Assembly: GCF_033097365.1 (NCBI RefSeq)
Contig: NZ_AP028461.1
Span: 7,378,001 to 7,442,000, forward strand
Reading direction: 5' to 3'
Source: Actinoplanes sichuanensis
Lineage (GTDB): Bacteria > Actinomycetota > Actinomycetes > Mycobacteriales > Micromonosporaceae
DNA: 64,000 nucleotides
A program made the position numbers and the translations under genes. Below the pieces are notes generated by a model that was not told the origin of the DNA, made no database searches, and was given only the letters and a program-made list of their open reading frames with translations. Each line of letters begins with the position of its first letter. Within the stretch, counting starts at the first letter, position 1. Below, one piece after another: positions 1-64,000 of this stretch.

Positions 1-2
1 CC

Positions 3-983
3 GGGCGGACGGACGACGGGACGCCGGAATCACCGGTGGGTGCGGCGGCGGTCGCCGGGTTGCGGGCCGGGATCGTGGCGCTGGCGGTTCCGGTGGTGAC
101 CGGCGGAGAACCGTCGACGGCCGGCGACGTGGACACCGCCACCCTGGACCGCTTCTACGGCGCGTGCCGCTACGACCTGCTGGTTCCGGCGTTGGCAGAG
201 GCGCTGACCGTACTGGGTTCGCGAGCGGCCGCGGGGGCGGCCGGGCGGTGCCATCTGCGCCGGGTGGTGGAGGTGTGTTCGACCACGGTGGCCACCTGTG
301 TGCAGCTGGGGCATCCGGATCTGACGCTCGCCCCGGCCGGGATGGCGATGCGGGCGGCGGAGGACCTCGGCGAACCGGCCTACCTGGGGCTGGCGAACTA
401 TGCGCGGATCCGGGCGGTCGGCACCACCGCCGGCGCCGACCGGGTCGTCGGGGACGGGATCGAGCGTTTGTCCCGGTACGCCGGTGCGAACCCGGTCACC
501 GCCGGGACCTACGGGATGCATCATCTGATCGCGGCGGAGATGGCGGCGCGGGCGGGCCGGGCCGAGGCGGCGACCGCCCATCTGGACGAGGCGGCGGCGG
601 TCGCGGCGTTCACCGGGGAACGGGCCGACGACTGGTTCAGTTTCGGGCCGACGAACGTGGGCATGTGGCGGCTCGCCGTCCTGGTGGCGCTCGGCGACGG
701 GGTGGCCGCCCGTACCCCGATGCCCGGTTTCCATCCGGAGAGCCTGCCCTCGGCGCAGCGCCGGGCCACCTACTTCATCGATCTGTCGCGGGCTCTGCTG
801 CAGGGCCGCGGCCTGGAGGACCCGGCGGTGACCGCCCTGTACCGGGCCGAGATGATCGCGCCGCAGCAGGTCTGCGCGTCGGACGGCGCCCGGGAGGCGC
901 TGCGGACCCTGCTGTCGCGCCCGCGGTTCGGGCGGGACGGCCGTCTGCGTGGTCTCGCGGGCCGGGCCGGGATCCGTGATTAG
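3..983 (+). CDS. XRE-type regulator, C-terminal part (cut by left edge)
   Basis: The frame is open to the left edge, so the N-terminus (expected to hold the helix-turn-helix) lies outside the window. About 325 residues remain. They are helical and Ala/Leu-rich, with TPR-like stretches, and match the style of the C-terminal ligand or peptide-sensing half of actinomycete XRE regulators (for example residues reading ADLGEPAYLGLANYARIRAV-like helices near the middle). A GTG at 36 could start a shorter protein, but nothing shows a ribosome site there and the reading frame continues upstream. The gene ends at TAG 981-983, 43 bp before the ATP-binding gene in the same direction; in actinomycetes XRE regulators often sit beside small DNA-binding or ATP-binding partners. 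Family assignment is by overall pattern, without the diagnostic HTH in view. Confidence 0.55.
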   Translation, partial: GRTDDGTPESPVGAAAVAGLRAGIVALAVPVVTGGEPSTAGDVDTATLDRFYGACRYDLLVPALAEALTVLGSRAAAGAAGRCHLRRVVEVCSTTVATCVQLGHPDLTLAPAGMAMRAAEDLGEPAYLGLANYARIRAVGTTAGADRVVGDGIERLSRYAGANPVTAGTYGMHHLIAAEMAARAGRAEAATAHLDEAAAVAAFTGERADDWFSFGPTNVGMWRLAVLVALGDGVAARTPMPGFHPESLPSAQRRATYFIDLSRALLQGRGLEDPAVTALYRAEMIAPQQVCASDGAREALRTLLSRPRFGRDGRLRGLAGRAGIRD

Positions 984-1026
984 TTCCGGTAATCAGCCGG
1001 CGGGTGGGTGCGCTTAGCGTTCGGCC

Positions 1027-1965
1027 ATGACGCAGACGCTGACCGTGGTGCTGGCACCCGATCCGGAGGCCGCGAGCCTGGCCGGCGCCCTGCTCGCGGA
1101 CGCCTGTCTGGCCTGGCGCCTGCCGGGGCTGCTGCACCCGGCCCGGCGGGTGCTGTTCGAGCTGGTCCGGAACGCGGTCGAGCATGCCGGCACCGAGGTG
1201 CGGGTCACGCTCACCGGTGACGGGGACGGGCTGTGTCTCGCGGTTTCCGACGGTGATCCGCGACTGCCCCGGCTGCGGCGGCCGGCCCGGGTGCGCCGGG
1301 GGCGGCCGCTGGACGACCGGGGCTGCGGCCTCCGGGTGGTGCAGGCGACCTCGACCGGCTGGGGCGCCCGGCCCACACCGTCCGGCAAGGTGGTGTGGGC
1401 CGTCCTGCGAAGGTCTTCAGCGGGCCGAACGCAGGGTCTCGGCGAACCTGAGCACGTCCTGGTCGTCGGCGGAGGTGCCACGGCCGTGGCTCATGGCGTC
1501 GGCCAGGGCGCGCAGCTCGTTCGGGGGGAGCCGGCCGGAACCGGCGCTCTCCAGCGGGATGGTCAGCGTGGCACCGGTCGCCGGGTCGCGGGCCTCCAGG
1601 GTGGCGGTGGAGATCGCCTGGCGGCCGACCCGCCCGGTGACGGCGCCCTGATGGACGTAGGCGGTGGCCAGGTCGACACTGCGGGTGCGGTAGGCGCCTC
1701 GGACGTACGCCCGGGTCCCGTCCAGCCAGGCCGCGAACCGGACGGCCCGCAGGATGACGGTGACGCCGAAGGCCACCACCAGCATGCCCACAGCGGCGAA
1801 GACCAGGCCGACGACCTGGAAGAGTCCGTCGGGACCGTCCGGGGCGAGACCGTCGGCGCCGCCGCCGAACCCGGCTCCGAAGGCACCCACACCCGAGCCG
1901 ATCAGGATGAAGAACACCCCGACGAAGGCGCCGACGGCGCGCTGACCGCCGGCCGCTCCCACTGA
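1027..1965 (+). CDS. GHKL (HATPase_c_2) ATP-binding protein with anomalous run-on C-terminus
   Basis: Residues 1-129 form a stand-alone GHKL ATPase domain like the anti-sigma or SpoIIAB-type ATP-binding proteins of actinomycetes. The N-box is ELVRNAVEHA (about 45-54), the G1 region VSDGDPRLP (about 83-91) and the G2-like loop DRGCGLRVVQ (about 97-106). The domain ends at GKVVWAVLRR, where relatives usually stop. Here no stop codon follows: the frame continues for about 180 residues to 1965, exactly antisense and codon-aligned to the minus-strand membrane protein at 1417-1977. That tail is probably non-functional or artefactual. A -1 shift near 1412 would give a stop at 1449-1451. The true 3' end is therefore unsettled; the ATPase domain itself is convincing. 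Confidence 0.6.
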   Translation: MTQTLTVVLAPDPEAASLAGALLADACLAWRLPGLLHPARRVLFELVRNAVEHAGTEVRVTLTGDGDGLCLAVSDGDPRLPRLRRPARVRRGRPLDDRGCGLRVVQATSTGWGARPTPSGKVVWAVLRRSSAGRTQGLGEPEHVLVVGGGATAVAHGVGQGAQLVRGEPAGTGALQRDGQRGTGRRVAGLQGGGGDRLAADPPGDGALMDVGGGQVDTAGAVGASDVRPGPVQPGREPDGPQDDGDAEGHHQHAHSGEDQADDLEESVGTVRGETVGAAAEPGSEGTHTRADQDEEHPDEGADGALTAGRSH

Positions 1966-1977
1966 AAGCATGTGCAT
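1417..1977 (-). CDS. Membrane protein of unknown function (186 aa)
   Basis: Two hydrophobic segments are visible, at about residues 15-40 and 55-85, joined by a Gly-rich loop. A soluble C-terminal region follows, ending with a PPNELRALADAM-type helix seen in actinobacterial PH-like membrane proteins. The start is ATG 1977, with a second ATG two codons later. The gene lies 34 bp downstream of the kinase-GGDEF gene on the same strand and could be the last gene of that unit. In the gap, an inverted repeat AGCGT-AA-ACGCT (1986-1997) sits 8 bp before the start. No enzymatic motif is recognised. It is preferred over the opposing frame because it shows alternating hydrophobic and polar segments typical of a real membrane protein. 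Confidence 0.7.
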   Translation of the reverse strand: MHMLSVGAAGGQRAVGAFVGVFFILIGSGVGAFGAGFGGGADGLAPDGPDGLFQVVGLVFAAVGMLVVAFGVTVILRAVRFAAWLDGTRAYVRGAYRTRSVDLATAYVHQGAVTGRVGRQAISTATLEARDPATGATLTIPLESAGSGRLPPNELRALADAMSHGRGTSADDQDVLRFAETLRSAR

Positions 1978-2011
1978 GACGGCAGAGCGTAAACGCTTGC
2001 GTCAAGGTCGG

Positions 2012-5000
2012 TCAGTCGATCATCACACGGTTGCGACCTGCCTCTTTTGCCCGGTAAAGCGCATGATCGGCACGGGCGAGCAGTTCGTCGAGGGTGCCGT
2101 CGTCGTCGGTCAGGCTGGTCAGGCCGACACTGATGGTGACCGTCAGTGGCCCGGCCTGGGTCGGCACCGGCTCGGACGAGACCGCCAGGCGGATCCGTTC
2201 GGCCAGGTCCGCGGCGTGCCCCTCGTGATCGGGCAGGACCGCGGCGAACTCCTCACCGCCGTACCGGCCGAGCACGTCCGAGTGCCGCAGGCGTCCGCGG
2301 ATCCGGGCGGCCACGGTACGGATGACCTCGTCGCCCACCCCGTGCCCGTACGTGTCGTTGATGTTCTTGAACTTGTCGATGTCCAGCATGACCGCCGCCA
2401 GCTGCCGCCCGTTGCGCGCGGCCGCCTGCACCAGAGCCCCGGCGATGGCGTAGAAGTGCCGCCGGTTGTGCTGCCCGGTCAGCTCGTCGGTGGTGGCCAG
2501 CTCCTGGACCCGGCTGAACAGCCGGGCGTTCTCGTAGGCGGCCATGCCCTGGGTGGCGAGCGCGGCCGCCACCTGACGGCTGGTGTCGTCCAGCCCGGCC
2601 CCGCCGACCAGCACCATCCCGACCGGGCCGTCGCGGCCGGTCAACGGGACCACCAGGGCGGTCGGTGCACCGGCGAGCAGCCTCTCCCGTACCCCCGCGG
2701 TCTCCGTCGGATCGAGAAGCTCGACGGCCTCGCCCACGGTGAGCAGCACGGGTGTCGCGATGGTCTCCGGTGACGCGGCGCCGTCGACCGCCAGCACCTC
2801 ACCGTCCCGGCCGATCAGGCAGGCCGCGGTGCCGCCGAGGGCGGTCTGGAGCGTGCCGCAGAGCTGGCGCAGCAGTTTGTCCGGTTCGAGGATGGCGGTG
2901 AGTTCGGCGTGGCTGGCCCGCAGCATCTCGGCGAACGCCTGCTGCTGGCGGGCGGCCTGGACGGCCGAGTGCAGCTGCGCGGCCCGGGCGGTCTCCAGCG
3001 AGACGGCGACGTGGCTGCTGACCGCGGTGAGCACGGCGACGTCCTCGTCGGTGAAGATGCCGCGGGCGAGCCGGCTGTCCAGATAGACGACCGCCACCAT
3101 CCGGCCCTTGAACTGGACCGGCGCGATCAGGATGCTGCGCAGGCCGTGCACGACGGCGCTGCGGGAGCCGAGGGCGGCGCCCTGTTCGGTGCCGGTGACG
3201 ACGAGTGGTTCGCCGCTCTCGGCGACCCGGCGGACCAGGCTGGTGCCGTATTCGCCGGTGTCGGCGAGGTCGCCGGTGGCGTCCCGGCCGGCGTAGCGGA
3301 CCGGTTCGCCGTTGTCGTCGAGCAGGAAGAAGATGGCCCGTTCGGCGCCGAGGATGCGCAGCATCTCGTCGAGGGCGACGCTGGCCAACTGCTGCGGGTC
3401 GAGGATGGTGGCGGCCGCGCTGCCGACCTGCTGCAGCGCATCCAGGTGGCGGTTGCGGCCGGAGGCCGGCCGACGTTCGGCGACGGTCCGGCGGTGCGTG
3501 CCGGCACCTTCGTCGACCCCGAATTCGGTACGGGTCTGCCGGCGCCGCTGCTCCCAGCCGTGGAAGATGGCCATCCCGAGCGCGAACCGGGCCTGCCGGT
3601 CGGATTCGTTGGCGAGTCCCAGGGCACGCATGGCCCGGGCCCGGATGCGGAACACCTCGTACTGGATGAACGGCGCGTCGAGCTTACGCAGCTTCCGTTC
3701 GGCCTCGTCGGCGACCTTGATGCACTTCTGCGGTTCGGCCGAGGCCAGGTGCAGGGACGCCTTGGTGGTGAGGTAGACGCAGCGCAGCAGCGGGGTGCCG
3801 CCGACCTTGCCGAGCTCCTTGATCGCCTTGGCCGCATCGGCGAGCCGGGCCGGCCGGTCCGCGTCGGAGGCGAACCGGAACTGGATCAGGCGGGAGTGCG
3901 CCATGTAGACGTAGATCCACCGGTGCTGCGGCATCAGGTCGCTGTGCCGCAGCCCGAGCGCGTGGAACTCGGCGAAGACCTCCTCCAGCTGCGGCCCGAC
4001 GTCACCCTGTTCGATCAGGGTGCAGGCGGCCGCGGTGAGCATGTTGGCCCGCTGCACGCGGGTACCGGCGCCCGGCGGGAACACCTCACGCAGGTGTTTC
4101 AGGGCGGCGGCGGCGTCACCGAAGCGGCTCTGCCCGGCCGGGACCATGACACTGAGCATGCCCAGCGAAGTGCCGAGGGCCAGCTCCTGGTCGGCCAGGC
4201 GCTGCATGCCGCGCTCGTATTCGCGGGCCGCGTCGTCGACGTAGCCGCGCAGCAGGAACCGCAGGCCGAGAGTGGCATAGCCGGGAATCAGCTGGGCCGG
4301 CACGTACCAGCGGGCGTTGCGGGTGATCGTCTTCTCCCAGACGCTGCCGTCGTCGGCACCGCTGAACAGCAGCGCGACACCGCGCAGCCACTCCACATAG
4401 GCGACCAGGCCGGGATCGCCGAGCCCCTCGGCCACCTGTTCGGCCCGCTTCAGGCAGCGCTCACTGGTGCCGCGCAGTTTGATCATCGCGGTGACGTAGC
4501 CGATCAGGGCGTACACGCGGACGTACTCCGGGCAGGGACCGAGCCGGTTCACCGCGTACAGGGCACGCAGCGCGAGAACTCCCGCCTCCCGCAGGCGCAT
4601 GCCCACCGCGGCGGCATAACCGCCGGCGTCGAGGACGGCGGCGAGAGCGGCCTGCACCTCGCGGTCTCCGCCGCGAGCTGTTCCAAACCCTATTCCGGTA
4701 CGCCGTACGAGCCCGCCCACCATCGCGATGAAGAGTGTCTGCACCAGCGCGAACAGGCCCCGCCCGGGCAGCGGCCGGCGCAGCTCGGCGAGCGCCTCCC
4801 GGGCCGTCGCCAGAGCCTTCCCGTCGTCCCAGAGGGTGTGGTGCAGTTCGATCCGGGTGGTCAGCAGTCGCGCACGCACCCGCCGGTCGGTGGCGCCGGC
4901 GAGGGCCCGGTCGATCGCCGCGTCGGCCTCGTCGAACCGCCCGGCGGCCAGGTAGGCCTGGGCGAGCACGTGCAGCAGCCCGCTGTCCGGGGCCGGATCA

Positions 5001-7153
5001 CCGTCGACGGCGTCGGTCAGGTAGTCGATCGCCTCGGTCGGGGCCTGGTCGGCCAGGGCACGACGGCCGGCGATGGCGGCGCTGCGGCGGCGGTCCTCGG
5101 GTGCGGCGGCGTCCCCGGCCCGGCGGTGGTGGCGGGCCACGGCGTACGCGTGCCCCTCGTCGCGCAGGTCTTCGGGCAGCCGTTCGAGGGCGGCGGCCAG
5201 GTCGGCGTTGAGCTGCCGCAGTTCGGTCTCGCCGACCCGGTCCAGCAGGACGTCGCGCAGTTGCGGGTGGATGAAGGCGTACCAGCCGCCCGGCCGGGGT
5301 TCCAGGACGTGCCGGTCGGCGGCGGCCGCGAGCGCACCGAGCACCCGGTCGGTCTCGCCGACCTGGAAGAGCAGTTCCGGACGGAACCGGGTGCCGGCCG
5401 CGGCGGCCACGGTCAGACAGTCCAGGGTGGCGTCCGACAGGCCGGTGAGCCGGGCCGCGATCAGGTCGCGGACGTCGGCCGCCGGCGGCAGCGCGTCGGC
5501 GCCGGCGATGTCCAGCCGCCAGCCGCCCCAGACCGGGCTGAGCAGGCCGGCGTCGAGCAACCGCAGCAGGTAGCTGACGACCGCGAGCGGTGTTCCGTCG
5601 GTACGCGCGGTGACGTGCCGGACCAGCTCGACCCCGACCTCGGCGCCGGGTAGCCGGGACGCGATCACGTCGGCGACGGCCGGGGCGGGCAGCGGGGCGC
5701 AGGACACTTCGAGGGTGCCGGTGCTCTCCAGCCCGGCGGCCGGGTCGTCGGCCCCGTCGGGTGCGGTGAACAGCACCAGGACCGGCAGTCCGGCCAGTTC
5801 GGCGGCGAGTTTCTCGATCAGCTGGCGGGTGCCGGAATCGAGGTGCTGGGCGTCGTCGACGACGAGCAGCAGCCCGCCGGCCCGGGTGGCCAGCTCACCG
5901 AGGAAGACCACCCCGGCGCCGAGGACGTGCTCGTCCCCGCCCGGTGTGGGCTCCCCGGAGATGGCCGGGACCAGGTCGCCGAAGAGCCGGGCGAGCAAAC
6001 CCGGACCGGCGGCCGCACCGGCCTCGGCGATCTGGGCGTCGGCGGTGGCGCGCTGGTCCGGCGACAGTCGGCGTACCCCGGCCTGCCAGAAGGTGATCGC
6101 CTCACGGGCGGCGGCCAACGGGGACGCCTCGTCGGGACGGCAGGTCGCCCAGAACACCGGCAGTCCGGCCACCGCGACCTCGGCCGCGAGTTCCTGGGCG
6201 AGCCGGGTCCGGCCGGCGCCGGCCGCGCCCCGGATGACGGCGATCCCGCCCTGACCGGCGCGGACACGTTCCCAGCGGCGGCTGAGCCGGTCGGCCTCCT
6301 CGGCCCGGCCCCGCATCGGCCAGCCGGTGACGGCGGCCTGCTCGGCGGCCACCCCGCCCCGGCAGCCGCGCAGGTCGGCCAGCAGGGTCGCGGCGTCCGG
6401 GTAGCGGTCGTCGGGGTCCTTGGCGAGCAGCCGGGACACCACGGCGTGCAGGGCCGGGTCGAGGCCGGGGCGCAACTCGGCCAGGTCCGGCACCGGGGCG
6501 GCCAGATGCAGGCGGAGCAGCTCCCCGACGTCGTCGGCTTCGAACGGCAGCCGCCCGGCCAGGCACTCGAACAGCACCACGCCGAGCGAGTACAGGTCGG
6601 AGCGCCCGTCGACCGGGCGTTTGAGCATGCCGGACTGTTCCGGCGAGCTGTAGAGGAAGGTGCCGACCGCCTCGTCGGTGTCGCCGCGTTCGGCGCCGAT
6701 CTGGGCCAGTCCGAAGTCGATCAGGGTGGCCGGCTGGTCCGGGCCGACCATGATGTTGCCCGGTTTGATGTCCCGGTGCACCAGGCCGAGGCGGTGTGCG
6801 GCGGCCAGGCCACGGGCCAGCCGGGCGGCCATGGTGACCACCCATTCCTCGCTGAGCGTGCCGCCGAGTTGGTCGGCCAGCGAACCGCCGGTCAGATGAT
6901 CGAGGACCATGGCCGGTACGCCGTCGAGGTCACCGACCGCGTGCACCCGGACCACACCCGGGTCGTCGATGCAGGCCAGCAGGGCGGCCTCGCGGCTGAA
7001 CTCGGTCCGGATCTCCGGGTAGGCGCTCGCGTCGGCGAGCGGGCGCTTCACCGCGTACCAGCGGTCACCCCGCCGGGCCCGGTGGACCATCGTGAATGCG
7101 CCACGGCCGAGCTCGTCGACCAATTCCAGGCCGGTCAGCCCTGTTTCCGTCAC
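2012..7153 (-). CDS. Ser/Thr kinase - AAA-type ATPase - TPR - GAF - GGDEF fusion (1713 aa)
   Basis: The domains in order are as follows. A Hanks-type kinase spans residues 10-265: glycine loop GRGAF, Lys36, HRDIKPGN with Asp128, DFG 146-148 and a YSSPE activation end. A STAND/AAA-like ATPase has Walker A GAAGAGRTR at 309-317 and Walker B LLLVVDDAQ near 430. Next is a long helical TPR-like region (about 650-1190), then GAF at about 1235-1390 and a second GAF-like domain at about 1410-1530. The C-terminal diguanylate cyclase has GGEEF at 1632-1636 and a product-inhibition I-site RHSD at 1623-1626. All catalytic residues look intact for both the kinase and the cyclase. The start is GTG 7153, which overlaps the TGA of the upstream GGDEF-EAL gene (GTGA), so translation is probably coupled. 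The kinase-ATPase-TPR-GAF order is known from large PknK-like and hybrid kinases; ending in GGDEF instead of a histidine kinase is unusual. Its signal and substrates are unknown. Confidence 0.9.
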   Translation of the reverse strand: MTETGLTGLELVDELGRGAFTMVHRARRGDRWYAVKRPLADASAYPEIRTEFSREAALLACIDDPGVVRVHAVGDLDGVPAMVLDHLTGGSLADQLGGTLSEEWVVTMAARLARGLAAAHRLGLVHRDIKPGNIMVGPDQPATLIDFGLAQIGAERGDTDEAVGTFLYSSPEQSGMLKRPVDGRSDLYSLGVVLFECLAGRLPFEADDVGELLRLHLAAPVPDLAELRPGLDPALHAVVSRLLAKDPDDRYPDAATLLADLRGCRGGVAAEQAAVTGWPMRGRAEEADRLSRRWERVRAGQGGIAVIRGAAGAGRTRLAQELAAEVAVAGLPVFWATCRPDEASPLAAAREAITFWQAGVRRLSPDQRATADAQIAEAGAAAGPGLLARLFGDLVPAISGEPTPGGDEHVLGAGVVFLGELATRAGGLLLVVDDAQHLDSGTRQLIEKLAAELAGLPVLVLFTAPDGADDPAAGLESTGTLEVSCAPLPAPAVADVIASRLPGAEVGVELVRHVTARTDGTPLAVVSYLLRLLDAGLLSPVWGGWRLDIAGADALPPAADVRDLIAARLTGLSDATLDCLTVAAAAGTRFRPELLFQVGETDRVLGALAAAADRHVLEPRPGGWYAFIHPQLRDVLLDRVGETELRQLNADLAAALERLPEDLRDEGHAYAVARHHRRAGDAAAPEDRRRSAAIAGRRALADQAPTEAIDYLTDAVDGDPAPDSGLLHVLAQAYLAAGRFDEADAAIDRALAGATDRRVRARLLTTRIELHHTLWDDGKALATAREALAELRRPLPGRGLFALVQTLFIAMVGGLVRRTGIGFGTARGGDREVQAALAAVLDAGGYAAAVGMRLREAGVLALRALYAVNRLGPCPEYVRVYALIGYVTAMIKLRGTSERCLKRAEQVAEGLGDPGLVAYVEWLRGVALLFSGADDGSVWEKTITRNARWYVPAQLIPGYATLGLRFLLRGYVDDAAREYERGMQRLADQELALGTSLGMLSVMVPAGQSRFGDAAAALKHLREVFPPGAGTRVQRANMLTAAACTLIEQGDVGPQLEEVFAEFHALGLRHSDLMPQHRWIYVYMAHSRLIQFRFASDADRPARLADAAKAIKELGKVGGTPLLRCVYLTTKASLHLASAEPQKCIKVADEAERKLRKLDAPFIQYEVFRIRARAMRALGLANESDRQARFALGMAIFHGWEQRRRQTRTEFGVDEGAGTHRRTVAERRPASGRNRHLDALQQVGSAAATILDPQQLASVALDEMLRILGAERAIFFLLDDNGEPVRYAGRDATGDLADTGEYGTSLVRRVAESGEPLVVTGTEQGAALGSRSAVVHGLRSILIAPVQFKGRMVAVVYLDSRLARGIFTDEDVAVLTAVSSHVAVSLETARAAQLHSAVQAARQQQAFAEMLRASHAELTAILEPDKLLRQLCGTLQTALGGTAACLIGRDGEVLAVDGAASPETIATPVLLTVGEAVELLDPTETAGVRERLLAGAPTALVVPLTGRDGPVGMVLVGGAGLDDTSRQVAAALATQGMAAYENARLFSRVQELATTDELTGQHNRRHFYAIAGALVQAAARNGRQLAAVMLDIDKFKNINDTYGHGVGDEVIRTVAARIRGRLRHSDVLGRYGGEEFAAVLPDHEGHAADLAERIRLAVSSEPVPTQAGPLTVTISVGLTSLTDDDGTLDELLARADHALYRAKEAGRNRVMID

Positions 7154-9486
7154 TTGACACTCATTCCGCGTCCGGCGTCACTGTGCTGATCGGCAGCGAT
7201 CTGGTCGATCTGAACGTTCCCCGCCAAGGCCAGCAGTTCGGTGGCGTTCGCGGCCGGGACCGGACGCGCGAAGTGGTAGCCCTGGGCCCGGTGGCAACCC
7301 AGGTCACGCAGCAGTGCGGCCTGGGCGCCGGTCTCCACCCCCTCGGCGACGGTGGTCAGGCCGAGCCCGCCGGCCAGGTCGACGATCGCCCGGACCAGCG
7401 CGGTCTGCCGGCCGTCGGTGTCGTCGACCGGCATGAACGAGCGGTCGATCTTCAGCACGTCGATCGGGAGGTCCCGCAGGTACGCGAGCGACGAGTAACC
7501 CGTGCCGAAGTCGTCGATCGCCACCCGTACCCCCTCGGCTCGCAAGGCGGAGAGGTGCAGCAACGCCTGCGCCGCGTGCGCACCGGAACGGACCAGCACG
7601 CCCTCGGTGATCTCCAGGGTCAGGGCGGCGGCCGGCAGGCCGCTCGCCCGCAGCGCGGCCAGCGCCTTCACGGTGAAATGCGGGTCGGCGAGCTGGCGCG
7701 GGGAGACGTTGACGGTGACCGTGGTGCCCCAGCGGTGATGCCAGGCGGCCGCGTCGGCGCAGGCCCGGCGCAGCACCCACTCACCGAGCGCGACGATCAG
7801 GCCGCTGTCCTCGGCGGCCGGGATGAACAGGTCCGGCCCGATCGGCGAACGGCCCGGCGGCAGCCAGCGGACCAGCGCCTCCACCGCCACCGGGTGGGCG
7901 TCGTCGAGCGTCACGATCGGCTGGTAGTGGACCGCGAACTCGTCGGCGTCGACCGCCGCGCGCAGCCGTTCCAGCAGGCGGATCCGGTCGGCCTGCTCCT
8001 GGCGCATGCCCACGTCGAAGACCGACGCCTGGTCCTTACCGGCCGCCTTGGCCGCGTAGAGCGCCAGGTCGGCGTCACTGAGCACCTGCACCGGGTCGGC
8101 GGTCGCGCAGAAGACGCGGATGCCGGCGCTCGCCGTGACGTGCAGCGGCTGGCCGCCGGCCGGGACCGGCTCGCGCAGCGCGGCCAGCACGGCGTCACCG
8201 CGGGCGGCCGCCTCGGCCGGGCCGGCGCCCGGCAGCAGCAGCGCGAACTCGTCGCCGCCGAGCCGGGCCGCGGTGTCACCGTCGCCGATCAGGCCGGCGA
8301 GCCGCCGGGCCACCGAGGTCAGCAGGTCGTCGCCGGTCGGGTGGCCGAACCGCTCGTTGACGTCCTTGAACCCGTCCAGGTCGACCAGCAGCAGGGCGCC
8401 CCCGGTCTGCCCGGCGAGCAGCTCCTCCAGTCGGGTGCGGTTGGGCAGGCCGGTCAGCGCGTCGTGGCGAGCCTGGTGGGTCAGGGTGCGCTGGAGTTCG
8501 GCCTGCTCGGCGAGGGAGTCCCGGAGGCTGGTGGCACGCGCGTCGGCCAGGCCGCTGGTGTGGGTGAGGCGCAGCACCAGCAGCAGGGCGGTCAGCGCGG
8601 TCGCGATCACCGGCACCACCAGATCCTTGCGGTGGTTCTCGGTGAGCAGCAGATATCCGGTGGTGGCCGGGCCGATCATCACGAGCACGATGTTGACCGC
8701 GAGCGCGGTACGGGTCTGCCGGGTCGTCGGCACGAGGCTCTGATCGACCGGTGCGCCGGCCTCCGGGTGCCGGGCCGCGGTCCCGATCAGCAGGAACGCG
8801 AGCAACCATCCGGCCGCGGTCCAGCCCGGCCCGGACCAGGACCCGCCGTCCGCGGCGGCCAGGAAGTAGAGCACGTCGGCGACGGTGAGGACACACGCCG
8901 CGGCCAGTAGCAGCCGGTCGGCCCAGGTCAGGCGCCCGTGCACGACGATCATCCGGGTGGCCGCGGCCAGCACGAGCAGGTCGAGAGCCGGGAACACCAG
9001 CGCGCACGCCGGGCCGGACCAGTACCCGCGGTCCATCACGAACGGGTCGTAGAGCGTCACCCACATCAGCGCCGCGCCGGTGCACAGCACGATCCCGGCC
9101 TCGGTCATGCCGGCCCATTTCGAACCGCCCCGGCCCTGGGCCAGGTTGAGCAGGCCGGCCGCGAGCAGCGGATACATGCCCACGTAGACGAGGTCGACGA
9201 TGGTCAGGCCGTTCGGCACCGGCAGTCCGGCGGCCATCGCGGTGCCCCAGATCGCGTTGGCCACCGCGCTGCACAGCATCGCGGCGGCCAACGGCCACCA
9301 GGCCCGGCGGCGCGCCAGGTGATGCCGGCGCACCCCACCGCGGACGGCGATCAGCGCGGCTCCGGCCACCACGACGTACGCCGCCTGGCGAGCCGTGTCG
9401 CCGAGCAGCGGCGCCGCGATCACCGGCAGCGCACCGGCGAGCAGCAGCCGGGACCAGCCACGATTCCGTTCCGTCGAGGAGCGCAC
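7150..9486 (-). CDS. Membrane GGDEF-EAL c-di-GMP enzyme (778 aa)
   Basis: About eight hydrophobic segments occupy residues 15-310 and form an integral membrane sensor of MHYT/7TM type without a recognised ligand motif. A linker helix leads to a GGDEF domain with an intact GGDEF at 410-414. The EAL domain follows, with EAL at 536-538, EITEG, DDFGTGYSSL, KIDRSF, EGVET and a final QGYHFARP. These are the metal and catalytic residues of an active c-di-GMP phosphodiesterase. Both synthesis and hydrolysis are therefore possible. The start is GTG 9486. The stop overlaps the start of the downstream kinase-GGDEF gene by four bases, linking two c-di-GMP proteins in one transcript. The MBL lipoprotein gene ends 48 bp upstream on the same strand and may or may not be co-transcribed. 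Confidence 0.92.
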   Translation of the reverse strand: MRSSTERNRGWSRLLLAGALPVIAAPLLGDTARQAAYVVVAGAALIAVRGGVRRHHLARRRAWWPLAAAMLCSAVANAIWGTAMAAGLPVPNGLTIVDLVYVGMYPLLAAGLLNLAQGRGGSKWAGMTEAGIVLCTGAALMWVTLYDPFVMDRGYWSGPACALVFPALDLLVLAAATRMIVVHGRLTWADRLLLAAACVLTVADVLYFLAAADGGSWSGPGWTAAGWLLAFLLIGTAARHPEAGAPVDQSLVPTTRQTRTALAVNIVLVMIGPATTGYLLLTENHRKDLVVPVIATALTALLLVLRLTHTSGLADARATSLRDSLAEQAELQRTLTHQARHDALTGLPNRTRLEELLAGQTGGALLLVDLDGFKDVNERFGHPTGDDLLTSVARRLAGLIGDGDTAARLGGDEFALLLPGAGPAEAAARGDAVLAALREPVPAGGQPLHVTASAGIRVFCATADPVQVLSDADLALYAAKAAGKDQASVFDVGMRQEQADRIRLLERLRAAVDADEFAVHYQPIVTLDDAHPVAVEALVRWLPPGRSPIGPDLFIPAAEDSGLIVALGEWVLRRACADAAAWHHRWGTTVTVNVSPRQLADPHFTVKALAALRASGLPAAALTLEITEGVLVRSGAHAAQALLHLSALRAEGVRVAIDDFGTGYSSLAYLRDLPIDVLKIDRSFMPVDDTDGRQTALVRAIVDLAGGLGLTTVAEGVETGAQAALLRDLGCHRAQGYHFARPVPAANATELLALAGNVQIDQIAADQHSDAGRGMSVK

Positions 9487-9534
9487 CCGACCACGATCAC
9501 CCGGCCGGAGTGCGGAACGGTTGCCGGACGGGCG

Positions 9535-10272
9535 TCACTGGATAGTGGCCGCCAGTTTCTGCAGGGCCTCCTTGGCACCGTCGGTGATCGGCTTTCCGTG
9601 GCCGGGCAGGATGGCACGCACGTCGAGAGCGGCCAGTTTCTTCACCGAGGCGACCGCCTGTGCCGCGTCGGCGGTGTACATCGGGGCCGAACCCTCCAGG
9701 ACGTTCTGGTTGCGCAGCGCGTCACCGGCGACCAGCACCCCGGTGCCCGGTTCGAAGATCGACACGTGGCCCAGGGTGTGCCCCGGGGTGCCGATCATCT
9801 GCAGGCCGAAGACCTCGTCGCCGTCCTTGACCGCCTGGATCTGCCGACCGGCGGCGTTGATCGCGGAGACGTCGTCGGTCCCGGCGTACAGGGTGGCCGA
9901 GATCTGCGGCACGATCTCAGCCAGTCCGCCGGCGTGGTCGTCGTGCTGGTGGGTGAGGATGACGTGCTTGACCGAGGCCCAGCCGAGACCGGCGGCCTTG
10001 AGCCCGGCCTCGACCGAGGCGGCCGACCCCGGCGTGCCGGTGTCCACGACGGCCACCTCGCCGTTGCGGACCAACAGGTAGACGGCGACGAAGTCGAGAT
10101 CGACACGATGCCAGTCGACGGCGGCCGGAGCGGACGCCGCGGCCGGCGCCGAGGCAGGCTGCGAGGTGGCCCCGGCCGCGGGGCTCTTCTCCTCGGAGCA
10201 GCCGGAGAGCGTATTGACGACGGTGATGCCGAACACTCCGGCACCGGCGGTGATCAGGAGTCTGCGGTTCAT
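9535..10272 (-). CDS. Metallo-beta-lactamase-fold lipoprotein
   Basis: The protein has 245 residues. The N-terminus MNRRLLITAG followed by LSGC (22-25) is a lipoprotein signal with Cys25, so it is anchored outside the membrane. A Ser/Ala/Pro-rich spacer (about 30-52) follows. The MBL fold has THQHDDH (H108, H110, D112, H113), a downstream GTPGHT and VAGDAL, and a closing ILPGHGKP: the full di-metal ligand set of the hydrolase family. The substrate is unknown; relatives include glyoxalase-II-like thioesterases, lactonases and beta-lactamases, and the sequence alone does not choose between them. It lies 37 bp downstream of the VanW gene. Confidence 0.85.
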   Translation of the reverse strand: MNRRLLITAGAGVFGITVVNTLSGCSEEKSPAAGATSQPASAPAAASAPAAVDWHRVDLDFVAVYLLVRNGEVAVVDTGTPGSAASVEAGLKAAGLGWASVKHVILTHQHDDHAGGLAEIVPQISATLYAGTDDVSAINAAGRQIQAVKDGDEVFGLQMIGTPGHTLGHVSIFEPGTGVLVAGDALRNQNVLEGSAPMYTADAAQAVASVKKLAALDVRAILPGHGKPITDGAKEALQKLAATIQ

Positions 10273-10309
10273 CCTCCCTGCCTACCTCATTCGCCGGAGT
10301 TCGACGACC

Positions 10310-12094
10310 TCAGTCGGTGGTCGCACCGCCGCAGATGAAGCGCGGCTCGGGGTCGTACTTCCAGGTGAACTTCTCCCGCTTGACGACCTTGCCATCGGAG
10401 TGGAACAACCGCCAGGCGTCCTGGGTGAACCCGATCAGGCCGCTGGTGGAGATGCAGTCCGGGCCGTCCGGTTTGGTGATCGTCGGCGGTGAGGTGATGT
10501 TGCGGCGGGCGCTCCACTCGGTGGTCACCTTGTCCCACACCTTGGTGCTCCACATCGACACGGTGATCGAGTCGCTGGTCCAGGCGGTGTCGATGAGCAC
10601 GCCGTACGGGCTGTCGTTCTTGAACTTGAAGTCCAGGTCGGGCCAGAAGATGGTGGACTCGATGACCGCCGGGTACCTGTCGAAGTAGTACGAGTGCGGC
10701 TTGTGCTCGACGTCCTGCAGACCGGCGTAGTAGCTGGCGTTGAAGAGCGTCGTGGTGAACTGCGAGACGCCACCACCGACACCGGGTTGCAGGTGGCCGC
10801 CGACGATCACCGGTGCGTCCTTGTAGCCCTGCGCGTAACCACGCTCGCCGGTGTGCTTGTTCAGTGAGAACGTCTTGCCGGGCAGCACCAGCGCGCCGCG
10901 GACCTGCTTGGCCGCGGTCACGATGTTCTGGCTGCGCGACGACGACAGGCCACCGGTGAACCTGGTGGTGAAGGTGGAGACCTTCTCGGTGACGCCGAGC
11001 TTCTCCAGGTCCGCCACCGAGGTGGCGGGTTCGGCGGCGGTCAGGGCGGCTTTCACGGTACGGGCGTCCGCGCTGGTCGCCGCGGTGAGCAGCTGTGGCG
11101 CGAGCGCGGTCAAGTCGATGCCCCGGCCCGCGGCGCCAGCCACGATCCGCGGTTTCCCGCCGGTGAAGGTGAACTTCGCGTCGGCGGCCGCCACCTCGAT
11201 CTCGGCGAGGCCCGGGGCGACCGCGGCGCGCAGCCTCTTCGGGTCGATCCGCGGCTCGATCAGCCCGGTCCGGTCGCCGGTCAGCACCAGGCTCTTCGCG
11301 ATCGCGGCCGGTGGGATGGTCAGGGTGCCCCGCTCGGAGGTGATCGTGACCGGCGCGGCGACGGCCGGCCGGGCGACCGTCTCGACCAGCTGGTCCACCT
11401 GCTCGGCGGTGGTGGCCGGGTGCAGCTCGACGAGCGGGACGGCGACCGGCTCGCCGGAGAGCCAGCCGGCCTTGACCGCCTCGGCGGAACTCCGCGGGTC
11501 GAGCCCACGGCCCGGCTTCGGGTGCACGGCCTTCGGGGTGAGCCCGGTGAACGTCACGGCCGGTGCCCGCATCGCGGTGCCGACCGCGCCGACCGCTTTG
11601 CGCAGGGCGGCGTCCAGCAGGTCGGCGTCGACCGCGATCACCGGCTCGACGACCCGGTCCCGGAACAGTGCCGGGCGGCCCCGCGACGCGGCGTCGACGG
11701 TCGCGTCCACGTCGACGACCAGGCCGATGTCGGCCGGGCTGAGGGCGGCGCTCTTCCCCTCGACCCGGACCTGGACCGCCGCGGTGGACCTCGGGTCGCC
11801 GGCCAGGTGGGCGCGGAGGGTAGCGGCCGCCTCGGCCCGGGCCAGGCCACCCAGGTCGAGACCGAGCACCGTCACGCCGCGCGGCACGTCACCGGTGAAC
11901 GCCCAGCGGGCGGTGCCACCGGCCGCGGCGGCGACCGCGACGGCGGTGAGAGCGGCGATCAGCAGGCGGCGGCCGCGACGCGGCTGCGGCGCGGCGGGCG
12001 GGCTCTCGAGGTCGTCGTGGGTGGGCGAGGCCTGCTGGGGCAGCCGGACTGCGGGCTGACCGTCGATGGGCTGCCGGTCGCTGGCGGTGGCCAC
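10310..12094 (-). CDS. VanW family protein with peptidoglycan-binding-like repeats
   Basis: The protein has 594 residues with a GTG start at 12094. A cytoplasmic, Pro-rich N-terminus is followed by one transmembrane helix (about 43-65), so most of the protein is extracellular. Two repeated alpha/beta segments (roughly 75-340) resemble the PG_binding_4 domains that accompany VanW. The VanW domain (about 370-505) carries VSTFTTRF, PGKTFSLN, GGGVSQFTTTLFNA and the conserved HSYYFDRYP. VanW proteins are found with glycopeptide-resistance loci but are widespread in actinomycetes, where the role in the cell wall is not established. No vanHAX genes are nearby, so no resistance is inferred. The 88-bp gap to the next gene shows no clear hairpin. 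Confidence 0.88.
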   Translation of the reverse strand: MATASDRQPIDGQPAVRLPQQASPTHDDLESPPAAPQPRRGRRLLIAALTAVAVAAAAGGTARWAFTGDVPRGVTVLGLDLGGLARAEAAATLRAHLAGDPRSTAAVQVRVEGKSAALSPADIGLVVDVDATVDAASRGRPALFRDRVVEPVIAVDADLLDAALRKAVGAVGTAMRAPAVTFTGLTPKAVHPKPGRGLDPRSSAEAVKAGWLSGEPVAVPLVELHPATTAEQVDQLVETVARPAVAAPVTITSERGTLTIPPAAIAKSLVLTGDRTGLIEPRIDPKRLRAAVAPGLAEIEVAAADAKFTFTGGKPRIVAGAAGRGIDLTALAPQLLTAATSADARTVKAALTAAEPATSVADLEKLGVTEKVSTFTTRFTGGLSSSRSQNIVTAAKQVRGALVLPGKTFSLNKHTGERGYAQGYKDAPVIVGGHLQPGVGGGVSQFTTTLFNASYYAGLQDVEHKPHSYYFDRYPAVIESTIFWPDLDFKFKNDSPYGVLIDTAWTSDSITVSMWSTKVWDKVTTEWSARRNITSPPTITKPDGPDCISTSGLIGFTQDAWRLFHSDGKVVKREKFTWKYDPEPRFICGGATTD

Positions 12095-12182
12095 CGTGCC
12101 TCCTCGGGGGGTCGGGGGCGGTGTGCGTCGGGGCGGTGAGCCAGGAATCCTAATCGATAGCGGACACGTGACCGACAGGCGG

Positions 12183-14210
12183 TCAGCTCTGTCGGGTCAG
12201 AGAAAGGGCTGTTCGTACGGTGCTCACCAGCCTCTCCCGGTCGAACGGTTTGGCCAGGATGGTGGATCCCGGTTCGAGATTGTTGCCCTTCTCGTCGAAG
12301 AGCGACTCGGCGTACCCGGAGACGAACACCACACACAGGTCGGGTCGCCGGCCGGAGGCGATCCGAGCCAGCTGACGGCCGTCCATCCCGGGCATCACCA
12401 CGTCGGTGACCAGGGCGGCGATCTCACCGCCGTGCCGTTCCAGCAGGCGTAGGGCCTCGGCCGCGTCGGGGGCGGTCAGCACGCGGTACCCGGCGCCGCC
12501 GAGCATCCGGGCGGTCACCTGGAGCACAGCGTCCTCGTCGTCGACCAGTAGCAGGGTCTCCCCTCCCCCGCGTTCCCGTGGGGCCGGCTGCGGCGGGGGC
12601 GGCGGTGCCGGGACGGTTCCGGCCACGGCCGGCAGCGAGATCGTCACCGACGCGCCCGTGCCGGACGAACGCAGCGCGAGCTGGCCGCCGGCCTGGCTGA
12701 CGATGCCGTGCACGGTGGAGAGGCCGAGACCGACCGTGCCGGTCGTCGACTTGGTGCTGAAGAACGGCTCGCAGGCGCGTTCCAGCACGTCCGGGGTCAT
12801 GCCGGAGCCGGTGTCGCGTACCTCGATGGTGACGTTTCCGCCCTCGGTCGCGGTGGTGACGGTCACCCGGCCGCCGTCCGGCATCGCCTCGCCGCTGTTG
12901 CGGACCAGGTTGTCCAGCGCCCGGGCCAGTTGCACCGGGTCGGCCTTGACCTCGGGCAGGTCGGCGCGCAGCACGAAGCGCACCTCGCACTCCGGGCCGG
13001 CGGCCGCGCGCAGCGACTCCTGACACTCCTCCAGCAGGGCGTTGACCTTGACCGCGGCCGGCTGGTTCACCTCGCGGCGACCGAACGCCAGCATGTGCTG
13101 GGTCAGGGCCTTGGCCCGCTCGCCGCCCTTGACCACCTGGGCCAGGTCACCCAGCAGTGACTCGACGGTCTCGGCCGGGATGCTGCCGTCGTCACGGCCG
13201 TCGTTGATCGACTCGATGGCCAGGTTGGTGTAGCCGAGGATCGCGCCCAGGATGTTGTTGAAGTCGTGGGCCGTGCCACCGGCCATCCGGCGCAGGCTGT
13301 CCAGGCGCTCGGCGTCCCGGTGCCGGGCCTCGTCCTGGCGGCGCTGGCTCTCCTCGCGCAGCCGCTCCTCGGCCAGCGTGACGTCGGTGACGTCGTCGAC
13401 CATCAGCACGCCGCCGGTCAGGCCCTCGTCCTCGTCGTGGGTCTGGCGCAGGTGGATGCGCAGCGAGCGGGCGGTGCCGTCACGCCAGGTGATCCGATGG
13501 TTGTAGCGCAGTTCGTCGCCGGCGCCGTCGCCACGCAGCAGCGCCAGAACCGCCGCCTCGTCGCGGGCGGCGAGACCGAGGCGGGACAGCCAGGCCGGCG
13601 AGTCGGCGAGTTGATCCATCGGCAGCTGGAGGATCTCGGCGAGCCGCGGGTTCACGTAGTCGGCGCTGCCGCGCCGGTTGATGATCCCGATCCCGACCGG
13701 GGACGCGACGGCCATCGCCTCGAAGAGCCGCTCGGTGTCGTGCAGCGCCCGGACCTTCTCGACCAGCTTGGCGTTGACGGTCTGCAGGTGGGCCTGGGCG
13801 AACACCTCGTCGGTGGTCACGCTGACGTCGACCGGCCCGGCGGCCAGCGCGGTGTCGATCGCGTCGAGCAACGCGTCCGGGTCCTGGGAGCGCAGCACCA
13901 CCTGGCTGACCCCGCAGGCCTCGGCGATCGGCCGGGTCTCCGGCTCCAGGTAGTTGGCGGTGTAGAAGATCACCGGAGCCTGAGCGGCCTCCCGGTCCGG
14001 GTCGGCACGGAGCCGGTGGACCAGTTCGAGGCCGTCGATGCCGGGCATCAGGACGTCCGACACCACCACGTCCGGGTGGTGCGCGTGGGCGAGCCGGAGC
14101 GCGTCGGCCCCGTCGTGCGCCTCGATGACGTCGTGGCCACGGAAACCGAGCAGCATGCGCACGATCTCCCGGTTCGCGGCCACGTCGTCGACGACCATCA
14201 CTGTCGCCAC
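12183..14210 (-). CDS. Receiver-PAS-histidine kinase-receiver hybrid (675 aa)
   Basis: An N-terminal receiver (1-130) has the acidic pair D8/D9 and phosphoacceptor Asp52 in SDVLMPG. A PAS domain (about 165-275) follows. The dimerisation helix has GGTAHDFNNILGA with His315, the H-box style of the HWE-like/CckA hybrid kinases. The GHKL domain shows N-box DNLVRNSGEA, GSGM and GLGLSTVHG. A Pro-rich linker leads to a second receiver with D603 in TDVVMPGMDG and Lys in LAKPF. The layout resembles CckA-like kinases, which can move phosphate to a downstream receiver. The start is GTG 14210. It diverges from another hybrid kinase across a 111-bp shared promoter region. There is no transmembrane segment, so it is cytoplasmic. 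Confidence 0.9.
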   Translation of the reverse strand: MATVMVVDDVAANREIVRMLLGFRGHDVIEAHDGADALRLAHAHHPDVVVSDVLMPGIDGLELVHRLRADPDREAAQAPVIFYTANYLEPETRPIAEACGVSQVVLRSQDPDALLDAIDTALAAGPVDVSVTTDEVFAQAHLQTVNAKLVEKVRALHDTERLFEAMAVASPVGIGIINRRGSADYVNPRLAEILQLPMDQLADSPAWLSRLGLAARDEAAVLALLRGDGAGDELRYNHRITWRDGTARSLRIHLRQTHDEDEGLTGGVLMVDDVTDVTLAEERLREESQRRQDEARHRDAERLDSLRRMAGGTAHDFNNILGAILGYTNLAIESINDGRDDGSIPAETVESLLGDLAQVVKGGERAKALTQHMLAFGRREVNQPAAVKVNALLEECQESLRAAAGPECEVRFVLRADLPEVKADPVQLARALDNLVRNSGEAMPDGGRVTVTTATEGGNVTIEVRDTGSGMTPDVLERACEPFFSTKSTTGTVGLGLSTVHGIVSQAGGQLALRSSGTGASVTISLPAVAGTVPAPPPPPQPAPRERGGGETLLLVDDEDAVLQVTARMLGGAGYRVLTAPDAAEALRLLERHGGEIAALVTDVVMPGMDGRQLARIASGRRPDLCVVFVSGYAESLFDEKGNNLEPGSTILAKPFDRERLVSTVRTALSLTRQS

Positions 14211-14321
14211 GTCGGCTCCCTTGCGGCGAGTCTGTGGGTGCTATGTCCGTAATAAGGCTAAAGCAGAAGAAGGTCGCATGTACGTTGATGCTGAATCGGA
14301 TTCGGATCCTCGGAGGCCGCA

Positions 14322-17132
14322 GTGTTGCGTAGGGCCGTGTCTCTGCTGGCTGGAGTGGCCGCCGGCGTCACCGCGGTGCTGCTGGCCCACCGGTCCCGGA
14401 AGGCGGCGGCCCGGGCCGAGGCGGGCCGGCGGACCGAGGCCCTGGAGAACGCCCGGCTCGCCGCCATCGTCGAGGCCTCCCAGGACGCGATCGTCAGCAA
14501 GACCCCGGAGGGCACCATCAAGAGCTGGAACCCCGGCGCCGAGCGTCTCTACGGATACACCGCCGAGGAGATGGTCGGCAGCGACGTGTGCCGCCTGCTG
14601 CCCGAGGACCGGCTCGGTGAGGAGCGCGAACTGCTCGCCCGGGTCCGCCGCGGCCAGGCCCTGACCAGGTACGAGACCCGCCGTCGCCGCAAGGACGGGA
14701 AGATCATCGAGGTGTCGCTGAGCATGGCCCCGATGCGCGACACCGATCACGAGGTGATCGGTACCGCCACCGTCGCGCACGACATCACCGTCCGGGTCCA
14801 GGCCGACCAGCGCCGCCGGGTGGAGCGCGAACAGCTCGAAATGATCATGCAGGCGGCCAGCGACCCGTTCTTCACGATGGACGGCGAGGGTGTGATCACC
14901 GAGTGGAACCGGCAGGCCGAACACGTCTTCGGCTGGCGGCGCCCGGAGATCCTGGGTCGCGACGTGACCGGCACGATCCTGCCCACGCGCTACCACCCGG
15001 CACTTGGCCGGCTGCTCGCCGGCCGGTGGGGGTGGCTACTGGACCGGCCCACCGAGATGACCGCGACGCACCGGGACGGACACGAGATCCCGGTCGAGCT
15101 GACGATGTGGTGCATCCGGCACAACAACGGCTCGCACTTCCACGGTTTCGTCCGCGACATCACCGCCCGACTCCAGACCGAGCAGGCCCTCGGCCAGGCG
15201 CGGGACCAGGCGGTCGAGACGGCCCGACTGAAGTCGCAGTTCCTCGCGTCGATGAGCCACGAGATCCGCACCCCGATGAACGGGGTGATCGGGCTGACCG
15301 GACTACTGCTCGGCACCACACTCGACGAACGCCAGCGCCGGTACGCCGAGGGGATCAGCTCGGCCGGCTCCGCGCTGCTCTCGGTGATCAACGACATCCT
15401 CGACTTCTCCAAACTGGAAGCCGGCAAGGTGCTGCTGGAGGAGGCCAACTTCCGGATCGGCAGACTTCTCGACGACGTGGTGTCGCTGGTCGCCCCGCCG
15501 GACACGCACGACGGGCTCTCGATCACCGCGATCTGCGACGAGCGGCTACCCGACGCGGTCTGCGGCGACCCGGCCAAACTGCGTCAGGTGCTGCTCAACC
15601 TGGCCGGCAACGCGGTGAAGTTCACCCCGCACGGGACGATCACGGTCGCCGCGCACCTGGACACCGGGCTCGCCTGCGGGCCGGAGGCGGTACCGATCCG
15701 GTTCGAGGTGCACGACACCGGCATCGGCATCGACGGGCACCGGCAGGAGGAGTTGTTCGAGGCGTTCACCCAGGCCGACGCGGGCACCACCCGGCGGTTC
15801 GGCGGCACCGGGCTGGGCCTGGCGATCAGCCGGGACCTGGTCGAGCTGATGGGCGGGCGGATCGGGGTGGCCAGCGAACCGGGGCGGGGCAGCACGTTCT
15901 GGTTCACGGTCACGCTGCGGACCGCACAGGAGCACCTGGACCTCGTCGAACGGCACGCCCTGGACGGGCTGCGGGTGCTCGTCGTGGACCGCGACCCGGA
16001 GGACCGTACCGTCCTGGCCGAGCAGTTGGCCGCCTGGTCGATGGACGCCATCGGGGTGGCCGACACGGTCGAGGCGATCGCCGTGCTGCGTGACGCGGCC
16101 GCCGCCGGACGGCCGATCGACCTGCTCATCGTCGACATGCACACGGCACCCGAGGACACCGTGGCGATCACCCCGCCGGACTGCCCGCCGCCCCGGACGA
16201 TCCTGCTCGCCGAGGACGCCCATCACCTGCCGGACGAACCCGACCCGGCCTGGGTGGCGGCCGCCTTCGCCAAACCGCTGCGGCAGTCGCAGCTCTACGA
16301 CGCCCTGGTCGGGGTGCTCGGCGACCGGGCCGGTGACCAGGCGATCAGCACCACCGCCGAGGCGCCGCCGGGGCGCGGTCACCTGCTGGTGGTCGAGGAC
16401 AACGAGATCAACCGGACGGTCGCGCTCGGCATCCTGGCCAACCTCGGCTACAGCGCCGACGTCGCGGTCAACGGGCGGGAGGCGGTCGAGCTGGCCACCC
16501 GCCACGAGTACCAGGCGATCTTCATGGACTGCCTGATGCCGGAGATGGACGGCTACGCGGCGACCGCCGAGATCCGCCGCCGGGAGCAGGCCGGCCGGCA
16601 CGTGCCGATCATCGCGCTGACCGCCGGCGCGCTGGCCGAGGACCGGGCCCGGTGCCTGGCCGCCGGCATGGACGAGCACATCGCCAAGCCGCTCGTCCCG
16701 GCCGACGTGTCCCGGGTGCTGGAGCACTGGATCAAAGCCGAACCGGTCCGGCCCGACCTGCCGACGATGGTCACCGAGATCGAACGGCGGCTGGACCAGC
16801 TGCGCGGCCCCGACCCGGCGGCCACCGCCGGAGCGCTGGCCGGGCTCCTCGCGTCGCTGTCGGCGAAGATCCCGGAACACCTGGACCGGATGCAGCAGGC
16901 CCTCGCCTTCGACGACACGAACCAGCTCCGGATCGAGGCGCACCAACTGATGGGTGTGCTGGCCAACCTGGGAGCGGGACCGGCGACGACCGCGTGCGGC
17001 CGGATCGAGACCGCGGCCCGGGCCGGTGACCTGGACGCGGCGGTGGTCACCTTCACCGCCGCGCGCCCCCTGATCATGATGGCCCGGGACGCCGCCGACC
17101 TGATCCGCCGCAACCCGGTCGGCGTCGGCTAG
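14322..17132 (+). CDS. PAS-PAS-histidine kinase-receiver-receiver-HPt hybrid (936 aa)
   Basis: A single hydrophobic N-terminal stretch (about 5-22) may anchor the protein. Two PAS domains follow (about 45-165 and 170-285). The kinase core has SHEIRTPMNG with His313 and a GHKL domain with NLAGNAVKFT, DTGIGID and GGTGLGLAIS. The first receiver (about 545-680) is divergent: it keeps Asp in LLIVDMHT and Lys in FAKPL but lacks the usual Thr/Ser. The second receiver is canonical, with D736 in FMDCLMPEMDG. The C-terminal HPt domain has EAHQLMG with His874. This is a complete internal phosphorelay. The GTG start at 14322 is supported by cggagg at 14311-14316, six bases upstream. The stop overlaps the convergent TerC stop in a CTAG. 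Confidence 0.92.
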   Translation: MLRRAVSLLAGVAAGVTAVLLAHRSRKAAARAEAGRRTEALENARLAAIVEASQDAIVSKTPEGTIKSWNPGAERLYGYTAEEMVGSDVCRLLPEDRLGEERELLARVRRGQALTRYETRRRRKDGKIIEVSLSMAPMRDTDHEVIGTATVAHDITVRVQADQRRRVEREQLEMIMQAASDPFFTMDGEGVITEWNRQAEHVFGWRRPEILGRDVTGTILPTRYHPALGRLLAGRWGWLLDRPTEMTATHRDGHEIPVELTMWCIRHNNGSHFHGFVRDITARLQTEQALGQARDQAVETARLKSQFLASMSHEIRTPMNGVIGLTGLLLGTTLDERQRRYAEGISSAGSALLSVINDILDFSKLEAGKVLLEEANFRIGRLLDDVVSLVAPPDTHDGLSITAICDERLPDAVCGDPAKLRQVLLNLAGNAVKFTPHGTITVAAHLDTGLACGPEAVPIRFEVHDTGIGIDGHRQEELFEAFTQADAGTTRRFGGTGLGLAISRDLVELMGGRIGVASEPGRGSTFWFTVTLRTAQEHLDLVERHALDGLRVLVVDRDPEDRTVLAEQLAAWSMDAIGVADTVEAIAVLRDAAAAGRPIDLLIVDMHTAPEDTVAITPPDCPPPRTILLAEDAHHLPDEPDPAWVAAAFAKPLRQSQLYDALVGVLGDRAGDQAISTTAEAPPGRGHLLVVEDNEINRTVALGILANLGYSADVAVNGREAVELATRHEYQAIFMDCLMPEMDGYAATAEIRRREQAGRHVPIIALTAGALAEDRARCLAAGMDEHIAKPLVPADVSRVLEHWIKAEPVRPDLPTMVTEIERRLDQLRGPDPAATAGALAGLLASLSAKIPEHLDRMQQALAFDDTNQLRIEAHQLMGVLANLGAGPATTACGRIETAARAGDLDAAVVTFTAARPLIMMARDAADLIRRNPVGVG

Positions 17133-18100
17133 GCCGACACCCGCTCGCGGCGGTCGGCGTACAGGCTGGTCGCGGTCACCGCGGCCAGGGTCACGCCGAT
17201 GACCGCCAGGGACGCCTCGGTGGGGATGTCCGGCACACCGTCCCAGAGGCCGTGCGCCCAGTGCAGCACCAGTTTCACCCCGATGAAGGCCAGGATGATC
17301 GCGAGGCCGTAGTTCAGGTGCCGCAGCCGGTCCAGGACGTTGTGCAGCACGAAGTACAGCGCCCGCAGACCGAGCAGGGCGAACGCGTTCGTCGCGAACA
17401 CCAGGTACGGGTCCTCGGTCACCCCGTAGACGGCGGGCACCGAGTCGACCGCGAACACCACGTCGGTCATGAACACGGCGACCACGACCAGGGCCAGCGG
17501 GGTCAGCGCGCGGCGGCCGCCCTCCCGTACCGTCAGCTTCCCGCCCCGGTATTCGCCGGTCACCGGCATCAGCCGGCGCATCAGCCGGACGCTGCGCATC
17601 GCATCGATGTCGACCTGGTAGTCCTCGTGCCGCATCGCCTCCCGCAGCACCTTGGCGGCGGTCAGCAGCAGAATCCCGCCGAACAGCAGGAACGCCCATG
17701 TGCCGCTCTGCAGCACCACCGCACCGGCGGCGATGAAGATCCCGCGGAGCACCAGGGCGCCGGCGATGCCGTAGAGCAGCACCCGCTGGGCCAGCTTCGC
17801 CGGAACCGCGAAGGCGGCCAGCAGCAGCATGAACACGAACAGGTTGTCGACCGACAGGGACTTCTCCACCACGTAGCCGGTGTAGAACTCCATGGCCGGG
17901 CGACGGCCGTACAGCTGCCAGATCAATGCCCCGAACGCGGCCGGAAGCGCGAGATAGAACAGCGACCAGCCGACCGCCTCGCGCATCGCCACGTCGTGCG
18001 GGCGACGGGTGATCATGAAGTCGACGGCCAGCAGGGCCAGCAGCACGGCGATGGAGATCGCCCAGAGCTGCGGAGAAGCGATGGACGGTAGATCGAACAC
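17129..18100 (-). CDS. TerC/Alx family membrane protein
   Basis: The protein has 323 residues and about nine hydrophobic segments. It carries the family acidic motifs EKSLSVDNLFVF and FAVDSVPAVYG, whose Asp residues sit in the membrane in TerC/Alx proteins. Bacterial TerC members have been linked to manganese export or metal loading of secreted proteins. The start GTG 18100 is chosen because GAGGGGG (18113-18107) lies six bases upstream, inside the leader RNA described separately; an upstream in-frame extension to 18178 would lie within that leader. The candidate manganese riboswitch directly in front supports a role in manganese balance. The 3' end overlaps the convergent hybrid kinase by four bases. 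Confidence 0.93.
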   Translation of the reverse strand: MFDLPSIASPQLWAISIAVLLALLAVDFMITRRPHDVAMREAVGWSLFYLALPAAFGALIWQLYGRRPAMEFYTGYVVEKSLSVDNLFVFMLLLAAFAVPAKLAQRVLLYGIAGALVLRGIFIAAGAVVLQSGTWAFLLFGGILLLTAAKVLREAMRHEDYQVDIDAMRSVRLMRRLMPVTGEYRGGKLTVREGGRRALTPLALVVVAVFMTDVVFAVDSVPAVYGVTEDPYLVFATNAFALLGLRALYFVLHNVLDRLRHLNYGLAIILAFIGVKLVLHWAHGLWDGVPDIPTEASLAVIGVTLAAVTATSLYADRRERVSA

Positions 18101-18106
18101 GGAGAG

Positions 18107-18225
18107 CCCCCTCGGACACGAGTCATCGTCCGAGGTCTCCCTCACCCGCCAACGGCGGGCGAACGCACGAGGGCACATGGATGCCCGTGGTGACCGCCAC
18201 GCTCTCGCGGAGGTACTCCCCTCGC
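18107..18225 (-). promoter_or_regulatory. yybP-ykoY class (manganese) riboswitch upstream of terC
   Basis: The leader holds the two conserved parts of this RNA class: GGGGAGUAC at 18221-18213 and GAGACCUC at 18139-18132. Between them are GGUCACCACGGG and two helical arms (CACGGGCA with UGCCC.CGUG, and CCCGCC with GGCGGG). The 3' hairpin pairs 18135-18128 with 18117-18110 (8 bp). Its descending arm contains the first bases of the Shine-Dalgarno GAGGGGG (18113-18107), and GTG follows six bases later. This layout predicts control of translation by masking or freeing the ribosome site. Members of the class bind Mn2+, and terC/alx genes are frequent targets. The call rests on motif recognition by eye, without a covariance-model search. 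Confidence 0.8.
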
Positions 18226-18368
18226 GGCCAGCTTAGGCAGGACCCGCCCGGCAGGCCAGGCCAACCTCGGGATTTCCGGCATTCCGGTTGACGGGTCGGG
18301 GTGGCGGGTGGACCGTTGAGGCTCGGCTGTCACCGCAGCCGACCAGCGGTTCCGAGGGGGGTACCGCC

Positions 18369-18476
18369 ATGTTCGTCGACATCCTGGTAGGCACGCTGCT
18401 GATCGTCTGCATGGTGATCAGCGCCGCCGCTCTGACGCCGCCGACGCATCGGCGTCGCCGGCACCGGCACGGCTGA
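18369..18476 (+). CDS. Small single-span membrane peptide (35 aa)
   Basis: ATG 18369 is preceded by a strong ribosome site, gaggggg at 18354-18360 with eight bases of spacing. The peptide has a hydrophobic helix (residues about 3-27, starting MFVDILVGTLL) and a very basic tail (HRRRRHRHG). An upstream in-frame start at 18288 has no ribosome site. Function is unknown. The strong ribosome site, and the perfect hairpin just downstream of its stop, argue for a real short gene. It might be a membrane-anchored regulator or leader peptide; the sequence does not say. Confidence 0.55.
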   Translation: MFVDILVGTLLIVCMVISAAALTPPTHRRRRHRHG

Positions 18477-18485
18477 CCGATCCGT

Positions 18486-18516
18486 GAGCAGCCGCTCTCT
18501 CCGAGGGCGGCTGCTC
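18486..18516. terminator. Bidirectional hairpin between convergent genes
   Basis: A perfect 10-bp stem, GAGCAGCCGC (18486-18495) with GCGGCTGCTC (18507-18516), has an 11-base loop. It lies 10 bp after the small membrane peptide stop and 5 bp before the stop of the minus-strand hydrolase-like gene. There is no T-run, as is common for actinomycete terminators. Confidence 0.75.
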
Positions 18517-18521
18517 CCCGG

Positions 18522-19130
18522 TCAGATCAGGTCCTTCAGTGTCGCGGCGAACCGCGCCGGGGCGCGCAGGTGCGGGAAGCAGGGACGCTTCCCGGTCCGT
18601 GACTGCCTGCGATTCGAGAACCAGCATTTGTACGACCGGAGCAGGCTCCCGTCCCAGCGCGCCTGGGCGAACTGCCGGTACGCTGCCGGAACCCCCGCCA
18701 GGTCGGCCGTCGCCCGGTGCCGCTCCGGGCAGTCGGGTGGCTCGGCGGCCGGTTCGTCGAAGGTCAGCACCGCCCGGGTCGCGTACGAGTCGGCGAACGC
18801 CTCGGCCAGCAGCGCACCCTCCCCCTGGCCCACCAACACCGGCGCCCGATGCAGATTCAGGCCGTTGACCAGCACCGCCAGGTCCCGGGCCAGGCCCGCC
18901 ACATCGTTGGAGTCACGGGCCGCGGAGTGCCCGTGCCCGGGCAGGTCGACGGCGATCACGCTGCACGTGTCACCGAGCTCGGCCGCGACCGGCCACCACG
19001 TGGTCCGGTCGTAGAAGAGGCCGTGCAACAGCACCACCGGCCGCCCGTAGCGGCCCCAGCGGTCGTAGACGAGCAGGTTCTTCGGAGTTCCATAGGCGTG
19101 AGTGGTGCGGCGCGGGGGCTGAGGATGCAC
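18522..19130 (-). CDS. Alpha/beta-hydrolase-fold protein lacking catalytic residues
   Basis: The protein has about 202 residues, taking GTG 19130 as start because AGGA lies roughly ten bases upstream; in-frame starts further up (19197, 19214) lack a ribosome site. The fold is clear: VVLLHGLFYD oxyanion strand (about 32-41), DLPGHGHS (62-69) and the nucleophile elbow VLVGQGEGA (98-106). The expected GxSxG is GQGEG, so the nucleophile position (103) is Gly. Near the C-terminus the usual GHFPHLE is replaced by PCFPHLR, so the catalytic His is also missing, and the region that should carry the acid is short (family length is about 260-280). It is probably a non-enzymatic or decayed member. It diverges from an MFS transporter. 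Confidence 0.7.
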   Translation of the reverse strand: MHPQPPRRTTHAYGTPKNLLVYDRWGRYGRPVVLLHGLFYDRTTWWPVAAELGDTCSVIAVDLPGHGHSAARDSNDVAGLARDLAVLVNGLNLHRAPVLVGQGEGALLAEAFADSYATRAVLTFDEPAAEPPDCPERHRATADLAGVPAAYRQFAQARWDGSLLRSYKCWFSNRRQSRTGKRPCFPHLRAPARFAATLKDLI

Positions 19131-19157
19131 GGCGATGGTCTTCCTGATTCGGGGGGA

Positions 19158-19196
19158 CACCAAACATGCGCTGGTCTCCCCCGGTCCACCAAACAT
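19158..19196. promoter_or_regulatory. Direct-repeat element in divergent promoter
   Basis: The 10-base sequence CACCAAACAT occurs twice, at 19158-19167 and 19187-19196, with starts 29 bp apart. Both copies lie in the 113-bp region between the divergent hydrolase-like and MFS genes. Each copy is preceded by a G/C-rich block (GGGGGGA and CCCCCGGTC), giving a partial dyad around the first repeat. Repeats spaced close to three helical turns suit a regulator binding two sites on one DNA face. No known regulator motif is recognised. Confidence 0.4.
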
Positions 19197-19243
19197 TGCC
19201 GGGAATTGATCCACTTCGGTGCACGGTCCGTATCGTTACCACC

Positions 19244-20431
19244 GTGTCCTCCGCTCTGACCAACGCGCGGGCCCTCTCCCCGTGGCGGGCCATCCTCGGA
19301 TTCGGGCTGGTCAGTCTGGCCGCCGACATGGTCTACGAGGGCGCCCGGTCGATCACCGGGCCGCTGCTCGCCGGGCTGGGTGCCTCCGCGCTCGTGGTCG
19401 GCCTCGTCACCGGCGCCGGTGAGGCGGCCGCGCTGCTGTTCCGGCTGGTGTCCGGGCCGCTCGCCGATCGCACCGCCCGATACTGGGCGCTCACCATCGT
19501 CGGCTACGGGCTGACCGCGGTGTGCGTACCGCTGCTGGCTCTCGCACCGGCCCTCGGCGGCGCCGGACTCGCCGTCGCCGCCGTGCTGATCGTCGCCGAG
19601 CGGATCGGCAAGGCGATCCGCTCGCCGGCCAAGTCGGCGCTGCTCGCCGAGGCCGCCGGAGCGGTCGGGCGGGGCCGCGGGTTCGCCGTCCACAAGGCAC
19701 TCGACCAGGTCGGCGCGTTCGCCGGGCCGCTGCTGGTCGCCGCTCTGGTCGCGGCTTCGGCCGGGGTGATCTGGCCGGCGCTGGCCGTGCTCGCGATCCC
19801 CGGTGCCGCCGCCATGGTGCTGCTGGTCTGGATCAGCCGGCGCTTCCCCGCCCCGGCGGCCAGGTCCTCGGCCGGTGCCGTCGACACCGGGCGGCTGCCC
19901 CGGCGCTTCCACTGGTTCGCCGCGTCGGCCGCGGCGGCCACCGGCGGGCTGGTCACCTTCGGACTCATCTCGTACCACGCCAGTCGTACCGGGCAGCTCC
20001 CGATCGCCCTGGTGCCGGTCCTCTACGCCGGGGCGATGGCCGCCGGGGCGCTCGCCGCTCTGGCCAGCGGGCACCTCTACGACAGGTGGGGCGCGCGGGT
20101 CCTCTATGCGTTGCCCGCCCTGGCCGCGGCCACCCCGGCGCTCGCCCTCTCCGACGGCACCGCCGCGATCGTCACCGGGACGCTGCTCTGGGGAGCCGCG
20201 ATCGGCGTGCAGGACTCCACCGTCAAGGCCCTGGTCGCCGATCTGGTCGCGGCGCCCCGGAGGGCCACCGCCTACGGTGTCTTCGCCGCGGTGCAGGGTG
20301 TCGCCGCGCTGGCCGGCGGGGTGCTGGCGGGCGCCCTCTACGAGCAGTCGCCGGCGCTACTGGCGGTGGTCCTGGCGGGTGCGCAGGTGACCTCCGCCGT
20401 CCTGCTCACGGTGACCCTCCGCATGCGCTGA
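19244..20431 (+). CDS. MFS transporter
   Basis: The protein has about 395 residues and twelve hydrophobic segments arranged in two halves of six, with a cytoplasmic loop after segment six rich in Arg/Pro/Ala. The first inter-helix loop carries GPLADRTARYW, the MFS motif A (GxLaDrxGr). The equivalent in the second half is GHLYDRWGAR. The GTG at 19244 is preferred because the additional upstream residues are not membrane-like. No ribosome site is obvious, so translation may be leaderless. The substrate cannot be read from the sequence. The divergent neighbour is the catalytically empty hydrolase-fold protein, and the two may share control. Confidence 0.85.
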   Translation: MSSALTNARALSPWRAILGFGLVSLAADMVYEGARSITGPLLAGLGASALVVGLVTGAGEAAALLFRLVSGPLADRTARYWALTIVGYGLTAVCVPLLALAPALGGAGLAVAAVLIVAERIGKAIRSPAKSALLAEAAGAVGRGRGFAVHKALDQVGAFAGPLLVAALVAASAGVIWPALAVLAIPGAAAMVLLVWISRRFPAPAARSSAGAVDTGRLPRRFHWFAASAAAATGGLVTFGLISYHASRTGQLPIALVPVLYAGAMAAGALAALASGHLYDRWGARVLYALPALAAATPALALSDGTAAIVTGTLLWGAAIGVQDSTVKALVADLVAAPRRATAYGVFAAVQGVAALAGGVLAGALYEQSPALLAVVLAGAQVTSAVLLTVTLRMR

Positions 20432-20511
20432 TGCGGAGAATCCGCTGATCGTTCGGCCGCCGGTCACAGGATGGTCTCCTGCCGGATCGTGATTCCGGTT
20501 CCCCTGTTCCC

Positions 20512-21666
20512 ATGCGCATCGCGCTCGTCACGGAATCGTTCCTTCCCGATGTCAACGGTGTCGCCAACTCGGTGGCACGGATGGCCGAGCACCTCGCCCG
20601 CAACGGCCACGAGCCGCTTGTCGTCGCTCCCCTGCCCCCGCCCGGATCACGGGCGCCGGTGAGCGGGCTGCCGTACCCGGTGGCGCGGGTGGCGTCCCTA
20701 CCGATGCCCGGTTATCCGCAGCTACGGCTCGGGCTGCCCGCCCCGGCCCTGCACGCCGCGCTGCGCCGGCACGCGCCCGACGTGGTGCACCTGGCCAGCC
20801 CGTTCGTGCTCGGCGCGTGGGCGCAGGCGAGCGCACGCGCTCTCGGGGTGCCGTCGGTCGCCGTCTACCAGACCGACGTGGCGTCGTACGCCCGCGTCTA
20901 CCGGGTGCGGCTCACCGAGCGGATGGCGTGGCGGTGGATCCGGACCGTCCACAATGCGTCCGGGCGTACCCTCGCGCCCTCGACCGAATCGGTCGCCGCC
21001 CTGGCCGCGCACGGTGTCCGACGGGTGCACCTGTGGCGACGCGGCGTCGACACCGGACGTTTCCACCCCGGGCATCGCAGTTCCGGGCTGCGCCGGGCCC
21101 TCGCCCCGAACGGCGAGATCCTGGCCGGATTCGTCGGCCGGCTCGCCGTGGAGAAGGAGATCGGGCTGCTCGCCGACGTCTCCCGGCTACCCGGGGTGCG
21201 GCTCGTGGTGGTGGGTGACGGCCCGGCCGCGCCGCTACTGCGGAGGGCGCTGCCGGACGCGGTGTTCCTCGGTGCCCGCCACGGCGCCCAGCTCGGCCGG
21301 ATCTACGCCAGTCTCGACGTGTTCACCCACACCGGCCCGTACGAGACGTTCGGGCAGGCCGTGCAGGAGGCGATGGCGAGCGGTCTGCCGGTCGTCGCCC
21401 CGGCCGCCGGCGGCCCGCTCGACCTGGTCGAACACGGGCGCACCGGCTTCCTCGTGCCACCACACCGCGCCGACGGTTTCACCGCGTCGGTCGCCCGACT
21501 CGCCGCCGACCCCGAGCTGCGGCACACGATGGGCGCGGCCGGTCGCGCAGCCGTGCAGAACCGAAGCTGGGCGGCGATCGGCGACGAACTGCTCGACCAC
21601 TACCGTCAGGCCCTGACCCGACCCATCCCCGCCACCGTCCCGGCCGACGCCGTCCCGGTCGCCTGA
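20512..21666 (+). CDS. GT4 family glycosyltransferase, mannosyltransferase-like
   Basis: The protein has 384 residues in a GT-B layout. The N-terminal domain starts MRIALVTESFLPDVNGVANS, the signature of GDP-mannose-dependent PimB/MgtA-type enzymes of actinobacteria. It includes HLASPFVLG and YQTDVASYA. The C-terminal nucleotide-sugar domain has VGRLAVEKE, VVGDGPA and the E-x7-E motif ETFGQAVQE, followed by GGPLDLV. Relatives add mannose to membrane glycolipids (phosphatidylinositol or glucuronosyl diacylglycerol) at the cytoplasmic face. The exact acceptor is not decidable here. The gene begins 80 bp after the MFS gene and ends at a GC-rich hairpin. Confidence 0.85.
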   Translation: MRIALVTESFLPDVNGVANSVARMAEHLARNGHEPLVVAPLPPPGSRAPVSGLPYPVARVASLPMPGYPQLRLGLPAPALHAALRRHAPDVVHLASPFVLGAWAQASARALGVPSVAVYQTDVASYARVYRVRLTERMAWRWIRTVHNASGRTLAPSTESVAALAAHGVRRVHLWRRGVDTGRFHPGHRSSGLRRALAPNGEILAGFVGRLAVEKEIGLLADVSRLPGVRLVVVGDGPAAPLLRRALPDAVFLGARHGAQLGRIYASLDVFTHTGPYETFGQAVQEAMASGLPVVAPAAGGPLDLVEHGRTGFLVPPHRADGFTASVARLAADPELRHTMGAAGRAAVQNRSWAAIGDELLDHYRQALTRPIPATVPADAVPVA

Positions 21667-21668
21667 CC

Positions 21669-21709
21669 CCGGCCCCGCCGGACCGCCCGGCGGTCGCGCC
21701 GGGGGCCGG
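21669..21709 (+). terminator. GC-rich hairpin after the glycosyltransferase gene
   Basis: CCGGCCCC (21669-21676) pairs with GGGGCCGG (21702-21709). Nested inside is a second perfect repeat, GACCGCC (21681-21687) with GGCGGTC (21689-21695). It begins three bases after the stop codon. There is no T-run. It probably separates the glycosyltransferase from the P450 transcript. Confidence 0.6.
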
Positions 21710-21798
21710 CGCCGGGACCGGGTCGCGGTGTGGTTCCGGAACTGTCTGGTTCTGGCGGGGCGGGTCGGCGCGTACCGAAAAGGGATAACCTGCCCCGG

Positions 21799-22968
21799 GT
21801 GGACCTTGAGTTTTCCGACCCGTCGTTCGTCCGGGATCCCTATCCCGCTCTGGCGCGGCTGCGGGAGCAGGCCGACCTGGGTTTTCATGAGCCGAGCGGG
21901 CGCTGGCTGGCGGTCAGCCACGCGGCCGTGGACGCCGTTCTGCGGGATCGGCGGCTCGGGCGGTTCTGGCGGGACGAGGAGCCGGCCGCCGTCTTCGAGC
22001 CGTTCAATCTGCTGCACCGGCATCAGATGATGGAGAACGAGCCGCCCGTGCACACCCGGTTGCGGGCGTTGGTGGCGAAGGCGTTCGCGCGCGGCCACAT
22101 CGAGCGGCTGCGAGCCACGGTGGCGGCCGAGGCGACCGCGCTGGTCGAGGCGGCCGGGTCCGATTTCGATCTGCTGACCGATCTCGCCGAACCACTGGCG
22201 GTCACCGTGATCGCCGAGTTGCTGGGCGTTCCGGCGGACGAGCGGGACCGGCTGCGGCCCTGGTCGGCGGCGATGGTCCGGATGTACGAGGTGAACCGCA
22301 CCCCGGAAGTGGAGGCGGCCGCGCTGGAGGCGTGCCGGGACTTCGCCGAGTACATGCGGGAGCTGGCCGAACGTAAGGCCGCCGCACCCGGGGACGATCT
22401 GATCAGCCATCTGGTGTCGGTGCGGGACGGGTCCGACCGGCTGTCCGCGGAGGAGCTGGTGGCGTCGGCGATCCTGCTGCTCAACGCCGGTCACGAGGCG
22501 TCGGTCAACGGGCTCGGCAACGGGATGGTGGCGCTGCTCGACCACCCCGGCGAGTTGGCCCGGCTGCGAGCCGACCGGGAGCTGGTGCCGACCGCGGTCG
22601 AGGAGATGCTGCGGTACGACTCGCCGTCGCAACTGTTCGTGCGGACGGCCGCGGCGGATGTGCGGATCGGCGGGGTGACCGTTCCACAGGGGGCCGAGGT
22701 GGCGGCGCTGCTGGGGGCCGCGAACCGGGACCCGGCGGTGTTCGCCGACCCCGACCGGTTCGACGCCGGCCGGGTGCCGAACACGCACATGAGTTTCGGG
22801 GCGGGGCTGCACTTCTGCCTGGGCGCCCCGCTCGCCCGGATCGAGATGCAGGCCGCCCTGACCGCCCTGCTGGAACACGCGCCACGGCTGGAACTGGCCG
22901 AGGAACCGGTTCGCAACCCGGGGTTCGTGCTGCGCGGATACGAGTCGGTCCGGCTGGACGTGATGTGA
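21799..22968 (+). CDS. Cytochrome P450
   Basis: The protein has about 389 residues, typical of soluble bacterial CYP107/CYP105-like enzymes. Visible motifs are HTRLRALVAKAF (C-helix), the I-helix NAGHEASVNG, ExxR in EEMLR, and the heme loop FGAGLHFCLG with Cys340. The I-helix normally reads (A/G)GxxTT or AGxET; here the proton-relay Thr is Ser (HEAS), a modest change that may alter chemistry. The start GTG 21799 gives VDLEFSDPSF, the usual N-terminus. An in-frame start at 21730 would add 23 poorly conserved residues. No ferredoxin or reductase gene is adjacent, so electrons come from elsewhere. The lipid-kinase gene follows after 23 bp and may be co-transcribed. Confidence 0.92.
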   Translation: MDLEFSDPSFVRDPYPALARLREQADLGFHEPSGRWLAVSHAAVDAVLRDRRLGRFWRDEEPAAVFEPFNLLHRHQMMENEPPVHTRLRALVAKAFARGHIERLRATVAAEATALVEAAGSDFDLLTDLAEPLAVTVIAELLGVPADERDRLRPWSAAMVRMYEVNRTPEVEAAALEACRDFAEYMRELAERKAAAPGDDLISHLVSVRDGSDRLSAEELVASAILLLNAGHEASVNGLGNGMVALLDHPGELARLRADRELVPTAVEEMLRYDSPSQLFVRTAAADVRIGGVTVPQGAEVAALLGAANRDPAVFADPDRFDAGRVPNTHMSFGAGLHFCLGAPLARIEMQAALTALLEHAPRLELAEEPVRNPGFVLRGYESVRLDVM

Positions 22969-22991
22969 TCTCCGGACGGTAGGGTCGGCCG

Positions 22992-23921
22992 GTGCGGACG
23001 AAGCAGGAGCTGACCGAGGACATCCGGCGCGAACGTCGGGCGGCGCTCGTCGTGAACGCGCGGTCGCGGCGCGGGCGGCAGCTTTACGCCGACGCGCGCG
23101 CCCGTCTGCTCGCCGCCGGGTTCGAGCTGCTCGGATCGTATGCCGTGGACCGGCCCGGCGAGCTGGAGAAGTCGCTGGCGGCGGCCCTCGCGCACCACCC
23201 GGACCTGCTGGTCGCCGGTGGCGGCGACGGCACGATCAGCACGGCCGGGCGGATGCTCGCCCACCGCGACGTGGCTCTCGGTCTGCTTCCCCTCGGCACC
23301 ACGAACAATTTCGCGCGTACGGTCGGAATCCTCCCGGATCTCGATGAGGCGGTGTCGACGCTCGTCGACGGCAAGGTCATCGACGTCGACCTGGGGATCG
23401 CCGGTGACATGCCGTTCACCAACCACGTCGGGGCCGGGCTGTCCGCCGAGATCATGATCAACGTGCCGAGCCGGTTGAAACGGGTGATCGGGCGGATCGC
23501 CTACCCGATCACCGCGCTCGGGCTGCTCACCAGGCATCGGCCGCTGAAGGTCACGGTCCGGGCCGACGGGCGGGAGATCGTCTATCACACCCACCAGGTC
23601 TACGTGGCCAACGGCGGCTTCCACGCCGGCCGGCCGATCACCGCCGACGCGCACGCCGACGACCGGCTGCTCGTCGCCTACCCGGTGGGTGGGGCCTCGA
23701 AGCTGGAACTGGTTCGCGAGACCGCCCGCAACGCGCTCACCGGGCATCGTCGGACGCTGCGTGAGCAGCCGTTCCTCGCGGTCGGCGAGCTGTGGCTGGA
23801 GACCGACCGCCCGGCCCACGTGGAGGTCGACGGCGAACCGTGCGGCGCGACCCCGCTACGGGTGGCCGTCGACCCCAACGCTCTACGGATCATGGCCCCG
23901 CCCGGGACCCCGGATCACTAG
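22992..23921 (+). CDS. Diacylglycerol-kinase-fold lipid kinase (YegS/DgkB-like)
   Basis: The protein has 309 residues. ATP-binding motif GGGDGT is at 76-81, followed by LPLGTTNNFAR, the conserved nucleotide and Mg2+ region of DAGK_cat proteins. The C-terminal beta-sandwich has NGGFHAGRPI and VEVDGEP, as in YegS and DgkB. It is likely to phosphorylate a membrane lipid such as diacylglycerol, a sphingoid-like lipid or phosphatidylglycerol; the substrate is not visible. The start is GTG 22992, 23 bp downstream of the P450 stop. The last bases form CTAG, which gives this gene and the convergent gene their TAG stops. Confidence 0.9.
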   Translation: MRTKQELTEDIRRERRAALVVNARSRRGRQLYADARARLLAAGFELLGSYAVDRPGELEKSLAAALAHHPDLLVAGGGDGTISTAGRMLAHRDVALGLLPLGTTNNFARTVGILPDLDEAVSTLVDGKVIDVDLGIAGDMPFTNHVGAGLSAEIMINVPSRLKRVIGRIAYPITALGLLTRHRPLKVTVRADGREIVYHTHQVYVANGGFHAGRPITADAHADDRLLVAYPVGGASKLELVRETARNALTGHRRTLREQPFLAVGELWLETDRPAHVEVDGEPCGATPLRVAVDPNALRIMAPPGTPDH

Positions 23922-24988
23922 TTCCCCGGATCGGTGATCCTGCTCAGCCAGGTGGCCGCCTCGGACTCGGGCAGCTTCCGGTCGAGGGTGATCTCCGGGT
24001 GCATCAGCGGGTAGACGCGGCCGGTGTTCCAGGAGCGGGCGTACGACGGCTTGTCCAGCACCACCACCCGATGGCCCTCGAGCACCGGGATGTCGGCTGG
24101 GCGTCCCTCGCCCCAGATCCGTTCGCCGTCCGCACCGAACAGCTCGAACTGGCCTCGTACCCCGCCGGACGGTTGCATCTCCGGGCCGTCGGTGGCGGCG
24201 GCGATCCAGGCCGGCGCCGGACGGGTGCCCTCGATGAGGCCCTGTGCCGGGTCGCCGATCAGGGTCGCGGCCAGCAGGGTGTGCAGCTGGAAGTTGTCAC
24301 CGACCCCACTGACGGTCAGGCGGAACGCCCGGCCGGTCGGGCGGTGGATGACCAGGAACGGCTCGTCGTCGAGCACCTGGAGCAGCCCGAACATCCACGG
24401 TGCGGCATCCGCGTGGTCGGTCATCGCGTCGGCCGCGGCGGCCAGCCGCTCCCGGCCGGGGAAGGCCTGGCGCACCCGCTTCTGCTGGAGCGGCAGGAGC
24501 AGGCTCGGGATCCACTCGTCGACGGTAAAGAACGACTCGGTGATCCGGATGCCCTCCTCCCGGGAGATCCCGGCCTGTGCGGCGGCCCGGGCGGCCCGGT
24601 CGATCAGCGCGTCGGCCTCCTCCTGGCTGCCCGGAGCCTCGAACCCGCCGCCGTCCTTGTCGGCCAGGACGGGGAAGCGGGCGGCGTGCTCGAGCCCGTC
24701 GGTGACCCGCTCGACCAGGACCTCCAGCAGGACGAACGGGTCGGCGCCGGCCTCGACCAGCCCGGCCGCGACCTGGGCCAGCTGACCGCCGTTGCCGATC
24801 GACACCTGCCGGACCGCGGGGAGCAGCCGGCGGACCCCCTCGGTCAGCTCGGCCGGGCCGGCCCCGTCGAGGGAACGGATGATCCCGCGCATCGCCGCCG
24901 CCGACGCGTCCTCGTCGAGGGCGATGACACCCTGGGCCAGATCCTCGCAGAAGTCCGGCAATGTGCGTTTCTTACGCCTCCACCACAT
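23918..24988 (-). CDS. Uncharacterised actinobacterial protein (356 aa)
   Basis: I do not recognise a family. The protein starts ATG 24988 with a basic N-terminus (MWWRRKKR), then an all-helical half (about 10-190) and a more beta-rich C-terminal half with repeated Trp/Pro turns. There is no signal peptide, membrane span, nucleotide motif or clustered Cys/His. The even hydrophobic pattern and codon use support a real, soluble protein. It lies downstream of the TauE/SafE gene on the same strand, but a 13-bp terminator hairpin stands between them, so it probably has its own promoter. Its end overlaps the lipid kinase by four bases. Confidence 0.7.
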   Translation of the reverse strand: MWWRRKKRTLPDFCEDLAQGVIALDEDASAAAMRGIIRSLDGAGPAELTEGVRRLLPAVRQVSIGNGGQLAQVAAGLVEAGADPFVLLEVLVERVTDGLEHAARFPVLADKDGGGFEAPGSQEEADALIDRAARAAAQAGISREEGIRITESFFTVDEWIPSLLLPLQQKRVRQAFPGRERLAAAADAMTDHADAAPWMFGLLQVLDDEPFLVIHRPTGRAFRLTVSGVGDNFQLHTLLAATLIGDPAQGLIEGTRPAPAWIAAATDGPEMQPSGGVRGQFELFGADGERIWGEGRPADIPVLEGHRVVVLDKPSYARSWNTGRVYPLMHPEITLDRKLPESEAATWLSRITDPGN

Positions 24989-25007
24989 CGGCGCATCGTA
25001 GAAGCGC

Positions 25008-25038
25008 GATGCCGGGGTCCGCAGGGGACCCCGGCATC
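25008..25038 (-). terminator. Terminator after the TauE/SafE permease gene
   Basis: A perfect 13-bp stem, GATGCCGGGGTCC (25008-25020) with GGACCCCGGCATC (25026-25038), has a five-base loop and lies 18 bases beyond the permease stop on the minus strand. It is one of the strongest hairpins in the window. There is no T-run. Confidence 0.8.
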
Positions 25039-25056
25039 TGCCGCGATTCGGCGCTG

Positions 25057-26007
25057 TCAGGCGTTGGCCGTCGCCTTGTCGTCGGGCACCGCGCCGGTGG
25101 CCGTGGCACCCTCCGCCTCGGCGATGATCTGCTTGTCCTCGGCGGCGTGCTTGCGGTACTGGAGCACCGAGTAGACGATCGCGGCGGCCCAGGCGACGTA
25201 GATGACGGCGTAGAAGACGTAGCGGACCGCGTCGGGGGCGTCGATCCAGTCGCTGCGCAGCAGGGACCGGGTGTTGGTCAGGATGATCACACCACCGACC
25301 GCGGCGCCGAGGACGCGCGGCGGGATGTGCCGGACCAGCCAGGCGGCGAGCGGGGCGGCGATCACGCCACCGATCAGCAGGGCCAGCACCCAGCCGTAGT
25401 CGATGTTCTCGCTGCCGATGCCCCAGATGAAGCCGAGGCTGGCGGCGATGGCGACGAGGAACTCGCTGGTGTCGATCGAGCCGATCGTCTTGCGGGGTTC
25501 GAGCCGGCCGCTGGCCAGGATCGCCGGGGTGCCGACCGGGCCCCAGCCGCCGCCACCGGTGGCGTCGACGAAGCCGCCGACCAGGCCGAGCGGGGTGAGG
25601 AACCGCTTGCGCAGCGGCTTGCCGAGCTGACCCTTGGGCAGGCCCTGGAAGGTGAACCGGATGAACACGTACAGACCGAGGACCAGCAGGATGACCGCCA
25701 TCAGCGGCGCGGCGACCTCGGTGGAGATGTTGGAGAGCACGGTGGCCCCGGCGAAGGCGCCGATCGCGCCCGGGACGCCGATCTTGAGGACGACCTTCCA
25801 GTCGACGTTGCCGAACCGCCAGTGCGAGATGCCGGAGACCAGGGTGGTGCCGATCTCGGCGAGGTGCACGGTGGCCGAGGCGGCCGCCGGGTTCGTGCCG
25901 ATCGCCAGGAGGAGCGTGGTCGAGGTCACGCCGTAGGCCATGCCCAGGCTGCCGTCGACGAGCTGAGCACCCAGCCCGACCAGGGCTAGGAGGAGGAGCT
26001 TCTGCAT
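25057..26007 (-). CDS. TauE/SafE family membrane permease
   Basis: The protein has 316 residues and about eight membrane segments in two similar halves. The N-terminus has GLGAQLVDGSLGMAYG, and GGFVDATGGGGWGP begins the second half; these are the repeated family motifs. Family members export sulfite or organosulfonates or move other small anions. No sulfur-assimilation gene is adjacent to pick the substrate. The C-terminal tail is hydrophilic and Ala/Glu-rich. The start is ATG 26007. The 115 bp to the divergent YjbR gene are unusually AT-rich for this genome and contain an inverted repeat (26063-26081) that may be an operator. Confidence 0.88.
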   Translation of the reverse strand: MQKLLLLALVGLGAQLVDGSLGMAYGVTSTTLLLAIGTNPAAASATVHLAEIGTTLVSGISHWRFGNVDWKVVLKIGVPGAIGAFAGATVLSNISTEVAAPLMAVILLVLGLYVFIRFTFQGLPKGQLGKPLRKRFLTPLGLVGGFVDATGGGGWGPVGTPAILASGRLEPRKTIGSIDTSEFLVAIAASLGFIWGIGSENIDYGWVLALLIGGVIAAPLAAWLVRHIPPRVLGAAVGGVIILTNTRSLLRSDWIDAPDAVRYVFYAVIYVAWAAAIVYSVLQYRKHAAEDKQIIAEAEGATATGAVPDDKATANA

Positions 26008-26062
26008 GTCGGACCGCCGGAGTGGGAGGGGGAATTCCTAGTTCTTGGATCGGAGAATAGAA

Positions 26063-26081
26063 GCCTAGCTAGCCAGTAGGC
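26063..26081. promoter_or_regulatory. Inverted repeat in divergent permease/YjbR promoter
   Basis: GCCTA (26063-26067) and TAGGC (26077-26081) form an inverted repeat with nine bases between. It lies in an AT-rich island 56 bp upstream of the permease start and 42 bp upstream of YjbR. A further CCTAG occurs nearby at 26037-26041. This would suit a dimeric repressor, but the arms are short and no known motif is matched. Confidence 0.35.
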
Positions 26082-26122
26082 AAGCAATCAATTGCCACGG
26101 ATGTCGACAGACATGTTGCAGA

Positions 26123-26518
26123 ATGACCACCGTGAGTGACGCTGATGACGTGCGCCGGGTCGCGCTCGCCCTGCCCGAGGTCGAGGAGATCGACAGTGAC
26201 GGCTTCGACTTCCGGGTCTCCGGGAGGGGATTCGTCTGGTCATATCCGGAACGTCTACCCGGAAAACCGCGGGTGATCCGTACGGATGTGGCGGTTCTGT
26301 TCGTCGGCGACGAAGCGGAGAAACAGGCTCTGCTACTCGGCGAGCCCGACATGTTCTTCACCACACCCGGCTACGACGGGCTACCACTGGTGATGTTGCG
26401 ACTGGAGCGGGTCACACCCGAACGGCTGAGGGAGCTGATCACGGATGCCTGGCGGATGCGGGCCCCGGACGAGATCGAGGCCGGCCTGACGGCCGGCCTC
26501 GAACAGGAATCACGCTGA
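26123..26518 (+). CDS. MmcQ/YjbR family DNA-binding-like protein
   Basis: The protein has 131 residues and a compact alpha/beta fold beginning VRRVALALPEVEE. It has FWSYPER-like (FVWSYPERLP) and PDMFFTTPGYDG segments and ends with LRELITDAWRMRAP, the standard layout of the YjbR/CyaY-like superfamily. Its biochemical role is not established; the double-wing fold suggests nucleic-acid or small-ligand binding. The ATG at 26123 diverges from the permease. It is followed by a GC hairpin before the convergent copper gene. Confidence 0.85.
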   Translation: MTTVSDADDVRRVALALPEVEEIDSDGFDFRVSGRGFVWSYPERLPGKPRVIRTDVAVLFVGDEAEKQALLLGEPDMFFTTPGYDGLPLVMLRLERVTPERLRELITDAWRMRAPDEIEAGLTAGLEQESR

Positions 26519-26545
26519 TCGAACGCGCACTGCGGCGGGCGGCGC

Positions 26546-26565
26546 CCCGCGGCACGGACCGCGGG
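26546..26565. terminator. GC-rich hairpin between convergent genes
   Basis: CCCGCGG (26546-26552) pairs with CCGCGGG (26559-26565) across a six-base loop, in the 62 bp between the YjbR stop and the YcnI stop. It could end both transcripts. The surroundings are almost pure G/C, so chance pairing is harder to exclude than for the longer stems. Confidence 0.5.
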
Positions 26566-26580
26566 CCGGGCGCGCGGGCG

Positions 26581-27300
26581 TCAGGCGGCCGGCGTGGTGG
26601 TGCTCGCGGCCTTGCGGTAGGCGAGCAGGCCCAGGATCAGGCCGGCCAGACCGGCGACCAGGCCGGCGATGCCCCAGGCAGCGCCACTGTCGCCGGTGTC
26701 GCCCTCCTCGGCGGCCGCGGCGGCGGTCGGGGTGGGCGCGGCCGCGGACGGGGCCGCTCCGGCGGCGGCGAGCTTCAGGACCGGGGCCGGGCTCTCCGGC
26801 TCGGTGCCGTCGGTGGCGGGCTCGTCGATCCAGCGGACCACGGTGCCGTCGGAGTACGTCTGGAGCGCCTTGAAGACCAGCTGGTCGACCTCCGGCAGCG
26901 GCCCGAGCGACACGTCGAACTCCTGGAAGGTGCCCGGCTTGATCTCCGAACCGGCCGCCGCGGTCCAGGTGATCTTGCTGACCGCCTCGGTGATCTCACT
27001 CTCGTGGACCTTGACCGGGGTGGCCAGCTTCGACTTCTCGGCGACCGCGGTCCAGCCCGGCACCGGCTTGACCGACACCGACCCGATCGGGCTCTCCGCC
27101 GGCAGGTTGACCTCCAGTTTGGTGGTCGACTCGCTGTCGCTCTCGTTCGGGACCCGGAACGACACCTTCGTGTAGCCGCCCTGGGTGGCGGTACCCGGGT
27201 TGACCGTCACGTGCGCGGCGGCCGGCCCGGCCACGCCGAGCACGAACACGGCGGCGACGGCGGAGATGGTGGCGACGCGCCGCAGCGCGGACTGCTTCAT
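26581..27300 (-). CDS. ycnI: YcnI-like (DUF1775) copper-associated secreted protein
   Basis: The protein has 239 residues, taking ATG 27300, which has GGGG about seven bases upstream. A signal peptide ends GPAAA, leaving His30 as the mature N-terminus (HVTVNP). YcnI proteins use that N-terminal His, together with a Trp and Glu, to bind copper. Beta-sandwich segments follow (SFRVPNES, PGWTA, TWTAAAGS). An Ala/Pro linker then leads to a C-terminal membrane helix and the basic tail LLAYRKAA. It is thus held on the outer face of the membrane. The gene starts 11 bp after the CopC gene in the same operon, a pairing common in actinobacteria for copper uptake or tolerance. Confidence 0.9.
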   Translation of the reverse strand: MKQSALRRVATISAVAAVFVLGVAGPAAAHVTVNPGTATQGGYTKVSFRVPNESDSESTTKLEVNLPAESPIGSVSVKPVPGWTAVAEKSKLATPVKVHESEITEAVSKITWTAAAGSEIKPGTFQEFDVSLGPLPEVDQLVFKALQTYSDGTVVRWIDEPATDGTEPESPAPVLKLAAAGAAPSAAAPTPTAAAAAEEGDTGDSGAAWGIAGLVAGLAGLILGLLAYRKAASTTTPAA

Positions 27301-27311
27301 GGGGGACCCCT

Positions 27312-27965
27312 TCACGCCTTGCGGCGACGGATGAACAGGAAAGCGGCGCCGGCGGCGAGGACGACCACGATGCCGGCGATGAGACCATACAGCGTAGAAT
27401 TTGACGACTCTTCGGACTTTTCCGCCAGGTCGACGGTGGCCGGGGAGGTGGTGGCCGGGGAGGTGGTGGCCGAGGAGGTGGTCGCCGCGGGCGCCGGCTC
27501 CGTCGTCGCCGCAAGGGACGGCGGGGCGGACGACGGCTCGACTGCCGCCGGGTCGTTCACGGTGAACTGGTACGACCCCTTCACGGTGTGCCCGTCCGTG
27601 GAGACGACCTGGTAGGCCACCGTGTAGACACCGTTGACGAGCGGCGCGCCGAAGGTCACCGAGCCGGTCGCCCCGTCCACCTTCGGGTCCGAGGTCGCCA
27701 CCTTCGCCTTGGCGGCGTCACTGACCGTGATCGTGGTGTAGTCGGGGTTCAGCTTCTGCAGGAACCGCAGCTTCACCTCGGAGGGCGACTTCTTCAGGGT
27801 GGCGTTCTTCGCCGGGTTCGCCTCGGCCAGCGCGTTGTGCGCCCACGCCGGAACGCCGGGCAGCAGCACGGCGAGCAGCGCGGCCAGGGCCAGCAGGGGC
27901 CGGCTCAGGCGGGTGGCCGCTCGCCCGGAATGGCGAAGACCGCGGATCCGATCGGTGTGGTCCAT
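27312..27965 (-). CDS. copC: CopC-domain copper-binding membrane-anchored protein
   Basis: The protein has 217 residues. The signal peptide ends PAWA and the mature protein begins with His43 (HNALAEANP), the copper-ligand His of CopC. The core contains PSEVKLRF, ASVTF-like strands and STDGHTVKG, with the second His/Asp copper site. A Ser/Thr/Pro/Ala spacer rich in TTS repeats then leads to a C-terminal membrane helix and RRRKA. ATG 27965 is chosen because longer in-frame forms lack a signal peptide at the N-terminus. It forms an operon with ycnI and diverges from the PepSY membrane protein. CopC-YcnI pairs without CopD occur in actinobacteria; CopD is not present here. Confidence 0.9.
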   Translation of the reverse strand: MDHTDRIRGLRHSGRAATRLSRPLLALAALLAVLLPGVPAWAHNALAEANPAKNATLKKSPSEVKLRFLQKLNPDYTTITVSDAAKAKVATSDPKVDGATGSVTFGAPLVNGVYTVAYQVVSTDGHTVKGSYQFTVNDPAAVEPSSAPPSLAATTEPAPAATTSSATTSPATTSPATVDLAEKSEESSNSTLYGLIAGIVVVLAAGAAFLFIRRRKA

Positions 27966-27992
27966 TCGTTCAACAGGTCCTTCTGGGCAGTG

Positions 27993-28025
27993 CCCCACGG
28001 GGTGGCGGTACCCCACGAGATGGGG
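27993..28025. promoter_or_regulatory. Repeated CCCCAC/GTGGGG-type motif in copper intergenic region
   Basis: In the 262-bp divergent region between copC and the PepSY gene, a 33-bp stretch has three related blocks: CCCCACGGGGTGG, GTACCCCAC and GATGGGG. They form overlapping dyads (CCCC..GGGG and GTGG..CCAC). The stretch begins 28 bp upstream of the copC start. Copper repressors of the CsoR class bind G-tract dyads, so it is a candidate operator. The match to a specific consensus is not exact. The rest of the region shows nothing clear. Confidence 0.35.
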
Positions 28026-28227
28026 AGGTCGGTGACGCCCGTTAGTCGCCGGTCGGCGGGCCGTAGTTCCCGGCTCATCGATCTCAAGTGCCTGAAAAGT
28101 CTCTGGGAACTTCGGGGCCACATCCGGCGACCAATGCTGCGACGCCGCCAAGGCCCGGGCGTCGACTGCGTTTCCCCCTGGATGCCGGCGCACTTCCGCG
28201 CCGCCGACACCCTGACGAGGACAGCCG

Positions 28228-29631
28228 ATGGCCGTGACACCCGAACTGACCACCGCGCCGGTGACCCCGGCGGCGCCGCCGGCCCGCGGTTCGCGCCGCA
28301 CCGGCGCGTTCGGCGCCCTGCTGTTGCGCCTGCACTTCTACGCCGGCGTGCTGGTCGCCCCGTTCCTGGCGGTGGCGGCCCTGACCGGGCTGCTCTACAC
28401 GGCGACACCACAGCTCGACGGCATCCTGTACGGCGACAAGCTGACCGCCGCGACCACGAGCGGCCCGGTCCTCCCGCTGGCCGACCAGATCGCCGCCGCC
28501 CGAGCCGCCCACCCGGACGGCACGATCGCGGCAGTGCAGCCGGCCGACGGCGAGCAGACCACCCGGGTCGTGTTCGCCCAGCCCGACCTGGGCGAGAAGC
28601 AGCACACCGTCTACGTCGACCCGCACACCGGCACGGTGCAGGGGCAGCTGACCACCTGGTACGGCTCGACGCCGGTCACCACCTGGCTCGACGACCTGCA
28701 CCGCAACCTGCACCTGGGCGACCTCGGCCGCAACTACTCGGAACTGGCCGCCAGCTGGCTGTGGGTGCTCACCCTGGGCGGGATCGTCCTGTGGTGGCGG
28801 CGCCGGCGCAGCGTACGCAAGATGCTCGCTCCCGAATTGTCGGCGAAGAAGGGCGTGCGCCGGACCCGGGGCTGGCACGCCGCGACCGGCCTGTGGATCA
28901 GCCTCGGCCTACTCATCCTCGCCGCGACCGGTCTCACCTGGTCGCGCTGGGCGGGCGGCAACTTCGAGATCGCGCTCGACGCCCTGGACGGTCGCCGCCC
29001 GGCCCTGGAGGTTCCCGGGGCCACCCCGTCCGCCGGTGGCCACCACGGCGCCGGCAGCGAGGCGCCGGTCGCGGTGGACCCGGCCCAAGCCGACACCGTC
29101 CTGCGGGTGGCCCGGGACAACGGCCTGTCCGGCCCGGTCGAGCTGAGCCTGCCGGAGACCGGTGGCGCCGCCTGGACCGTCTCCGGCATCGACAACACCT
29201 GGCCGGTCAGCCTGGACCGGATCGCCGTCGACCCGGCCACCTCCACCGTGGTCGCCCGCAGCGACTTCGCCGACTGGCCGGTGTTGGCCCAGCTCACCAA
29301 ACTCGGCGTGCAGGCGCACATGGGCATCCTGTTCGGCATCGTCAACCAGCTGCTGCTGGCCGCACTCGCGATCGGTCTGCTGTCGGTGATCCTGTGGGGC
29401 TACCGGATGTGGTGGCAGCGACGGCCGACCCGGGACGACCGCCGTGCCGTGGTCGGCGCCGCACCGGCCCGGGGCGCCTGGCTCGGGCTGCCCGCGTGGG
29501 CGATCGTGGTCGGCGTGCCGGTGGTCTTCGCGCTCGGCTGGGCACTGCCGCTGTTCGGCATCCCGCTGGCCGCCTTCCTGGTGGTCGACGCCCTGCTGTC
29601 GCTGCGCGGCAGACCGTCACACGGTTCTTAG
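28228..29631 (+). CDS. PepSY-associated transmembrane protein (PiuB-like)
   Basis: The protein has 467 residues with four to five membrane helices. The first is at about 30-55 (LRLHFYAGVLVAPF), with the family His. A large extracytoplasmic PepSY-type region follows, with YVDPHTGTVQG. The second and third helices carry DLHRNLHLGD and GWHAATGLWI, and HMGILFGIVNQ lies near the fourth. These conserved His residues mark the PepSY_TM family, whose members act as membrane reductases in iron-siderophore and copper metabolism. A His/Gly loop (GGHHGAG, about 272) might bind metal. The divergent copC-ycnI operon supports a copper role. The 3' end overlaps the convergent gene by 15 bp. Confidence 0.87.
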   Translation: MAVTPELTTAPVTPAAPPARGSRRTGAFGALLLRLHFYAGVLVAPFLAVAALTGLLYTATPQLDGILYGDKLTAATTSGPVLPLADQIAAARAAHPDGTIAAVQPADGEQTTRVVFAQPDLGEKQHTVYVDPHTGTVQGQLTTWYGSTPVTTWLDDLHRNLHLGDLGRNYSELAASWLWVLTLGGIVLWWRRRRSVRKMLAPELSAKKGVRRTRGWHAATGLWISLGLLILAATGLTWSRWAGGNFEIALDALDGRRPALEVPGATPSAGGHHGAGSEAPVAVDPAQADTVLRVARDNGLSGPVELSLPETGGAAWTVSGIDNTWPVSLDRIAVDPATSTVVARSDFADWPVLAQLTKLGVQAHMGILFGIVNQLLLAALAIGLLSVILWGYRMWWQRRPTRDDRRAVVGAAPARGAWLGLPAWAIVVGVPVVFALGWALPLFGIPLAAFLVVDALLSLRGRPSHGS

Positions 29632-30666
29632 ATCCAGGGTGTGCCAGACGGCCGTCTCCTGGGTGCCGGTCGACCACCAGAGCATGCCGTCCTTGGTGGC
29701 GGCCAGGTCGGCCCCCGCCGAGAGAGTCACGGTCCGGCCCGTCGTCAGGTCGTGGACGACGAGGCCGGCCGTGCCGGTCAGGTCGAACTCCGGCCCCGGC
29801 TCGGAGAGGATCTCGAACCGGTCCAGCACGGCGACGTCACTGACCGCGGCCTGGGTGCCGGGTCCGGCCACCCGGCGACGGTCGGTGCCGTCCGGGCGCA
29901 TCACGTCGATCCGGGCCAGGCCCTCACCGTTCATCACCATCACCCGGCACCAGGTGGGGGCGCACATCCCCCACTCGGCGCCGGAGAACGGCACCCGCAC
30001 CTCCCGGCCGGTCGTCATCTCCCGCATCCGGACCTGACCGGACTGGGCGCCGGTGTCGTCGGTGAGCCACGGCCACGCCGACAGCGACCAGCGGCCCGGC
30101 TCCTCCCGGACGTCCACTTCGCCGCCGGTCAGCGCGACCGACCGGATCTGGGTGGTCTTGTCGCCCTCACCCGCCACCCAGTGCACCCGGCCGCCGTCCA
30201 CGACCAGGTCGTACTGGTTGCCGTAGAACAGCGTGTTGCCGGTGTCGGCGGTGATCAGCCGGGCGTCGCCGCCGTCACGCCGGACCGCCCAGATCTCCAC
30301 CGGACGGCTGCCCGACGACTCGGCCCAGATCAGCTCGTCACCGGAGACGGTCATCGCCTCGAACCGCGGGTCGTCGGCGGCCGGCAGGCGACGCAACTCG
30401 CGGGCGATACCGGCCTTCTCCACCAGCAGCCGTACGAAATCGCCGTCGGTCACCTGGCCGACCGCGGTCGTCGCGTCCAGGAACAGCAGCGGCTCGACGG
30501 TCAGGTCACGCAGGTCGGCGCGGGCCGCCGCCGGCCACTCCTGCTCGGCGGTGGGCCGGACGGCCGACGTCACCGGGGCGGCGGGCTGCTCGGGCAGGCC
30601 ACCGGCGAGCAGGGCGCCGGCCGCGAGCAGGGCCACCCCGAGGGCCACTGTGGAGCGGGCGCTCAT
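29617..30666 (-). CDS. Secreted beta-propeller-like protein (TolB-type)
   Basis: The protein has 349 residues. The N-terminus (MSARSTVALGVALL) is a signal peptide or anchor, followed by a Pro/Ala linker. The remainder is beta-strand-rich with repeated short units such as GDELIWAES, GGRVHWVAGE and DGMLWWSTG, recurring about every 45 residues as in a six- or seven-blade propeller. No catalytic motif is seen, and a binding or scaffold role is likely. ATG 30666 overlaps the stop of the TIGR03943 gene (ATGA), so its translation is coupled to that gene. This links the extracytoplasmic propeller with a membrane protein of a metal-related family. Confidence 0.75.
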   Translation of the reverse strand: MSARSTVALGVALLAAGALLAGGLPEQPAAPVTSAVRPTAEQEWPAAARADLRDLTVEPLLFLDATTAVGQVTDGDFVRLLVEKAGIARELRRLPAADDPRFEAMTVSGDELIWAESSGSRPVEIWAVRRDGGDARLITADTGNTLFYGNQYDLVVDGGRVHWVAGEGDKTTQIRSVALTGGEVDVREEPGRWSLSAWPWLTDDTGAQSGQVRMREMTTGREVRVPFSGAEWGMCAPTWCRVMVMNGEGLARIDVMRPDGTDRRRVAGPGTQAAVSDVAVLDRFEILSEPGPEFDLTGTAGLVVHDLTTGRTVTLSAGADLAATKDGMLWWSTGTQETAVWHTLDLRTV

Positions 30667-31376
30667 TCGTACTGCTGCTTCGGTGCGCTGACCGGCTGCC
30701 ACTCAGTCACCTGCAGGAACGCGACGTCGGCCTGGTTGACCGGGTCCTTGCCACGCTTCTCGGTGTAGGTCCCGGTGACCTGCAGCCACGTCCCGGCCGG
30801 CACGTCCATCGGCGGGCCGCCGGTCAGGCCCACCTTGATCGGGCGACCGTCGGCGGCACAGCAGCTCACCACGATCCGGGCCAGCATCGGCACCCCGTCG
30901 TCGCCGGTGGTCACGAAACCGGTCAACTGCAGGCGGCGGCCGGTCAGGCTGCGGCCCTCGTCGTAGATCACCCGGGAGGCGTAGTCGAGCAGACTGACCG
31001 TGGTCGGGTCGCCCTCGGGCAGGGGCGGGTAGTCCGACTCGGCACCGATCTGCACCGTGCCGGTCTGCTCGGCGGTGTACGACCCGAGGGCCGGGGGCGC
31101 GATCAGGAGCAGGCCCAGCACCGGGAGGATGAGCAGCCAGCCGACCTGCGGCTCGTGATGGTGGCCGTGCTCGTCGTGCGGCTCGTCCGGGCCCCGCCGG
31201 CCGCGCAGGTCATACCAGAGGGTCGCGGCGGCGGCGAACACCAGCAGCGCGCCGGAGGCGATCAGGAACGGTCGCAGCGCCTCCTGCACATAGCGCAGGT
31301 AGAGGTCGGTCAGCGACGCCTTCAGGATCGCGCCGCCGAAGAGGAACAGCACGACGGCCTGGGCCTGTTTGTTCAC
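30663..31376 (-). CDS. TIGR03943 family (YcgQ-like) membrane protein
   Basis: The protein has about 237 residues. GTG 31376 gives VNKQAQAVVLFL, the usual family beginning; a TTG nine bases upstream is an alternative. Two N-terminal membrane helices are followed by a His-rich cytoplasmic loop (HDEHGHHHEP, about 67-76). A third helix and an extracytoplasmic beta domain with VSCCAADGRP come next, the conserved Cys-Cys motif. Family members normally pair with a YcgR/UPF0718 permease and are often zinc-regulated. No such permease is present here. Instead the gene follows the cation/proton antiporter by 18-28 bp and is coupled to the propeller gene. The His loop and Cys pair suggest metal binding. 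Confidence 0.85.
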   Translation of the reverse strand: MNKQAQAVVLFLFGGAILKASLTDLYLRYVQEALRPFLIASGALLVFAAAATLWYDLRGRRGPDEPHDEHGHHHEPQVGWLLILPVLGLLLIAPPALGSYTAEQTGTVQIGAESDYPPLPEGDPTTVSLLDYASRVIYDEGRSLTGRRLQLTGFVTTGDDGVPMLARIVVSCCAADGRPIKVGLTGGPPMDVPAGTWLQVTGTYTEKRGKDPVNQADVAFLQVTEWQPVSAPKQQYE

Positions 31377-31403
31377 CGGCAGCAATCTACCGTGCGGCGT
31401 GGA

Positions 31404-32480
31404 TCACGGGCTCGCGGCCAGGAACAGGAACACCGCGGCGAGGCTCAGATGCAGGCCGCCCTGGAGGATGTTGGCCCGGCCCGGCACGATCGTCAGCGTA
31501 CCCACCGCGACGGTCAGCACCAGCAGCACCATCTCGGTGCCGCCGAGGCCCAGCAGCAGCGGCCCGTCCAGCCAGATCATGGCCACGCTGATCGCCGGAA
31601 TCGTCAGGCCGATGCTGGCCATCGCCGAGCCGAGGGCCAGGTTGAGGCTGGTCTGCATACGGTCCCGGGCGGCGGCGCGGACCGCGGCGATGGTCTCCGG
31701 CAGCAGCACCAGCAGGGCGATCACCACACCCACGACGGACTGCGGCAGTCCGGCCGCGGCCACTCCCGACTCGATCGCCGGCGACACGCCCTTGGCCAGT
31801 CCGACCACCGCGATCAGGGCGACCAGCAGCAGGCCGAGGCTGTGCAGAGCGGTCCGGCCGGACGGCGGGTCGACATGCTCCTCGGCGTCGATCACCTCAC
31901 CGGCCGTGGTGATCGGCAGGAAGTAGTCCCGGTGCCGACGGGTCTGCACCGCCACGAACAGCAGGTAGAGGCCGAGCGACACGACCGCGGCGAAGGCCAG
32001 CTGGGCCGGGCTGAACTGGGGTCCGGGCCGGCTCGTGGTGAACGTCGGCAGCACCAGGCTGAGCGTGGCGATCGCGGTGACCGTGGCGAACGCGCCGCCG
32101 GTGCCCTCCGGGTTGAACACCGCGAAACGCCGGCGCAGCGCACCGACCAGCAGGGACAGGCCGAGGATGCCGTTGCAGGTGATCATCACGGCGGCGAAGA
32201 CGGTGTCCCGGGCCAGGGACTGCGCCTTCTCCCCGCCGCTGACCATCAGCGTGACGATCAGCGCGACCTCGATGATGGTCACCGCCACGGCGAGGATCAG
32301 TGAGCCGTACGGCTCCCCGACCCGGTGCGCCACCACCTCGGCATGGTGCACCGCGGCCAGCACCGCGCCCGCCAGCAGCAACGACACCACCGCCACGAGC
32401 GCCGTCGGCAGATCCCGGCCGAAGGTGAGGATCAGGGTGAACAGGGCCAGCAGTGGGACGTACAACGTCCAGCGGGACAT
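31404..32480 (-). CDS. Cation/proton antiporter (ChaA-like, CaCA superfamily)
   Basis: The protein has 358 residues and about eleven membrane helices in two inverted repeats. The alpha-1 motif reads GEPYGSLILAVAVTIIEVALI and the second-half counterpart is LLPETIAAVRAA, both with the conserved acidic residue. This is the ChaA branch, exchanging Ca2+ or Na+/K+ for protons. A hydrophilic loop (about 185-215, including DAEEHVDPP) separates the halves. ATG 32480 shares one base with the TGA of the Rdx gene (TGATG); a GTG at 32483 is also possible. Translation is therefore coupled to Rdx, and the cluster Rdx-antiporter-TIGR03943-propeller reads as one operon. Confidence 0.88.
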   Translation of the reverse strand: MSRWTLYVPLLALFTLILTFGRDLPTALVAVVSLLLAGAVLAAVHHAEVVAHRVGEPYGSLILAVAVTIIEVALIVTLMVSGGEKAQSLARDTVFAAVMITCNGILGLSLLVGALRRRFAVFNPEGTGGAFATVTAIATLSLVLPTFTTSRPGPQFSPAQLAFAAVVSLGLYLLFVAVQTRRHRDYFLPITTAGEVIDAEEHVDPPSGRTALHSLGLLLVALIAVVGLAKGVSPAIESGVAAAGLPQSVVGVVIALLVLLPETIAAVRAAARDRMQTSLNLALGSAMASIGLTIPAISVAMIWLDGPLLLGLGGTEMVLLVLTVAVGTLTIVPGRANILQGGLHLSLAAVFLFLAASP

Positions 32481-32806
32481 CACCCGTCCGACTCTGCCCT
32501 ACTCCCGCTCGACTCGCCGGACTTGTGCCCATCGCTGTGCCCCAGCGATCGACCCGGGGCGATCCGGTCGCGGACCAGACGCTTGAGATGGACCAGTTCG
32601 GGGAAGCCGCCCTCGGCCTTGCGCGACCACAGGGTCTCCGCGCCCAGCCGGACCTCGAAGACGCCGCCGACGCCCGGGACCAGGGCCACCTCGCCCAGGT
32701 CGGTGGTGAACGTGGTGAGCAGCTCCTGCGCCGTCCAGGCCGCCCGCATCAGCCAGCGGCACTGGGTGCAGTACTCGATCTCCAGGCGGGGTTCGCGAGT
32801 CGTCAC
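32480..32806 (-). CDS. Rdx (SelW/SelT-like) thioredoxin-fold protein
   Basis: The protein has 108 residues. The CxxC motif is CTQC (Cys13, Cys16) after the first strand LEIEYC, followed by helix RAAWTAQELL and the conserved GVFEVRLG and LWSRKAEGGFPE. These are the hallmarks of the Rdx family, which in eukaryotes holds selenocysteine (SelW); bacterial members have Cys. It is presumed to act in cytoplasmic redox control. A polar, Ser/Gly-rich tail of about 20 residues is lineage-specific. The start is GTG 32806. It leads the coupled antiporter cluster and diverges from the GDSL lipoprotein. Confidence 0.88.
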   Translation of the reverse strand: MTTREPRLEIEYCTQCRWLMRAAWTAQELLTTFTTDLGEVALVPGVGGVFEVRLGAETLWSRKAEGGFPELVHLKRLVRDRIAPGRSLGHSDGHKSGESSGSRAESDG

Positions 32807-32877
32807 AGGTCAGCAGTATGCCGGACCGCGGCCGTCATGCATTATTCACGGGATCTATCTTTCGTTAAGGAGTTGCC

Positions 32878-33699
32878 TTGAAGCGACGCTGGATCCCGGT
32901 CGCGACCACCGTGGCGGTGCTGGCCGCCCTCACGGCCTGTAGCGGCGCCGAGGAGGCCGCCACGAAAGCCGTGGAGGCCCGTGATTTCGTGGCGCTCGGT
33001 GACTCGTACGCCGCCGGGCTGGGTGCCGGGAACTACGGGGAGAGCACCACCTGCGTGCAGAGCAAGGACGGCGGCTATCCGCACCTGTGGGCCACGCTGC
33101 GCACGGTCGCCTCGTTCGGCACCATCACCGACGCCACCTGCGCCGGCGCGAAGATCAACGATGTCCGGTTCGAGCAGCTCCGGGCACTGAACGAGAAGAC
33201 CGGCTGGGTGACGCTGACGGTCGGCGGCAACGACGCGGGCTGGACCAAGTCGCTCCAGACGTGCCTGCTGGGTACCGACGCGACGTGCAAGACGTCGGTC
33301 GACACCGCGGTCACCACCGTCGAGAGCGCCCTGCCGGCCGAACTGGACGCGCTCTACCAGATGATCAAGGAGGCGGCGCCGAACGCGAAGGTGTTCGTCA
33401 CCGGGTATCCGCACCTGGTGGCCGCGCCGGGTGCCGCCGGGGTGTCCTGCGACGCGCTCGGCGACGCCCGACGCAAGGCCCTCAACGACGGCGCCGACTC
33501 GCTCGACGAGCTGATCGAGGGCCGGGTCAAGGCGGCCGGCTTCACCTTCGTGGACGTACGCAAGGCCTTCGAGGGTCACGAGGCGTGCACCAAGGAGCCG
33601 TGGATCCACGGGCTGCGGGACAACCTGTCCGAGTCGTACCACCCGACTCCGGAGGGCCACAAGGCGTACGCCGCCGCCCTGTTCGCCGTCACCGGCTGA
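32878..33699 (+). CDS. SGNH/GDSL-family secreted lipoprotein hydrolase
   Basis: The protein has 273 residues. TTG 32878 follows a strong aaggag (32867-32872). A lipoprotein signal ends LTAC with Cys21. Block I is ALGDSYAAGLG with Ser43, block III VGGND, and block V SYHPTPEG with His255, so the catalytic set is complete. Six further Cys residues suggest three disulfides, as in the secreted Streptomyces GDSL lipases. It is a likely extracellular esterase or lipase on the outer membrane face. A relatively AT-rich stretch (32836-32868) upstream could hold the promoter. The glycan-cluster gene begins 35 bp downstream. Confidence 0.9.
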   Translation: MKRRWIPVATTVAVLAALTACSGAEEAATKAVEARDFVALGDSYAAGLGAGNYGESTTCVQSKDGGYPHLWATLRTVASFGTITDATCAGAKINDVRFEQLRALNEKTGWVTLTVGGNDAGWTKSLQTCLLGTDATCKTSVDTAVTTVESALPAELDALYQMIKEAAPNAKVFVTGYPHLVAAPGAAGVSCDALGDARRKALNDGADSLDELIEGRVKAAGFTFVDVRKAFEGHEACTKEPWIHGLRDNLSESYHPTPEGHKAYAAALFAVTG

Positions 33700-33734
33700 T
33701 CGTCTGGTGTTTGCGTGGTGTACGCCTTCCCACG

Positions 33735-34562
33735 ATGGGATGGGGCGTGCACCACGCCAACCACTACTACGGGCACTCCTTCGTGCTGGCCCGGTACTGC
33801 GGATTCGAGGCCGATCCGCCACGGATCCACGGCTACCTGCAGCACGGCTGGAACATCGGCGACGGCCTCGCCCCCGACCACGAGTTCGTCCCGGGTGTCC
33901 CGACGTTCGTCTGGAGTGAACGGACCCGGCGCCGGGCCTGGTCGATGGGCCGCCGGCAGGTGCACGTGGTGGGTGCCCCGTGGGCGTACCTGACCGCGAT
34001 GGAACCCGAGGCCGACGACGCCGAACGGGACGGCACCATCTGGTACCCGTTCCACGGCTGGGAGGGCCAGCACGTCGAAGGTGACCACGACCGGCTGATC
34101 GCCGAGATCCGCGACACCGAATCCGGGCCGGTCACCGTCTGCCTCTACTGGCAGGAATATCGCACCGTACGGGTTCGGCGGCGCTATGAGCAGGCCGGCT
34201 TCCGGGTGATCTGCCACGGCTACCGGGGTGGCTGGTGGAAGGACCTCGACCCCGGATTCCTGGCCCGGCAGCTCGCCGAACAGCGCCGGCACCGCCGGGT
34301 CGCGTCGAACCGGCTGTGCTCCGCCGTCTTCTACGGCATCCTGGCCGGCTGCGAACCGGCCGTCTACGGCGATCCGATGCAGCTGCAGGGCGAGCAGGAC
34401 CTTTTCGGCGGCCGGAACCGGATCCGCCGCCAGTGGGCCGACCTGCACGGCCCGAAGATCGACACGGCCACCGCGCACGCCATCGCCGTCGACGAGCTCG
34501 GCGCCGACCGTACCCTGTCCCCTGCCGAGCTCCGGCACCTCTTCCACTGGACCACGACATGA
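33735..34562 (+). CDS. Unidentified protein, probably surface-glycan related (275 aa)
   Basis: I do not recognise a named family. ATG 33735 is used; the frame is open further upstream but there it runs antisense-like through the GDSL gene. The residues are rich in Trp, His and Tyr. Segments such as IHGYLQHGWN, PFHGWEGQH, VTVCLYWQEY and SNRLCSAVFYGILAG resemble the nucleotide-sugar half of GT-B enzymes, in particular CDP-glycerol and capsule transferases, where a SNS..A(L/I).YA helix follows a loop. The stop overlaps the next gene (ATGA), and that gene and the two opposite glycosyltransferases point to surface polysaccharide work. Function is inferred from context only. Confidence 0.55.
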   Translation: MGWGVHHANHYYGHSFVLARYCGFEADPPRIHGYLQHGWNIGDGLAPDHEFVPGVPTFVWSERTRRRAWSMGRRQVHVVGAPWAYLTAMEPEADDAERDGTIWYPFHGWEGQHVEGDHDRLIAEIRDTESGPVTVCLYWQEYRTVRVRRRYEQAGFRVICHGYRGGWWKDLDPGFLARQLAEQRRHRRVASNRLCSAVFYGILAGCEPAVYGDPMQLQGEQDLFGGRNRIRRQWADLHGPKIDTATAHAIAVDELGADRTLSPAELRHLFHWTTT

Positions 34563-36016
34563 CGGCGCTTCTTCTCGGCGGCGAGATGCCGCACTGGTCG
34601 GACCGGTCCCCGGCGCGTGGCGCGCCACTGCGGGAACTCGCCGCCACCGCCCGCGGACACGTCCTCGTGGTCGGGCCGCACGAACCGGAGCTCATCGAGG
34701 CGATCCCGGCGCGGCAGGTGACCGTGCTGGTGCGCGGGGTACCGGACGCCGACGAGCTGGCCGGGCGGTGGGCCGGGCGCGCCGGGATCCAGGTCTGCTG
34801 CGGGAGCCTGGCGAAACTCGCGGCGGTTCCGGCGTACGACACCGTGGTGGCCCTGGACGGGCTGGACCGCACCGGCTCCACCGAGACCGCCGACCTGCCG
34901 TGGGCGGCCGGGGTCGCCCAGTTGCTGGCCGTGCTGCGTCCCGGTGGGCGACTGCTGTTGTCGGTGGCCAACCCGGTCGGGTTGCACCGTCTCTACGCGG
35001 GCACCGGAACCCCCGGCGACGAGGCCTGGTCGGCTTTCCCGGCCACCGACCCGACCCGACCCGCCGGCCTCGAACGGCTCCGCGCCCACCTGCGGTCGGC
35101 CGGACTCGACGTACTGCGGGACTGGGCGGCCCACCCGTCGCCCGAGTCGCCGTCGGTGCTGCTCGACGAGGACGCGCTCACCGATCCGAACCTGCACGGG
35201 TACCTCACCTCGGCGCTGCGGCGGGCCGGACTGCCCGCCGGGCCACTGCTCGCCGACTCCCGGCCGCTCGCCGCCGACCTGCTGCGTCACGGGCTGGCCG
35301 GTGGACTCGCACCCGCCTGGATCGTCGTCGCCGCGTACCCGGGCCATCATCCGTCGCCCCTGCCGGACGGCCTGCTCGGGCAAGAGCGGCTGGTGCGTAC
35401 CGCCTCGGGTTGGACCGTCGGCACCCTCGGCCCGGTGCCGCCCGGAATCTGTCTCCACGACGCCCTGCTGGCCGCCGCCCGCTCCGGCGACCAGCCGGAG
35501 TTCCGCACCCTGCTGACCGCCTGGCAGTCCGGCCCGCACGCCGCCCACCCCGCCGACGCCCTGCTCCGCACCCCCGACGGCACCCTGCTCCCGACGACCG
35601 ACGCCCCCGCCGGCACCCTGTCGCCGGCTCCCGGCCAGTCACCGCTTCAGCAGCTCGCGGCCGCCCTGCACGACGAGGGCCTGGCCCACCTGTGGCCGGT
35701 CGAGGGCACGGACTCACTGCTGGCGGCCATGTCCGGACTTCCGGTGGATCCGGCTCCGGCCCCGAGGCCGACCCCGTCGACGTTGCGGGAGCTCACCGCC
35801 GCACACGACCGTCTCGCCGAGCAGTTGGCCGAGGCCAAGGCGCAATTGACGTGGTACGAGCAGAGGACCGCCACCCTTCAGTCCGACCTCTCCCGAGCCC
35901 ACAAGATCATCACCGTCCTGAAGGCGACCACGGGCGGCCGTGCGGCGACCGCCGTCCTGGGCGGCGTCCGCCGAGGCAAGCACCTGGCCAGGGCCGCACT
36001 ACGCCGTCTCAGCTGA
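34559..36016 (+). CDS. Methyltransferase-like protein with C-terminal coiled coil
   Basis: The protein has 485 residues with a start overlapping the previous stop (ATGA). The first 180 residues look like a Rossmann SAM-methyltransferase: VLVVGPHEPELIE (motif I region, although without the usual GxGxG), TVVALDGLDR and VLRPGGRLLLSVAN (post-motif). The central part (about 180-390) is Pro/Leu-rich and unrecognised. Residues 400-450 form a coiled coil (LRELTAAHDRLAEQLAEAK), and the end is basic (RRGKHLARAALRRL). Coiled-coil ends on glycan methyltransferases can measure chain length, as in WbdD, so a capping role in a surface polymer is conceivable. It ends 8 bp inside the convergent glycosyltransferase gene. 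Confidence 0.6.
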   Translation: MTALLLGGEMPHWSDRSPARGAPLRELAATARGHVLVVGPHEPELIEAIPARQVTVLVRGVPDADELAGRWAGRAGIQVCCGSLAKLAAVPAYDTVVALDGLDRTGSTETADLPWAAGVAQLLAVLRPGGRLLLSVANPVGLHRLYAGTGTPGDEAWSAFPATDPTRPAGLERLRAHLRSAGLDVLRDWAAHPSPESPSVLLDEDALTDPNLHGYLTSALRRAGLPAGPLLADSRPLAADLLRHGLAGGLAPAWIVVAAYPGHHPSPLPDGLLGQERLVRTASGWTVGTLGPVPPGICLHDALLAAARSGDQPEFRTLLTAWQSGPHAAHPADALLRTPDGTLLPTTDAPAGTLSPAPGQSPLQQLAAALHDEGLAHLWPVEGTDSLLAAMSGLPVDPAPAPRPTPSTLRELTAAHDRLAEQLAEAKAQLTWYEQRTATLQSDLSRAHKIITVLKATTGGRAATAVLGGVRRGKHLARAALRRLS

Positions 36017-37118
36017 CCTGGTCGTAGAGGGACTCCAGCCGGAGCGTCTGGGTGGCCAGGTTGAAGTGGGCGGCGACGTGTTCGCGGGCCTGGGCGCCCA
36101 TCCGGTGGCGCAGTTCGGCGTCGCCGAGGAGGTGGGCGATCGATCCGGCCAGGGCGGCCGGGTCGCCCTCCGGGGTGAGCAGGCCGGTCCGGCCGTCGAG
36201 CACCGCCTCCGGGATGCCGCTGTGCCTGGTCGCGACCACCGGCAGGCCCAGGGCGGCGGCTTCCAGGATGGTGGTGGGCAGGCCTTCGGTGTCACCGTCG
36301 GGGGCGGTCTTGGACGGGGCGGCGAGCATCCGGGATTCGGCGAGGTGCCGCTGGACCGACTCGGGCGCCAGGCCGCCCACGAAGGTGGCGTCGAGGCGGA
36401 GTCGAGAGGCGAGGGCACGCATCTCGGGCAGCAGCGGTCCGTCGCCGATCAGCAGCGCCCGCGGGCGTGGCGAGTCGAGCAGGGACAGGGCGGTGAGCAG
36501 ATCGTCGACGCCCTTCTTGGCCACGAGACGGCCGACGAACACGACGTCCCAGCGTTTCGGCACGACCGGGACGGCGGGTGGGACGGTCACGCCCGTGTAG
36601 TGCACGCGTATCCGAGCGGGGTCGGCGCCGCACGCCTCGGCCCGGTCACGGATCACTTCGGAGACCGCGATGACCAGGGCGGCCCGGCCGAAGACCGATC
36701 GCAGGTTCCGGCGGTAGCGGAGTCCATGCAGGCCGGAGCTCTGCGGCTGCCGGGTCACGTCGTGGCCGTGGACGGTGACGATCAGCGGAATGCCGAGTTG
36801 CCGGGCGGTCCGGCTGATCAGCCAGCCGTCGCCGCCGAAGTGGGCGTGCACCAGTTCGGGGCGGACCCGGGCGAGCACCGCCCGCAGGCGGGGTGACGTG
36901 CCGCCGAGCCGCAGGCCGAGGAATTCGCGGCGGCCGGCCGGGCCGTCCGGGAAGACGATCACGTCGTCCGGGCGGGACAGGGCCGAGTCGATGCGGGTGG
37001 CGCCCAGGTAGGCCGGTTCCCAGCGGGTCAGGGCGTCGCCCTGGGCGCGGATGAACGTCTCCGAGCCGAGCAGCATCGCGCTGCGCCAGACGGCTACCCG
37101 CCGCCGGTCAGGCGACAT
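36009..37118 (-). CDS. GT4 family glycosyltransferase
   Basis: The protein has 369 residues in a GT-B fold. The N-terminal half has SETFIRAQ and VHAHFGGDGW with VTVHGHDVT. The C-terminal half has DVVFVGRLVAKKG, ALLIGDGPL and the E-x7-E region EGLPTTILEA, then GIPEAV. This is the typical GT4 (WaaG/ExoL-like) retaining transferase of exopolysaccharide loci. ATG 37118 lies 11 bp inside the upstream GT2 gene, so the two are co-translated. Donor and acceptor are unknown. Together with the GT2 enzyme and the two plus-strand genes it makes a small convergent glycan cluster. Confidence 0.88.
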   Translation of the reverse strand: MSPDRRRVAVWRSAMLLGSETFIRAQGDALTRWEPAYLGATRIDSALSRPDDVIVFPDGPAGRREFLGLRLGGTSPRLRAVLARVRPELVHAHFGGDGWLISRTARQLGIPLIVTVHGHDVTRQPQSSGLHGLRYRRNLRSVFGRAALVIAVSEVIRDRAEACGADPARIRVHYTGVTVPPAVPVVPKRWDVVFVGRLVAKKGVDDLLTALSLLDSPRPRALLIGDGPLLPEMRALASRLRLDATFVGGLAPESVQRHLAESRMLAAPSKTAPDGDTEGLPTTILEAAALGLPVVATRHSGIPEAVLDGRTGLLTPEGDPAALAGSIAHLLGDAELRHRMGAQAREHVAAHFNLATQTLRLESLYDQVS

Positions 37119-38088
37119 CGACCGGCTCGGGCGCGGGGGTGGTGTTGTCGGCGGCGGAACGGCGGCCCACGACGAGATCGCGCAGGCGGGCCCGGACGGC
37201 CGGCGGCAGGGCCCAGATCTGCAGGTGGGTGAGGTAGTCGAGGGCGCCCGGGCGGCCGTGGCGGCGGGCTTCGGTGAGGAGTTCGCGGAAGTGACGGCCC
37301 GCCCGGCCGGGCGCGGCCATCGAGCTCATCACGCTGAGGGTGAAGGCGGCGTACGCCCGCGGGGTGAACAGGTGGCGGTTGTCGCGCAGCCATTCGAGCT
37401 GTTCGTCGTAGGGGTTGTGCAGGCTGATCCGCTCCCGGTCCTCGTCCTGGTGCCAGAGCACGAGCGGTTCCTCGGCGTAGAGCAGCTCCACACCGTCCTC
37501 CCGGACGGCCCGCAGCGCCCAGTCGAGTTCCTGCTGGCGGCGCAGCCCCACGGTGAACGGCACCCGCCGGAACAGGTCGGTGGGCGCCATGATCGTGGAG
37601 GTCTGGATGAAACCGTCGCCGTAGAAGAGGCCACGCCGGACGGTGAAGTATTCGCTGAGGGGCTCACCGGCGGCGGGCAGCCGGCGGGGCATGACCGAGT
37701 CGGCGCGGGGAGTCCGGTTGATCAGCCGGGTGGCGACGATCGGATGGGTCGCGTCGGAGCCGGCGGCCAGCGCGAGCTGCGTCTCGATCTTGCCGGGCAG
37801 CCACTCGTCGTCGTCGTCGAGCAGGGCGGTGAACCGGCCGCGGGCCTCGGCGGCGCCGACGTTGCGGGCGTGCGGGGCGCGGCCGCGTTCGGGCAGGACC
37901 ACGACGCGTAGCCGGTCGTCGCCGACGGCGGCGAGGGCGGTGGTGGTGTCGTCGTCGGGACCGTCGACCACGACGATCACCTCGAGGTCACCGTGCGTCT
38001 GCGCGAGAGCACTGCGAACCGCGCGGACGGCCAGGTCCGGGCGGTTGCACGTGGGGATGACGACGCTGACGTCCGGGAGTGCAGGCAT
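37108..38088 (-). CDS. GT2 family glycosyltransferase
   Basis: The protein has 326 residues. The GT-A domain begins VSVVIPTCNRPDL, with the first Asp in VVVDGPDDD and the metal-binding cluster LLDDDDEW (DXD). GDGFIQTSTIMA and the ED-like RQQELDWALR segment complete the fold (about 165-195). The C-terminal 90 residues are helical and basic and may touch the membrane surface. It is a likely inverting transferase adding a sugar to a surface or cell-wall polymer. ATG 38088 begins a 266-bp divergent region shared with the P-type ATPase. Confidence 0.88.
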   Translation of the reverse strand: MPALPDVSVVIPTCNRPDLAVRAVRSALAQTHGDLEVIVVVDGPDDDTTTALAAVGDDRLRVVVLPERGRAPHARNVGAAEARGRFTALLDDDDEWLPGKIETQLALAAGSDATHPIVATRLINRTPRADSVMPRRLPAAGEPLSEYFTVRRGLFYGDGFIQTSTIMAPTDLFRRVPFTVGLRRQQELDWALRAVREDGVELLYAEEPLVLWHQDEDRERISLHNPYDEQLEWLRDNRHLFTPRAYAAFTLSVMSSMAAPGRAGRHFRELLTEARRHGRPGALDYLTHLQIWALPPAVRARLRDLVVGRRSAADNTTPAPEPVDVA

Positions 38089-38354
38089 GAGTCGACTCGC
38101 TTGGGCTGGGGCGCCACCGGGGGCGGGGCGCGGCCGGGCGTGATCGAGTCGAAGCTATGGGCGGTGGGCGGCGGCAGAGTTAATGCCGGACGCCGTGCCG
38201 GCGAGCAGAAGAGTGCCGAACGGCACACGGAAGCCGAACAATCGGTGTCACCCGAAGTCCGGTTTGCTCCCACGCGAAGACCAGGGATCCGGGACCGACG
38301 CCCGGCTCGACTTCGACCTGAACATCTTCATCACCGGCGTGGAGCGGCTTTTGG
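38089..38354. other. Divergent intergenic region (266 bp) with one perfect dyad
   Basis: This is the largest gene-free stretch in the window. The only clear structure is GTGCCG-AA-CGGCAC (38213-38226), a perfect 6-bp inverted repeat with a two-base centre, midway between the GT2 and P-type ATPase starts. A ggag at 38341-38344 is the probable ribosome site of the ATPase. No promoter hexamers, riboswitch or short reading frame with a ribosome site was found. Confidence 0.4.
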
Positions 38355-40880
38355 GTGTTTAGTCTCGATCTGGTGGAACAGGTGATACTCGCGCCGATCG
38401 ACGGGCTGACCGAGGCGGAGGCTGAGGCCCGACGGCGGCGCGGTGAGGCGAACACCGCCGTGCAGGGCGGGTCGCGCGGTTACGGCGAGATCCTGCGGAC
38501 CAACGTCTTCTCGTTCTTCAACCTGATCCTGTTCGTGATCGGCGCCGCCCTGCTCAGCCTCGGCCAGTACAGCGACGCCCTGATCAGCGTCGGCCTGGGC
38601 CTGATCAACGCGGTGATCAGCGCGGCTCAGGAGATCCGCGCCAAACGCAAACTGGACCGGCTGCAACTGCTGGACCGGGGCGGGGTGCTGGTCGTCCGGG
38701 ACGGCCGCGAGGTGGAGATCGCCCCGGACCGGGTGGTTCGCGGTGACGTGCTGCGGGTGCGGCCGGGTGACCAGATCGTGGTGGACGGGCCGCTGCTGGA
38801 CGGCGGCCGGTTGGAGGCCGACGAGTCGCTGCTGACCGGCGAGTCCGACCCGGTGGTCAAGCACCCGGGCGACGACCTGCGTTCGGGCAGCCTGTGTGTG
38901 GCCGGTGACGGGCACCAGCAGGCCCGAGACGTGGGGGTGCACAGCTACGCGGGCCGGCTGACCGCCGAGGCCCGGCGTTCCACCACCGACCGGACCCCGC
39001 TGCAGCGCAGCATCGAGTTCATCGTGCGGGTCGTGATGGCGCTGACCGCGCTGATGAGCGGCTGCATTCTGGCGCAGGCGGCGCTGGAGGGGTTCAGCGT
39101 GCTGCGGGTCGTCCAGATCACCGCGGTGCTGTCGGGTCTCGTACCGTATGGGCTGTTCTTTCTGATCGCCCTGGCCTACACCGCCGGTGCCGTCCGGATC
39201 GCCCGCAGTGGGGCGCTGGTGCAGCAGGTCAACGCGGTCGAGTCGGTCAGCAACGTGGACGTCGTCTGTACCGACAAGACCGGCACGCTGACCACCGGTC
39301 AGCTGACCCTGGAGGAGATCGTCCCGCTCGGGGTGCGCGAGTACAACGAGGCCGCCGAGGCGCTGGGCGGGCTCGCCCACAACGCCACCACCCCGAATCT
39401 GACCTGTCTGGCCATCGCCGGGTCGCTGGGCGGGCCGGTCTGGGAGGTCCGTGACGAGGTGCCGTTCTCGTCGTCGCTGCGCTGGTCCGGGATGGTCACC
39501 GAGTCCGGCACGTGGGTGTTGGGCGCCCCGGACGCGCTGGCCGACCGGTTGCGGCAGCCGGTGGAGGCCACCGAGATCATCGACCGGACCGGGCGCGGGC
39601 TGCGGGTGCTGCTGCTGGCCCGGACCGAGGAGCCCGAGGCGGGTCTGCGGGACGCGGCGGGCCGGCCGGACCTGCCGATGCTGGAGCCGATGGCGCTGGC
39701 GGTGCTCGCCGACGAACTACGCGAGGACGTGGTCGAGACGGTGGCCCGGTTCCAGGCCGACGGGGTGGATCTGAAGGTGCTGTCCGGCGACGACCCGCGG
39801 ACGGTCGCGGCGATCGCGGCCCGGGCCGGGCTGGGCGGCGCCGACCCGGTGCCCGGCCGCGACCTGGACGACCTCGACGATCCGGGGCTGGACCGACTGG
39901 TCGCCCGGACCAGCGTGTTCGGCCGGGTCGCCCCGGAGCACAAGGAACGCATCGTCAGGTCGCTACGCCGGCAGGGCCGCTACGTCGCGATGATCGGCGA
40001 CGGGGTGAACGACGCCCGCGCCCTCAAGCAGGCGCATGTCGGCGTGGCCATGCGCAGCGGCAGCGCGGTGACCCGGGACGTCGCCGACATCGTGCTGGTC
40101 GACGACAGTTTCGCGGCGCTGCCACCGGCCCAGCACGAGGGCCGGAAGATCATCAACGGCATCGGGATCTCGTTGTACGTGTTCCTGGCGCGTGTGGCCA
40201 GTCAGGGCCTGGTGATCCTGGCCGTGACGATGCTGCAGTTGGGTTTCCCGTACTCGCCGACGCAGGTGGGCCTGACCATGTTCACGGTCGGCATCCCCAC
40301 CGTGTTCCTCACGTTCTGGGCCGGGCGTGGCCGGCCGGACCCGGACATGCTGCGCAACCTGGTCCGGTTCGTGGCGCCCGCGTCGGTGGTGACCGCGACC
40401 TTCGGCACGGCCATCTACACGGCGCTGTACAGCATGATCTCGCACGGGTTCCAGCCCGGTCGCACCCCGGCGCGGATCATCCACGAGTTCGAGAAGACCA
40501 CCGGCCTGACGTACGGGGTGGACGCCGACTTCACCACGGCGTCGGCGACGATCCTGGCCCAGACCGGCCTGTCGACGTTCTTCTGTTTCGCGTCGTTCCT
40601 GCTGATCCTGTTCCTGGCGCCACGCTCGCGGGCGTTCGCGGCGTGGACCGCGCCGACCGGTGACAAACGGCCGGCGCTACTGGTGCTGGGACTGTGTGTG
40701 GTGTTCAGCGCGATCCTGTGCGTACCGGTGCTGTGGAACTATTTCGGTCTGATGGGCCCGTCGAAGCCGGTGTTCTTCGTGGTGCTGCCGGCGCTGATCC
40801 TCTGGTATCTCACGCTGACCGTGGTCTTCCGGTTCCGCCTTTTCGACAGGCTTCTCGGCCTGGACGAACCGCGGCGCTGA
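38355..40880 (+). CDS. P-type (E1-E2) cation ATPase, HAD-IC type, atypical M4
   Basis: The protein has 841 residues. It has TGES (161-164), phosphorylation motif DKTGT with Asp307, and MIGDGVNDA in the hinge. About ten membrane helices are present, including six after the catalytic domain (type II layout), so it transports a cation such as Ca2+, Na+, K+ or Mg2+. There are no N-terminal heavy-metal CxxC motifs. In M4 the canonical PEGL is replaced by VPYGL (263-267): the ion-ligand Glu is Tyr. It resembles actinobacterial CtpE-like pumps in size and shape, but the changed M4 makes the ion uncertain. GTG 38355 has ggag ten bases upstream. The gene ends 60 bp before a strong terminator. Confidence 0.9.
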   Translation: MFSLDLVEQVILAPIDGLTEAEAEARRRRGEANTAVQGGSRGYGEILRTNVFSFFNLILFVIGAALLSLGQYSDALISVGLGLINAVISAAQEIRAKRKLDRLQLLDRGGVLVVRDGREVEIAPDRVVRGDVLRVRPGDQIVVDGPLLDGGRLEADESLLTGESDPVVKHPGDDLRSGSLCVAGDGHQQARDVGVHSYAGRLTAEARRSTTDRTPLQRSIEFIVRVVMALTALMSGCILAQAALEGFSVLRVVQITAVLSGLVPYGLFFLIALAYTAGAVRIARSGALVQQVNAVESVSNVDVVCTDKTGTLTTGQLTLEEIVPLGVREYNEAAEALGGLAHNATTPNLTCLAIAGSLGGPVWEVRDEVPFSSSLRWSGMVTESGTWVLGAPDALADRLRQPVEATEIIDRTGRGLRVLLLARTEEPEAGLRDAAGRPDLPMLEPMALAVLADELREDVVETVARFQADGVDLKVLSGDDPRTVAAIAARAGLGGADPVPGRDLDDLDDPGLDRLVARTSVFGRVAPEHKERIVRSLRRQGRYVAMIGDGVNDARALKQAHVGVAMRSGSAVTRDVADIVLVDDSFAALPPAQHEGRKIINGIGISLYVFLARVASQGLVILAVTMLQLGFPYSPTQVGLTMFTVGIPTVFLTFWAGRGRPDPDMLRNLVRFVAPASVVTATFGTAIYTALYSMISHGFQPGRTPARIIHEFEKTTGLTYGVDADFTTASATILAQTGLSTFFCFASFLLILFLAPRSRAFAAWTAPTGDKRPALLVLGLCVVFSAILCVPVLWNYFGLMGPSKPVFFVVLPALILWYLTLTVVFRFRLFDRLLGLDEPRR

Positions 40881-40940
40881 TTCCTCTCAAGTCGGGGCGG
40901 GCCGTGCCGACGGTCGGCCCGGTCGTTACCGGAGGAAGGA

Positions 40941-40981
40941 CCCGGCCGGCTGTCATGGGGGGCCATGGACAGCCGGCCGGG
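40941..40981. terminator. Strong bidirectional terminator
   Basis: The perfect 14-bp stem is CCCGGCCGGCTGTC (40941-40954) with GACAGCCGGCCGGG (40968-40981). It extends inward as ATGG/CCAT after a one-base bulge. It stands between the convergent P-type ATPase and CotH genes, three bases before the CotH stop. It is the most stable simple hairpin found in the window. Confidence 0.85.
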
Positions 40982-40983
40982 TG

Positions 40984-42561
40984 TCACCCGGTGATGAACT
41001 GGTGCGTGGCCAGGAACCGGGTGCGTTCCCGGATCAGGGTGGTCAGGTTGTCGGCCTCGGTCTTCACAGCCGCGGGGTCCGCGCCGTCGACGGTGCCGAT
41101 CACCGTCGTGATCGCGGTGATCGTGTTGAGCGCCGCGGCATTGCCGTAGATCTTGTTGAACAGCTCCTTGTACGCCTTCCGGTAGACGTCCTGGTAGGCC
41201 GCGGCGGCCAGGAAACGCTCCTTGAGTTTGTGTCCGCTCATGAAGCCGCCCCGACCGCCGCCCCCGCCCTGCGGCATCTGTGGCATCTCCATGCCCTCCG
41301 GTGGCTGGAAATCGCCGCCGCCGGGGAAACCGCCGCCGCCGCGCATCCCACCGCCGCCCATACTCACCGACTGGGACGGGTCCTGGTCGGCCGCGCCGGA
41401 CAGGGTCAGGTTGTAGTCCCAGCCGACGACCGAGAACCTCTTGGTGTCCAGGTCGTACCAGAGGTAGTAGTTGCGGCCCGGTCCGGCCATGTCGTCGAAG
41501 TTGACCAGCAGGTTCTGGGTGGCGACGTAGCGGGCGAACGACTCGACGTCGACGTGGTCGGCCAGCTTCGCGTCGAATTCGGCGTCACTGGCGCTGTTCA
41601 CCCACTGGATCAGGTCGATGACCGGTTGGAGGTCCTGGCTGCCCTTCTTGTTGATCTGCTTGAAGTCGTCGGCGTACTCGGTCGGGTCGTCGCCCTGGTC
41701 GGTGAACCGACTACTGGCCAGGCTCTTGTAGAGCACTCCGGAGTGGCCGGTGGCGGTGGCCACGGTGTCGGCGAACTCGTCGTCCGGGTGCTCGACCAGC
41801 AGCCGGGCGGTGGTGGGGCGGTCGTTGACGGTGAAGCTCGTGTAGGCGTACCGCTGAGTGATCTCACCGGCCGCCGCGAGGACGTTCAGCGAAACGGCCT
41901 CGTTGAGCACCGCGGCGCCGCCGCCCATGCCGCCGACGCGCACCGCGATCTCGCGGTGTCCCTGGTAGCGGCGCCCTTCGACGAACTCGTCGAAGCGGAT
42001 CAGCCAGGGCAGAGTCTCCGGTTCCTCGGCTTTGAGCGAGGCGCGGCCGCCCATGCCCATGCCGCCTCCTCGGAAGCCGCCCCCGCCCTGCGGAGCGGCA
42101 CCGCCCTGCGGAGCGGCACCGCCCTGCGGAGCGCCTTGGCGGGCGCCGCCGAAACCGCCGCGCTGGCGGGACTCGCCGTTGCGGGTGACGCTCTGCAACG
42201 TCGAGTTGCCCTTCAGCCGGATGCCGACGCTCGGGATGACCGTGCCGTCCAGGGTCAGGTCGGCCTCCAGGTATTCCTTCTCGTCGTCGTTCCAGAAGGC
42301 GTCGAGCACCCGCTGGTAGTCGTCGTCGTGGAAGGTCAGCTTGACGGTGTGCGCCGTGGTCGCGTCGAACAGGTCGGTGGTGCCGGCGAGGTTCACCGTC
42401 ACCTTGTCTCCGTCCTCGTCGCCGGCGCTGGTGACCAGCGGGGCGACCCGGACCGTGCTGAACACCACGGCGAACGCCAGCAGGGTCGCCGCGCAGGTGG
42501 CGAGCAGTTTCCAGTAGTGCCGGACCCGCACCGGGATCCGGTGGACCAGCCGGCGCTTCAT
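40984..42561 (-). CDS. CotH-kinase family protein, membrane-anchored
   Basis: The protein has 525 residues. One membrane helix (about 19-40) puts the rest outside the cell. The CotH core includes VGIRLKGNSTL (about 113-123), PWLIRFDEF, VLNEAVSLNVL, LLVNFDDMAGPGRNYYLW and VVGWDYNLTL, the conserved motifs around the nucleotide and metal site of CotH kinases. Two Gly-rich insertions interrupt the core: one at about 133-175 with GAAPQG repeats, and one at about 390-435 with GGGG and MPQ units. CotH proteins phosphorylate spore-coat proteins in Bacillus; here the substrate is unknown. ATG 42561 shares one base with the DUF4956 stop (TGATG), so it is translationally coupled in the VTC operon. Confidence 0.85.
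   Translation of the reverse strand: MKRRLVHRIPVRVRHYWKLLATCAATLLAFAVVFSTVRVAPLVTSAGDEDGDKVTVNLAGTTDLFDATTAHTVKLTFHDDDYQRVLDAFWNDDEKEYLEADLTLDGTVIPSVGIRLKGNSTLQSVTRNGESRQRGGFGGARQGAPQGGAAPQGGAAPQGGGGFRGGGMGMGGRASLKAEEPETLPWLIRFDEFVEGRRYQGHREIAVRVGGMGGGAAVLNEAVSLNVLAAAGEITQRYAYTSFTVNDRPTTARLLVEHPDDEFADTVATATGHSGVLYKSLASSRFTDQGDDPTEYADDFKQINKKGSQDLQPVIDLIQWVNSASDAEFDAKLADHVDVESFARYVATQNLLVNFDDMAGPGRNYYLWYDLDTKRFSVVGWDYNLTLSGAADQDPSQSVSMGGGGMRGGGGFPGGGDFQPPEGMEMPQMPQGGGGGRGGFMSGHKLKERFLAAAAYQDVYRKAYKELFNKIYGNAAALNTITAITTVIGTVDGADPAAVKTEADNLTTLIRERTRFLATHQFITG
42083..42133. repeat. 18-bp tandem repeat inside the CotH gene
   Basis: The unit CCGCCCTGCGGAGCGGCA (plus strand) occurs at 42083-42100 and 42101-42118, with a 15-base partial third copy at 42119-42133. 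It encodes three GAAPQG units of the Gly-rich insertion. The identical copies at DNA level suggest recent slippage and likely length variation between strains. Confidence 0.85.
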
Positions 42562-43238
42562 CAGAGGTCCGTCTGGTCGTACCCGGTCAGAACCGTGACC
42601 CGCTGTCCGCCGGTGCGCTCGCCGAGCTTGCCGATCAGCTCGCCGGGTTCGGTGCCCTTCTTCAGCCGGACCGTGTACATCAGCTCGGTCAACGCCCCGC
42701 CGCGGATCGACTCGATGCTGATCAGTTCGAACTCCGAGGTGAGGGTGATCAGCACGTCCTGGATGTTCTGCGTGTAGTTGCCGTCCGGCGGCACCTGCAC
42801 CTTGACGACCTGGCGCTGCACGTTGGAGGCGAACCAGTTGAACCGGTACATCACCAGGATGACCAGGCTGATCGCGACCGCGGCCACGATCGCCAGCGTG
42901 TAGAAGCGGGTGCCGGCGGCCATCCCGACGCCCATCACCAGGAAGATGAACCCGACGTCGCGGGTCTCCTTGATCGCATTCCGGAACCGGACCACCGACA
43001 ACGCGCCGACCAGGGCGAACGCCCGCGCGATGTTGGAGCCGACGACCAGCATGATCAGCGCGATCAGCATGCCGAGGATGACCAGCGTCTGCACGTACGA
43101 CTGGGAGTACGACACGTTGCGATGGGTGAACCGGTAGACCCAGGCGATGAACGCGCTCAGCAGGAACGACAGCGACAGCGCGATGGCGATGTCACCGACA
43201 CTGAACGTGCCGGACAGGTCCTGTACTTCGAAGGGCAT
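42561..43238 (-). CDS. DUF4956 membrane protein
   Basis: The protein has 225 residues with four membrane helices in the first 135 (for example IAIALSLSFLLSAFIAW). The family loop ALVGALSVVRFRNAIKETRD lies between the second and third helices. A cytoplasmic, ferredoxin-like C-terminal domain follows (about 140-225). The family is known mainly from its place beside VTC-domain polymerases, and its function is unknown. The Arg-rich loop could face a polyanion. ATG 43238 lies five bases after the VTC stop; the stop is shared with CotH. Confidence 0.9.
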   Translation of the reverse strand: MPFEVQDLSGTFSVGDIAIALSLSFLLSAFIAWVYRFTHRNVSYSQSYVQTLVILGMLIALIMLVVGSNIARAFALVGALSVVRFRNAIKETRDVGFIFLVMGVGMAAGTRFYTLAIVAAVAISLVILVMYRFNWFASNVQRQVVKVQVPPDGNYTQNIQDVLITLTSEFELISIESIRGGALTELMYTVRLKKGTEPGELIGKLGERTGGQRVTVLTGYDQTDL

Positions 43239-43243
43239 GATAT

Positions 43244-44026
43244 TCAGACCTCGACAGTCTCGGAATCGGGACTGTGCCCGATTTCAGGAACATGGAAGAT
43301 CGAACGCGGGGCCCTACCGAAGGCCTCGACGCTCTGGCAGTACTTGGAGACCCGCACGATCGACATGTTCATGCGGGCGGCCAGATCGGTGAGCCAGTAC
43401 GGCACCCGCTCGTTGGCCTTGAACTCGACCACGGACAGGCGGGCCGGCACGATCAGCCGGTTCTCCGCGTCGGCGGCGAAGTGGAAATCGCGGTCCCGGC
43501 CGCGGACCCGGTGGTCGAGGGTGACGCGCAGGCCCACGTCGGCGTCCCGGCCGACATACGCCTCCCGCTGGTAGCCGGTCATCGCGACCGGCCGCAGGTC
43601 GAGCACCGAGATCAGCTCCAGGACCTCCTCCAGGAAGGCGGCCTGTCGCGGTTCATGGTCCACCATCTGCCGGCCGTCACAGAGATCACGGGCCAGGTGG
43701 TACGGCAGCGCCACCCGCCGTTTCTGGGTGACCCGGTTGACCCGCTGCTTGATCTCGACGTGCACCGTCGTGTCGTCGCTGACGTCGTTCCGGTCGCCGT
43801 AGTGGCGGACCCGAAGTTTCCGGCGGAACTTCAGACCCTCGATCTTCTCCCAGTAGAACCGCAGGTCACGGGTGTCGTAGTAGGTGCTCCACACCCCGTA
43901 GCCGCGTTCGGTGCCGTGGCTGTCGGCATCCATCCGGGCGACCAGTTCCCGGCGCAGGTCCGGGACCTGATCGCTGGGCAGCAGGTACTTGATCTCGTAC
44001 CGGTTGAACGAGTGCAGGGACGTCAT
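43244..44026 (-). CDS. VTC-domain polyphosphate polymerase-like protein
   Basis: The protein has 260 residues, about the size of a single VTC tunnel domain. Basic and acidic tunnel residues are visible in RYEIKYLL, FRRKLRVRHYG, VHVEIKQRVNR, LDHRVRGRD and VVEFKANERVPYW, matching the triphosphate-tunnel fold of yeast Vtc4, which makes polyphosphate from ATP. There is no SPX domain or membrane helix; the DUF4956 partner probably supplies the membrane part. ATG 44026 is the first gene of the VTC-DUF4956-CotH operon, reading away from the two-component genes. Polymerase activity is inferred from family membership only. Confidence 0.88.
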   Translation of the reverse strand: MTSLHSFNRYEIKYLLPSDQVPDLRRELVARMDADSHGTERGYGVWSTYYDTRDLRFYWEKIEGLKFRRKLRVRHYGDRNDVSDDTTVHVEIKQRVNRVTQKRRVALPYHLARDLCDGRQMVDHEPRQAAFLEEVLELISVLDLRPVAMTGYQREAYVGRDADVGLRVTLDHRVRGRDRDFHFAADAENRLIVPARLSVVEFKANERVPYWLTDLAARMNMSIVRVSKYCQSVEAFGRAPRSIFHVPEIGHSPDSETVEV

Positions 44027-44201
44027 GCCCCATATCTAGGGATAACGAAGACAGAGAAACCTCGATGAATCCTGTGAATCTCATGGGAACGGCGAATGAA
44101 CCCCAGGTGGACGAGGTGGTGATTACTTCAGCGGCGGTACCGGTCGCTACCACCGCTGGATGACGCCCCGCCACCCCGCCGGCACTACCGTTGATCAGGC
44201 C

Positions 44202-45386
44202 ATGGTCAGCCGAACCGTCCTTCCGCGCCGGGCCGGGCTACGTGCCCTGGCCACCCGGCATCCGACCGCCGTCGACAGCACGATCGCCTCGCTGCTGCTG
44301 GCCCTGTCGCTGTTCATCTACTGGCGGACCGGTGGGCTGCCCAGGGACCGGCAGATGACGCCGATCGACTGGGTGGCCGCCGTGGTCGCGGTCGGCGCGG
44401 TCGCCGGGCGGCGCCGGTTCCCCCGCACGGTTCTCATCGTGGTCACCGCCGGGCTGGTCGCGCAGTACACGATCACCCAGCACGGGCATCCGCTACTGAT
44501 CCTGGCCGGCGGGATCGTCGCGTACACCGTCGCCTCGCGCACCGACCGCCGTACCACCTGGTTGCTCGTCGCCGGTTGCGGCAGCGCCATCTACCTGGCC
44601 GACGCGCTGCGCCGCCGGGACCCGTTCGTGTTGGACAGCCTGCCCACGCTCACCTTCGTCGGGATGGCCACCGCGTTCGGCGACGCCACCCGCAGCCGCC
44701 GCGCCTACCTGGCCGAGGTCGAGGAACGCGCCCGCCGGGCCGAGCAGACCCGCGAGGAGGAGGCCCGGCGGCGGGTCATCCAGGAGCGGCTGCGCATCGC
44801 CCGGGAGCTGCACGACGTGGTCGCCCACCACATCGCGGTGATCAGTGTGCAGGCCGCCGCGGCCAGTCATCTGCTCGACCGGCGGCCCGAGCAGGTGCGG
44901 CCGGCGCTCGACCTGATCCGGCACGCCGGTGACGACGTGCTCAAGGAGCTGTCGTCGATCGTCGGGGTGCTGCGGCAGTCGGACGATCCGGTGGTGAACA
45001 CCGAACCGGCGCCCGGACTGTCCCGGCTGCCCGCGCTGCTGGAGACGGTCGCCGCGGCCGGGCTGACGGTCACCGTCGACACCACGGGCACCGAACGGCA
45101 ACTGCCGGCGCTGACCGACCTGGCCGCCTACCGGATCGTGCAGGAGGCGCTGACCAACGCACACAAACACGGCACCGGCTCCGCCGCCCTGTCCCTGACC
45201 TGGTCCGGGAGAGCCCTGACGATCGATGTCACCAATCCGCCCAGCACCGAACACCGCACCGGTTCGGGATACGGCATCGTCGGGATGCGGGAACGCGCCA
45301 CCGCCGCCGACGGGACTCTCGACGTCCGCGACACCCCGGACCTCTTCCTCGTCTGCGCCACCCTACCTTTTGAGGACAAATCGTGA
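44202..45386 (+). CDS. NarL-type sensor histidine kinase
   Basis: The protein has about 394 residues, with ATG 44202 preferred over 44160, which adds non-conserved residues. Four to five N-terminal membrane helices (about 22-165) have short loops, so sensing is probably within the membrane. The HisKA_3 motif is ARELHDVVAHH with His204. The GHKL domain has RIVQEALTNAHKHG, then SGYGIVGMRER. The actinomycete kinases of this type respond to cell-envelope stress, antibiotics or redox state. Its stop overlaps the response-regulator start (GTGA), marking a cognate pair. An RND exporter follows and is the obvious target. Confidence 0.93.
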   Translation: MVSRTVLPRRAGLRALATRHPTAVDSTIASLLLALSLFIYWRTGGLPRDRQMTPIDWVAAVVAVGAVAGRRRFPRTVLIVVTAGLVAQYTITQHGHPLLILAGGIVAYTVASRTDRRTTWLLVAGCGSAIYLADALRRRDPFVLDSLPTLTFVGMATAFGDATRSRRAYLAEVEERARRAEQTREEEARRRVIQERLRIARELHDVVAHHIAVISVQAAAASHLLDRRPEQVRPALDLIRHAGDDVLKELSSIVGVLRQSDDPVVNTEPAPGLSRLPALLETVAAAGLTVTVDTTGTERQLPALTDLAAYRIVQEALTNAHKHGTGSAALSLTWSGRALTIDVTNPPSTEHRTGSGYGIVGMRERATAADGTLDVRDTPDLFLVCATLPFEDKS

Positions 45387-46051
45387 TTCGCGTTCTGCTG
45401 GCGGATGACCAGGCGCTGATCCGCGCCGGCTACCGGATGATCCTGGACTCCGAGCCGGACATCGAGATCGTCGGGGAGGCGATGGACGGTCGTGAAGCCG
45501 TCGAACTGGCCCGGCAGCGGCGGGCCGACGTGGTCCTGATGGACATCCGGATGCCCGGCATGGACGGCATCGAGGCGACCCGCCGGATCGCCGCCGACGA
45601 CGACCTCGCCGGAGTACGCATCCTGGTGCTCACCACGTTCGAGAACGACGACAACGTGATGCTCGCGCTACGGGCCGGGGCCAGCGGCTTCCTCGGCAAG
45701 GGCGTCGGCGCCGACGAGCTGATCCACGCCGTGCGGGTGGTGGCCGCCGGTGATGCCCTGCTCTCCCCGCGCGCCACCCGCGGCCTGCTCGACCACCTGC
45801 AGAGCCAGCCCGGCCCCGGACCGGCCGTCACGGCGGTGCCGCTGGACGAGCTCACCCAGCGGGAACGCGAGGTGCTGGTGCTGGTCGCGCACGGCTACAC
45901 CAACGACGAGATCGGCGAACGGCTGTTCCTGTCCCCACTGACCGCGAAGACGCACGTCAACCGGGCGATGGCCAAGCTCGGCGTCCGGGACCGGGCGCAG
46001 CTCGTGGTGGTCGCCTACCAGAGCGGCCTGGTCAACGTGTCCCGCGGCTGA
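45383..46051 (+). CDS. NarL/LuxR-family response regulator
   Basis: The protein has 222 residues. The receiver has D8/D9 and phosphoacceptor Asp54 in [11 protein letters not shown], switch Thr in LTTFE, and Lys in GFLGKGV. A linker (about 125-150) leads to a LuxR-type HTH with [42 protein letters not shown]. It is a cognate of the preceding kinase, and the start overlaps its stop. Its likely binding region is the 133-bp gap before the RND gene, which carries a perfect dyad (46110-46125). Confidence 0.95.
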
Positions 46052-46109
46052 GAGCACGCTGAGGACCGGCTGTCAGTGACCGCGGCGGCGGTATTGCCCG
46101 CTTCCGGAT

Positions 46110-46125
46110 TACCGCACTCGCGGTA
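46110..46125. promoter_or_regulatory. Perfect dyad upstream of the RND exporter
   Basis: TACCGC (46110-46115) and GCGGTA (46120-46125) form a perfect inverted repeat with a four-base spacer, 60 bp upstream of the exporter start and 58 bp after the response-regulator stop. A related GCGGTA lies at 46088-46093. The spacing suits a LuxR-type dimer operator in front of the pump gene. It could instead be a weak terminator for the regulator. Confidence 0.4.
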
Positions 46126-46184
46126 GCCGTTTCGCCCGCCGCTGGACGACGATTCCGGCACGCCTCGGAATCGACACTTTCCGG

Positions 46185-49100
46185 GTGTCGATATTCGCCC
46201 GTCTCAGTCTGGCCCACCGCAAACTGGTGGCCATCGTCGCCGCACTCGTCGTGGCCCTCGGCTGCTACGCGGCGGCCTCCCTCAAGCAGCAACTGCTGCC
46301 CGACCTGTCGTTCCCGGCCGTCAGTGTGGTCGCCACCTATCCCGGCGCCGCCCCCGAAGTGGTCGAACAGCAGGTCACCGTGCCTCTCGAGGACGCCGTC
46401 CAGAACCTGACCGGCGTCGAGGGCATGACCTCCGTCTCCCGGCAGGGCACCGCCACGGTCCAGCTGTCGTTCGGTTTCGACACCGACATCGACGACGCGG
46501 CCGCCGAGGTCGAACAGGCCATCGGCAGACTCGGTACCCGCCTCCCCCAGGACGTCGACCCGCAGGTCCGCACCGGCAGCACCGGCGACATGCCGACGAT
46601 CACGCTGGCCGCCACCGGAACCACCGCCGACGCCCTCACCGACCGGGTGGTTCCCGCACTTCAGGCCGTCGACGGCGTCAACGAGGTGACCGTCTCCGGC
46701 GCCCGCGCCCAGATCCTCACGGTCACCCCGACCAACCCGGCGAACACGCAGGCGATCATCACCGCCCTGAGCAACCTCGGCGGCACCTCCTCGGCCGGCT
46801 CGATCGCCGCCGGCGGACGCGACCTCAGCCTCGCCGTCGGCGGCCCGGTCACCTCGATCGAGCAGGTCGAGAACCTGTGGATCAACACCGGGACGAAACC
46901 ACGACAACTTCACGACCTGGCTGAGGTACGGCGGGCCGACGGTCCGGCCGTCTCCATCACGCGTACCAACGGGCAGCCCAGTCTCGGCGTCTCGATCACG
47001 ATGGACCACGGCGGCAGCTCCTCCTCGATCTCCGAGGACGTCCGTGACCTGCTGCCCGAACTGACCACGGCCCTGGGCTCCGGCGCCGCCCTCACCGTCG
47101 TGTCCGACAACGGCCCCGCCGTCAAGGAATCCGTCGACGGCCTCCTGGAAGAGGGCGCGCTCGGCCTGCTGATGGCCGTCCTGATCATCGTGCTGTTCCT
47201 GCGGTCGGCCAGGTCCACCCTGGTCACCGCGGTGTCCATCCCGCTGTCACTGCTGATCGCGCTGATCGTGCTATGGGCGCAGGACTACTCCCTCAACATC
47301 CTGACCCTCGGCGGGCTCACCATCGCCGTCGGCCGGGTCGTCGACGACTCCATCGTGGTCCTGGAGAACATCAAACGGCATCTGGGGTACGGCGAAGACC
47401 GCCGCCACGCCATCATCACCGCCGTCCGCGAGGTCGCCTCCGCCGTCACCTCGTCCACCCTCACCACGGTCGCCGTCTTCCTGCCGATCGCGTTCGTGTC
47501 CGGCATGGTCGGTGAACTCTTCGGCTCCTTCTCGATCACCGTGACCGTGGCCATGCTCGCGTCGCTGCTGGTCTCGCTCACCGTGGTGCCGGCGCTCGCC
47601 TACTGGTTCCTGAAGGCCCCGACCGACGCCGCCGGGATCGACCCGGAGACCTACCGGCAGCGGGTCGAGGCCGAGGAACGGCAGGGCCGTCTCCAGCGGA
47701 TCTACCTGCCGGTGATCGCCTTCTCGGTACGCCGTCGCAAAACCGTCCTCGGCATCGCCGCGGCGCTGCTCGTCGCCACCGTCGCGATGGCCGGCGGACT
47801 CAAGACCAGCTTCATCGACCAGTCCGGCGAGGGCACCCTCAGCATCACCCAGACGCTGCCCGCCGGCACCGACCTGGCCGGCACCGACAAGGCCGCCCAG
47901 CAGGTCGAGGCGGCTCTCACCGGACTGGACGGCGTCGCGTCGTACCAGGTTCGGATCGGCTCGTCGGGCGGCCTGTTCGGCGGCGGTGGCGGCGCCGGCA
48001 GCGTCTCCTACACGCTCAACCTGACCGACGACGCCGACGCAACGGTCGTCGAGGACGCCCTGGAAGCGAGACTCGCCACGATCACCGGCGCCGGAGAGAT
48101 CAGCGTCGGCGGCGGAGGCGGCGGCTTCGGTGGCAGCGGCATCGAAGTGTCCGTCCGCGCCGACGACGACGCCACTCTGAAGACCGCCACCGCACAGGTC
48201 ACCGAAGCCCTCGCCGGTGTCGCCGAGGTCACCGACGTGACCAGCGACCTGTCCGAGAGCGCCCCGCAGATCAGCATCGTCGCCAAGGGCGAGGTCGCCG
48301 CCCGGTACGGCCTGACCGACCAGGCCATCGTCGGCGCGCTCCGGCAGGCCGTGCAGGGCGCCACCGTCACCCGCGTCACCGTCGACGGCACTCGGCACGA
48401 CGTGGTCGTCAGCACCGGCACCGCCGTACCGGGTGACCTGGCCGCCCTCAAGGCGGTCAACGTCATGACCCAGGCCGGGCCGGTCCGGCTCGACAAGGTC
48501 GCCACCGTCACCGAGGTCGACGGTCCGGTCCAGCGCACCCGGGTCGACGGCGAACGCACCAACACCGTCACCGCCACTCCGGTCGGCGACGACACCGGCG
48601 CGGCCAGTTCGGCGGTGCGGGCCGCCCTCGACAAGCTGACCGCGCCGGCCGGGTCCTCGTTCGAGACCGGTGGGGTGGCCGCTCAGCAGTCGGAGGCCTT
48701 CGCGCAGCTCGGACTCGCGATCGCCGTCGCGATCGCCCTGGTGTTCCTGATCCTCGTCGCGGTGTTCCGCAGCATCCGGCAGACCCTGATCCTGCTGGTG
48801 TCGATCCCGTTCGCGTTCGTCGGCGCGATCGCCCTGCTGCTGGTCACCGGAACACCGCTCGGCGTGGCCGCCCTGATCGGCATCCTGATGCTGATCGGCA
48901 TCGTGGTCACCAACGCGATCGTGCTGATGGACCTGATCAACCAGTACCGCGAACGCGGCATGACGGTCACCGAAGCCGTCGTCGAGGGCGGGCTACGGCG
49001 GCTGCGGCCCATCCTGATGACCGCGCTGGCCACCATCTTCGCTCTGCTGCCGATGGCCCTCGGCATCACCGGGGCGGGCGGCTTCATCTCCCAGCCGCTG

Positions 49101-49265
49101 GCCGTCGTCGTGATCGGCGGTCTGGTCAGCTCCACGCTGCTCACACTGGTACTGATCCCGGTCCTCTACACGATGATCGAGTCTCGCCGGGAGGCCCGCC
49201 GCCTGCGCCGCCTCCCGGTGCCGGCACCCGCACCGGCCGCTCCCGAACCCGTGGCGGTGGGCTGA
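46185..49265 (+). CDS. RND family exporter (HAE1/SwrC-like)
   Basis: The protein has 1026 residues in the standard two-fold layout: one membrane helix (about 13-33), a large extracytoplasmic loop, a bundle of helices, then the repeat. The proton-relay helix 4 carries GGLTIAVGRVVDDSIVVLEN with Asp-Asp, and the second-half helix has GIVVTNAIVLMDLIN. Two Gly-rich loops (GGLFGGGGG and GGGGGGFGG) occur in the second extracytoplasmic domain, as in other actinomycete members. In a Gram-positive cell it must work without an outer-membrane channel, like Bacillus SwrC. The substrate (drug, lipid or peptide) is unknown. The preceding kinase-regulator pair probably controls it. Confidence 0.93.
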   Translation: MSIFARLSLAHRKLVAIVAALVVALGCYAAASLKQQLLPDLSFPAVSVVATYPGAAPEVVEQQVTVPLEDAVQNLTGVEGMTSVSRQGTATVQLSFGFDTDIDDAAAEVEQAIGRLGTRLPQDVDPQVRTGSTGDMPTITLAATGTTADALTDRVVPALQAVDGVNEVTVSGARAQILTVTPTNPANTQAIITALSNLGGTSSAGSIAAGGRDLSLAVGGPVTSIEQVENLWINTGTKPRQLHDLAEVRRADGPAVSITRTNGQPSLGVSITMDHGGSSSSISEDVRDLLPELTTALGSGAALTVVSDNGPAVKESVDGLLEEGALGLLMAVLIIVLFLRSARSTLVTAVSIPLSLLIALIVLWAQDYSLNILTLGGLTIAVGRVVDDSIVVLENIKRHLGYGEDRRHAIITAVREVASAVTSSTLTTVAVFLPIAFVSGMVGELFGSFSITVTVAMLASLLVSLTVVPALAYWFLKAPTDAAGIDPETYRQRVEAEERQGRLQRIYLPVIAFSVRRRKTVLGIAAALLVATVAMAGGLKTSFIDQSGEGTLSITQTLPAGTDLAGTDKAAQQVEAALTGLDGVASYQVRIGSSGGLFGGGGGAGSVSYTLNLTDDADATVVEDALEARLATITGAGEISVGGGGGGFGGSGIEVSVRADDDATLKTATAQVTEALAGVAEVTDVTSDLSESAPQISIVAKGEVAARYGLTDQAIVGALRQAVQGATVTRVTVDGTRHDVVVSTGTAVPGDLAALKAVNVMTQAGPVRLDKVATVTEVDGPVQRTRVDGERTNTVTATPVGDDTGAASSAVRAALDKLTAPAGSSFETGGVAAQQSEAFAQLGLAIAVAIALVFLILVAVFRSIRQTLILLVSIPFAFVGAIALLLVTGTPLGVAALIGILMLIGIVVTNAIVLMDLINQYRERGMTVTEAVVEGGLRRLRPILMTALATIFALLPMALGITGAGGFISQPLAVVVIGGLVSSTLLTLVLIPVLYTMIESRREARRLRRLPVPAPAPAAPEPVAVG

Positions 49266-49279
49266 CCCGTCAGCCGCTC

Positions 49280-49311
49280 GTGGCCGGTCACCCTCCGGGG
49301 TGGTCGGCCAC
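49280..49311 (+). terminator. Terminator after the RND exporter gene
   Basis: GTGGCCG (49280-49286) pairs with CGGCCAC (49305-49311), and CACCC (49289-49293) with GGGTG (49298-49302). The GT/GT between them can form two G-U wobbles, giving a continuous 14-bp RNA stem with a four-base loop. It starts 15 bases after the stop codon. Confidence 0.75.
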
Positions 49312-49453
49312 CGCCGTGGGCCTCAGGGCGGGAGCGCCGCGAGTCGGGGCGGCGCGTGAATACCGTTACCGCGCTCCGCGGACCTTGCCTCAGCGCGAAC
49401 CTCCGCCTACGTTAACGGAACATCGTTTCCCTCAATGGAACATGGGGTCGCGG

Positions 49454-50113
49454 ATGCTCAGCGCGCTGTTCGGGATGATCGCCGTCGCGGAAGTCGTCCT
49501 GCTCGCCCTCGTCCTCACCATGCGGCGACGACGGCCGGACTGGGCACTGACCCTGCTGATCTTCGTGATCCTCGCGCTGATCTGGGACAACACGATCATC
49601 GCCCTCGGTTCCACGATCGGCGAGGGGGACACCCTGGAGGCCCTCTCCCGCCCGCGCTACATCACACACGGGCTCCTCGTCCCCCTGTTGATCATGGTCG
49701 GCGTCGGCCTCGGCCGCCGGCACGGAGTCCAGTCCCTCACCGGCCGCACCGCACCCGCCGCCTTCGGCGCCCTGACCGTGCTGCTGATCGCCGCCGGCGT
49801 CTACCTCGACATCCTCGACCTCGATCTCGAACCGACCCGGTACGCCGACACCCTCCGCTACACCAACGCCGCCTCCCACGGCGCCCCGATCCCGGCCGTG
49901 GTCACCATCCTGGTGCTGATCGGCATCGGCATCGCCCTGCAACTCCGCGCCCGCCGACCATGGCTCCTGATCGGCGCGATCACCATGTTCGTGGCGGCGG
50001 CCCTGGGCGCGGTCGCCTTCTGGACCGGCAACGTCGGCGAACTTCTGCTGATCCTCGGCATCTGGTGGACCGCCGCCCAGACCATCCGCCCAGCCCAGCC
50101 GGTCCCGGCCTGA
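49454..50113 (+). CDS. Multi-pass membrane protein of unknown function
   Basis: The protein has 219 residues with about seven hydrophobic segments (first MLSALFGMIAVAEVVLLAL) and short loops. ATG 49454 has ggggt about seven bases upstream; ATG 49442 is a close alternative. A loop after segment two holds EGDTLEALSRPRYITHG. A conserved-looking RRHGVQSLTGR faces the cytoplasm. No transporter or enzyme motif is recognised. It stands alone between two hairpins (49280-49311 and 50125-50166), so it is probably a single-gene transcript. The upstream gap (49312-49453) contains a partial dyad, GGAAC-ATCG-TTTCC-like, near 49417-49430. Confidence 0.7.
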   Translation: MLSALFGMIAVAEVVLLALVLTMRRRRPDWALTLLIFVILALIWDNTIIALGSTIGEGDTLEALSRPRYITHGLLVPLLIMVGVGLGRRHGVQSLTGRTAPAAFGALTVLLIAAGVYLDILDLDLEPTRYADTLRYTNAASHGAPIPAVVTILVLIGIGIALQLRARRPWLLIGAITMFVAAALGAVAFWTGNVGELLLILGIWWTAAQTIRPAQPVPA

Positions 50114-50124
50114 CCCCCACGCAC

Positions 50125-50166
50125 GCCGGGAACCGCCGCCCACCGCCGCCCACCACCGTTCCCGGC
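50125..50166. terminator. Bidirectional hairpin between convergent genes
   Basis: GCCGGGAAC (50125-50133) pairs with GTTCCCGGC (50158-50166). The 24-base loop contains two copies of CGCCGCCCAC in tandem. It lies 11 bp after the membrane-protein stop and 59 bp before the GNAT stop. Confidence 0.65.
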
Positions 50167-50225
50167 GAAAAGGCGCCAAGGAAACCTGGCGTTGCGGAGA
50201 TCTCGACCGCCTTTCGGCGAGGTGG

Positions 50226-50783
50226 CTATCGGCGCATCACCCAGGTTTGCAGAGGCGCCTGGAACTCGGCCGCCACTGTCCAGCCGGCTCGGCGGTAGAG
50301 GTCCACATTCGAGGGCCGGCTGGTCTCCAGGATCGCCGGGAGGCCGTCCTCGGCGGCTCGGCGCAGGCCGGTGGCCATCACCGCCCGGCCCAGGCGGCGG
50401 CCGGCCGCGGAGGGGCGGGTGCCCAGGACTCCCAGGTACCAGAACGGCTCGTCCGGCAGAGCGGCGTGCAGCGCGTCGTCGTATGCGGCCATCCGCTCGG
50501 CCGCTCCGGTGGACAGTCCGATGTCGCCGGGTAGGGTGTCGCCACCGGTCGGGGGTTCCCAGATGGCGGTTGAGGCGCCGTTCTCGATCGTCCAGATGGT
50601 CGCCTTGTTCACCCGCTTGTCGAAGAGACGGCCGAACAGCAGCGGCGCCTCCCGCCGATAGTCGTCTTCGCCTGGAAACACGAACCGCAACACCGGATCA
50701 CCGAGGAACGCCGCCACCAGCGATTCGACGATGGGTTCGCGATCGGCGGGCGTGGCCACCGTGATCTCCGAGATACCAGTCAC
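50226..50783 (-). CDS. GNAT family N-acetyltransferase
   Basis: The protein has 185 residues. The acetyl-CoA site (motif A) reads YLGVLGTRPSAAGRRLGRAVM (about 116-136), with the Q/RxxGxG/A loop here RPSAAGRRLG. Motif B follows, with LETSRPSNVDLYRRAGW. The N-terminal half has the usual first helix AAFLGDPVLRFVFP. This branch resembles puromycin/aminoglycoside-like and small-molecule GNAT enzymes, but the substrate is not readable. The start is GTG 50783. It has its own transcript; the 218 bp upstream to the channel gene hold no recognisable element. Confidence 0.88.
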   Translation of the reverse strand: MTGISEITVATPADREPIVESLVAAFLGDPVLRFVFPGEDDYRREAPLLFGRLFDKRVNKATIWTIENGASTAIWEPPTGGDTLPGDIGLSTGAAERMAAYDDALHAALPDEPFWYLGVLGTRPSAAGRRLGRAVMATGLRRAAEDGLPAILETSRPSNVDLYRRAGWTVAAEFQAPLQTWVMRR

Positions 50784-51001
50784 GAACCGGACCCTATCCC
50801 CTGGGTCATCCTAGGAGGCTAGCCTCTTTCCGGATGCGGGACGGCATCGATCGCCGTCGCGGGCCTGGGCACGGGAGCTCCTCGCCGGGACCACGCAACC
50901 AGCCCGGCGGGCGCGCTGGGTGCGGGAGCGGGCCGGGCGTCGCGTCGTGGGTGTGGGAGGTGTGGGATTCGGGGCGGCCCACGGCGTACCGGATGAGGGT
51001 T
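50784..51001. other. Intergenic stretch (218 bp) with no recognised element
   Basis: Both neighbours read on the minus strand. There is no hairpin of note and no short frame with a ribosome site. The sequence is G-rich on the plus strand (repeated GTGGG/GGTGTGG). It probably contains the GNAT promoter. Confidence 0.4.
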
Positions 51002-51874
51002 TCAATGGACCGCCTCGCGGGAGTGGGGGATCTCCGGAGGTGGCGCCGGGGTGAGAAGTTGGGCCTCCAAGGCGTCGAGCGCCTCGCGGAGGCGGGCGAT
51101 CTGCTGGTGGGCGGTGGTGTCGATCGGGATGGGCGGGCCGCTCTTCTTGCCGGCGGTGGCGGCGCGTTCGGCCTCGTGGGCCTCCTGAAGGGCGGTCAGG
51201 ACCAGGCCGACCAGCAGGTTGGTGAGCAGGTAGCAGGCCGCGACCATGTAGGAGACGTAGTACGGGACGGCCCACGGGGTGACCTCGCGGCCGGCCGCGA
51301 GGATGTTCGTGATGTCGTCCAGGGAGAGCAGCAGGAACAGGCTCAACATGGCCTGGCCGACGGTGCCGTACTTCTCCGGATCGGCCGCGCCGAACAGCAT
51401 CCAGCCGACCATCGCGTAGCCGTAGATGACCAGGGCCGTGATCAGCAGGAAGCTGCCCAGGCCGGGCAGGCTGCGGCGGATGCCGACGAGGATCACCCGG
51501 AGGCTGGGGAACAGGCGGAACGCTCGGACGATCCGGGCCAGCCGCAGGAGCCGGAGCAACGTCACGTTCTCGCGGACGCCGGGGATCAGCGGGGCGGTCA
51601 GGATGGCGATGTCGAAGAGGTTCCAGCCGTCGCGGAGGAACTGGGACGGGCGGTCCAGGCAGGCGCCGAAGCGGACCAGCAACTCCAGGACGAAACCGGC
51701 GACGCACAGGTGCTCGATGAGACGCAGATACGGTCCGGCGGCGGCCTCGATCCCGGAGTAGGTCTCCAGGCCGAGGCACGCCGCGTTGACCGCGATGACC
51801 GCGAAGCCGGCGGCACTGAACCAGGGCGCGCCGACCACGGTCAGACAACGTGCGGATAGTTCCCGGATGAGCAC
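51002..51874 (-). CDS. Voltage-gated cation channel (bacterial Nav/Cav type)
   Basis: The protein has 290 residues with six membrane segments. S4 is clear, with Arg at 108, 111, 114, 117 and 120, every third residue. The S3 region has NLFDIAI with Asp, and the pore lies between about 165 and 200. The selectivity filter position reads SLDDITN (184-190), where NaChBac/NavAb channels have TLESWS(M/A). The key Glu is Asp, a second Asp follows, and the conserved Trp is Ile. Engineered CavAb channels, which pass Ca2+, use TLDDWS(D/N), so calcium preference is plausible. S6 is VAACYLLTNLLVGLVL. The C-terminus has a coiled coil (IARLREALDALEAQLL), as in tetrameric bacterial channels. The start is GTG 51874. 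Confidence 0.88.
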   Translation of the reverse strand: MLIRELSARCLTVVGAPWFSAAGFAVIAVNAACLGLETYSGIEAAAGPYLRLIEHLCVAGFVLELLVRFGACLDRPSQFLRDGWNLFDIAILTAPLIPGVRENVTLLRLLRLARIVRAFRLFPSLRVILVGIRRSLPGLGSFLLITALVIYGYAMVGWMLFGAADPEKYGTVGQAMLSLFLLLSLDDITNILAAGREVTPWAVPYYVSYMVAACYLLTNLLVGLVLTALQEAHEAERAATAGKKSGPPIPIDTTAHQQIARLREALDALEAQLLTPAPPPEIPHSREAVH

Positions 51875-51908
51875 CGCCGCATCCTATGCGGTGCTTCCTC
51901 CGGAAATG

Positions 51909-52859
51909 TCAGTTGGTGGGTACGGTGTGGCCGTTCGCGTCGAGCCACTGGTCGAAGGTCTGCAGTTCCGGGTTGAGCCGGCGCACCTCGGCCAGGTCGC
52001 GGACTCCGGTGAAGTAGTCCTCGAACTCGGTGTAGTACTGGAGCATGTTGCCCGCCTCGTCGGCGCCCGGGAAACCGAGACCACGGTAGGCGTCGTGGGT
52101 CAACGGGCGGTAAACGACACGCTCACCGGTCGCGCGGGACAGTCCGGCCGCGATCTGCTCACCGGTCAGGTGTTCACCGGCGATGTGAACGAACCGGCCG
52201 GCGTATTCGGCGGGACCGGCCTTGAACAGGCCGTACGCGGTCCGGCCGATGTCGTCGACGGCGATCCCGGCGAGCCGGCTGTCGCCCATCGGCAGACTCA
52301 GGGTGAGCACCCCGTCGGCGGCGCGGGTCGCACCCCAGCCGTTTGCCAGGTTCTCCCAGTAGAACGTGGTGCGCAGGAACGTGGTCGGCACGCCCGCCGC
52401 GGTGAACAGCCGGTCCGCCTCGGCCTTGGCGTCGAAGTGCGGGACCTTGTACTTCTCCTGGAGGGTCGGCATCCGGTCGTCATGGACCGGGATGTGGTCG
52501 CGGGTGTCCTCCAGGGTGGACCAGATCACGTGCTGGAGACCGGCCCGCTTGGCGGCGTTCGCCAGGTTGGCGGCCTCCTCCAGTTCCCGGTCGGCCGACA
52601 TGTGCGCCCAGAAGTTCGTCACCAGGAAGGCGCCGTACGCCCCGGTGAACGCCTCGACCAGGCTCTCCTCGTCATAGTTGTCGGCCTGCACCACCTCGGC
52701 GCCGAGCTTGACCAGCTCCTGCGCGCGGGGCGAGGTGGTATCCCGGGTGAGGGCCCGGACCGCATAGTCACCGGACGGGTCGGCCAGGATCGCCTTGACG
52801 AGTCCGCCGCCCTGGGCACCGGTCGCGCCGACAACCGCGATGACCTTCTGCTGGCTCAT
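51909..52859 (-). CDS. NmrA-like NAD(P)-binding protein
   Basis: The protein has 316 residues. The Rossmann motif AVVGATGAQGGG sits at the N-terminus, followed by LTRDTTSPRA, VVQADNYDE and VIWSTLEDTRD. The C-terminal half carries FLRTTFYWENL and AVDDIGRTAYG. It is an atypical short-chain dehydrogenase of the NmrA/HSCARG group; these often sense the NADP/NADPH ratio instead of catalysing, because the Tyr-x3-Lys pair is absent, and none is seen here. ATG 52859 has GGAGAG about ten bases upstream; a GTG at 52868 is possible. It diverges from a large multi-sensor kinase across 144 bp. Confidence 0.85.
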   Translation of the reverse strand: MSQQKVIAVVGATGAQGGGLVKAILADPSGDYAVRALTRDTTSPRAQELVKLGAEVVQADNYDEESLVEAFTGAYGAFLVTNFWAHMSADRELEEAANLANAAKRAGLQHVIWSTLEDTRDHIPVHDDRMPTLQEKYKVPHFDAKAEADRLFTAAGVPTTFLRTTFYWENLANGWGATRAADGVLTLSLPMGDSRLAGIAVDDIGRTAYGLFKAGPAEYAGRFVHIAGEHLTGEQIAAGLSRATGERVVYRPLTHDAYRGLGFPGADEAGNMLQYYTEFEDYFTGVRDLAEVRRLNPELQTFDQWLDANGHTVPTN

Positions 52860-53003
52860 TCTGATCACTCTCTCCGCTCTCCTGAGGGACCCTTCCGGCC
52901 TCTCGTGACCGGCTCAACCAGACCAAGAGATCGATAATTCCCGATGCAATGAGACCGTGGTCACGCCTCAGTGGTCGCGTCCGGTTGCCGATCGGTTTCG
53001 GTG

Positions 53004-55466
53004 ATGGCGACGCACCGGCAGGATCTCGTCTCCGCACCGGAGGACACGCTGCGGGCCGAGCGCGACGAGGCGCTCCGGACCGTGGCTCGGCTGCGTGCGG
53101 TCCTGGACAAGGCCCACGACGCGTTCATCTCGATGGACGCCCGGGGCCGGGTGACGGCCTGGAACACCGCCGCCGAGCAGCTCTTCGGGTGGACCGCCGC
53201 GGAAGCCGCCGGCCGGCCGGCAACCGATCTCATGATCCCGCCCCGGCTGCGTGCGGCACACGACGCGGGGATGGCCCGGGTCCGGCTCACCGGGATGTCG
53301 GAGCTGGCCGGGCGCCGGCTGGAGCTGACCGCTATTGATCGCAATGGGCGGGAGTTCCCGGTCGAGATGACCCTCCAGCTCCACCACGATCGGGACGAAC
53401 CGATCTTCCACGCGTTCCTGCACGACATCACGGCGCGCACCACCGCCCGTACCGAGCTGCGCCAGGAGCGGGCCTTCCTCCAGGCACTGCTGAACAGCCT
53501 GGACACCGGGGTCGCGGCGTGCGACAGCGACGGGCGGCTGGCCCAGTTCAACCCGGCGATGCAGGAGATCCACGGACTGGGGCAGCTGTCGATCGCGGCC
53601 GACTCGTGGGCGACCACCTATCACCTGCTCGCGGCGGACGGACGCACCCCGCTGGAGCCGGATCAGGTGCCGCTGGCCCGTGCGTGGGCCGGCGAGACCG
53701 TGCAACACGAGGAGATGGTGGTGTGCGCGCCGGACCGGCCACCCCGCCGGTTCCTGGCCAACGCCCGCCCGATCGACGCGATCGACGGCCGACGACTCGG
53801 CGCCGTCGTCGCGATGCACGAGATCACCGACTCGTACCGGGCCGAGATGCTGCGCCGGTGCCGGCACGCGGTGGCCCAGGCCCTGGCCGAGGCGTGCTCG
53901 GCCCGGGAGGCGGCGATGGCCGCCGCCACCGCCGTCGCCACCGAGCTGGGCTGGGTATGCGCCGAGTACTGGGAGGTCGACGAGGAACGGCACCGGATCG
54001 TACGGGCCGGATCGTGGCGCCGCGACGGGTTCGACCTGGCCGGGTTCACCGGTGACGAGCCACTCGACTTCACCATCGGCCAGGGGGTGGCCGGGGCGGT
54101 CTGGGAGCGGAACGCCGACATCTGGAGCAACGACCTGCTCGGCGACCTGACCGACCCGGGCCGGCTGCCACTCGGACACCGGCTGGGGCTGCGCTCCGCG
54201 ATCGGCATGCCGGTGCACTGCAACGCGCGGGTGGCCGGGGCGCTGGTGTTCTTCTCCGACTCCCCGGTCGGCCGGGACGACGACTTCCTCGCCGTACTAC
54301 GCGACATCGCGGCCCAGACCGGCCGCTACATCGAACGGCGCCGCGCCGAGGAGCTGAACCTGGCGCTGGCCGCCGCCCGGCGGGACTTCAACCGGGTGAT
54401 CGAACAGATCAACGACTGCGTCTGGAGCGTCCGGTACGAACCACCGGACCGCTGGCACATCCTCTACGTCAGCCCCGGAGAGAACGGGGTCTTCGGCGGG
54501 CCGCTGCCGTCGACGGACACCTTCGCGCACCTGATGGCCGAGCACATCCACCCGGAGGACATGCCGCTGTTCCGGCTCTACGAGGAGGCGCTGAAGGCGG
54601 GCCGGCCGGGTGAGTTCGAGTGCCGGTTCATCGGCTTCGACGGGGTGATCCGCTGGGTGTGGTGCCGGGGCTTCCCGCGGACCGAGGACGGCGTGCACTT
54701 CATCGACGGGATCGCCACCAACGTCACCGAGCGGCGTGAGCTGGCCGACCAGCGGGAGCTGCTGCTCGCCCGGGAACAGGAGCAGGTCCGCCGGCTGCGT
54801 GAGCTGGACCGGCTGAAGGACGAGCTGGTCGCGGTGGTCAGCCACGAGATGCGCAACCCGATCGCGATCATCGCGGCCTACACCGACTCGCTGCTGGAGG
54901 AGCCGGAGTTCGCCGGGCGGGCCGAGCTGGCCGCCATCGAGCGCACCAGCGCCCACCTGCTGCACCTGGTCGAGGACCTGTTGGACCTGGCCCGGTTCGA
55001 GAGCGGACCGGCGATGCTGGACCCGCGGCCGCTGCGCCTGGACCGGCTGCTGCGCCAGGCCGTCGAGGAGCACCGGATCACCGCGCAGGTCGAGCTGGTC
55101 ACCGAGATCGGCCCGCTGCCGGTGGTGTCCGGGGAGTCGGCGCGGCTGCGGCAGGTGGTGGACAACCTGCTTTCCAACGCGATCAAGTACACGCCGCCGG
55201 GCGGGACGGTCACGGTCGCGGCGCACGCCGACCGGGAGGCGGTGACCGTCGACGTGACCGACACCGGCATCGGCATCCCGGCCGATCAGTACCCGAAGCT
55301 GTTCACCAGGTTCTTCCGGGCCAGCACGGCGGTGGACCGCAAGATCAAGGGGACCGGGCTGGGACTCGCGGTCACCAAGGCGGTCGTCGAGGCGCACGGC
55401 GGGACCATCGCGGCGGCACCCGGACCGGGCGGCGGCACCCGCTTCACGGTGACCCTACCGCGCTGA
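53004..55466 (+). CDS. PAS-PAS-GAF-PAS sensor histidine kinase
   Basis: The protein has 820 residues, with ATG 53004 chosen from several nearby starts (52971, 53001). The first PAS (about 30-145) has DARGRVTAWNTAAEQLFGW. A second PAS-like domain (about 155-280) follows, then a GAF (about 290-450) with YWEVDEERHRI and GVAGAVWERN. A PAC-type third PAS (about 465-590) has IRWVWCRGF. The kinase core has VSHEMRNPIAI with His614, N-box NLLSNAIKYTP, DTGIGIP and GTGLGLAVTK. There is no membrane segment, so it is a cytoplasmic multi-input sensor. The lone receiver gene 95 bp downstream is its likely partner. Confidence 0.92.
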   Translation: MATHRQDLVSAPEDTLRAERDEALRTVARLRAVLDKAHDAFISMDARGRVTAWNTAAEQLFGWTAAEAAGRPATDLMIPPRLRAAHDAGMARVRLTGMSELAGRRLELTAIDRNGREFPVEMTLQLHHDRDEPIFHAFLHDITARTTARTELRQERAFLQALLNSLDTGVAACDSDGRLAQFNPAMQEIHGLGQLSIAADSWATTYHLLAADGRTPLEPDQVPLARAWAGETVQHEEMVVCAPDRPPRRFLANARPIDAIDGRRLGAVVAMHEITDSYRAEMLRRCRHAVAQALAEACSAREAAMAAATAVATELGWVCAEYWEVDEERHRIVRAGSWRRDGFDLAGFTGDEPLDFTIGQGVAGAVWERNADIWSNDLLGDLTDPGRLPLGHRLGLRSAIGMPVHCNARVAGALVFFSDSPVGRDDDFLAVLRDIAAQTGRYIERRRAEELNLALAAARRDFNRVIEQINDCVWSVRYEPPDRWHILYVSPGENGVFGGPLPSTDTFAHLMAEHIHPEDMPLFRLYEEALKAGRPGEFECRFIGFDGVIRWVWCRGFPRTEDGVHFIDGIATNVTERRELADQRELLLAREQEQVRRLRELDRLKDELVAVVSHEMRNPIAIIAAYTDSLLEEPEFAGRAELAAIERTSAHLLHLVEDLLDLARFESGPAMLDPRPLRLDRLLRQAVEEHRITAQVELVTEIGPLPVVSGESARLRQVVDNLLSNAIKYTPPGGTVTVAAHADREAVTVDVTDTGIGIPADQYPKLFTRFFRASTAVDRKIKGTGLGLAVTKAVVEAHGGTIAAAPGPGGGTRFTVTLPR

Positions 55467-55561
55467 CCAGCGAAAAGACCTGGGAGGCCACGTTTGCCGA
55501 TTCCCGGCTGCCGGACGCACCGCACTCGATAGCGTGAAAGGCGTCCGTGCGGGAGAGGGTC

Positions 55562-55972
55562 ATGTGGAAGACGGCGGAACGGCAGGGACCGGTCGTGTTG
55601 CTGGTCGAGGACGACGAGGACCTGCGTGAGCTGACCATGCAGATGCTCGAGATGCGCGGCTTCTCGGTGCTGGCCGCGAAGGACCCGGTGGGCGCGCTCA
55701 TGACGTGCCGGGTGCACGACGGCACCATCGACGTGCTGCTGACCGACCTGGGGCTGCCGGGCGTCTCCGGCGGCGAGTTGTCCCGGTCGGCGGCGACGGT
55801 CCGACCCGGGATGCGGGTGGTCTACGTCTCCGGAGTGCCCGAGGAGATCGCCGTGAAACGCGGGCTGATCAAGGCGGGGTCGCCGTTCATCAGCAAGCCG
55901 TACACCGCGGACGTGCTGGCCGGCACCCTGCGATCGGTGCTGGCACAGACCTCTTCCACCACTGACCGGTAA
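55562..55972 (+). CDS. Single-domain response regulator
   Basis: The protein has 136 residues, with ATG 55562 preceded by ggagag (55552-55557). It is only a receiver: acidic residues E16/D17/D18, phosphoacceptor Asp62 in LLTDLGLPG, Ser in YVSGVP, Lys in FISKPY. There is no output domain, so it acts by protein contact or as a phosphate shuttle (CheY/Spo0F-like). Its position between the multi-PAS kinase and the Flp pilin gene invites the idea that it passes the signal to the Tad machinery, but no sequence feature proves that. Confidence 0.9.
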   Translation: MWKTAERQGPVVLLVEDDEDLRELTMQMLEMRGFSVLAAKDPVGALMTCRVHDGTIDVLLTDLGLPGVSGGELSRSAATVRPGMRVVYVSGVPEEIAVKRGLIKAGSPFISKPYTADVLAGTLRSVLAQTSSTTDR

Positions 55973-56071
55973 CTATCCCGCAACCGAGGCCGGCCTCATG
56001 GTTCCCCGGATACGTCCGATGAACAGGGCAACGGCCACCAGGGAGGGTGGCCCCTTGAGTGAGGACCGGCC

Positions 56072-56251
56072 ATGGAACAGTTCAAGCTGCTCATCGGATA
56101 CCTGCGTGCCAAGCACAGCTCCGACGAGGGTGCGACGATCGTCGAGTACTCGCTGCTCGTGGCTCTCATCGCAGTGGCGCTCATCGTCGGCCTGCAGGCC
56201 CTCGAGACCGACATCGCCGGCGTGCTCAAGAAGATCACCGACAACATCTAG
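56072..56251 (+). CDS. flp: Flp-type prepilin
   Basis: The protein has 59 residues and was missed by a length cutoff of 60. ATG 56072 has gagga (56061-56065) six bases upstream. The leader ends DEG and the prepilin cleavage site is Gly20-Ala21, followed by TIVEYSLLVALIAVALIVG. Glu at +5 and Tyr at +6 are the Flp signature, with one hydrophobic helix. The mature pilin is about 39 residues (to DNI), normal for Flp. It is the major structural subunit of the Tad pilus encoded downstream. Confidence 0.93.
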   Translation: MEQFKLLIGYLRAKHSSDEGATIVEYSLLVALIAVALIVGLQALETDIAGVLKKITDNI

Positions 56252-56264
56252 CGGTTCCCGGTCG

Positions 56265-56666
56265 TTGGTCGGCCCGTCGTCCGAGGACGGGGCGGCGATC
56301 GTCGAGATGGCGATCGTGCTCCCCGTCCTGTTGCTGATCCTCTTCGGGATCATCGACATGGGCCGACTCCTTCAACAGCACATCCAGCTCACCGCGGCGG
56401 CCCGCGAGGGTGCCCGGCTGGGTGCGCTCAACGGCACCGTCGCCGAGGTCAAGACCAAGATCACCTCGGTGGTGGGTACGGGTGTCACGCTCACCTACCC
56501 CACCACCAACGGGGTCACCGTCTGCGCCGCCTCGTCACCGGCGGGCACCGACTCGGTGGTCAACGTCCAGCGCGTCTTCCAGCCGGCGACCCCGCTGATG
56601 GCGTGGATCGCGCGCACCACCCCGGTCACCATCACCGCCAAGGGTGTGATGTCGTGCCTCGGCTGA
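56265..56666 (+). CDS. TadE-like pseudopilin
   Basis: The protein has about 133 residues. The start is uncertain: TTG 56265 lies 13 bases after the flp stop and puts a prepilin-like site near the N-terminus (EDG-AAIVEMAIVLPVL), with Glu at +5. A single membrane helix is followed by DMGRLLQQHIQLTAAAREGARLG, the TadE family core. An extracytoplasmic tail has two Cys (VCAAS and SCLG) that may form a disulfide. TadE-type minor pilins are processed by the same peptidase as Flp. It lies between flp and cpaB in the pilus operon. Confidence 0.85.
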   Translation: MVGPSSEDGAAIVEMAIVLPVLLLILFGIIDMGRLLQQHIQLTAAAREGARLGALNGTVAEVKTKITSVVGTGVTLTYPTTNGVTVCAASSPAGTDSVVNVQRVFQPATPLMAWIARTTPVTITAKGVMSCLG

Positions 56667-56688
56667 CGTCGCGCGGGGTGGTGGCGCC

Positions 56689-57471
56689 GTGCGGCGGCGC
56701 GTCCTGATCCTGCTCGCCGCCCTCCTGCTGGCGGTGATGAGCGGGACGGCCCTGCTGTCGTACCTGCACAGCGCGGACCGCCGGGCGGTCGAGGGCAAAC
56801 AGGGTGTCTGGGTGCTCGTCGCCGGCCGGCACGTGCCGGCCGGCACCCCCGGTGCCGAGGTGCGCAAACTCACCGACCGCATCCTGGTGCCGGCCGAGAC
56901 CGTGCCGGACGGCGCCCTGACCGGCTGGGACTCCGCGCTCGACGAACTGCGCCTGTCCGCCCCGCTGGAGACCAGCCAGCTGCTGCTGCGGCCGCTGTTC
57001 CAGATGCCGACGCCGGAGCCCTCCGCGTCGCGGCGGATCACCGTGCCCGCCGACCGACTCGCGGTCACCGTCGCGCTGAGCATCGCGCCCCAGGTCGCCG
57101 GGGACGTCAGCGCGGGCGACGACGTCACCGTCTACGCCAGCTGCCCGCTCGAACCCAAGGACACCGACCCGCCGCCGCGGACCCGGGCGCTGCTGCCGCG
57201 TACCCGGGTGATCGTGATCGGCGAGGCGCCCGAAACGGTCGTGGTGCATCCGTCGGCGTCGGCCTCGCACCAGGCGGAGATCCTGAACGCGCCGAGCGGC
57301 GGGCAGGCCGGCATCGGTGAGCGGTACACGGTCACCCTCGCGGTCGGGCCGAAGGACGCTCAGCGGCTGGTGCACGCGTCCCGCTACTGCTCGCTCTACC
57401 TGGCCCTGCTGGGCGCCACGGTCACCGTCACCCCGGGCGGCGGCGTCGACACCGACGGGTTGTACCGATGA
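56689..57471 (+). CDS. cpaB: CpaB/RcpC-like pilus assembly protein
   Basis: The protein has 260 residues. One N-terminal membrane helix (RVLILLAALLLAVMSG) is followed by an SAF-like domain, VWVLVAGRHVPAGTPGAEV (about 40-58). The second half (about 110-250) is beta-rich, with ITVPADRLAVTVALS and DDVTVYAS, as in CpaB. In Gram-negative cells CpaB lies near the secretin; actinomycetes lack one, so here it probably works at the outer membrane face or in the wall. The start is GTG 56689, 22 bp after tadE. The stop overlaps the cpaE start (ATGA). Confidence 0.85.
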   Translation: MRRRVLILLAALLLAVMSGTALLSYLHSADRRAVEGKQGVWVLVAGRHVPAGTPGAEVRKLTDRILVPAETVPDGALTGWDSALDELRLSAPLETSQLLLRPLFQMPTPEPSASRRITVPADRLAVTVALSIAPQVAGDVSAGDDVTVYASCPLEPKDTDPPPRTRALLPRTRVIVIGEAPETVVVHPSASASHQAEILNAPSGGQAGIGERYTVTLAVGPKDAQRLVHASRYCSLYLALLGATVTVTPGGGVDTDGLYR

Positions 57472-58649
57472 CCCTCTACGTCTACGTCGAACCCGACGAG
57501 GCCCGGCGCGCCGAGGTCGGGCCGGCCTTTCGCGAGGTCGGCTGCACCATGCTGGCCACGATGGGCGACCTGGAGACGCACCTGCCGCGCTATCCGGAGA
57601 CGATCCTGGTGATCCTCGGCGCGACCGTGGACCTGGGTGAGGCACTGATGTTCACCGCGTACCAGCGGCTCCAGCGCCCGCTGATCGGTGTGGTGCTGAT
57701 CCGCCGGACACTAGAGCCCGCGGTGGTGCTGGACTGCCTGCGCTCCGGGGTGCGCGAGATCGTCGAGGAGGCGGACCACGACGGGCTGCGGGCCGCCACG
57801 ATCCGGTCGATCGACCTGTCCAAGGCGCTCAGCAGCACCCTGCGTGGCACCACCGAGCAGGCCCCGTACGCCCGGGTGGTCACCGTCTTCGCCGGCAAGG
57901 GCGGCTGCGGCCGCAGTACGGTCGCCGCGAACCTGGCGGTGGCCCTCGCCGGCGGCGGTCGCCGGGTGCTGCTCATCGACCTCGACCTGCAGTTCGGCGA
58001 CGTCGCGATCATGTTGCGGCTCTCCCCGGAGCGCAACATCACCGGTGGCCTGTCGATGAGCGGGCGCCTGGACGAACCGGGGCTCCGGTCGATCGTCGCC
58101 GGCCACCGCAGCGGCCTGGACGCGCTCCTCGCCCCGCCCAGCCCGGCCGAGGGCGAACGGATCAGCCGCGAGTTCGTGGTGGAGGTCCTGGACGTGGCCC
58201 GCCCGGCGTACGACTTCATCGTGGTGGACACCCCGGCCGTGGTGACCGACCAGGTGCTCGCCGCCCTGGACATGTCCGACTGGTTCATCCCGATCGTCAC
58301 CCCGGACCTGCCGGCGCTGAAGTCGGTCCGGCTCACCTCGGAGATGTTCGACCTGCTGGACTATCCGAAGGACCGCCGGCTGCTGGTGTTCAACCGGGCC
58401 AACACCGAGGTGGGACTGAGTGTCTCCGACGTCGAGGCGGCGGTCGGCATGCCGTTCGCGGTGCGGGTGCCGTCCAGCCGGGACGTGCCGGTCTCGGTCA
58501 ACCAGGGCGAGCCGCTCACCATGACCGACCCGTTGCATCCGGTGAGCCGGGCCATCCGGCAGCTCGCCGACCGGTGCGCCGGCATCGAGACGGCGCCCGT
58601 CCGGCGCCGCGGGCTGTTCGGCTTCGGCCGGCGGAAGGACCGGGGATGA
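57468..58649 (+). CDS. cpaE: CpaE/TadZ-like ATPase with altered Walker A
   Basis: The protein has 393 residues. The N-terminal receiver-like domain (about 1-125) lacks a full phosphorylation triad. The ParA/MinD-type domain has the deviant Walker A as AGKGGCGRST (142-151). The first Lys (144) is kept, but the usual Lys of GKS/T is Arg149. The switch I/Walker A' Asp is in LLIDLDLQFGD and Walker B is FIVVDTPA. TadZ/CpaE proteins position the pilus machine at the cell pole or membrane, and many have degraded nucleotide sites, so this copy may bind ATP weakly. It overlaps cpaB and tadA by four bases each. Confidence 0.9.
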   Translation: MTLYVYVEPDEARRAEVGPAFREVGCTMLATMGDLETHLPRYPETILVILGATVDLGEALMFTAYQRLQRPLIGVVLIRRTLEPAVVLDCLRSGVREIVEEADHDGLRAATIRSIDLSKALSSTLRGTTEQAPYARVVTVFAGKGGCGRSTVAANLAVALAGGGRRVLLIDLDLQFGDVAIMLRLSPERNITGGLSMSGRLDEPGLRSIVAGHRSGLDALLAPPSPAEGERISREFVVEVLDVARPAYDFIVVDTPAVVTDQVLAALDMSDWFIPIVTPDLPALKSVRLTSEMFDLLDYPKDRRLLVFNRANTEVGLSVSDVEAAVGMPFAVRVPSSRDVPVSVNQGEPLTMTDPLHPVSRAIRQLADRCAGIETAPVRRRGLFGFGRRKDRG

Positions 58650-59992
58650 GCCTGTCCGCGCGGCTCGCCGCCGCCAAGAACCTGCAGGCGGCCCGCTCGG
58701 CGGCGCCCACCGAGCGGGTGGCGCCGGGATCCGACCAGGTGAACGAGGTACGGCTACGCATCCAACGCCGGCTGGCCGACGAACTCGGCCCCACCCTGTA
58801 CGGCAACGACCGCGACCGCGCCGACGACCTGGACTCCCGCGTCCGGGACGGCCTGAACGAGCTGCTGGCCCGGGAGGAGACCCCGCTCTCCGGCGCCGAC
58901 CGGGCCCGGATCGTCCGCGAGGTGGTCGACGAGGTGCTCGGGCACGGGCCGATCGAGTCGCTGCTGCGCGACCAGTCGGTCACCGAGGTGATGGTGAACG
59001 GGCCGCACGCGGTGTTCGTCGAACGGTTCGGCCGGATCGAGCGGGTGGCGGCCGAGTTCGACGACGAGGCGCACCTGCGCCGGATCATCGACCGGATCTG
59101 CTCCCGGGTGGGGCGCCGGGTCGACGAGGCGAGCCCGATGGTCGACGCCCGCCTGCCGGACGGGAGCCGGGTCAACGCGATCGTGCCGCCGATCGCGTTG
59201 GACGGCTCGTCGCTGACCATCCGCAAGTTCGCCTCGGTCCCGCTGACCGTCGGTGACCTGCTCAGCTACGGCACCCTGAACCGCAACGCGGCCGAGTTCC
59301 TGGAGGGCTGCGTCCGTGGGCGGCGCAACGTCGTGGTGAGCGGCGGCACCGGCTCCGGCAAGACCACCATCCTCAACGTGCTGTCCGGGTTCGTGCCGGC
59401 CGACGAGCGGATCGTCACCATCGAGGACGCCGCCGAGCTCCAGCTCGCCCAGGAGCACGTGGTCCGGCTGGAGTCGCGGCCGGCGAACTCCGAGGGCCGC
59501 GGCACGATCACCACCCGCGAACTGGTCCGCAACGCGCTGCGGATGCGGCCGGACCGGATCGTCGTCGGCGAGGTCCGGGACAGCGCCGCCCTGGACATGT
59601 TGCAGGCCATGAACACCGGCCACGACGGCTCGCTGACCACGCTGCACGCCAACTCGCCGCGAGACGCGCTCTCCCGGATGGAGACGATGGTGCTGATGGC
59701 CGGCATGGACCTGCCGAGCCGCGCGATCCGCGACCAGATCGCCTCCGCCGTCGACCTGATCCTGCAGGTCAACCGGTTCAAGGACGGCACCCGCAAGGTC
59801 ACCCACATCACCGAGGTGGTGGGCATGGAGGGCGACATCGTCACCCTCCAGGACATCTTCCTGTACGAGTACGCCTCGGACGCCCGCGGCGGCCGACTGA
59901 AGGCGACCGGCGTCCGGCCGAATTTCCTCGACGCGCTGGCACCGTACGGGGTGGTCCTGCAACCGGCACTGTTCGCGGGCCGCGGATGGTGA
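58646..59992 (+). CDS. tadA: TadA/CpaF secretion ATPase
   Basis: The protein has 448 residues. ATG 58646 overlaps the cpaE stop (ATGA). The N-terminal helical domain (about 1-150) is followed by the RecA-like core. Walker A is GGTGSGKTT with Lys239, an Asp box ERIVTIEDAAELQL follows, then Walker B RPDRIVVGEVRD and the His box GHDGSLTTLHAN. All catalytic elements of the type II/IV hexameric ATPases are intact. It drives assembly and perhaps retraction of the Flp pilus from the cytoplasmic face. The tadB start lies inside its last codons (7 bp overlap). Confidence 0.95.
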   Translation: MSLSARLAAAKNLQAARSAAPTERVAPGSDQVNEVRLRIQRRLADELGPTLYGNDRDRADDLDSRVRDGLNELLAREETPLSGADRARIVREVVDEVLGHGPIESLLRDQSVTEVMVNGPHAVFVERFGRIERVAAEFDDEAHLRRIIDRICSRVGRRVDEASPMVDARLPDGSRVNAIVPPIALDGSSLTIRKFASVPLTVGDLLSYGTLNRNAAEFLEGCVRGRRNVVVSGGTGSGKTTILNVLSGFVPADERIVTIEDAAELQLAQEHVVRLESRPANSEGRGTITTRELVRNALRMRPDRIVVGEVRDSAALDMLQAMNTGHDGSLTTLHANSPRDALSRMETMVLMAGMDLPSRAIRDQIASAVDLILQVNRFKDGTRKVTHITEVVGMEGDIVTLQDIFLYEYASDARGGRLKATGVRPNFLDALAPYGVVLQPALFAGRGW

Positions 59993-60948
59993 TCCTGGTG
60001 ATGGTCCTCGTGTTCGGGGGCGGCGCCGCGTTCCTCGCCGGATACGCGGCCATCGACGCGGTGTTCGGGCGCACCCCGATCCAGCGCCGACTGGCCGTGC
60101 TCCGCCGGTTCTCGGTGCGCACCCCGGACGAGGGCGTTCCGGTCACCCGCCGGTTGATGGTGACGGCCGGGCGTCGGCTGGAGGCGGTCCCGATGCTGGC
60201 CCGGTTGGCCGCCCGGGACGAGGCGATGCTCGACCGGCTGGGCGGCGGCCTGCGCCCGGCCGAGTGGCTGGCGGTCCGCCTGGCCGCCGGCACGCTGCTC
60301 GCGGTCGCCGCGACGGCCTTGCTGCCGTGGCCGTTCGCCCTGGTCATCGGGATGCTCGTCGGCTACCTGGGCGCCGGGGCGGTGCTGCGGTCACGGGTCC
60401 AGCGGCGGGAGCGGCAGTTCGGCGACGACCTGCCCGGTGCCCTCAACCTGATGACCAGTTCGCTGCGGGCCGGTTTCACCCTCCACCAGTCCCTGGAGGC
60501 GGCGGTCCGCGACGACAACGGCCCGGTCGCCGCCGAGCTCCGGCGGGCGCTGGCCGAGACCCGGATCGGCGGCAGTTTCGAGGACGCCCTGGAACGGGTC
60601 GGCGAGCGGATGCGCAGCCCGGAGATGGTGTGGCTGGTGATGGCCCTGCGGCTGCAACGCGAGGTGGGCGGCAGCCTGGTCGACGTCATGCAGACCACCG
60701 CCGACACGATGCGCGAGCGCGCCTACATCAAACGGCACGTGCGGGCGCTGTCCGGGGAGGGCCGGATCTCGGCGTGGGTGCTGGGCAGCATGCCGCTGCT
60801 CACCGCGCTCGGCATCCAGCTCGTCCAACCGGGCTACCTGCGGCCGCTCTACACCACCCCGACCGGGCTGATCCTGCTCGCGATCGCCGTCCTCGGCATG
60901 GTCGTCGGTGGGTTCTGGCTGCGGGCGGTCGTCCGGGTGGAGGTCTGA
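59986..60948 (+). CDS. tadB: TadB inner-membrane platform protein
   Basis: The protein has 320 residues with T2SSF-type organisation: one membrane segment at the N-terminus, two central (about 95-135) and two at the end. The cytoplasmic GspF-like helical domain (about 145-260) has LPGALNLMTSSLRAGFTLHQSLEAA and MALRLQREVGGSLVDVM. It forms the membrane base, with TadC, for the pilus ATPase. ATG 59986 overlaps tadA; tadC follows one base after its stop. Confidence 0.93.
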   Translation: MVILVMVLVFGGGAAFLAGYAAIDAVFGRTPIQRRLAVLRRFSVRTPDEGVPVTRRLMVTAGRRLEAVPMLARLAARDEAMLDRLGGGLRPAEWLAVRLAAGTLLAVAATALLPWPFALVIGMLVGYLGAGAVLRSRVQRRERQFGDDLPGALNLMTSSLRAGFTLHQSLEAAVRDDNGPVAAELRRALAETRIGGSFEDALERVGERMRSPEMVWLVMALRLQREVGGSLVDVMQTTADTMRERAYIKRHVRALSGEGRISAWVLGSMPLLTALGIQLVQPGYLRPLYTTPTGLILLAIAVLGMVVGGFWLRAVVRVEV

Positions 60949-60949
60949 G

Positions 60950-61867
60950 GTGGGCGCCGGGCTGGTCGCGATCCTCGCGGTGACCGGGCTGGCCGGGGCG
61001 ATCCTTCTGGTCGCGGTGGCGTTCACGGTGCCGGAGATCCGACGTGACCGGGTGATGCGTACGCTCGCCGTCTTCACCGGCCATCCGGACGCCGACCAGG
61101 GCCGGCACCAGGCCGTCGAGGAGAACGGCCGGATGGGCCGGATCGCCGACCGGCTCGGCGCGCTACTCACCCCACCCGGCGACCGGGACCGGCTGAACCG
61201 GATGCTGGAGATGGCGGGCAACCCGGCCGACTGGCCGATGCCACGGATCATCCGGGCCCGACCGGCCGCGATGGTGGTGGTGTCGCTGCTGCTCGCGGCG
61301 ACCGGCAACGCGCTGAAGGGGCGGCCGGGCCTGATCGGCGGCGCGATCCTCGGGCTGGCGGCCGGGGCGTTCCTGCCGTTGCTGCTGCTCTGGAACGCGT
61401 CGATCAAACGGCAGGAGGCCATCCAGCGGTCGCTGCCGGACGTGATGGACGTGATGGTGATCGGGGTGGAGGCCGGGCTCGGCCTGGACTCGGCGATGGA
61501 CCAGGTGGCCCGCAGCACCCGGGGGCCGATGGCCGACGAACTGCACCGGGTACTGCAGGAGATGCGGCTCGGGGTGGCCCGGTCCGAGGCTCTCCGGGCG
61601 CTTGCCGGGCGTACCACCGTGCGAGATCTGAAACGTCTCGTCACGGCTCTCATCCAGGCCGGTGAACTGGGCATCTCGGTGGCGCCGATCATGCGGGAGC
61701 ACGCTCAGGAGCAGCGGGTCCGACGACGGCAGCGGGCCGAGGAGGCGGCCCAGAAGGTGCCGGTGAAGATGCTCTTCCCGATCCTGTTCTGCATGTTCCC
61801 GGTGATCTTCGTGGTGATCATCGGACCGGCCGTGCTGCAGCTGCTCAAAACGTTCGAGGAGCACTAA
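60950..61867 (+). CDS. tadC: TadC inner-membrane platform protein
   Basis: The protein has 305 residues, GTG 60950, starting one base after the tadB stop. Its T2SSF domain (about 160-285) includes LPDVMDVMVIGVEAGLGLDSAMDQV, LIQAGELGISVAPIMREHAQEQR and a final membrane helix MLFPILFCMFPVIFVVI, the TadC pattern. It completes the membrane platform. It is the last pilus gene; the sensor kinase follows after 31 bp in the same direction, so read-through is possible. No prepilin peptidase follows. Confidence 0.92.
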   Translation: MGAGLVAILAVTGLAGAILLVAVAFTVPEIRRDRVMRTLAVFTGHPDADQGRHQAVEENGRMGRIADRLGALLTPPGDRDRLNRMLEMAGNPADWPMPRIIRARPAAMVVVSLLLAATGNALKGRPGLIGGAILGLAAGAFLPLLLLWNASIKRQEAIQRSLPDVMDVMVIGVEAGLGLDSAMDQVARSTRGPMADELHRVLQEMRLGVARSEALRALAGRTTVRDLKRLVTALIQAGELGISVAPIMREHAQEQRVRRRQRAEEAAQKVPVKMLFPILFCMFPVIFVVIIGPAVLQLLKTFEEH

Positions 61868-61898
61868 GAACCGGGGGTACGGTGCCGAACGGTGGGTC

Positions 61899-63557
61899 GT
61901 GCTGACACTGGCCATCGAGCGTCCCGACGCGGAGTTCCAGCGGCTCGCGGCGCTGCACGAATATCAGCTGCTGGACGCCCCCGCGGACGACGAGCTGACC
62001 GCCGTCGTCCGGGTCGCCGCGATGGTCGCCGACGTGCCGACCGCGACCCTCAACCTGATCGACGAGAACCGGCAGTGTCAGCTCACCACCGTGGGTTTCC
62101 CGGGCGGCGACTCGGACCGCGGCGACTCGATGTGCGACATCGCGTTTCGGGACGGTCGGGTGGTCCACCTGCCCGATGCCCGGCTGAATCCGGTCTACGC
62201 GAGCACCCCGTGGGTGGACGGGCGGATGGCCAACGTCCGGTTCTACGCCTCCGCGCCGCTGATCAGCCCGGCCGGGTACGCGCTCGGCACCCTCTGTGTC
62301 TTCGACGAGGTGAGCAAGGCGCTGAGCCGTCGACAGATCGCCCGCCTGGAGGACCTCGCGGAGATCATCGTCGGGTTGTTCGAGCGCCGCCGGCAGGCCC
62401 GGATCAGCGCCGAACTCGCCCTGGAGACCGAGCGCAGCCACAAGTTCATCGAGACCCTGCTGGACACGGTCGACGTGGGGATCGCCGCGGCCGACGCCGA
62501 CGGGCGGCTCACCGTGCTGAACCGGGCGGTACGGCGCTGGGCCGGAGCCGGTGAGGACCTGACCACGCCGCTGGAGATCCTCGCGAACCGCTGCGAGCTG
62601 CTCGAGGCGGACGGGCTCACCCCGCTGTCACCGGACGAGACCCCGCTGTACCGGGCGCTGCGGGACCATCTGGTCGACGATGTGGAGTTCGTGCTGCGGA
62701 CCGCCGACGACTCCCGGCTCACGGTGACCGCGAACAGCCGCAGCATGGTCACCGACGACGGCGAGCGGGTCGGCGCGGTGGTGGCGTTCACCGACGTGAC
62801 CCGCGATCGGGAGCACCGGCAGACCATCGAGCGGGCGCACGCCGAGCTGCGGCTGGCGGTCAGCGACTTGGAACGCTCCAACGACGAGCTGGAGGGCTTC
62901 GCGGCGGCGGTCAGTCACGACCTGGTCCGGCCACTGGCCAGCGCCAGCGGCTTCCTGGAGATGTTCGGCCAGGTGTACGGCGACCAGCTCGACGAACGCG
63001 GCGCCAAGTGGGTGTCCGGCGCCGGTAGGGCCCTGGAACGGATGCAGCAGCTGGTCCGGGCACTACTCGACTACGCGCGGGCCGGGCACGCGCCGATCCG
63101 GGCGGTGCCGGTCGACCTGAACGAGGTGGTCGCCCAGGTGCTCGCCGACCTGCGTGACCACGCCGAGAGCGCGGGAGCCGCGATCACCGTCGGCGGGTCG
63201 CTGCCGTCCGTCGAGGGCGACCCGACCCTGCTGCGGCAGCTGCTCCAGAACCTGATCGACAACGCGATCAAGTACCGGCATCCGGACCGGGCGCCGGCCA
63301 TCGAGGTCGGCTGCGTGCCCGATCCCGCGGGCTGTGTGGTGTCGGTCGCCGACAACGGGCTGGGCATTCCACCGGAGCAGCGGGACCGGGTGTTCGACAT
63401 GTTCGCCCAGGTCGACCCGGAGTCCCGCAAGGGCCACGGCATCGGCCTGTCCACCTGCATGCGGATCGTCGAACGGCACGGTGGCCGGATCACCGTCGAC
63501 GAGTCACCGGCCGGCGGCACGGTCATCCGGCTGCACCTGCCCGGCACGAGTTGTTAG
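61899..63557 (+). CDS. GAF-PAS sensor histidine kinase
   Basis: The protein has 552 residues with a GTG start at 61899. An N-terminal GAF (about 10-165) begins FQRLAALHEYQLLDAPADDEL and has DRGDSMCDIAF, the GAF type common in phytochrome-like actinomycete kinases. A PAS domain (about 185-305) has DADGRLTVLNRAV. The kinase core has AAVSHDLVRPLASASGFLE with His340, N-box NLIDNAIKYR, DNGLGIP and GHGIGLSTCMRIV. There is no membrane span. It lies between the Tad operon and an OmpR-type regulator; no overlap proves a pair with either. Confidence 0.92.
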   Translation: MLTLAIERPDAEFQRLAALHEYQLLDAPADDELTAVVRVAAMVADVPTATLNLIDENRQCQLTTVGFPGGDSDRGDSMCDIAFRDGRVVHLPDARLNPVYASTPWVDGRMANVRFYASAPLISPAGYALGTLCVFDEVSKALSRRQIARLEDLAEIIVGLFERRRQARISAELALETERSHKFIETLLDTVDVGIAAADADGRLTVLNRAVRRWAGAGEDLTTPLEILANRCELLEADGLTPLSPDETPLYRALRDHLVDDVEFVLRTADDSRLTVTANSRSMVTDDGERVGAVVAFTDVTRDREHRQTIERAHAELRLAVSDLERSNDELEGFAAAVSHDLVRPLASASGFLEMFGQVYGDQLDERGAKWVSGAGRALERMQQLVRALLDYARAGHAPIRAVPVDLNEVVAQVLADLRDHAESAGAAITVGGSLPSVEGDPTLLRQLLQNLIDNAIKYRHPDRAPAIEVGCVPDPAGCVVSVADNGLGIPPEQRDRVFDMFAQVDPESRKGHGIGLSTCMRIVERHGGRITVDESPAGGTVIRLHLPGTSC

Positions 63558-63697
63558 CTACATGGCGGCGTGGCCGTGCCGCCGGTAGCCGATGAAGTCG
63601 ATGTGCCCCTTCGGTACCCGGACGACCCTGACCTAACCCCTGGCGAGCGTGCCAACGGTGTTCCGGCAGGGTCCCGCTGGAAACAATGGGCGGTTAC

Positions 63698-63714
63698 CGT
63701 TCGAACATCGAACG
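63698..63714. promoter_or_regulatory. Perfect dyad upstream of the response-regulator gene
   Basis: CGTTCGA (63698-63704) and TCGAACG (63708-63714) form a perfect 7-bp inverted repeat around ACA, ending 17 bp before the regulator start. It would suit a dimeric regulator, possibly self-control by the adjacent regulator, although OmpR-type proteins usually prefer direct repeats. The rest of the 174-bp gap shows nothing else clear. Confidence 0.45.
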
Positions 63715-63731
63715 AGGATGGGCGGACACCG

Positions 63732-64000
63732 ATGCGGATATTGCTCGTGGAGGACGACCGCCGGGTCGGGGCGGTGATGACCTCGATGCTGCAGCGGCGG
63801 GGCTACGCGGTGGAGCACGCCGCCACCGCCACCGCGGCGCTCGAGGCGGCACCCTGCGACCTCGTGCTGCTCGACCTGAACCTGCCGGACGGCGACGGCC
63901 TCGACGTGTGCCGGACGCTGCGGGCCCGTAACGAGAACCTGGGGATCATCGCGGTCACCGCGCGCGGTGAGGAACGCGACCGGGTGACCGGGCTGCGGGT
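63732..64000 (+). CDS. Response regulator, N-terminal part (cut by right edge)
   Basis: From ATG 63732 the frame MRILLVEDDRRV is open to the window end. The receiver has E7/D8/D9, phosphoacceptor Asp48 in LVLLDLNLPDGDG, and the switch region IIAVTARGEERDR with Thr. The pattern DLNLPDGDGLDVCR and the following TARGEERDRVTGLR are typical of OmpR/PhoB-family regulators, so a winged-helix output domain is expected beyond the edge. Its kinase would normally be the next gene, outside the window, or the GAF-PAS kinase upstream. Confidence 0.88.
   Translation, partial: MRILLVEDDRRVGAVMTSMLQRRGYAVEHAATATAALEAAPCDLVLLDLNLPDGDGLDVCRTLRARNENLGIIAVTARGEERDRVTGLR

Follow-up and report, generated by a model that had tools for sequence, protein, structure and literature searches.

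In 2005 a survey (PMC1262709) listed a Clostridium thermocellum protein described as Kinase + 6 TPR + GGDEF, 1826 amino acids in length, and proposed for it a role in making c-di-GMP. The protein that we call P1 resembles it in having a kinase at its N-terminal end, TPR, a GGDEF domain at its C-terminal end and a very long chain, in the order kinase, TPR, GGDEF that the survey gives. A protein of the C. thermocellum kind that we found in a Clostridia metagenome-assembled genome (L135:9845-15307, 1820 amino acids) consists of a kinase with HRN in place of HRD, an AAA domain, many TPRs, a GGDEF domain and then a GAF domain; P1 differs from it in having HRD and in carrying its GAF domains before the GGDEF. 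A second group for comparison is that of the HstK-type dual kinases, which combine a Ser/Thr kinase, GAF and a histidine kinase according to two papers (PMC1262709, PMC2176072). The scaffold of N-terminal Pkinase plus GAF is common to these proteins and P1, but their C-terminal end is HisKA/HATPase where P1 has GGDEF, and Pfam gives no HisKA or HATPase match in P1 at E 0.01. The HstK-type scaffold also includes an AAA part. P1 further matches the TOMM kinase/cyclase fusion model (NCBIfam TIGR03903) at 1.6e-51, with its best stretch at residues 276-715, and scores 175.4 bits against a curated cut-off of 705.75; the cyclase of those fusions is of another type than that of P1.

For the C-terminal part of P1 the nearest likenesses are the cyclases IsPadC and Dcsbis, in which sensor domains and long helices precede the GGDEF domain as in P1, although we know of no kinase, AAA or TPR part in either. 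The second protein of the locus, P2, has a GGDEF-EAL portion resembling those of PA0575 and MorA, to which it adds a membrane part of ten helices without a known family. In PA0575/MorA-like proteins GTP at the GGDEF domain can drive the EAL domain.

The genes for P1 and P2 lie next to each other on the reverse strand of the window, the whole stretch of 64,000 nucleotides from Actinoplanes sichuanensis that was analysed. Their domains, conserved residues, overlaps and distribution, as well as the scattered occurrence of P2 and the three types of partner described below, were computed directly. Features are collected in Table 1.

Table 1. Features of the P1-P2 locus and of the related pairs; plain coordinates refer to the window and coordinates with a locus label to that locus
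Feature	Coordinates	Strand	Basis
P1, 1713 aa, GTG start, kinase-AAA_16-TPR/helical-GAF-GAF-GGDEF	2012..7153	-	ORF, Pfam, homologues
P1 Ser/Thr kinase domain, residues 11-251, canonical Lys/Glu/HRDxK/DFG	6401..7123	-	Pfam Pkinase 1.5e-33, alignment
P1 AAA_16 (STAND-like), residues 281-460, Walker B DD retained	5774..6313	-	Pfam 3.2e-17, alignment
P1 Walker A GAAGAGRT, residues 309-316, Arg315 where Lys expected	6206..6229	-	alignment
P1 TPR and presumed helical region, residues 699-1235	3449..5059	-	TPR_19 at 699-760 (9.7e-7); remainder by position only
P1 first GAF (GAF_2), residues 1251-1387	2993..3403	-	Pfam 9.6e-17
P1 second GAF-like domain, about residues 1424-1535	2549..2884	-	AlphaFold2 helix/strand order, Foldseek; no Pfam match
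P1 GGDEF, residues 1553-1709, GGEEF and I-site RHSD	2027..2497	-	Pfam 2.1e-44, alignment
Overlap GTGA, 4 nt: P2 stop and P1 GTG start	7150..7153	-	sequence
P2, 778 aa, membrane GGDEF-EAL protein	7150..9486	-	ORF, Pfam, model
P2 EAL, residues 506-742, catalytic motifs retained	7261..7971	-	Pfam 4e-69, alignment
P2 GGDEF, residues 339-485, no I-site	8032..8472	-	Pfam 1.7e-35, alignment
P2 membrane part at the N-terminus, with about ten hydrophobic helices and not assigned to a Pfam family	8542..9486	-	hydropathy, model, Pfam
Metallo-beta-lactamase-fold gene upstream of P2	9535..10272	-	directly upstream of P1 in eight P2-less relatives
GAF-GGDEF-EAL gene overlapping P1 stop by ATGA	L176:14289-16565; corresponding place in L175		frame check
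Distant paralogue in own genome, 1615 aa, kinase-AAA-GAF-GGDEF	L181:6554-11401		Pfam

P1 and the state of its catalytic sites

The first-pass annotation had read from the letters a kinase-ATPase-TPR-GAF-GGDEF architecture for P1, and Pfam and the open reading frame agree with it, coordinates included. The coding GC pattern is present in both the P1 and P2 genes. Long antisense open frames lie opposite both (window 7096-8910 on the forward strand opposite P2, 604 amino acids, and 2909-5653, likewise forward, opposite P1, 914 amino acids); they are an effect of high GC, and simple gene calling in relatives was misled by them. A receiver-histidine-kinase gene and, divergent from it, one for a PAS-HisKA-receiver-Hpt hybrid kinase are found near the pair, at window 12183-17132.

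Residues were counted over 112 aligned homologues out of the 120 listed, seven short ones and P0113 being left out. The kinase carries the whole Hanks-type Ser/Thr set (Lys, Glu, HRDxKxxN, DFG): Lys36, Glu55, His126, Arg127, Asp128, Asn133 and Asp146 are invariant in all 112, as is the DF of DFG, and the HRDxK Lys and the DFG Gly are each found in 111. The cyclase is equally well preserved, with GGEEF in 112/112 and with the D-x-D, the F, K and N-D and the GH of the DIDKFKNINDTYGH stretch also in every homologue, so that P1 has by sequence both the motif and the metal- and nucleotide-binding residues of a diguanylate cyclase. At the I-site the Arg is kept in 110 and the Asp in all. The kinase and cyclase sites of P1 look intact, as the earlier description had it.

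The AAA part is another matter. The Walker B DD of the AAA_16 domain is kept (111/112), but the Walker A Lys of the P-loop is replaced by Arg in P1 (GAAGAGRT), which does not fit the GxxxxGK[ST] pattern of STAND/AAA_16 ATPases. Among the 112 homologues this position is Arg in 88, Lys in 23 and His in one, and in 44 proteins of the genus group (41 of the 42 orthologous loci described below, G031 being left out, plus three of the next group) 43 have Arg, and G011 alone has Lys. Three changes suffice to account for the residue on a tree of the 112 built with FastTree, which came with a long-branch warning, against about 22 in shuffles. The substitution is therefore old and fixed rather than the decay of a single strain. 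It weakens the case for an active ATPase, though it is no proof of lost hydrolysis, and the 'nucleotide-driven assembly' suggested at first is weakened with it.

The C-terminal part of P1 (residues 1236-1713) was modelled with AlphaFold2 (pLDDT 82, pTM 0.42) as two GAF-like units joined by a long helix, with the GGDEF after them. The closest solved structures by Foldseek were the Idiomarina bacteriophytochrome-activated cyclase, which we take to be IsPadC, and Dcsbis. With pTM near 0.4, here as for P2, the arrangement of the domains is beyond the reach of the models.

These data bear on which end of P1 is the output. The chain could be run in the opposite direction, with the GGDEF domain as sensor and the kinase as output, c-di-GMP at the I-site or GTP binding controlling the kinase by way of the scaffold; the well-kept I-site and the retained kinase residues would both suit such an arrangement. 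We nevertheless consider it quite improbable, as the full cyclase motif with its metal and nucleotide residues is invariant, which would be needless for a mere binding domain, and the C-terminal part is laid out as in IsPadC and other input-to-cyclase proteins, the GGDEF coming after sensor domains and long helices.

Distribution of the kinase-cyclase fusion

Among the named relatives listed, the closest to P1 come from A. xinjiangensis (90 % over the best segment) and A. philippinensis (89 %). Within the genus, the middle region of P1 (residues 760-1245) finds a match at E 0.001 in 65 of 67 genomes. Family-wide, at E <= 1e-15 and with four candidates scored per genome, there are matches in 77 of 354 genomes, spread over 7 of 44 genera; many of these family matches are 27-46 % alike and are members of sister groups. 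Kinase, AAA, GAF and GGDEF occur together in one chain in 113 of the 120 listed homologues, one or more being absent from the other seven. A contig search with P1 gave 497 relatives, and the 80 loci kept from it were for the most part GGDEF-only. All 62 kinase-AAA open frames that were checked in the fetched loci end in GGDEF, outside L182 and L183 and with L164, L195, L211, L216 and L217 missing from that listing. A. sichuanensis itself (G000) has three kinase-AAA-GGDEF proteins.

The GGDEF end had been singled out as the uncommon part of P1. Given the counts in the genus and among the listed homologues, together with the 2005 description in PMC1262709, it is neither new nor rare here. Our literature search by title and abstract, using the name or the domains of the fusion, gave nothing beyond that survey; for Actinoplanes and c-di-GMP the same kind of search, which covered few subscription journals, turned up none that deals with a protein of this kind from Actinoplanes, and no experiments on any family member were found.

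P2 and its overlap with P1

P2 was described at first as carrying both GGDEF and EAL with full catalytic sets. The motif letters compared for both are indeed retained over 19 aligned homologues, with deviations of flanking letters in one or two rows, and P2 is by sequence a GGDEF-EAL protein with both sets of catalytic motifs; the I-site of its GGDEF, however, is missing. GDGD stands in its place, and the Arg is absent in 18 of 19 rows, RTSD being found only in P0261, the most distant of them. The model of P2 (pLDDT 78, pTM 0.40) has about ten N-terminal helices followed by GGDEF-EAL, and the solved structures closest to the latter are PA0575 with GTP bound, presumably the protein known as RmcA, and MorA. 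P2 belongs to a narrow family, which at E 0.001 numbers 23 proteins with P2 counted in; 18 of these reach at least 44 %.

The GTG start of P1 does overlap the stop of P2, as had been noticed, by the four nucleotides GTGA. Because the genes overlap, a single transcript for both is likely, in keeping with the first proposal; scans of the region for promoters and terminators were empty or at chance level.

Conservation of the pair

In the genus search the P1 orthologous group comprised 42 loci in 41 genomes, with 53-100 % identity over the middle region; one of them, with a broken frame (L164, in G031), was counted among the 42 but left out of the tree. By tblastn, P2 is directly upstream of P1 at only six of the 42 (G000, G041, G028, G065, G005 and G059), so that the neighbour, whose conservation had been put forward as the thing to check, is mostly not conserved. 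In the first four of these genomes the same 4-nt overlap is kept, the GTGA of G000 being identical in its three relatives, and in G005 and G059 the genes abut. In eight relatives that lack P2 (G066, G046, G032, G022, G054, G033, G051 and G035) what directly precedes P1 is the metallo-beta-lactamase gene; contig ends cut G066 and G041 upstream, but the metallo-beta-lactamase gene of the former and P2 of the latter are still visible.

On a quick tree of 44 P1 proteins, again with a long-branch warning, the presence of P2 is scattered within one clade and requires four changes, a number reached by 8 of 500 shuffles. P2 identity declines as P1 identity declines (84, 78, 74, 63 and 60 %). As P2 identity tracks that of P1 and the overlap is identical, the history that fits best and is favoured is one in which P2 was gained once, at the root of a clade of 14 rows, and then lost several times. 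P1 and P2 as an obligate unit was also considered and is ruled out by P2's presence at 6/42 loci and its scatter within the clade.

It could be asked whether P2 is more than a chance neighbour that happens to separate P1 from the metallo-beta-lactamase gene in a single clade of Actinoplanes, with P1 acting alone and the overlap reflecting compact packing. Its absence at 36 of 42 loci, the eight close relatives in which the metallo-beta-lactamase gene adjoins P1, and the P2-like N-terminal regions in G013 and G016, which are away from any kinase-cyclase, all lean that way, as does the clustering of GGDEF and EAL genes in general: of the 126 ORFs with either domain in the A. sichuanensis genome, 20 have another within about 300 nt. 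Against it are the exact overlap in four genomes and the abutting genes in two more, the two other cases, described below, in which a kinase-cyclase gene overlaps a GGDEF-EAL gene of an unrelated type, and a count in the same genome, made post hoc and with gene spans estimated from domain positions, in which a same-strand GGDEF-EAL neighbour was found for two of three kinase-cyclases vs. two of the 58 other GGDEF-only ORFs (61 in all; Fisher one-sided p = 0.0096). On balance we think chance adjacency rather unlikely.

Other pairings and a second kinase-cyclase family

The first-pass idea that a kinase-cyclase gene is coupled to a GGDEF-EAL gene gains from two other pairings. In G006 and G009 a GAF-GGDEF-EAL gene (758 and 759 amino acids) is located downstream of P1, its ATG overlapping the P1 stop as ATGA; at least 3 kb downstream of P1 could be viewed in 39 of 41 fetched loci, with only 635 nt in G014 and G031 excluded. 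Counting P2 and this type together, a GGDEF-EAL gene is directly beside P1 at 8 of 42 loci and none was seen at the other 34, so that P1 can do its work without the pairing.

The third pair is formed in the A. sichuanensis genome by a distant paralogue of P1 (in L181) and a 644-amino-acid GGDEF-EAL gene following it with an ATGA overlap (L181:6554-13332, G000:C1 ~6.177-6.183 Mb). Among the 14 best orthologues of this paralogue in the genus search (identity of at least 60 %, the broken G031 copy being judged by its larger piece) the pair is kept in 12 and absent in G014 and G051; the overlap is of 4 nt in ten orthologues and of 1 nt in G040, and the broken G031 neighbour is adjacent. No GGDEF-EAL gene was found directly beside seven more distant loci (L212-L218) or the third paralogue of the genome (L180). 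All four domains occur in 101 of the 120 listed homologues of the L181 paralogue, and 17 have kinase and AAA without GGDEF, 15 of these with HATPase (PF02518). A phylum-wide search with the paralogue found it in 1 of 296, which says little on absence because two candidates were scored per genome.

The three types of GGDEF-EAL partner align with one another only over GGDEF-EAL (40-47 %) and have no N-terminal similarity, which makes a separate origin of the pairings most likely.

The two kinase-cyclase families also differ in their ATP sites. In 99 proteins of the second family (98 of the 120 listed and the A. sichuanensis one) the HRDxK Lys is found in none, the position being Ser in 50, Asn in 37, Cys in 8 and Thr in 4, and the DFG Gly in only 4, with Glu in 60 and Asp in 29; the Walker A Lys is present in 99/99, the reverse of the P1 clade. 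The altered kinase scores 24.2 bits against Pfam APH (cut-off 23.2), with no single stretch above the cut-off, and it may still be active since its site recalls aminoglycoside-phosphotransferase-like kinases.

A wider proposal, which we offer tentatively and believe doubtful as a whole, is that Actinoplanes and its kin have repeatedly built a local c-di-GMP switch from a kinase-STAND-GAF-cyclase gene overlapping a GGDEF-EAL gene, with three unrelated partners, on both sides and by 4 nt each, and that the two families have traded engines, one having a canonical kinase and a P-loop Arg and the other a canonical P-loop and a kinase without HRDxK and DFG, such that only one ATP-using engine per protein would drive the cyclase.

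Proposed function and setting

The reading that we prefer, and to which we would give a probability of about one half, is that P1 is a diguanylate cyclase gated by signals and by phosphorylation and that P2 is its co-translated, exchangeable phosphodiesterase. What we infer here from sequence is every activity, the path taken by the signal, co-translation and whatever contact P1 and P2 may have. P1 would be a multi-input cyclase with no predicted membrane anchor, its inputs arriving through the STAND-like AAA/helical part and the two GAF domains. The Ser/Thr kinase, by phosphorylating itself or a partner, would set the state of the protein. The AAA part, with Arg for the Walker A Lys, would serve as a scaffold that binds a nucleotide or a ligand, not as a working ATPase. 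The helices of the tandem GAF-GAF unit would pair two GGDEF domains for the synthesis of c-di-GMP, with product inhibition at the I-site.

P2, in turn, would act at the membrane as a phosphodiesterase, its EAL domain degrading c-di-GMP; its GGDEF domain may sense GTP as a regulator or have weak cyclase activity. Through the 4-nt overlap the two proteins would be made in linked amounts, which would allow synthesis to be balanced locally against breakdown. The phosphodiesterase partner would be exchangeable and losable, as other kinase-cyclases of the genus overlap unrelated GGDEF-EAL genes.

The setting is one in which a c-di-GMP role for the pair is plausible. In the A. sichuanensis genome (12.14 Mb in a single contig) GGDEF was matched 118 times and EAL 64 times, over about 126 ORFs and with partial hits counted. 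One actinobacterial survey (PMC10746217) gives 0 to 80 GGDEF proteins per genome, a range that the 118 matches, partial hits included, exceed; it places the most GGDEF domains among the surveyed actinobacteria in Actinoplanes and suggests zoospores as the reason. WhiG is present and RsiG absent in Actinoplanes, according to PMC8325347. For strain SE50/110, PMC6828939 reports 67 GGDEF or EAL proteins, 48 of them with both domains, and credits one GGDEF-EAL gene, located in a maltase operon, with broad effects.

If our preferred reading is correct, P1 would provide a direct link from Ser/Thr phosphorylation to c-di-GMP in a genus that forms sporangia, has spores that swim and is very rich in c-di-GMP enzymes. 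The Lys-to-Arg change that P1 carries naturally, set beside the opposite state of the paralogue family, would make it testable which ATP-using domain controls the fused cyclase. The recurring overlaps, likewise, would make it testable whether opposing c-di-GMP enzymes encoded by overlapping genes act as one local unit.
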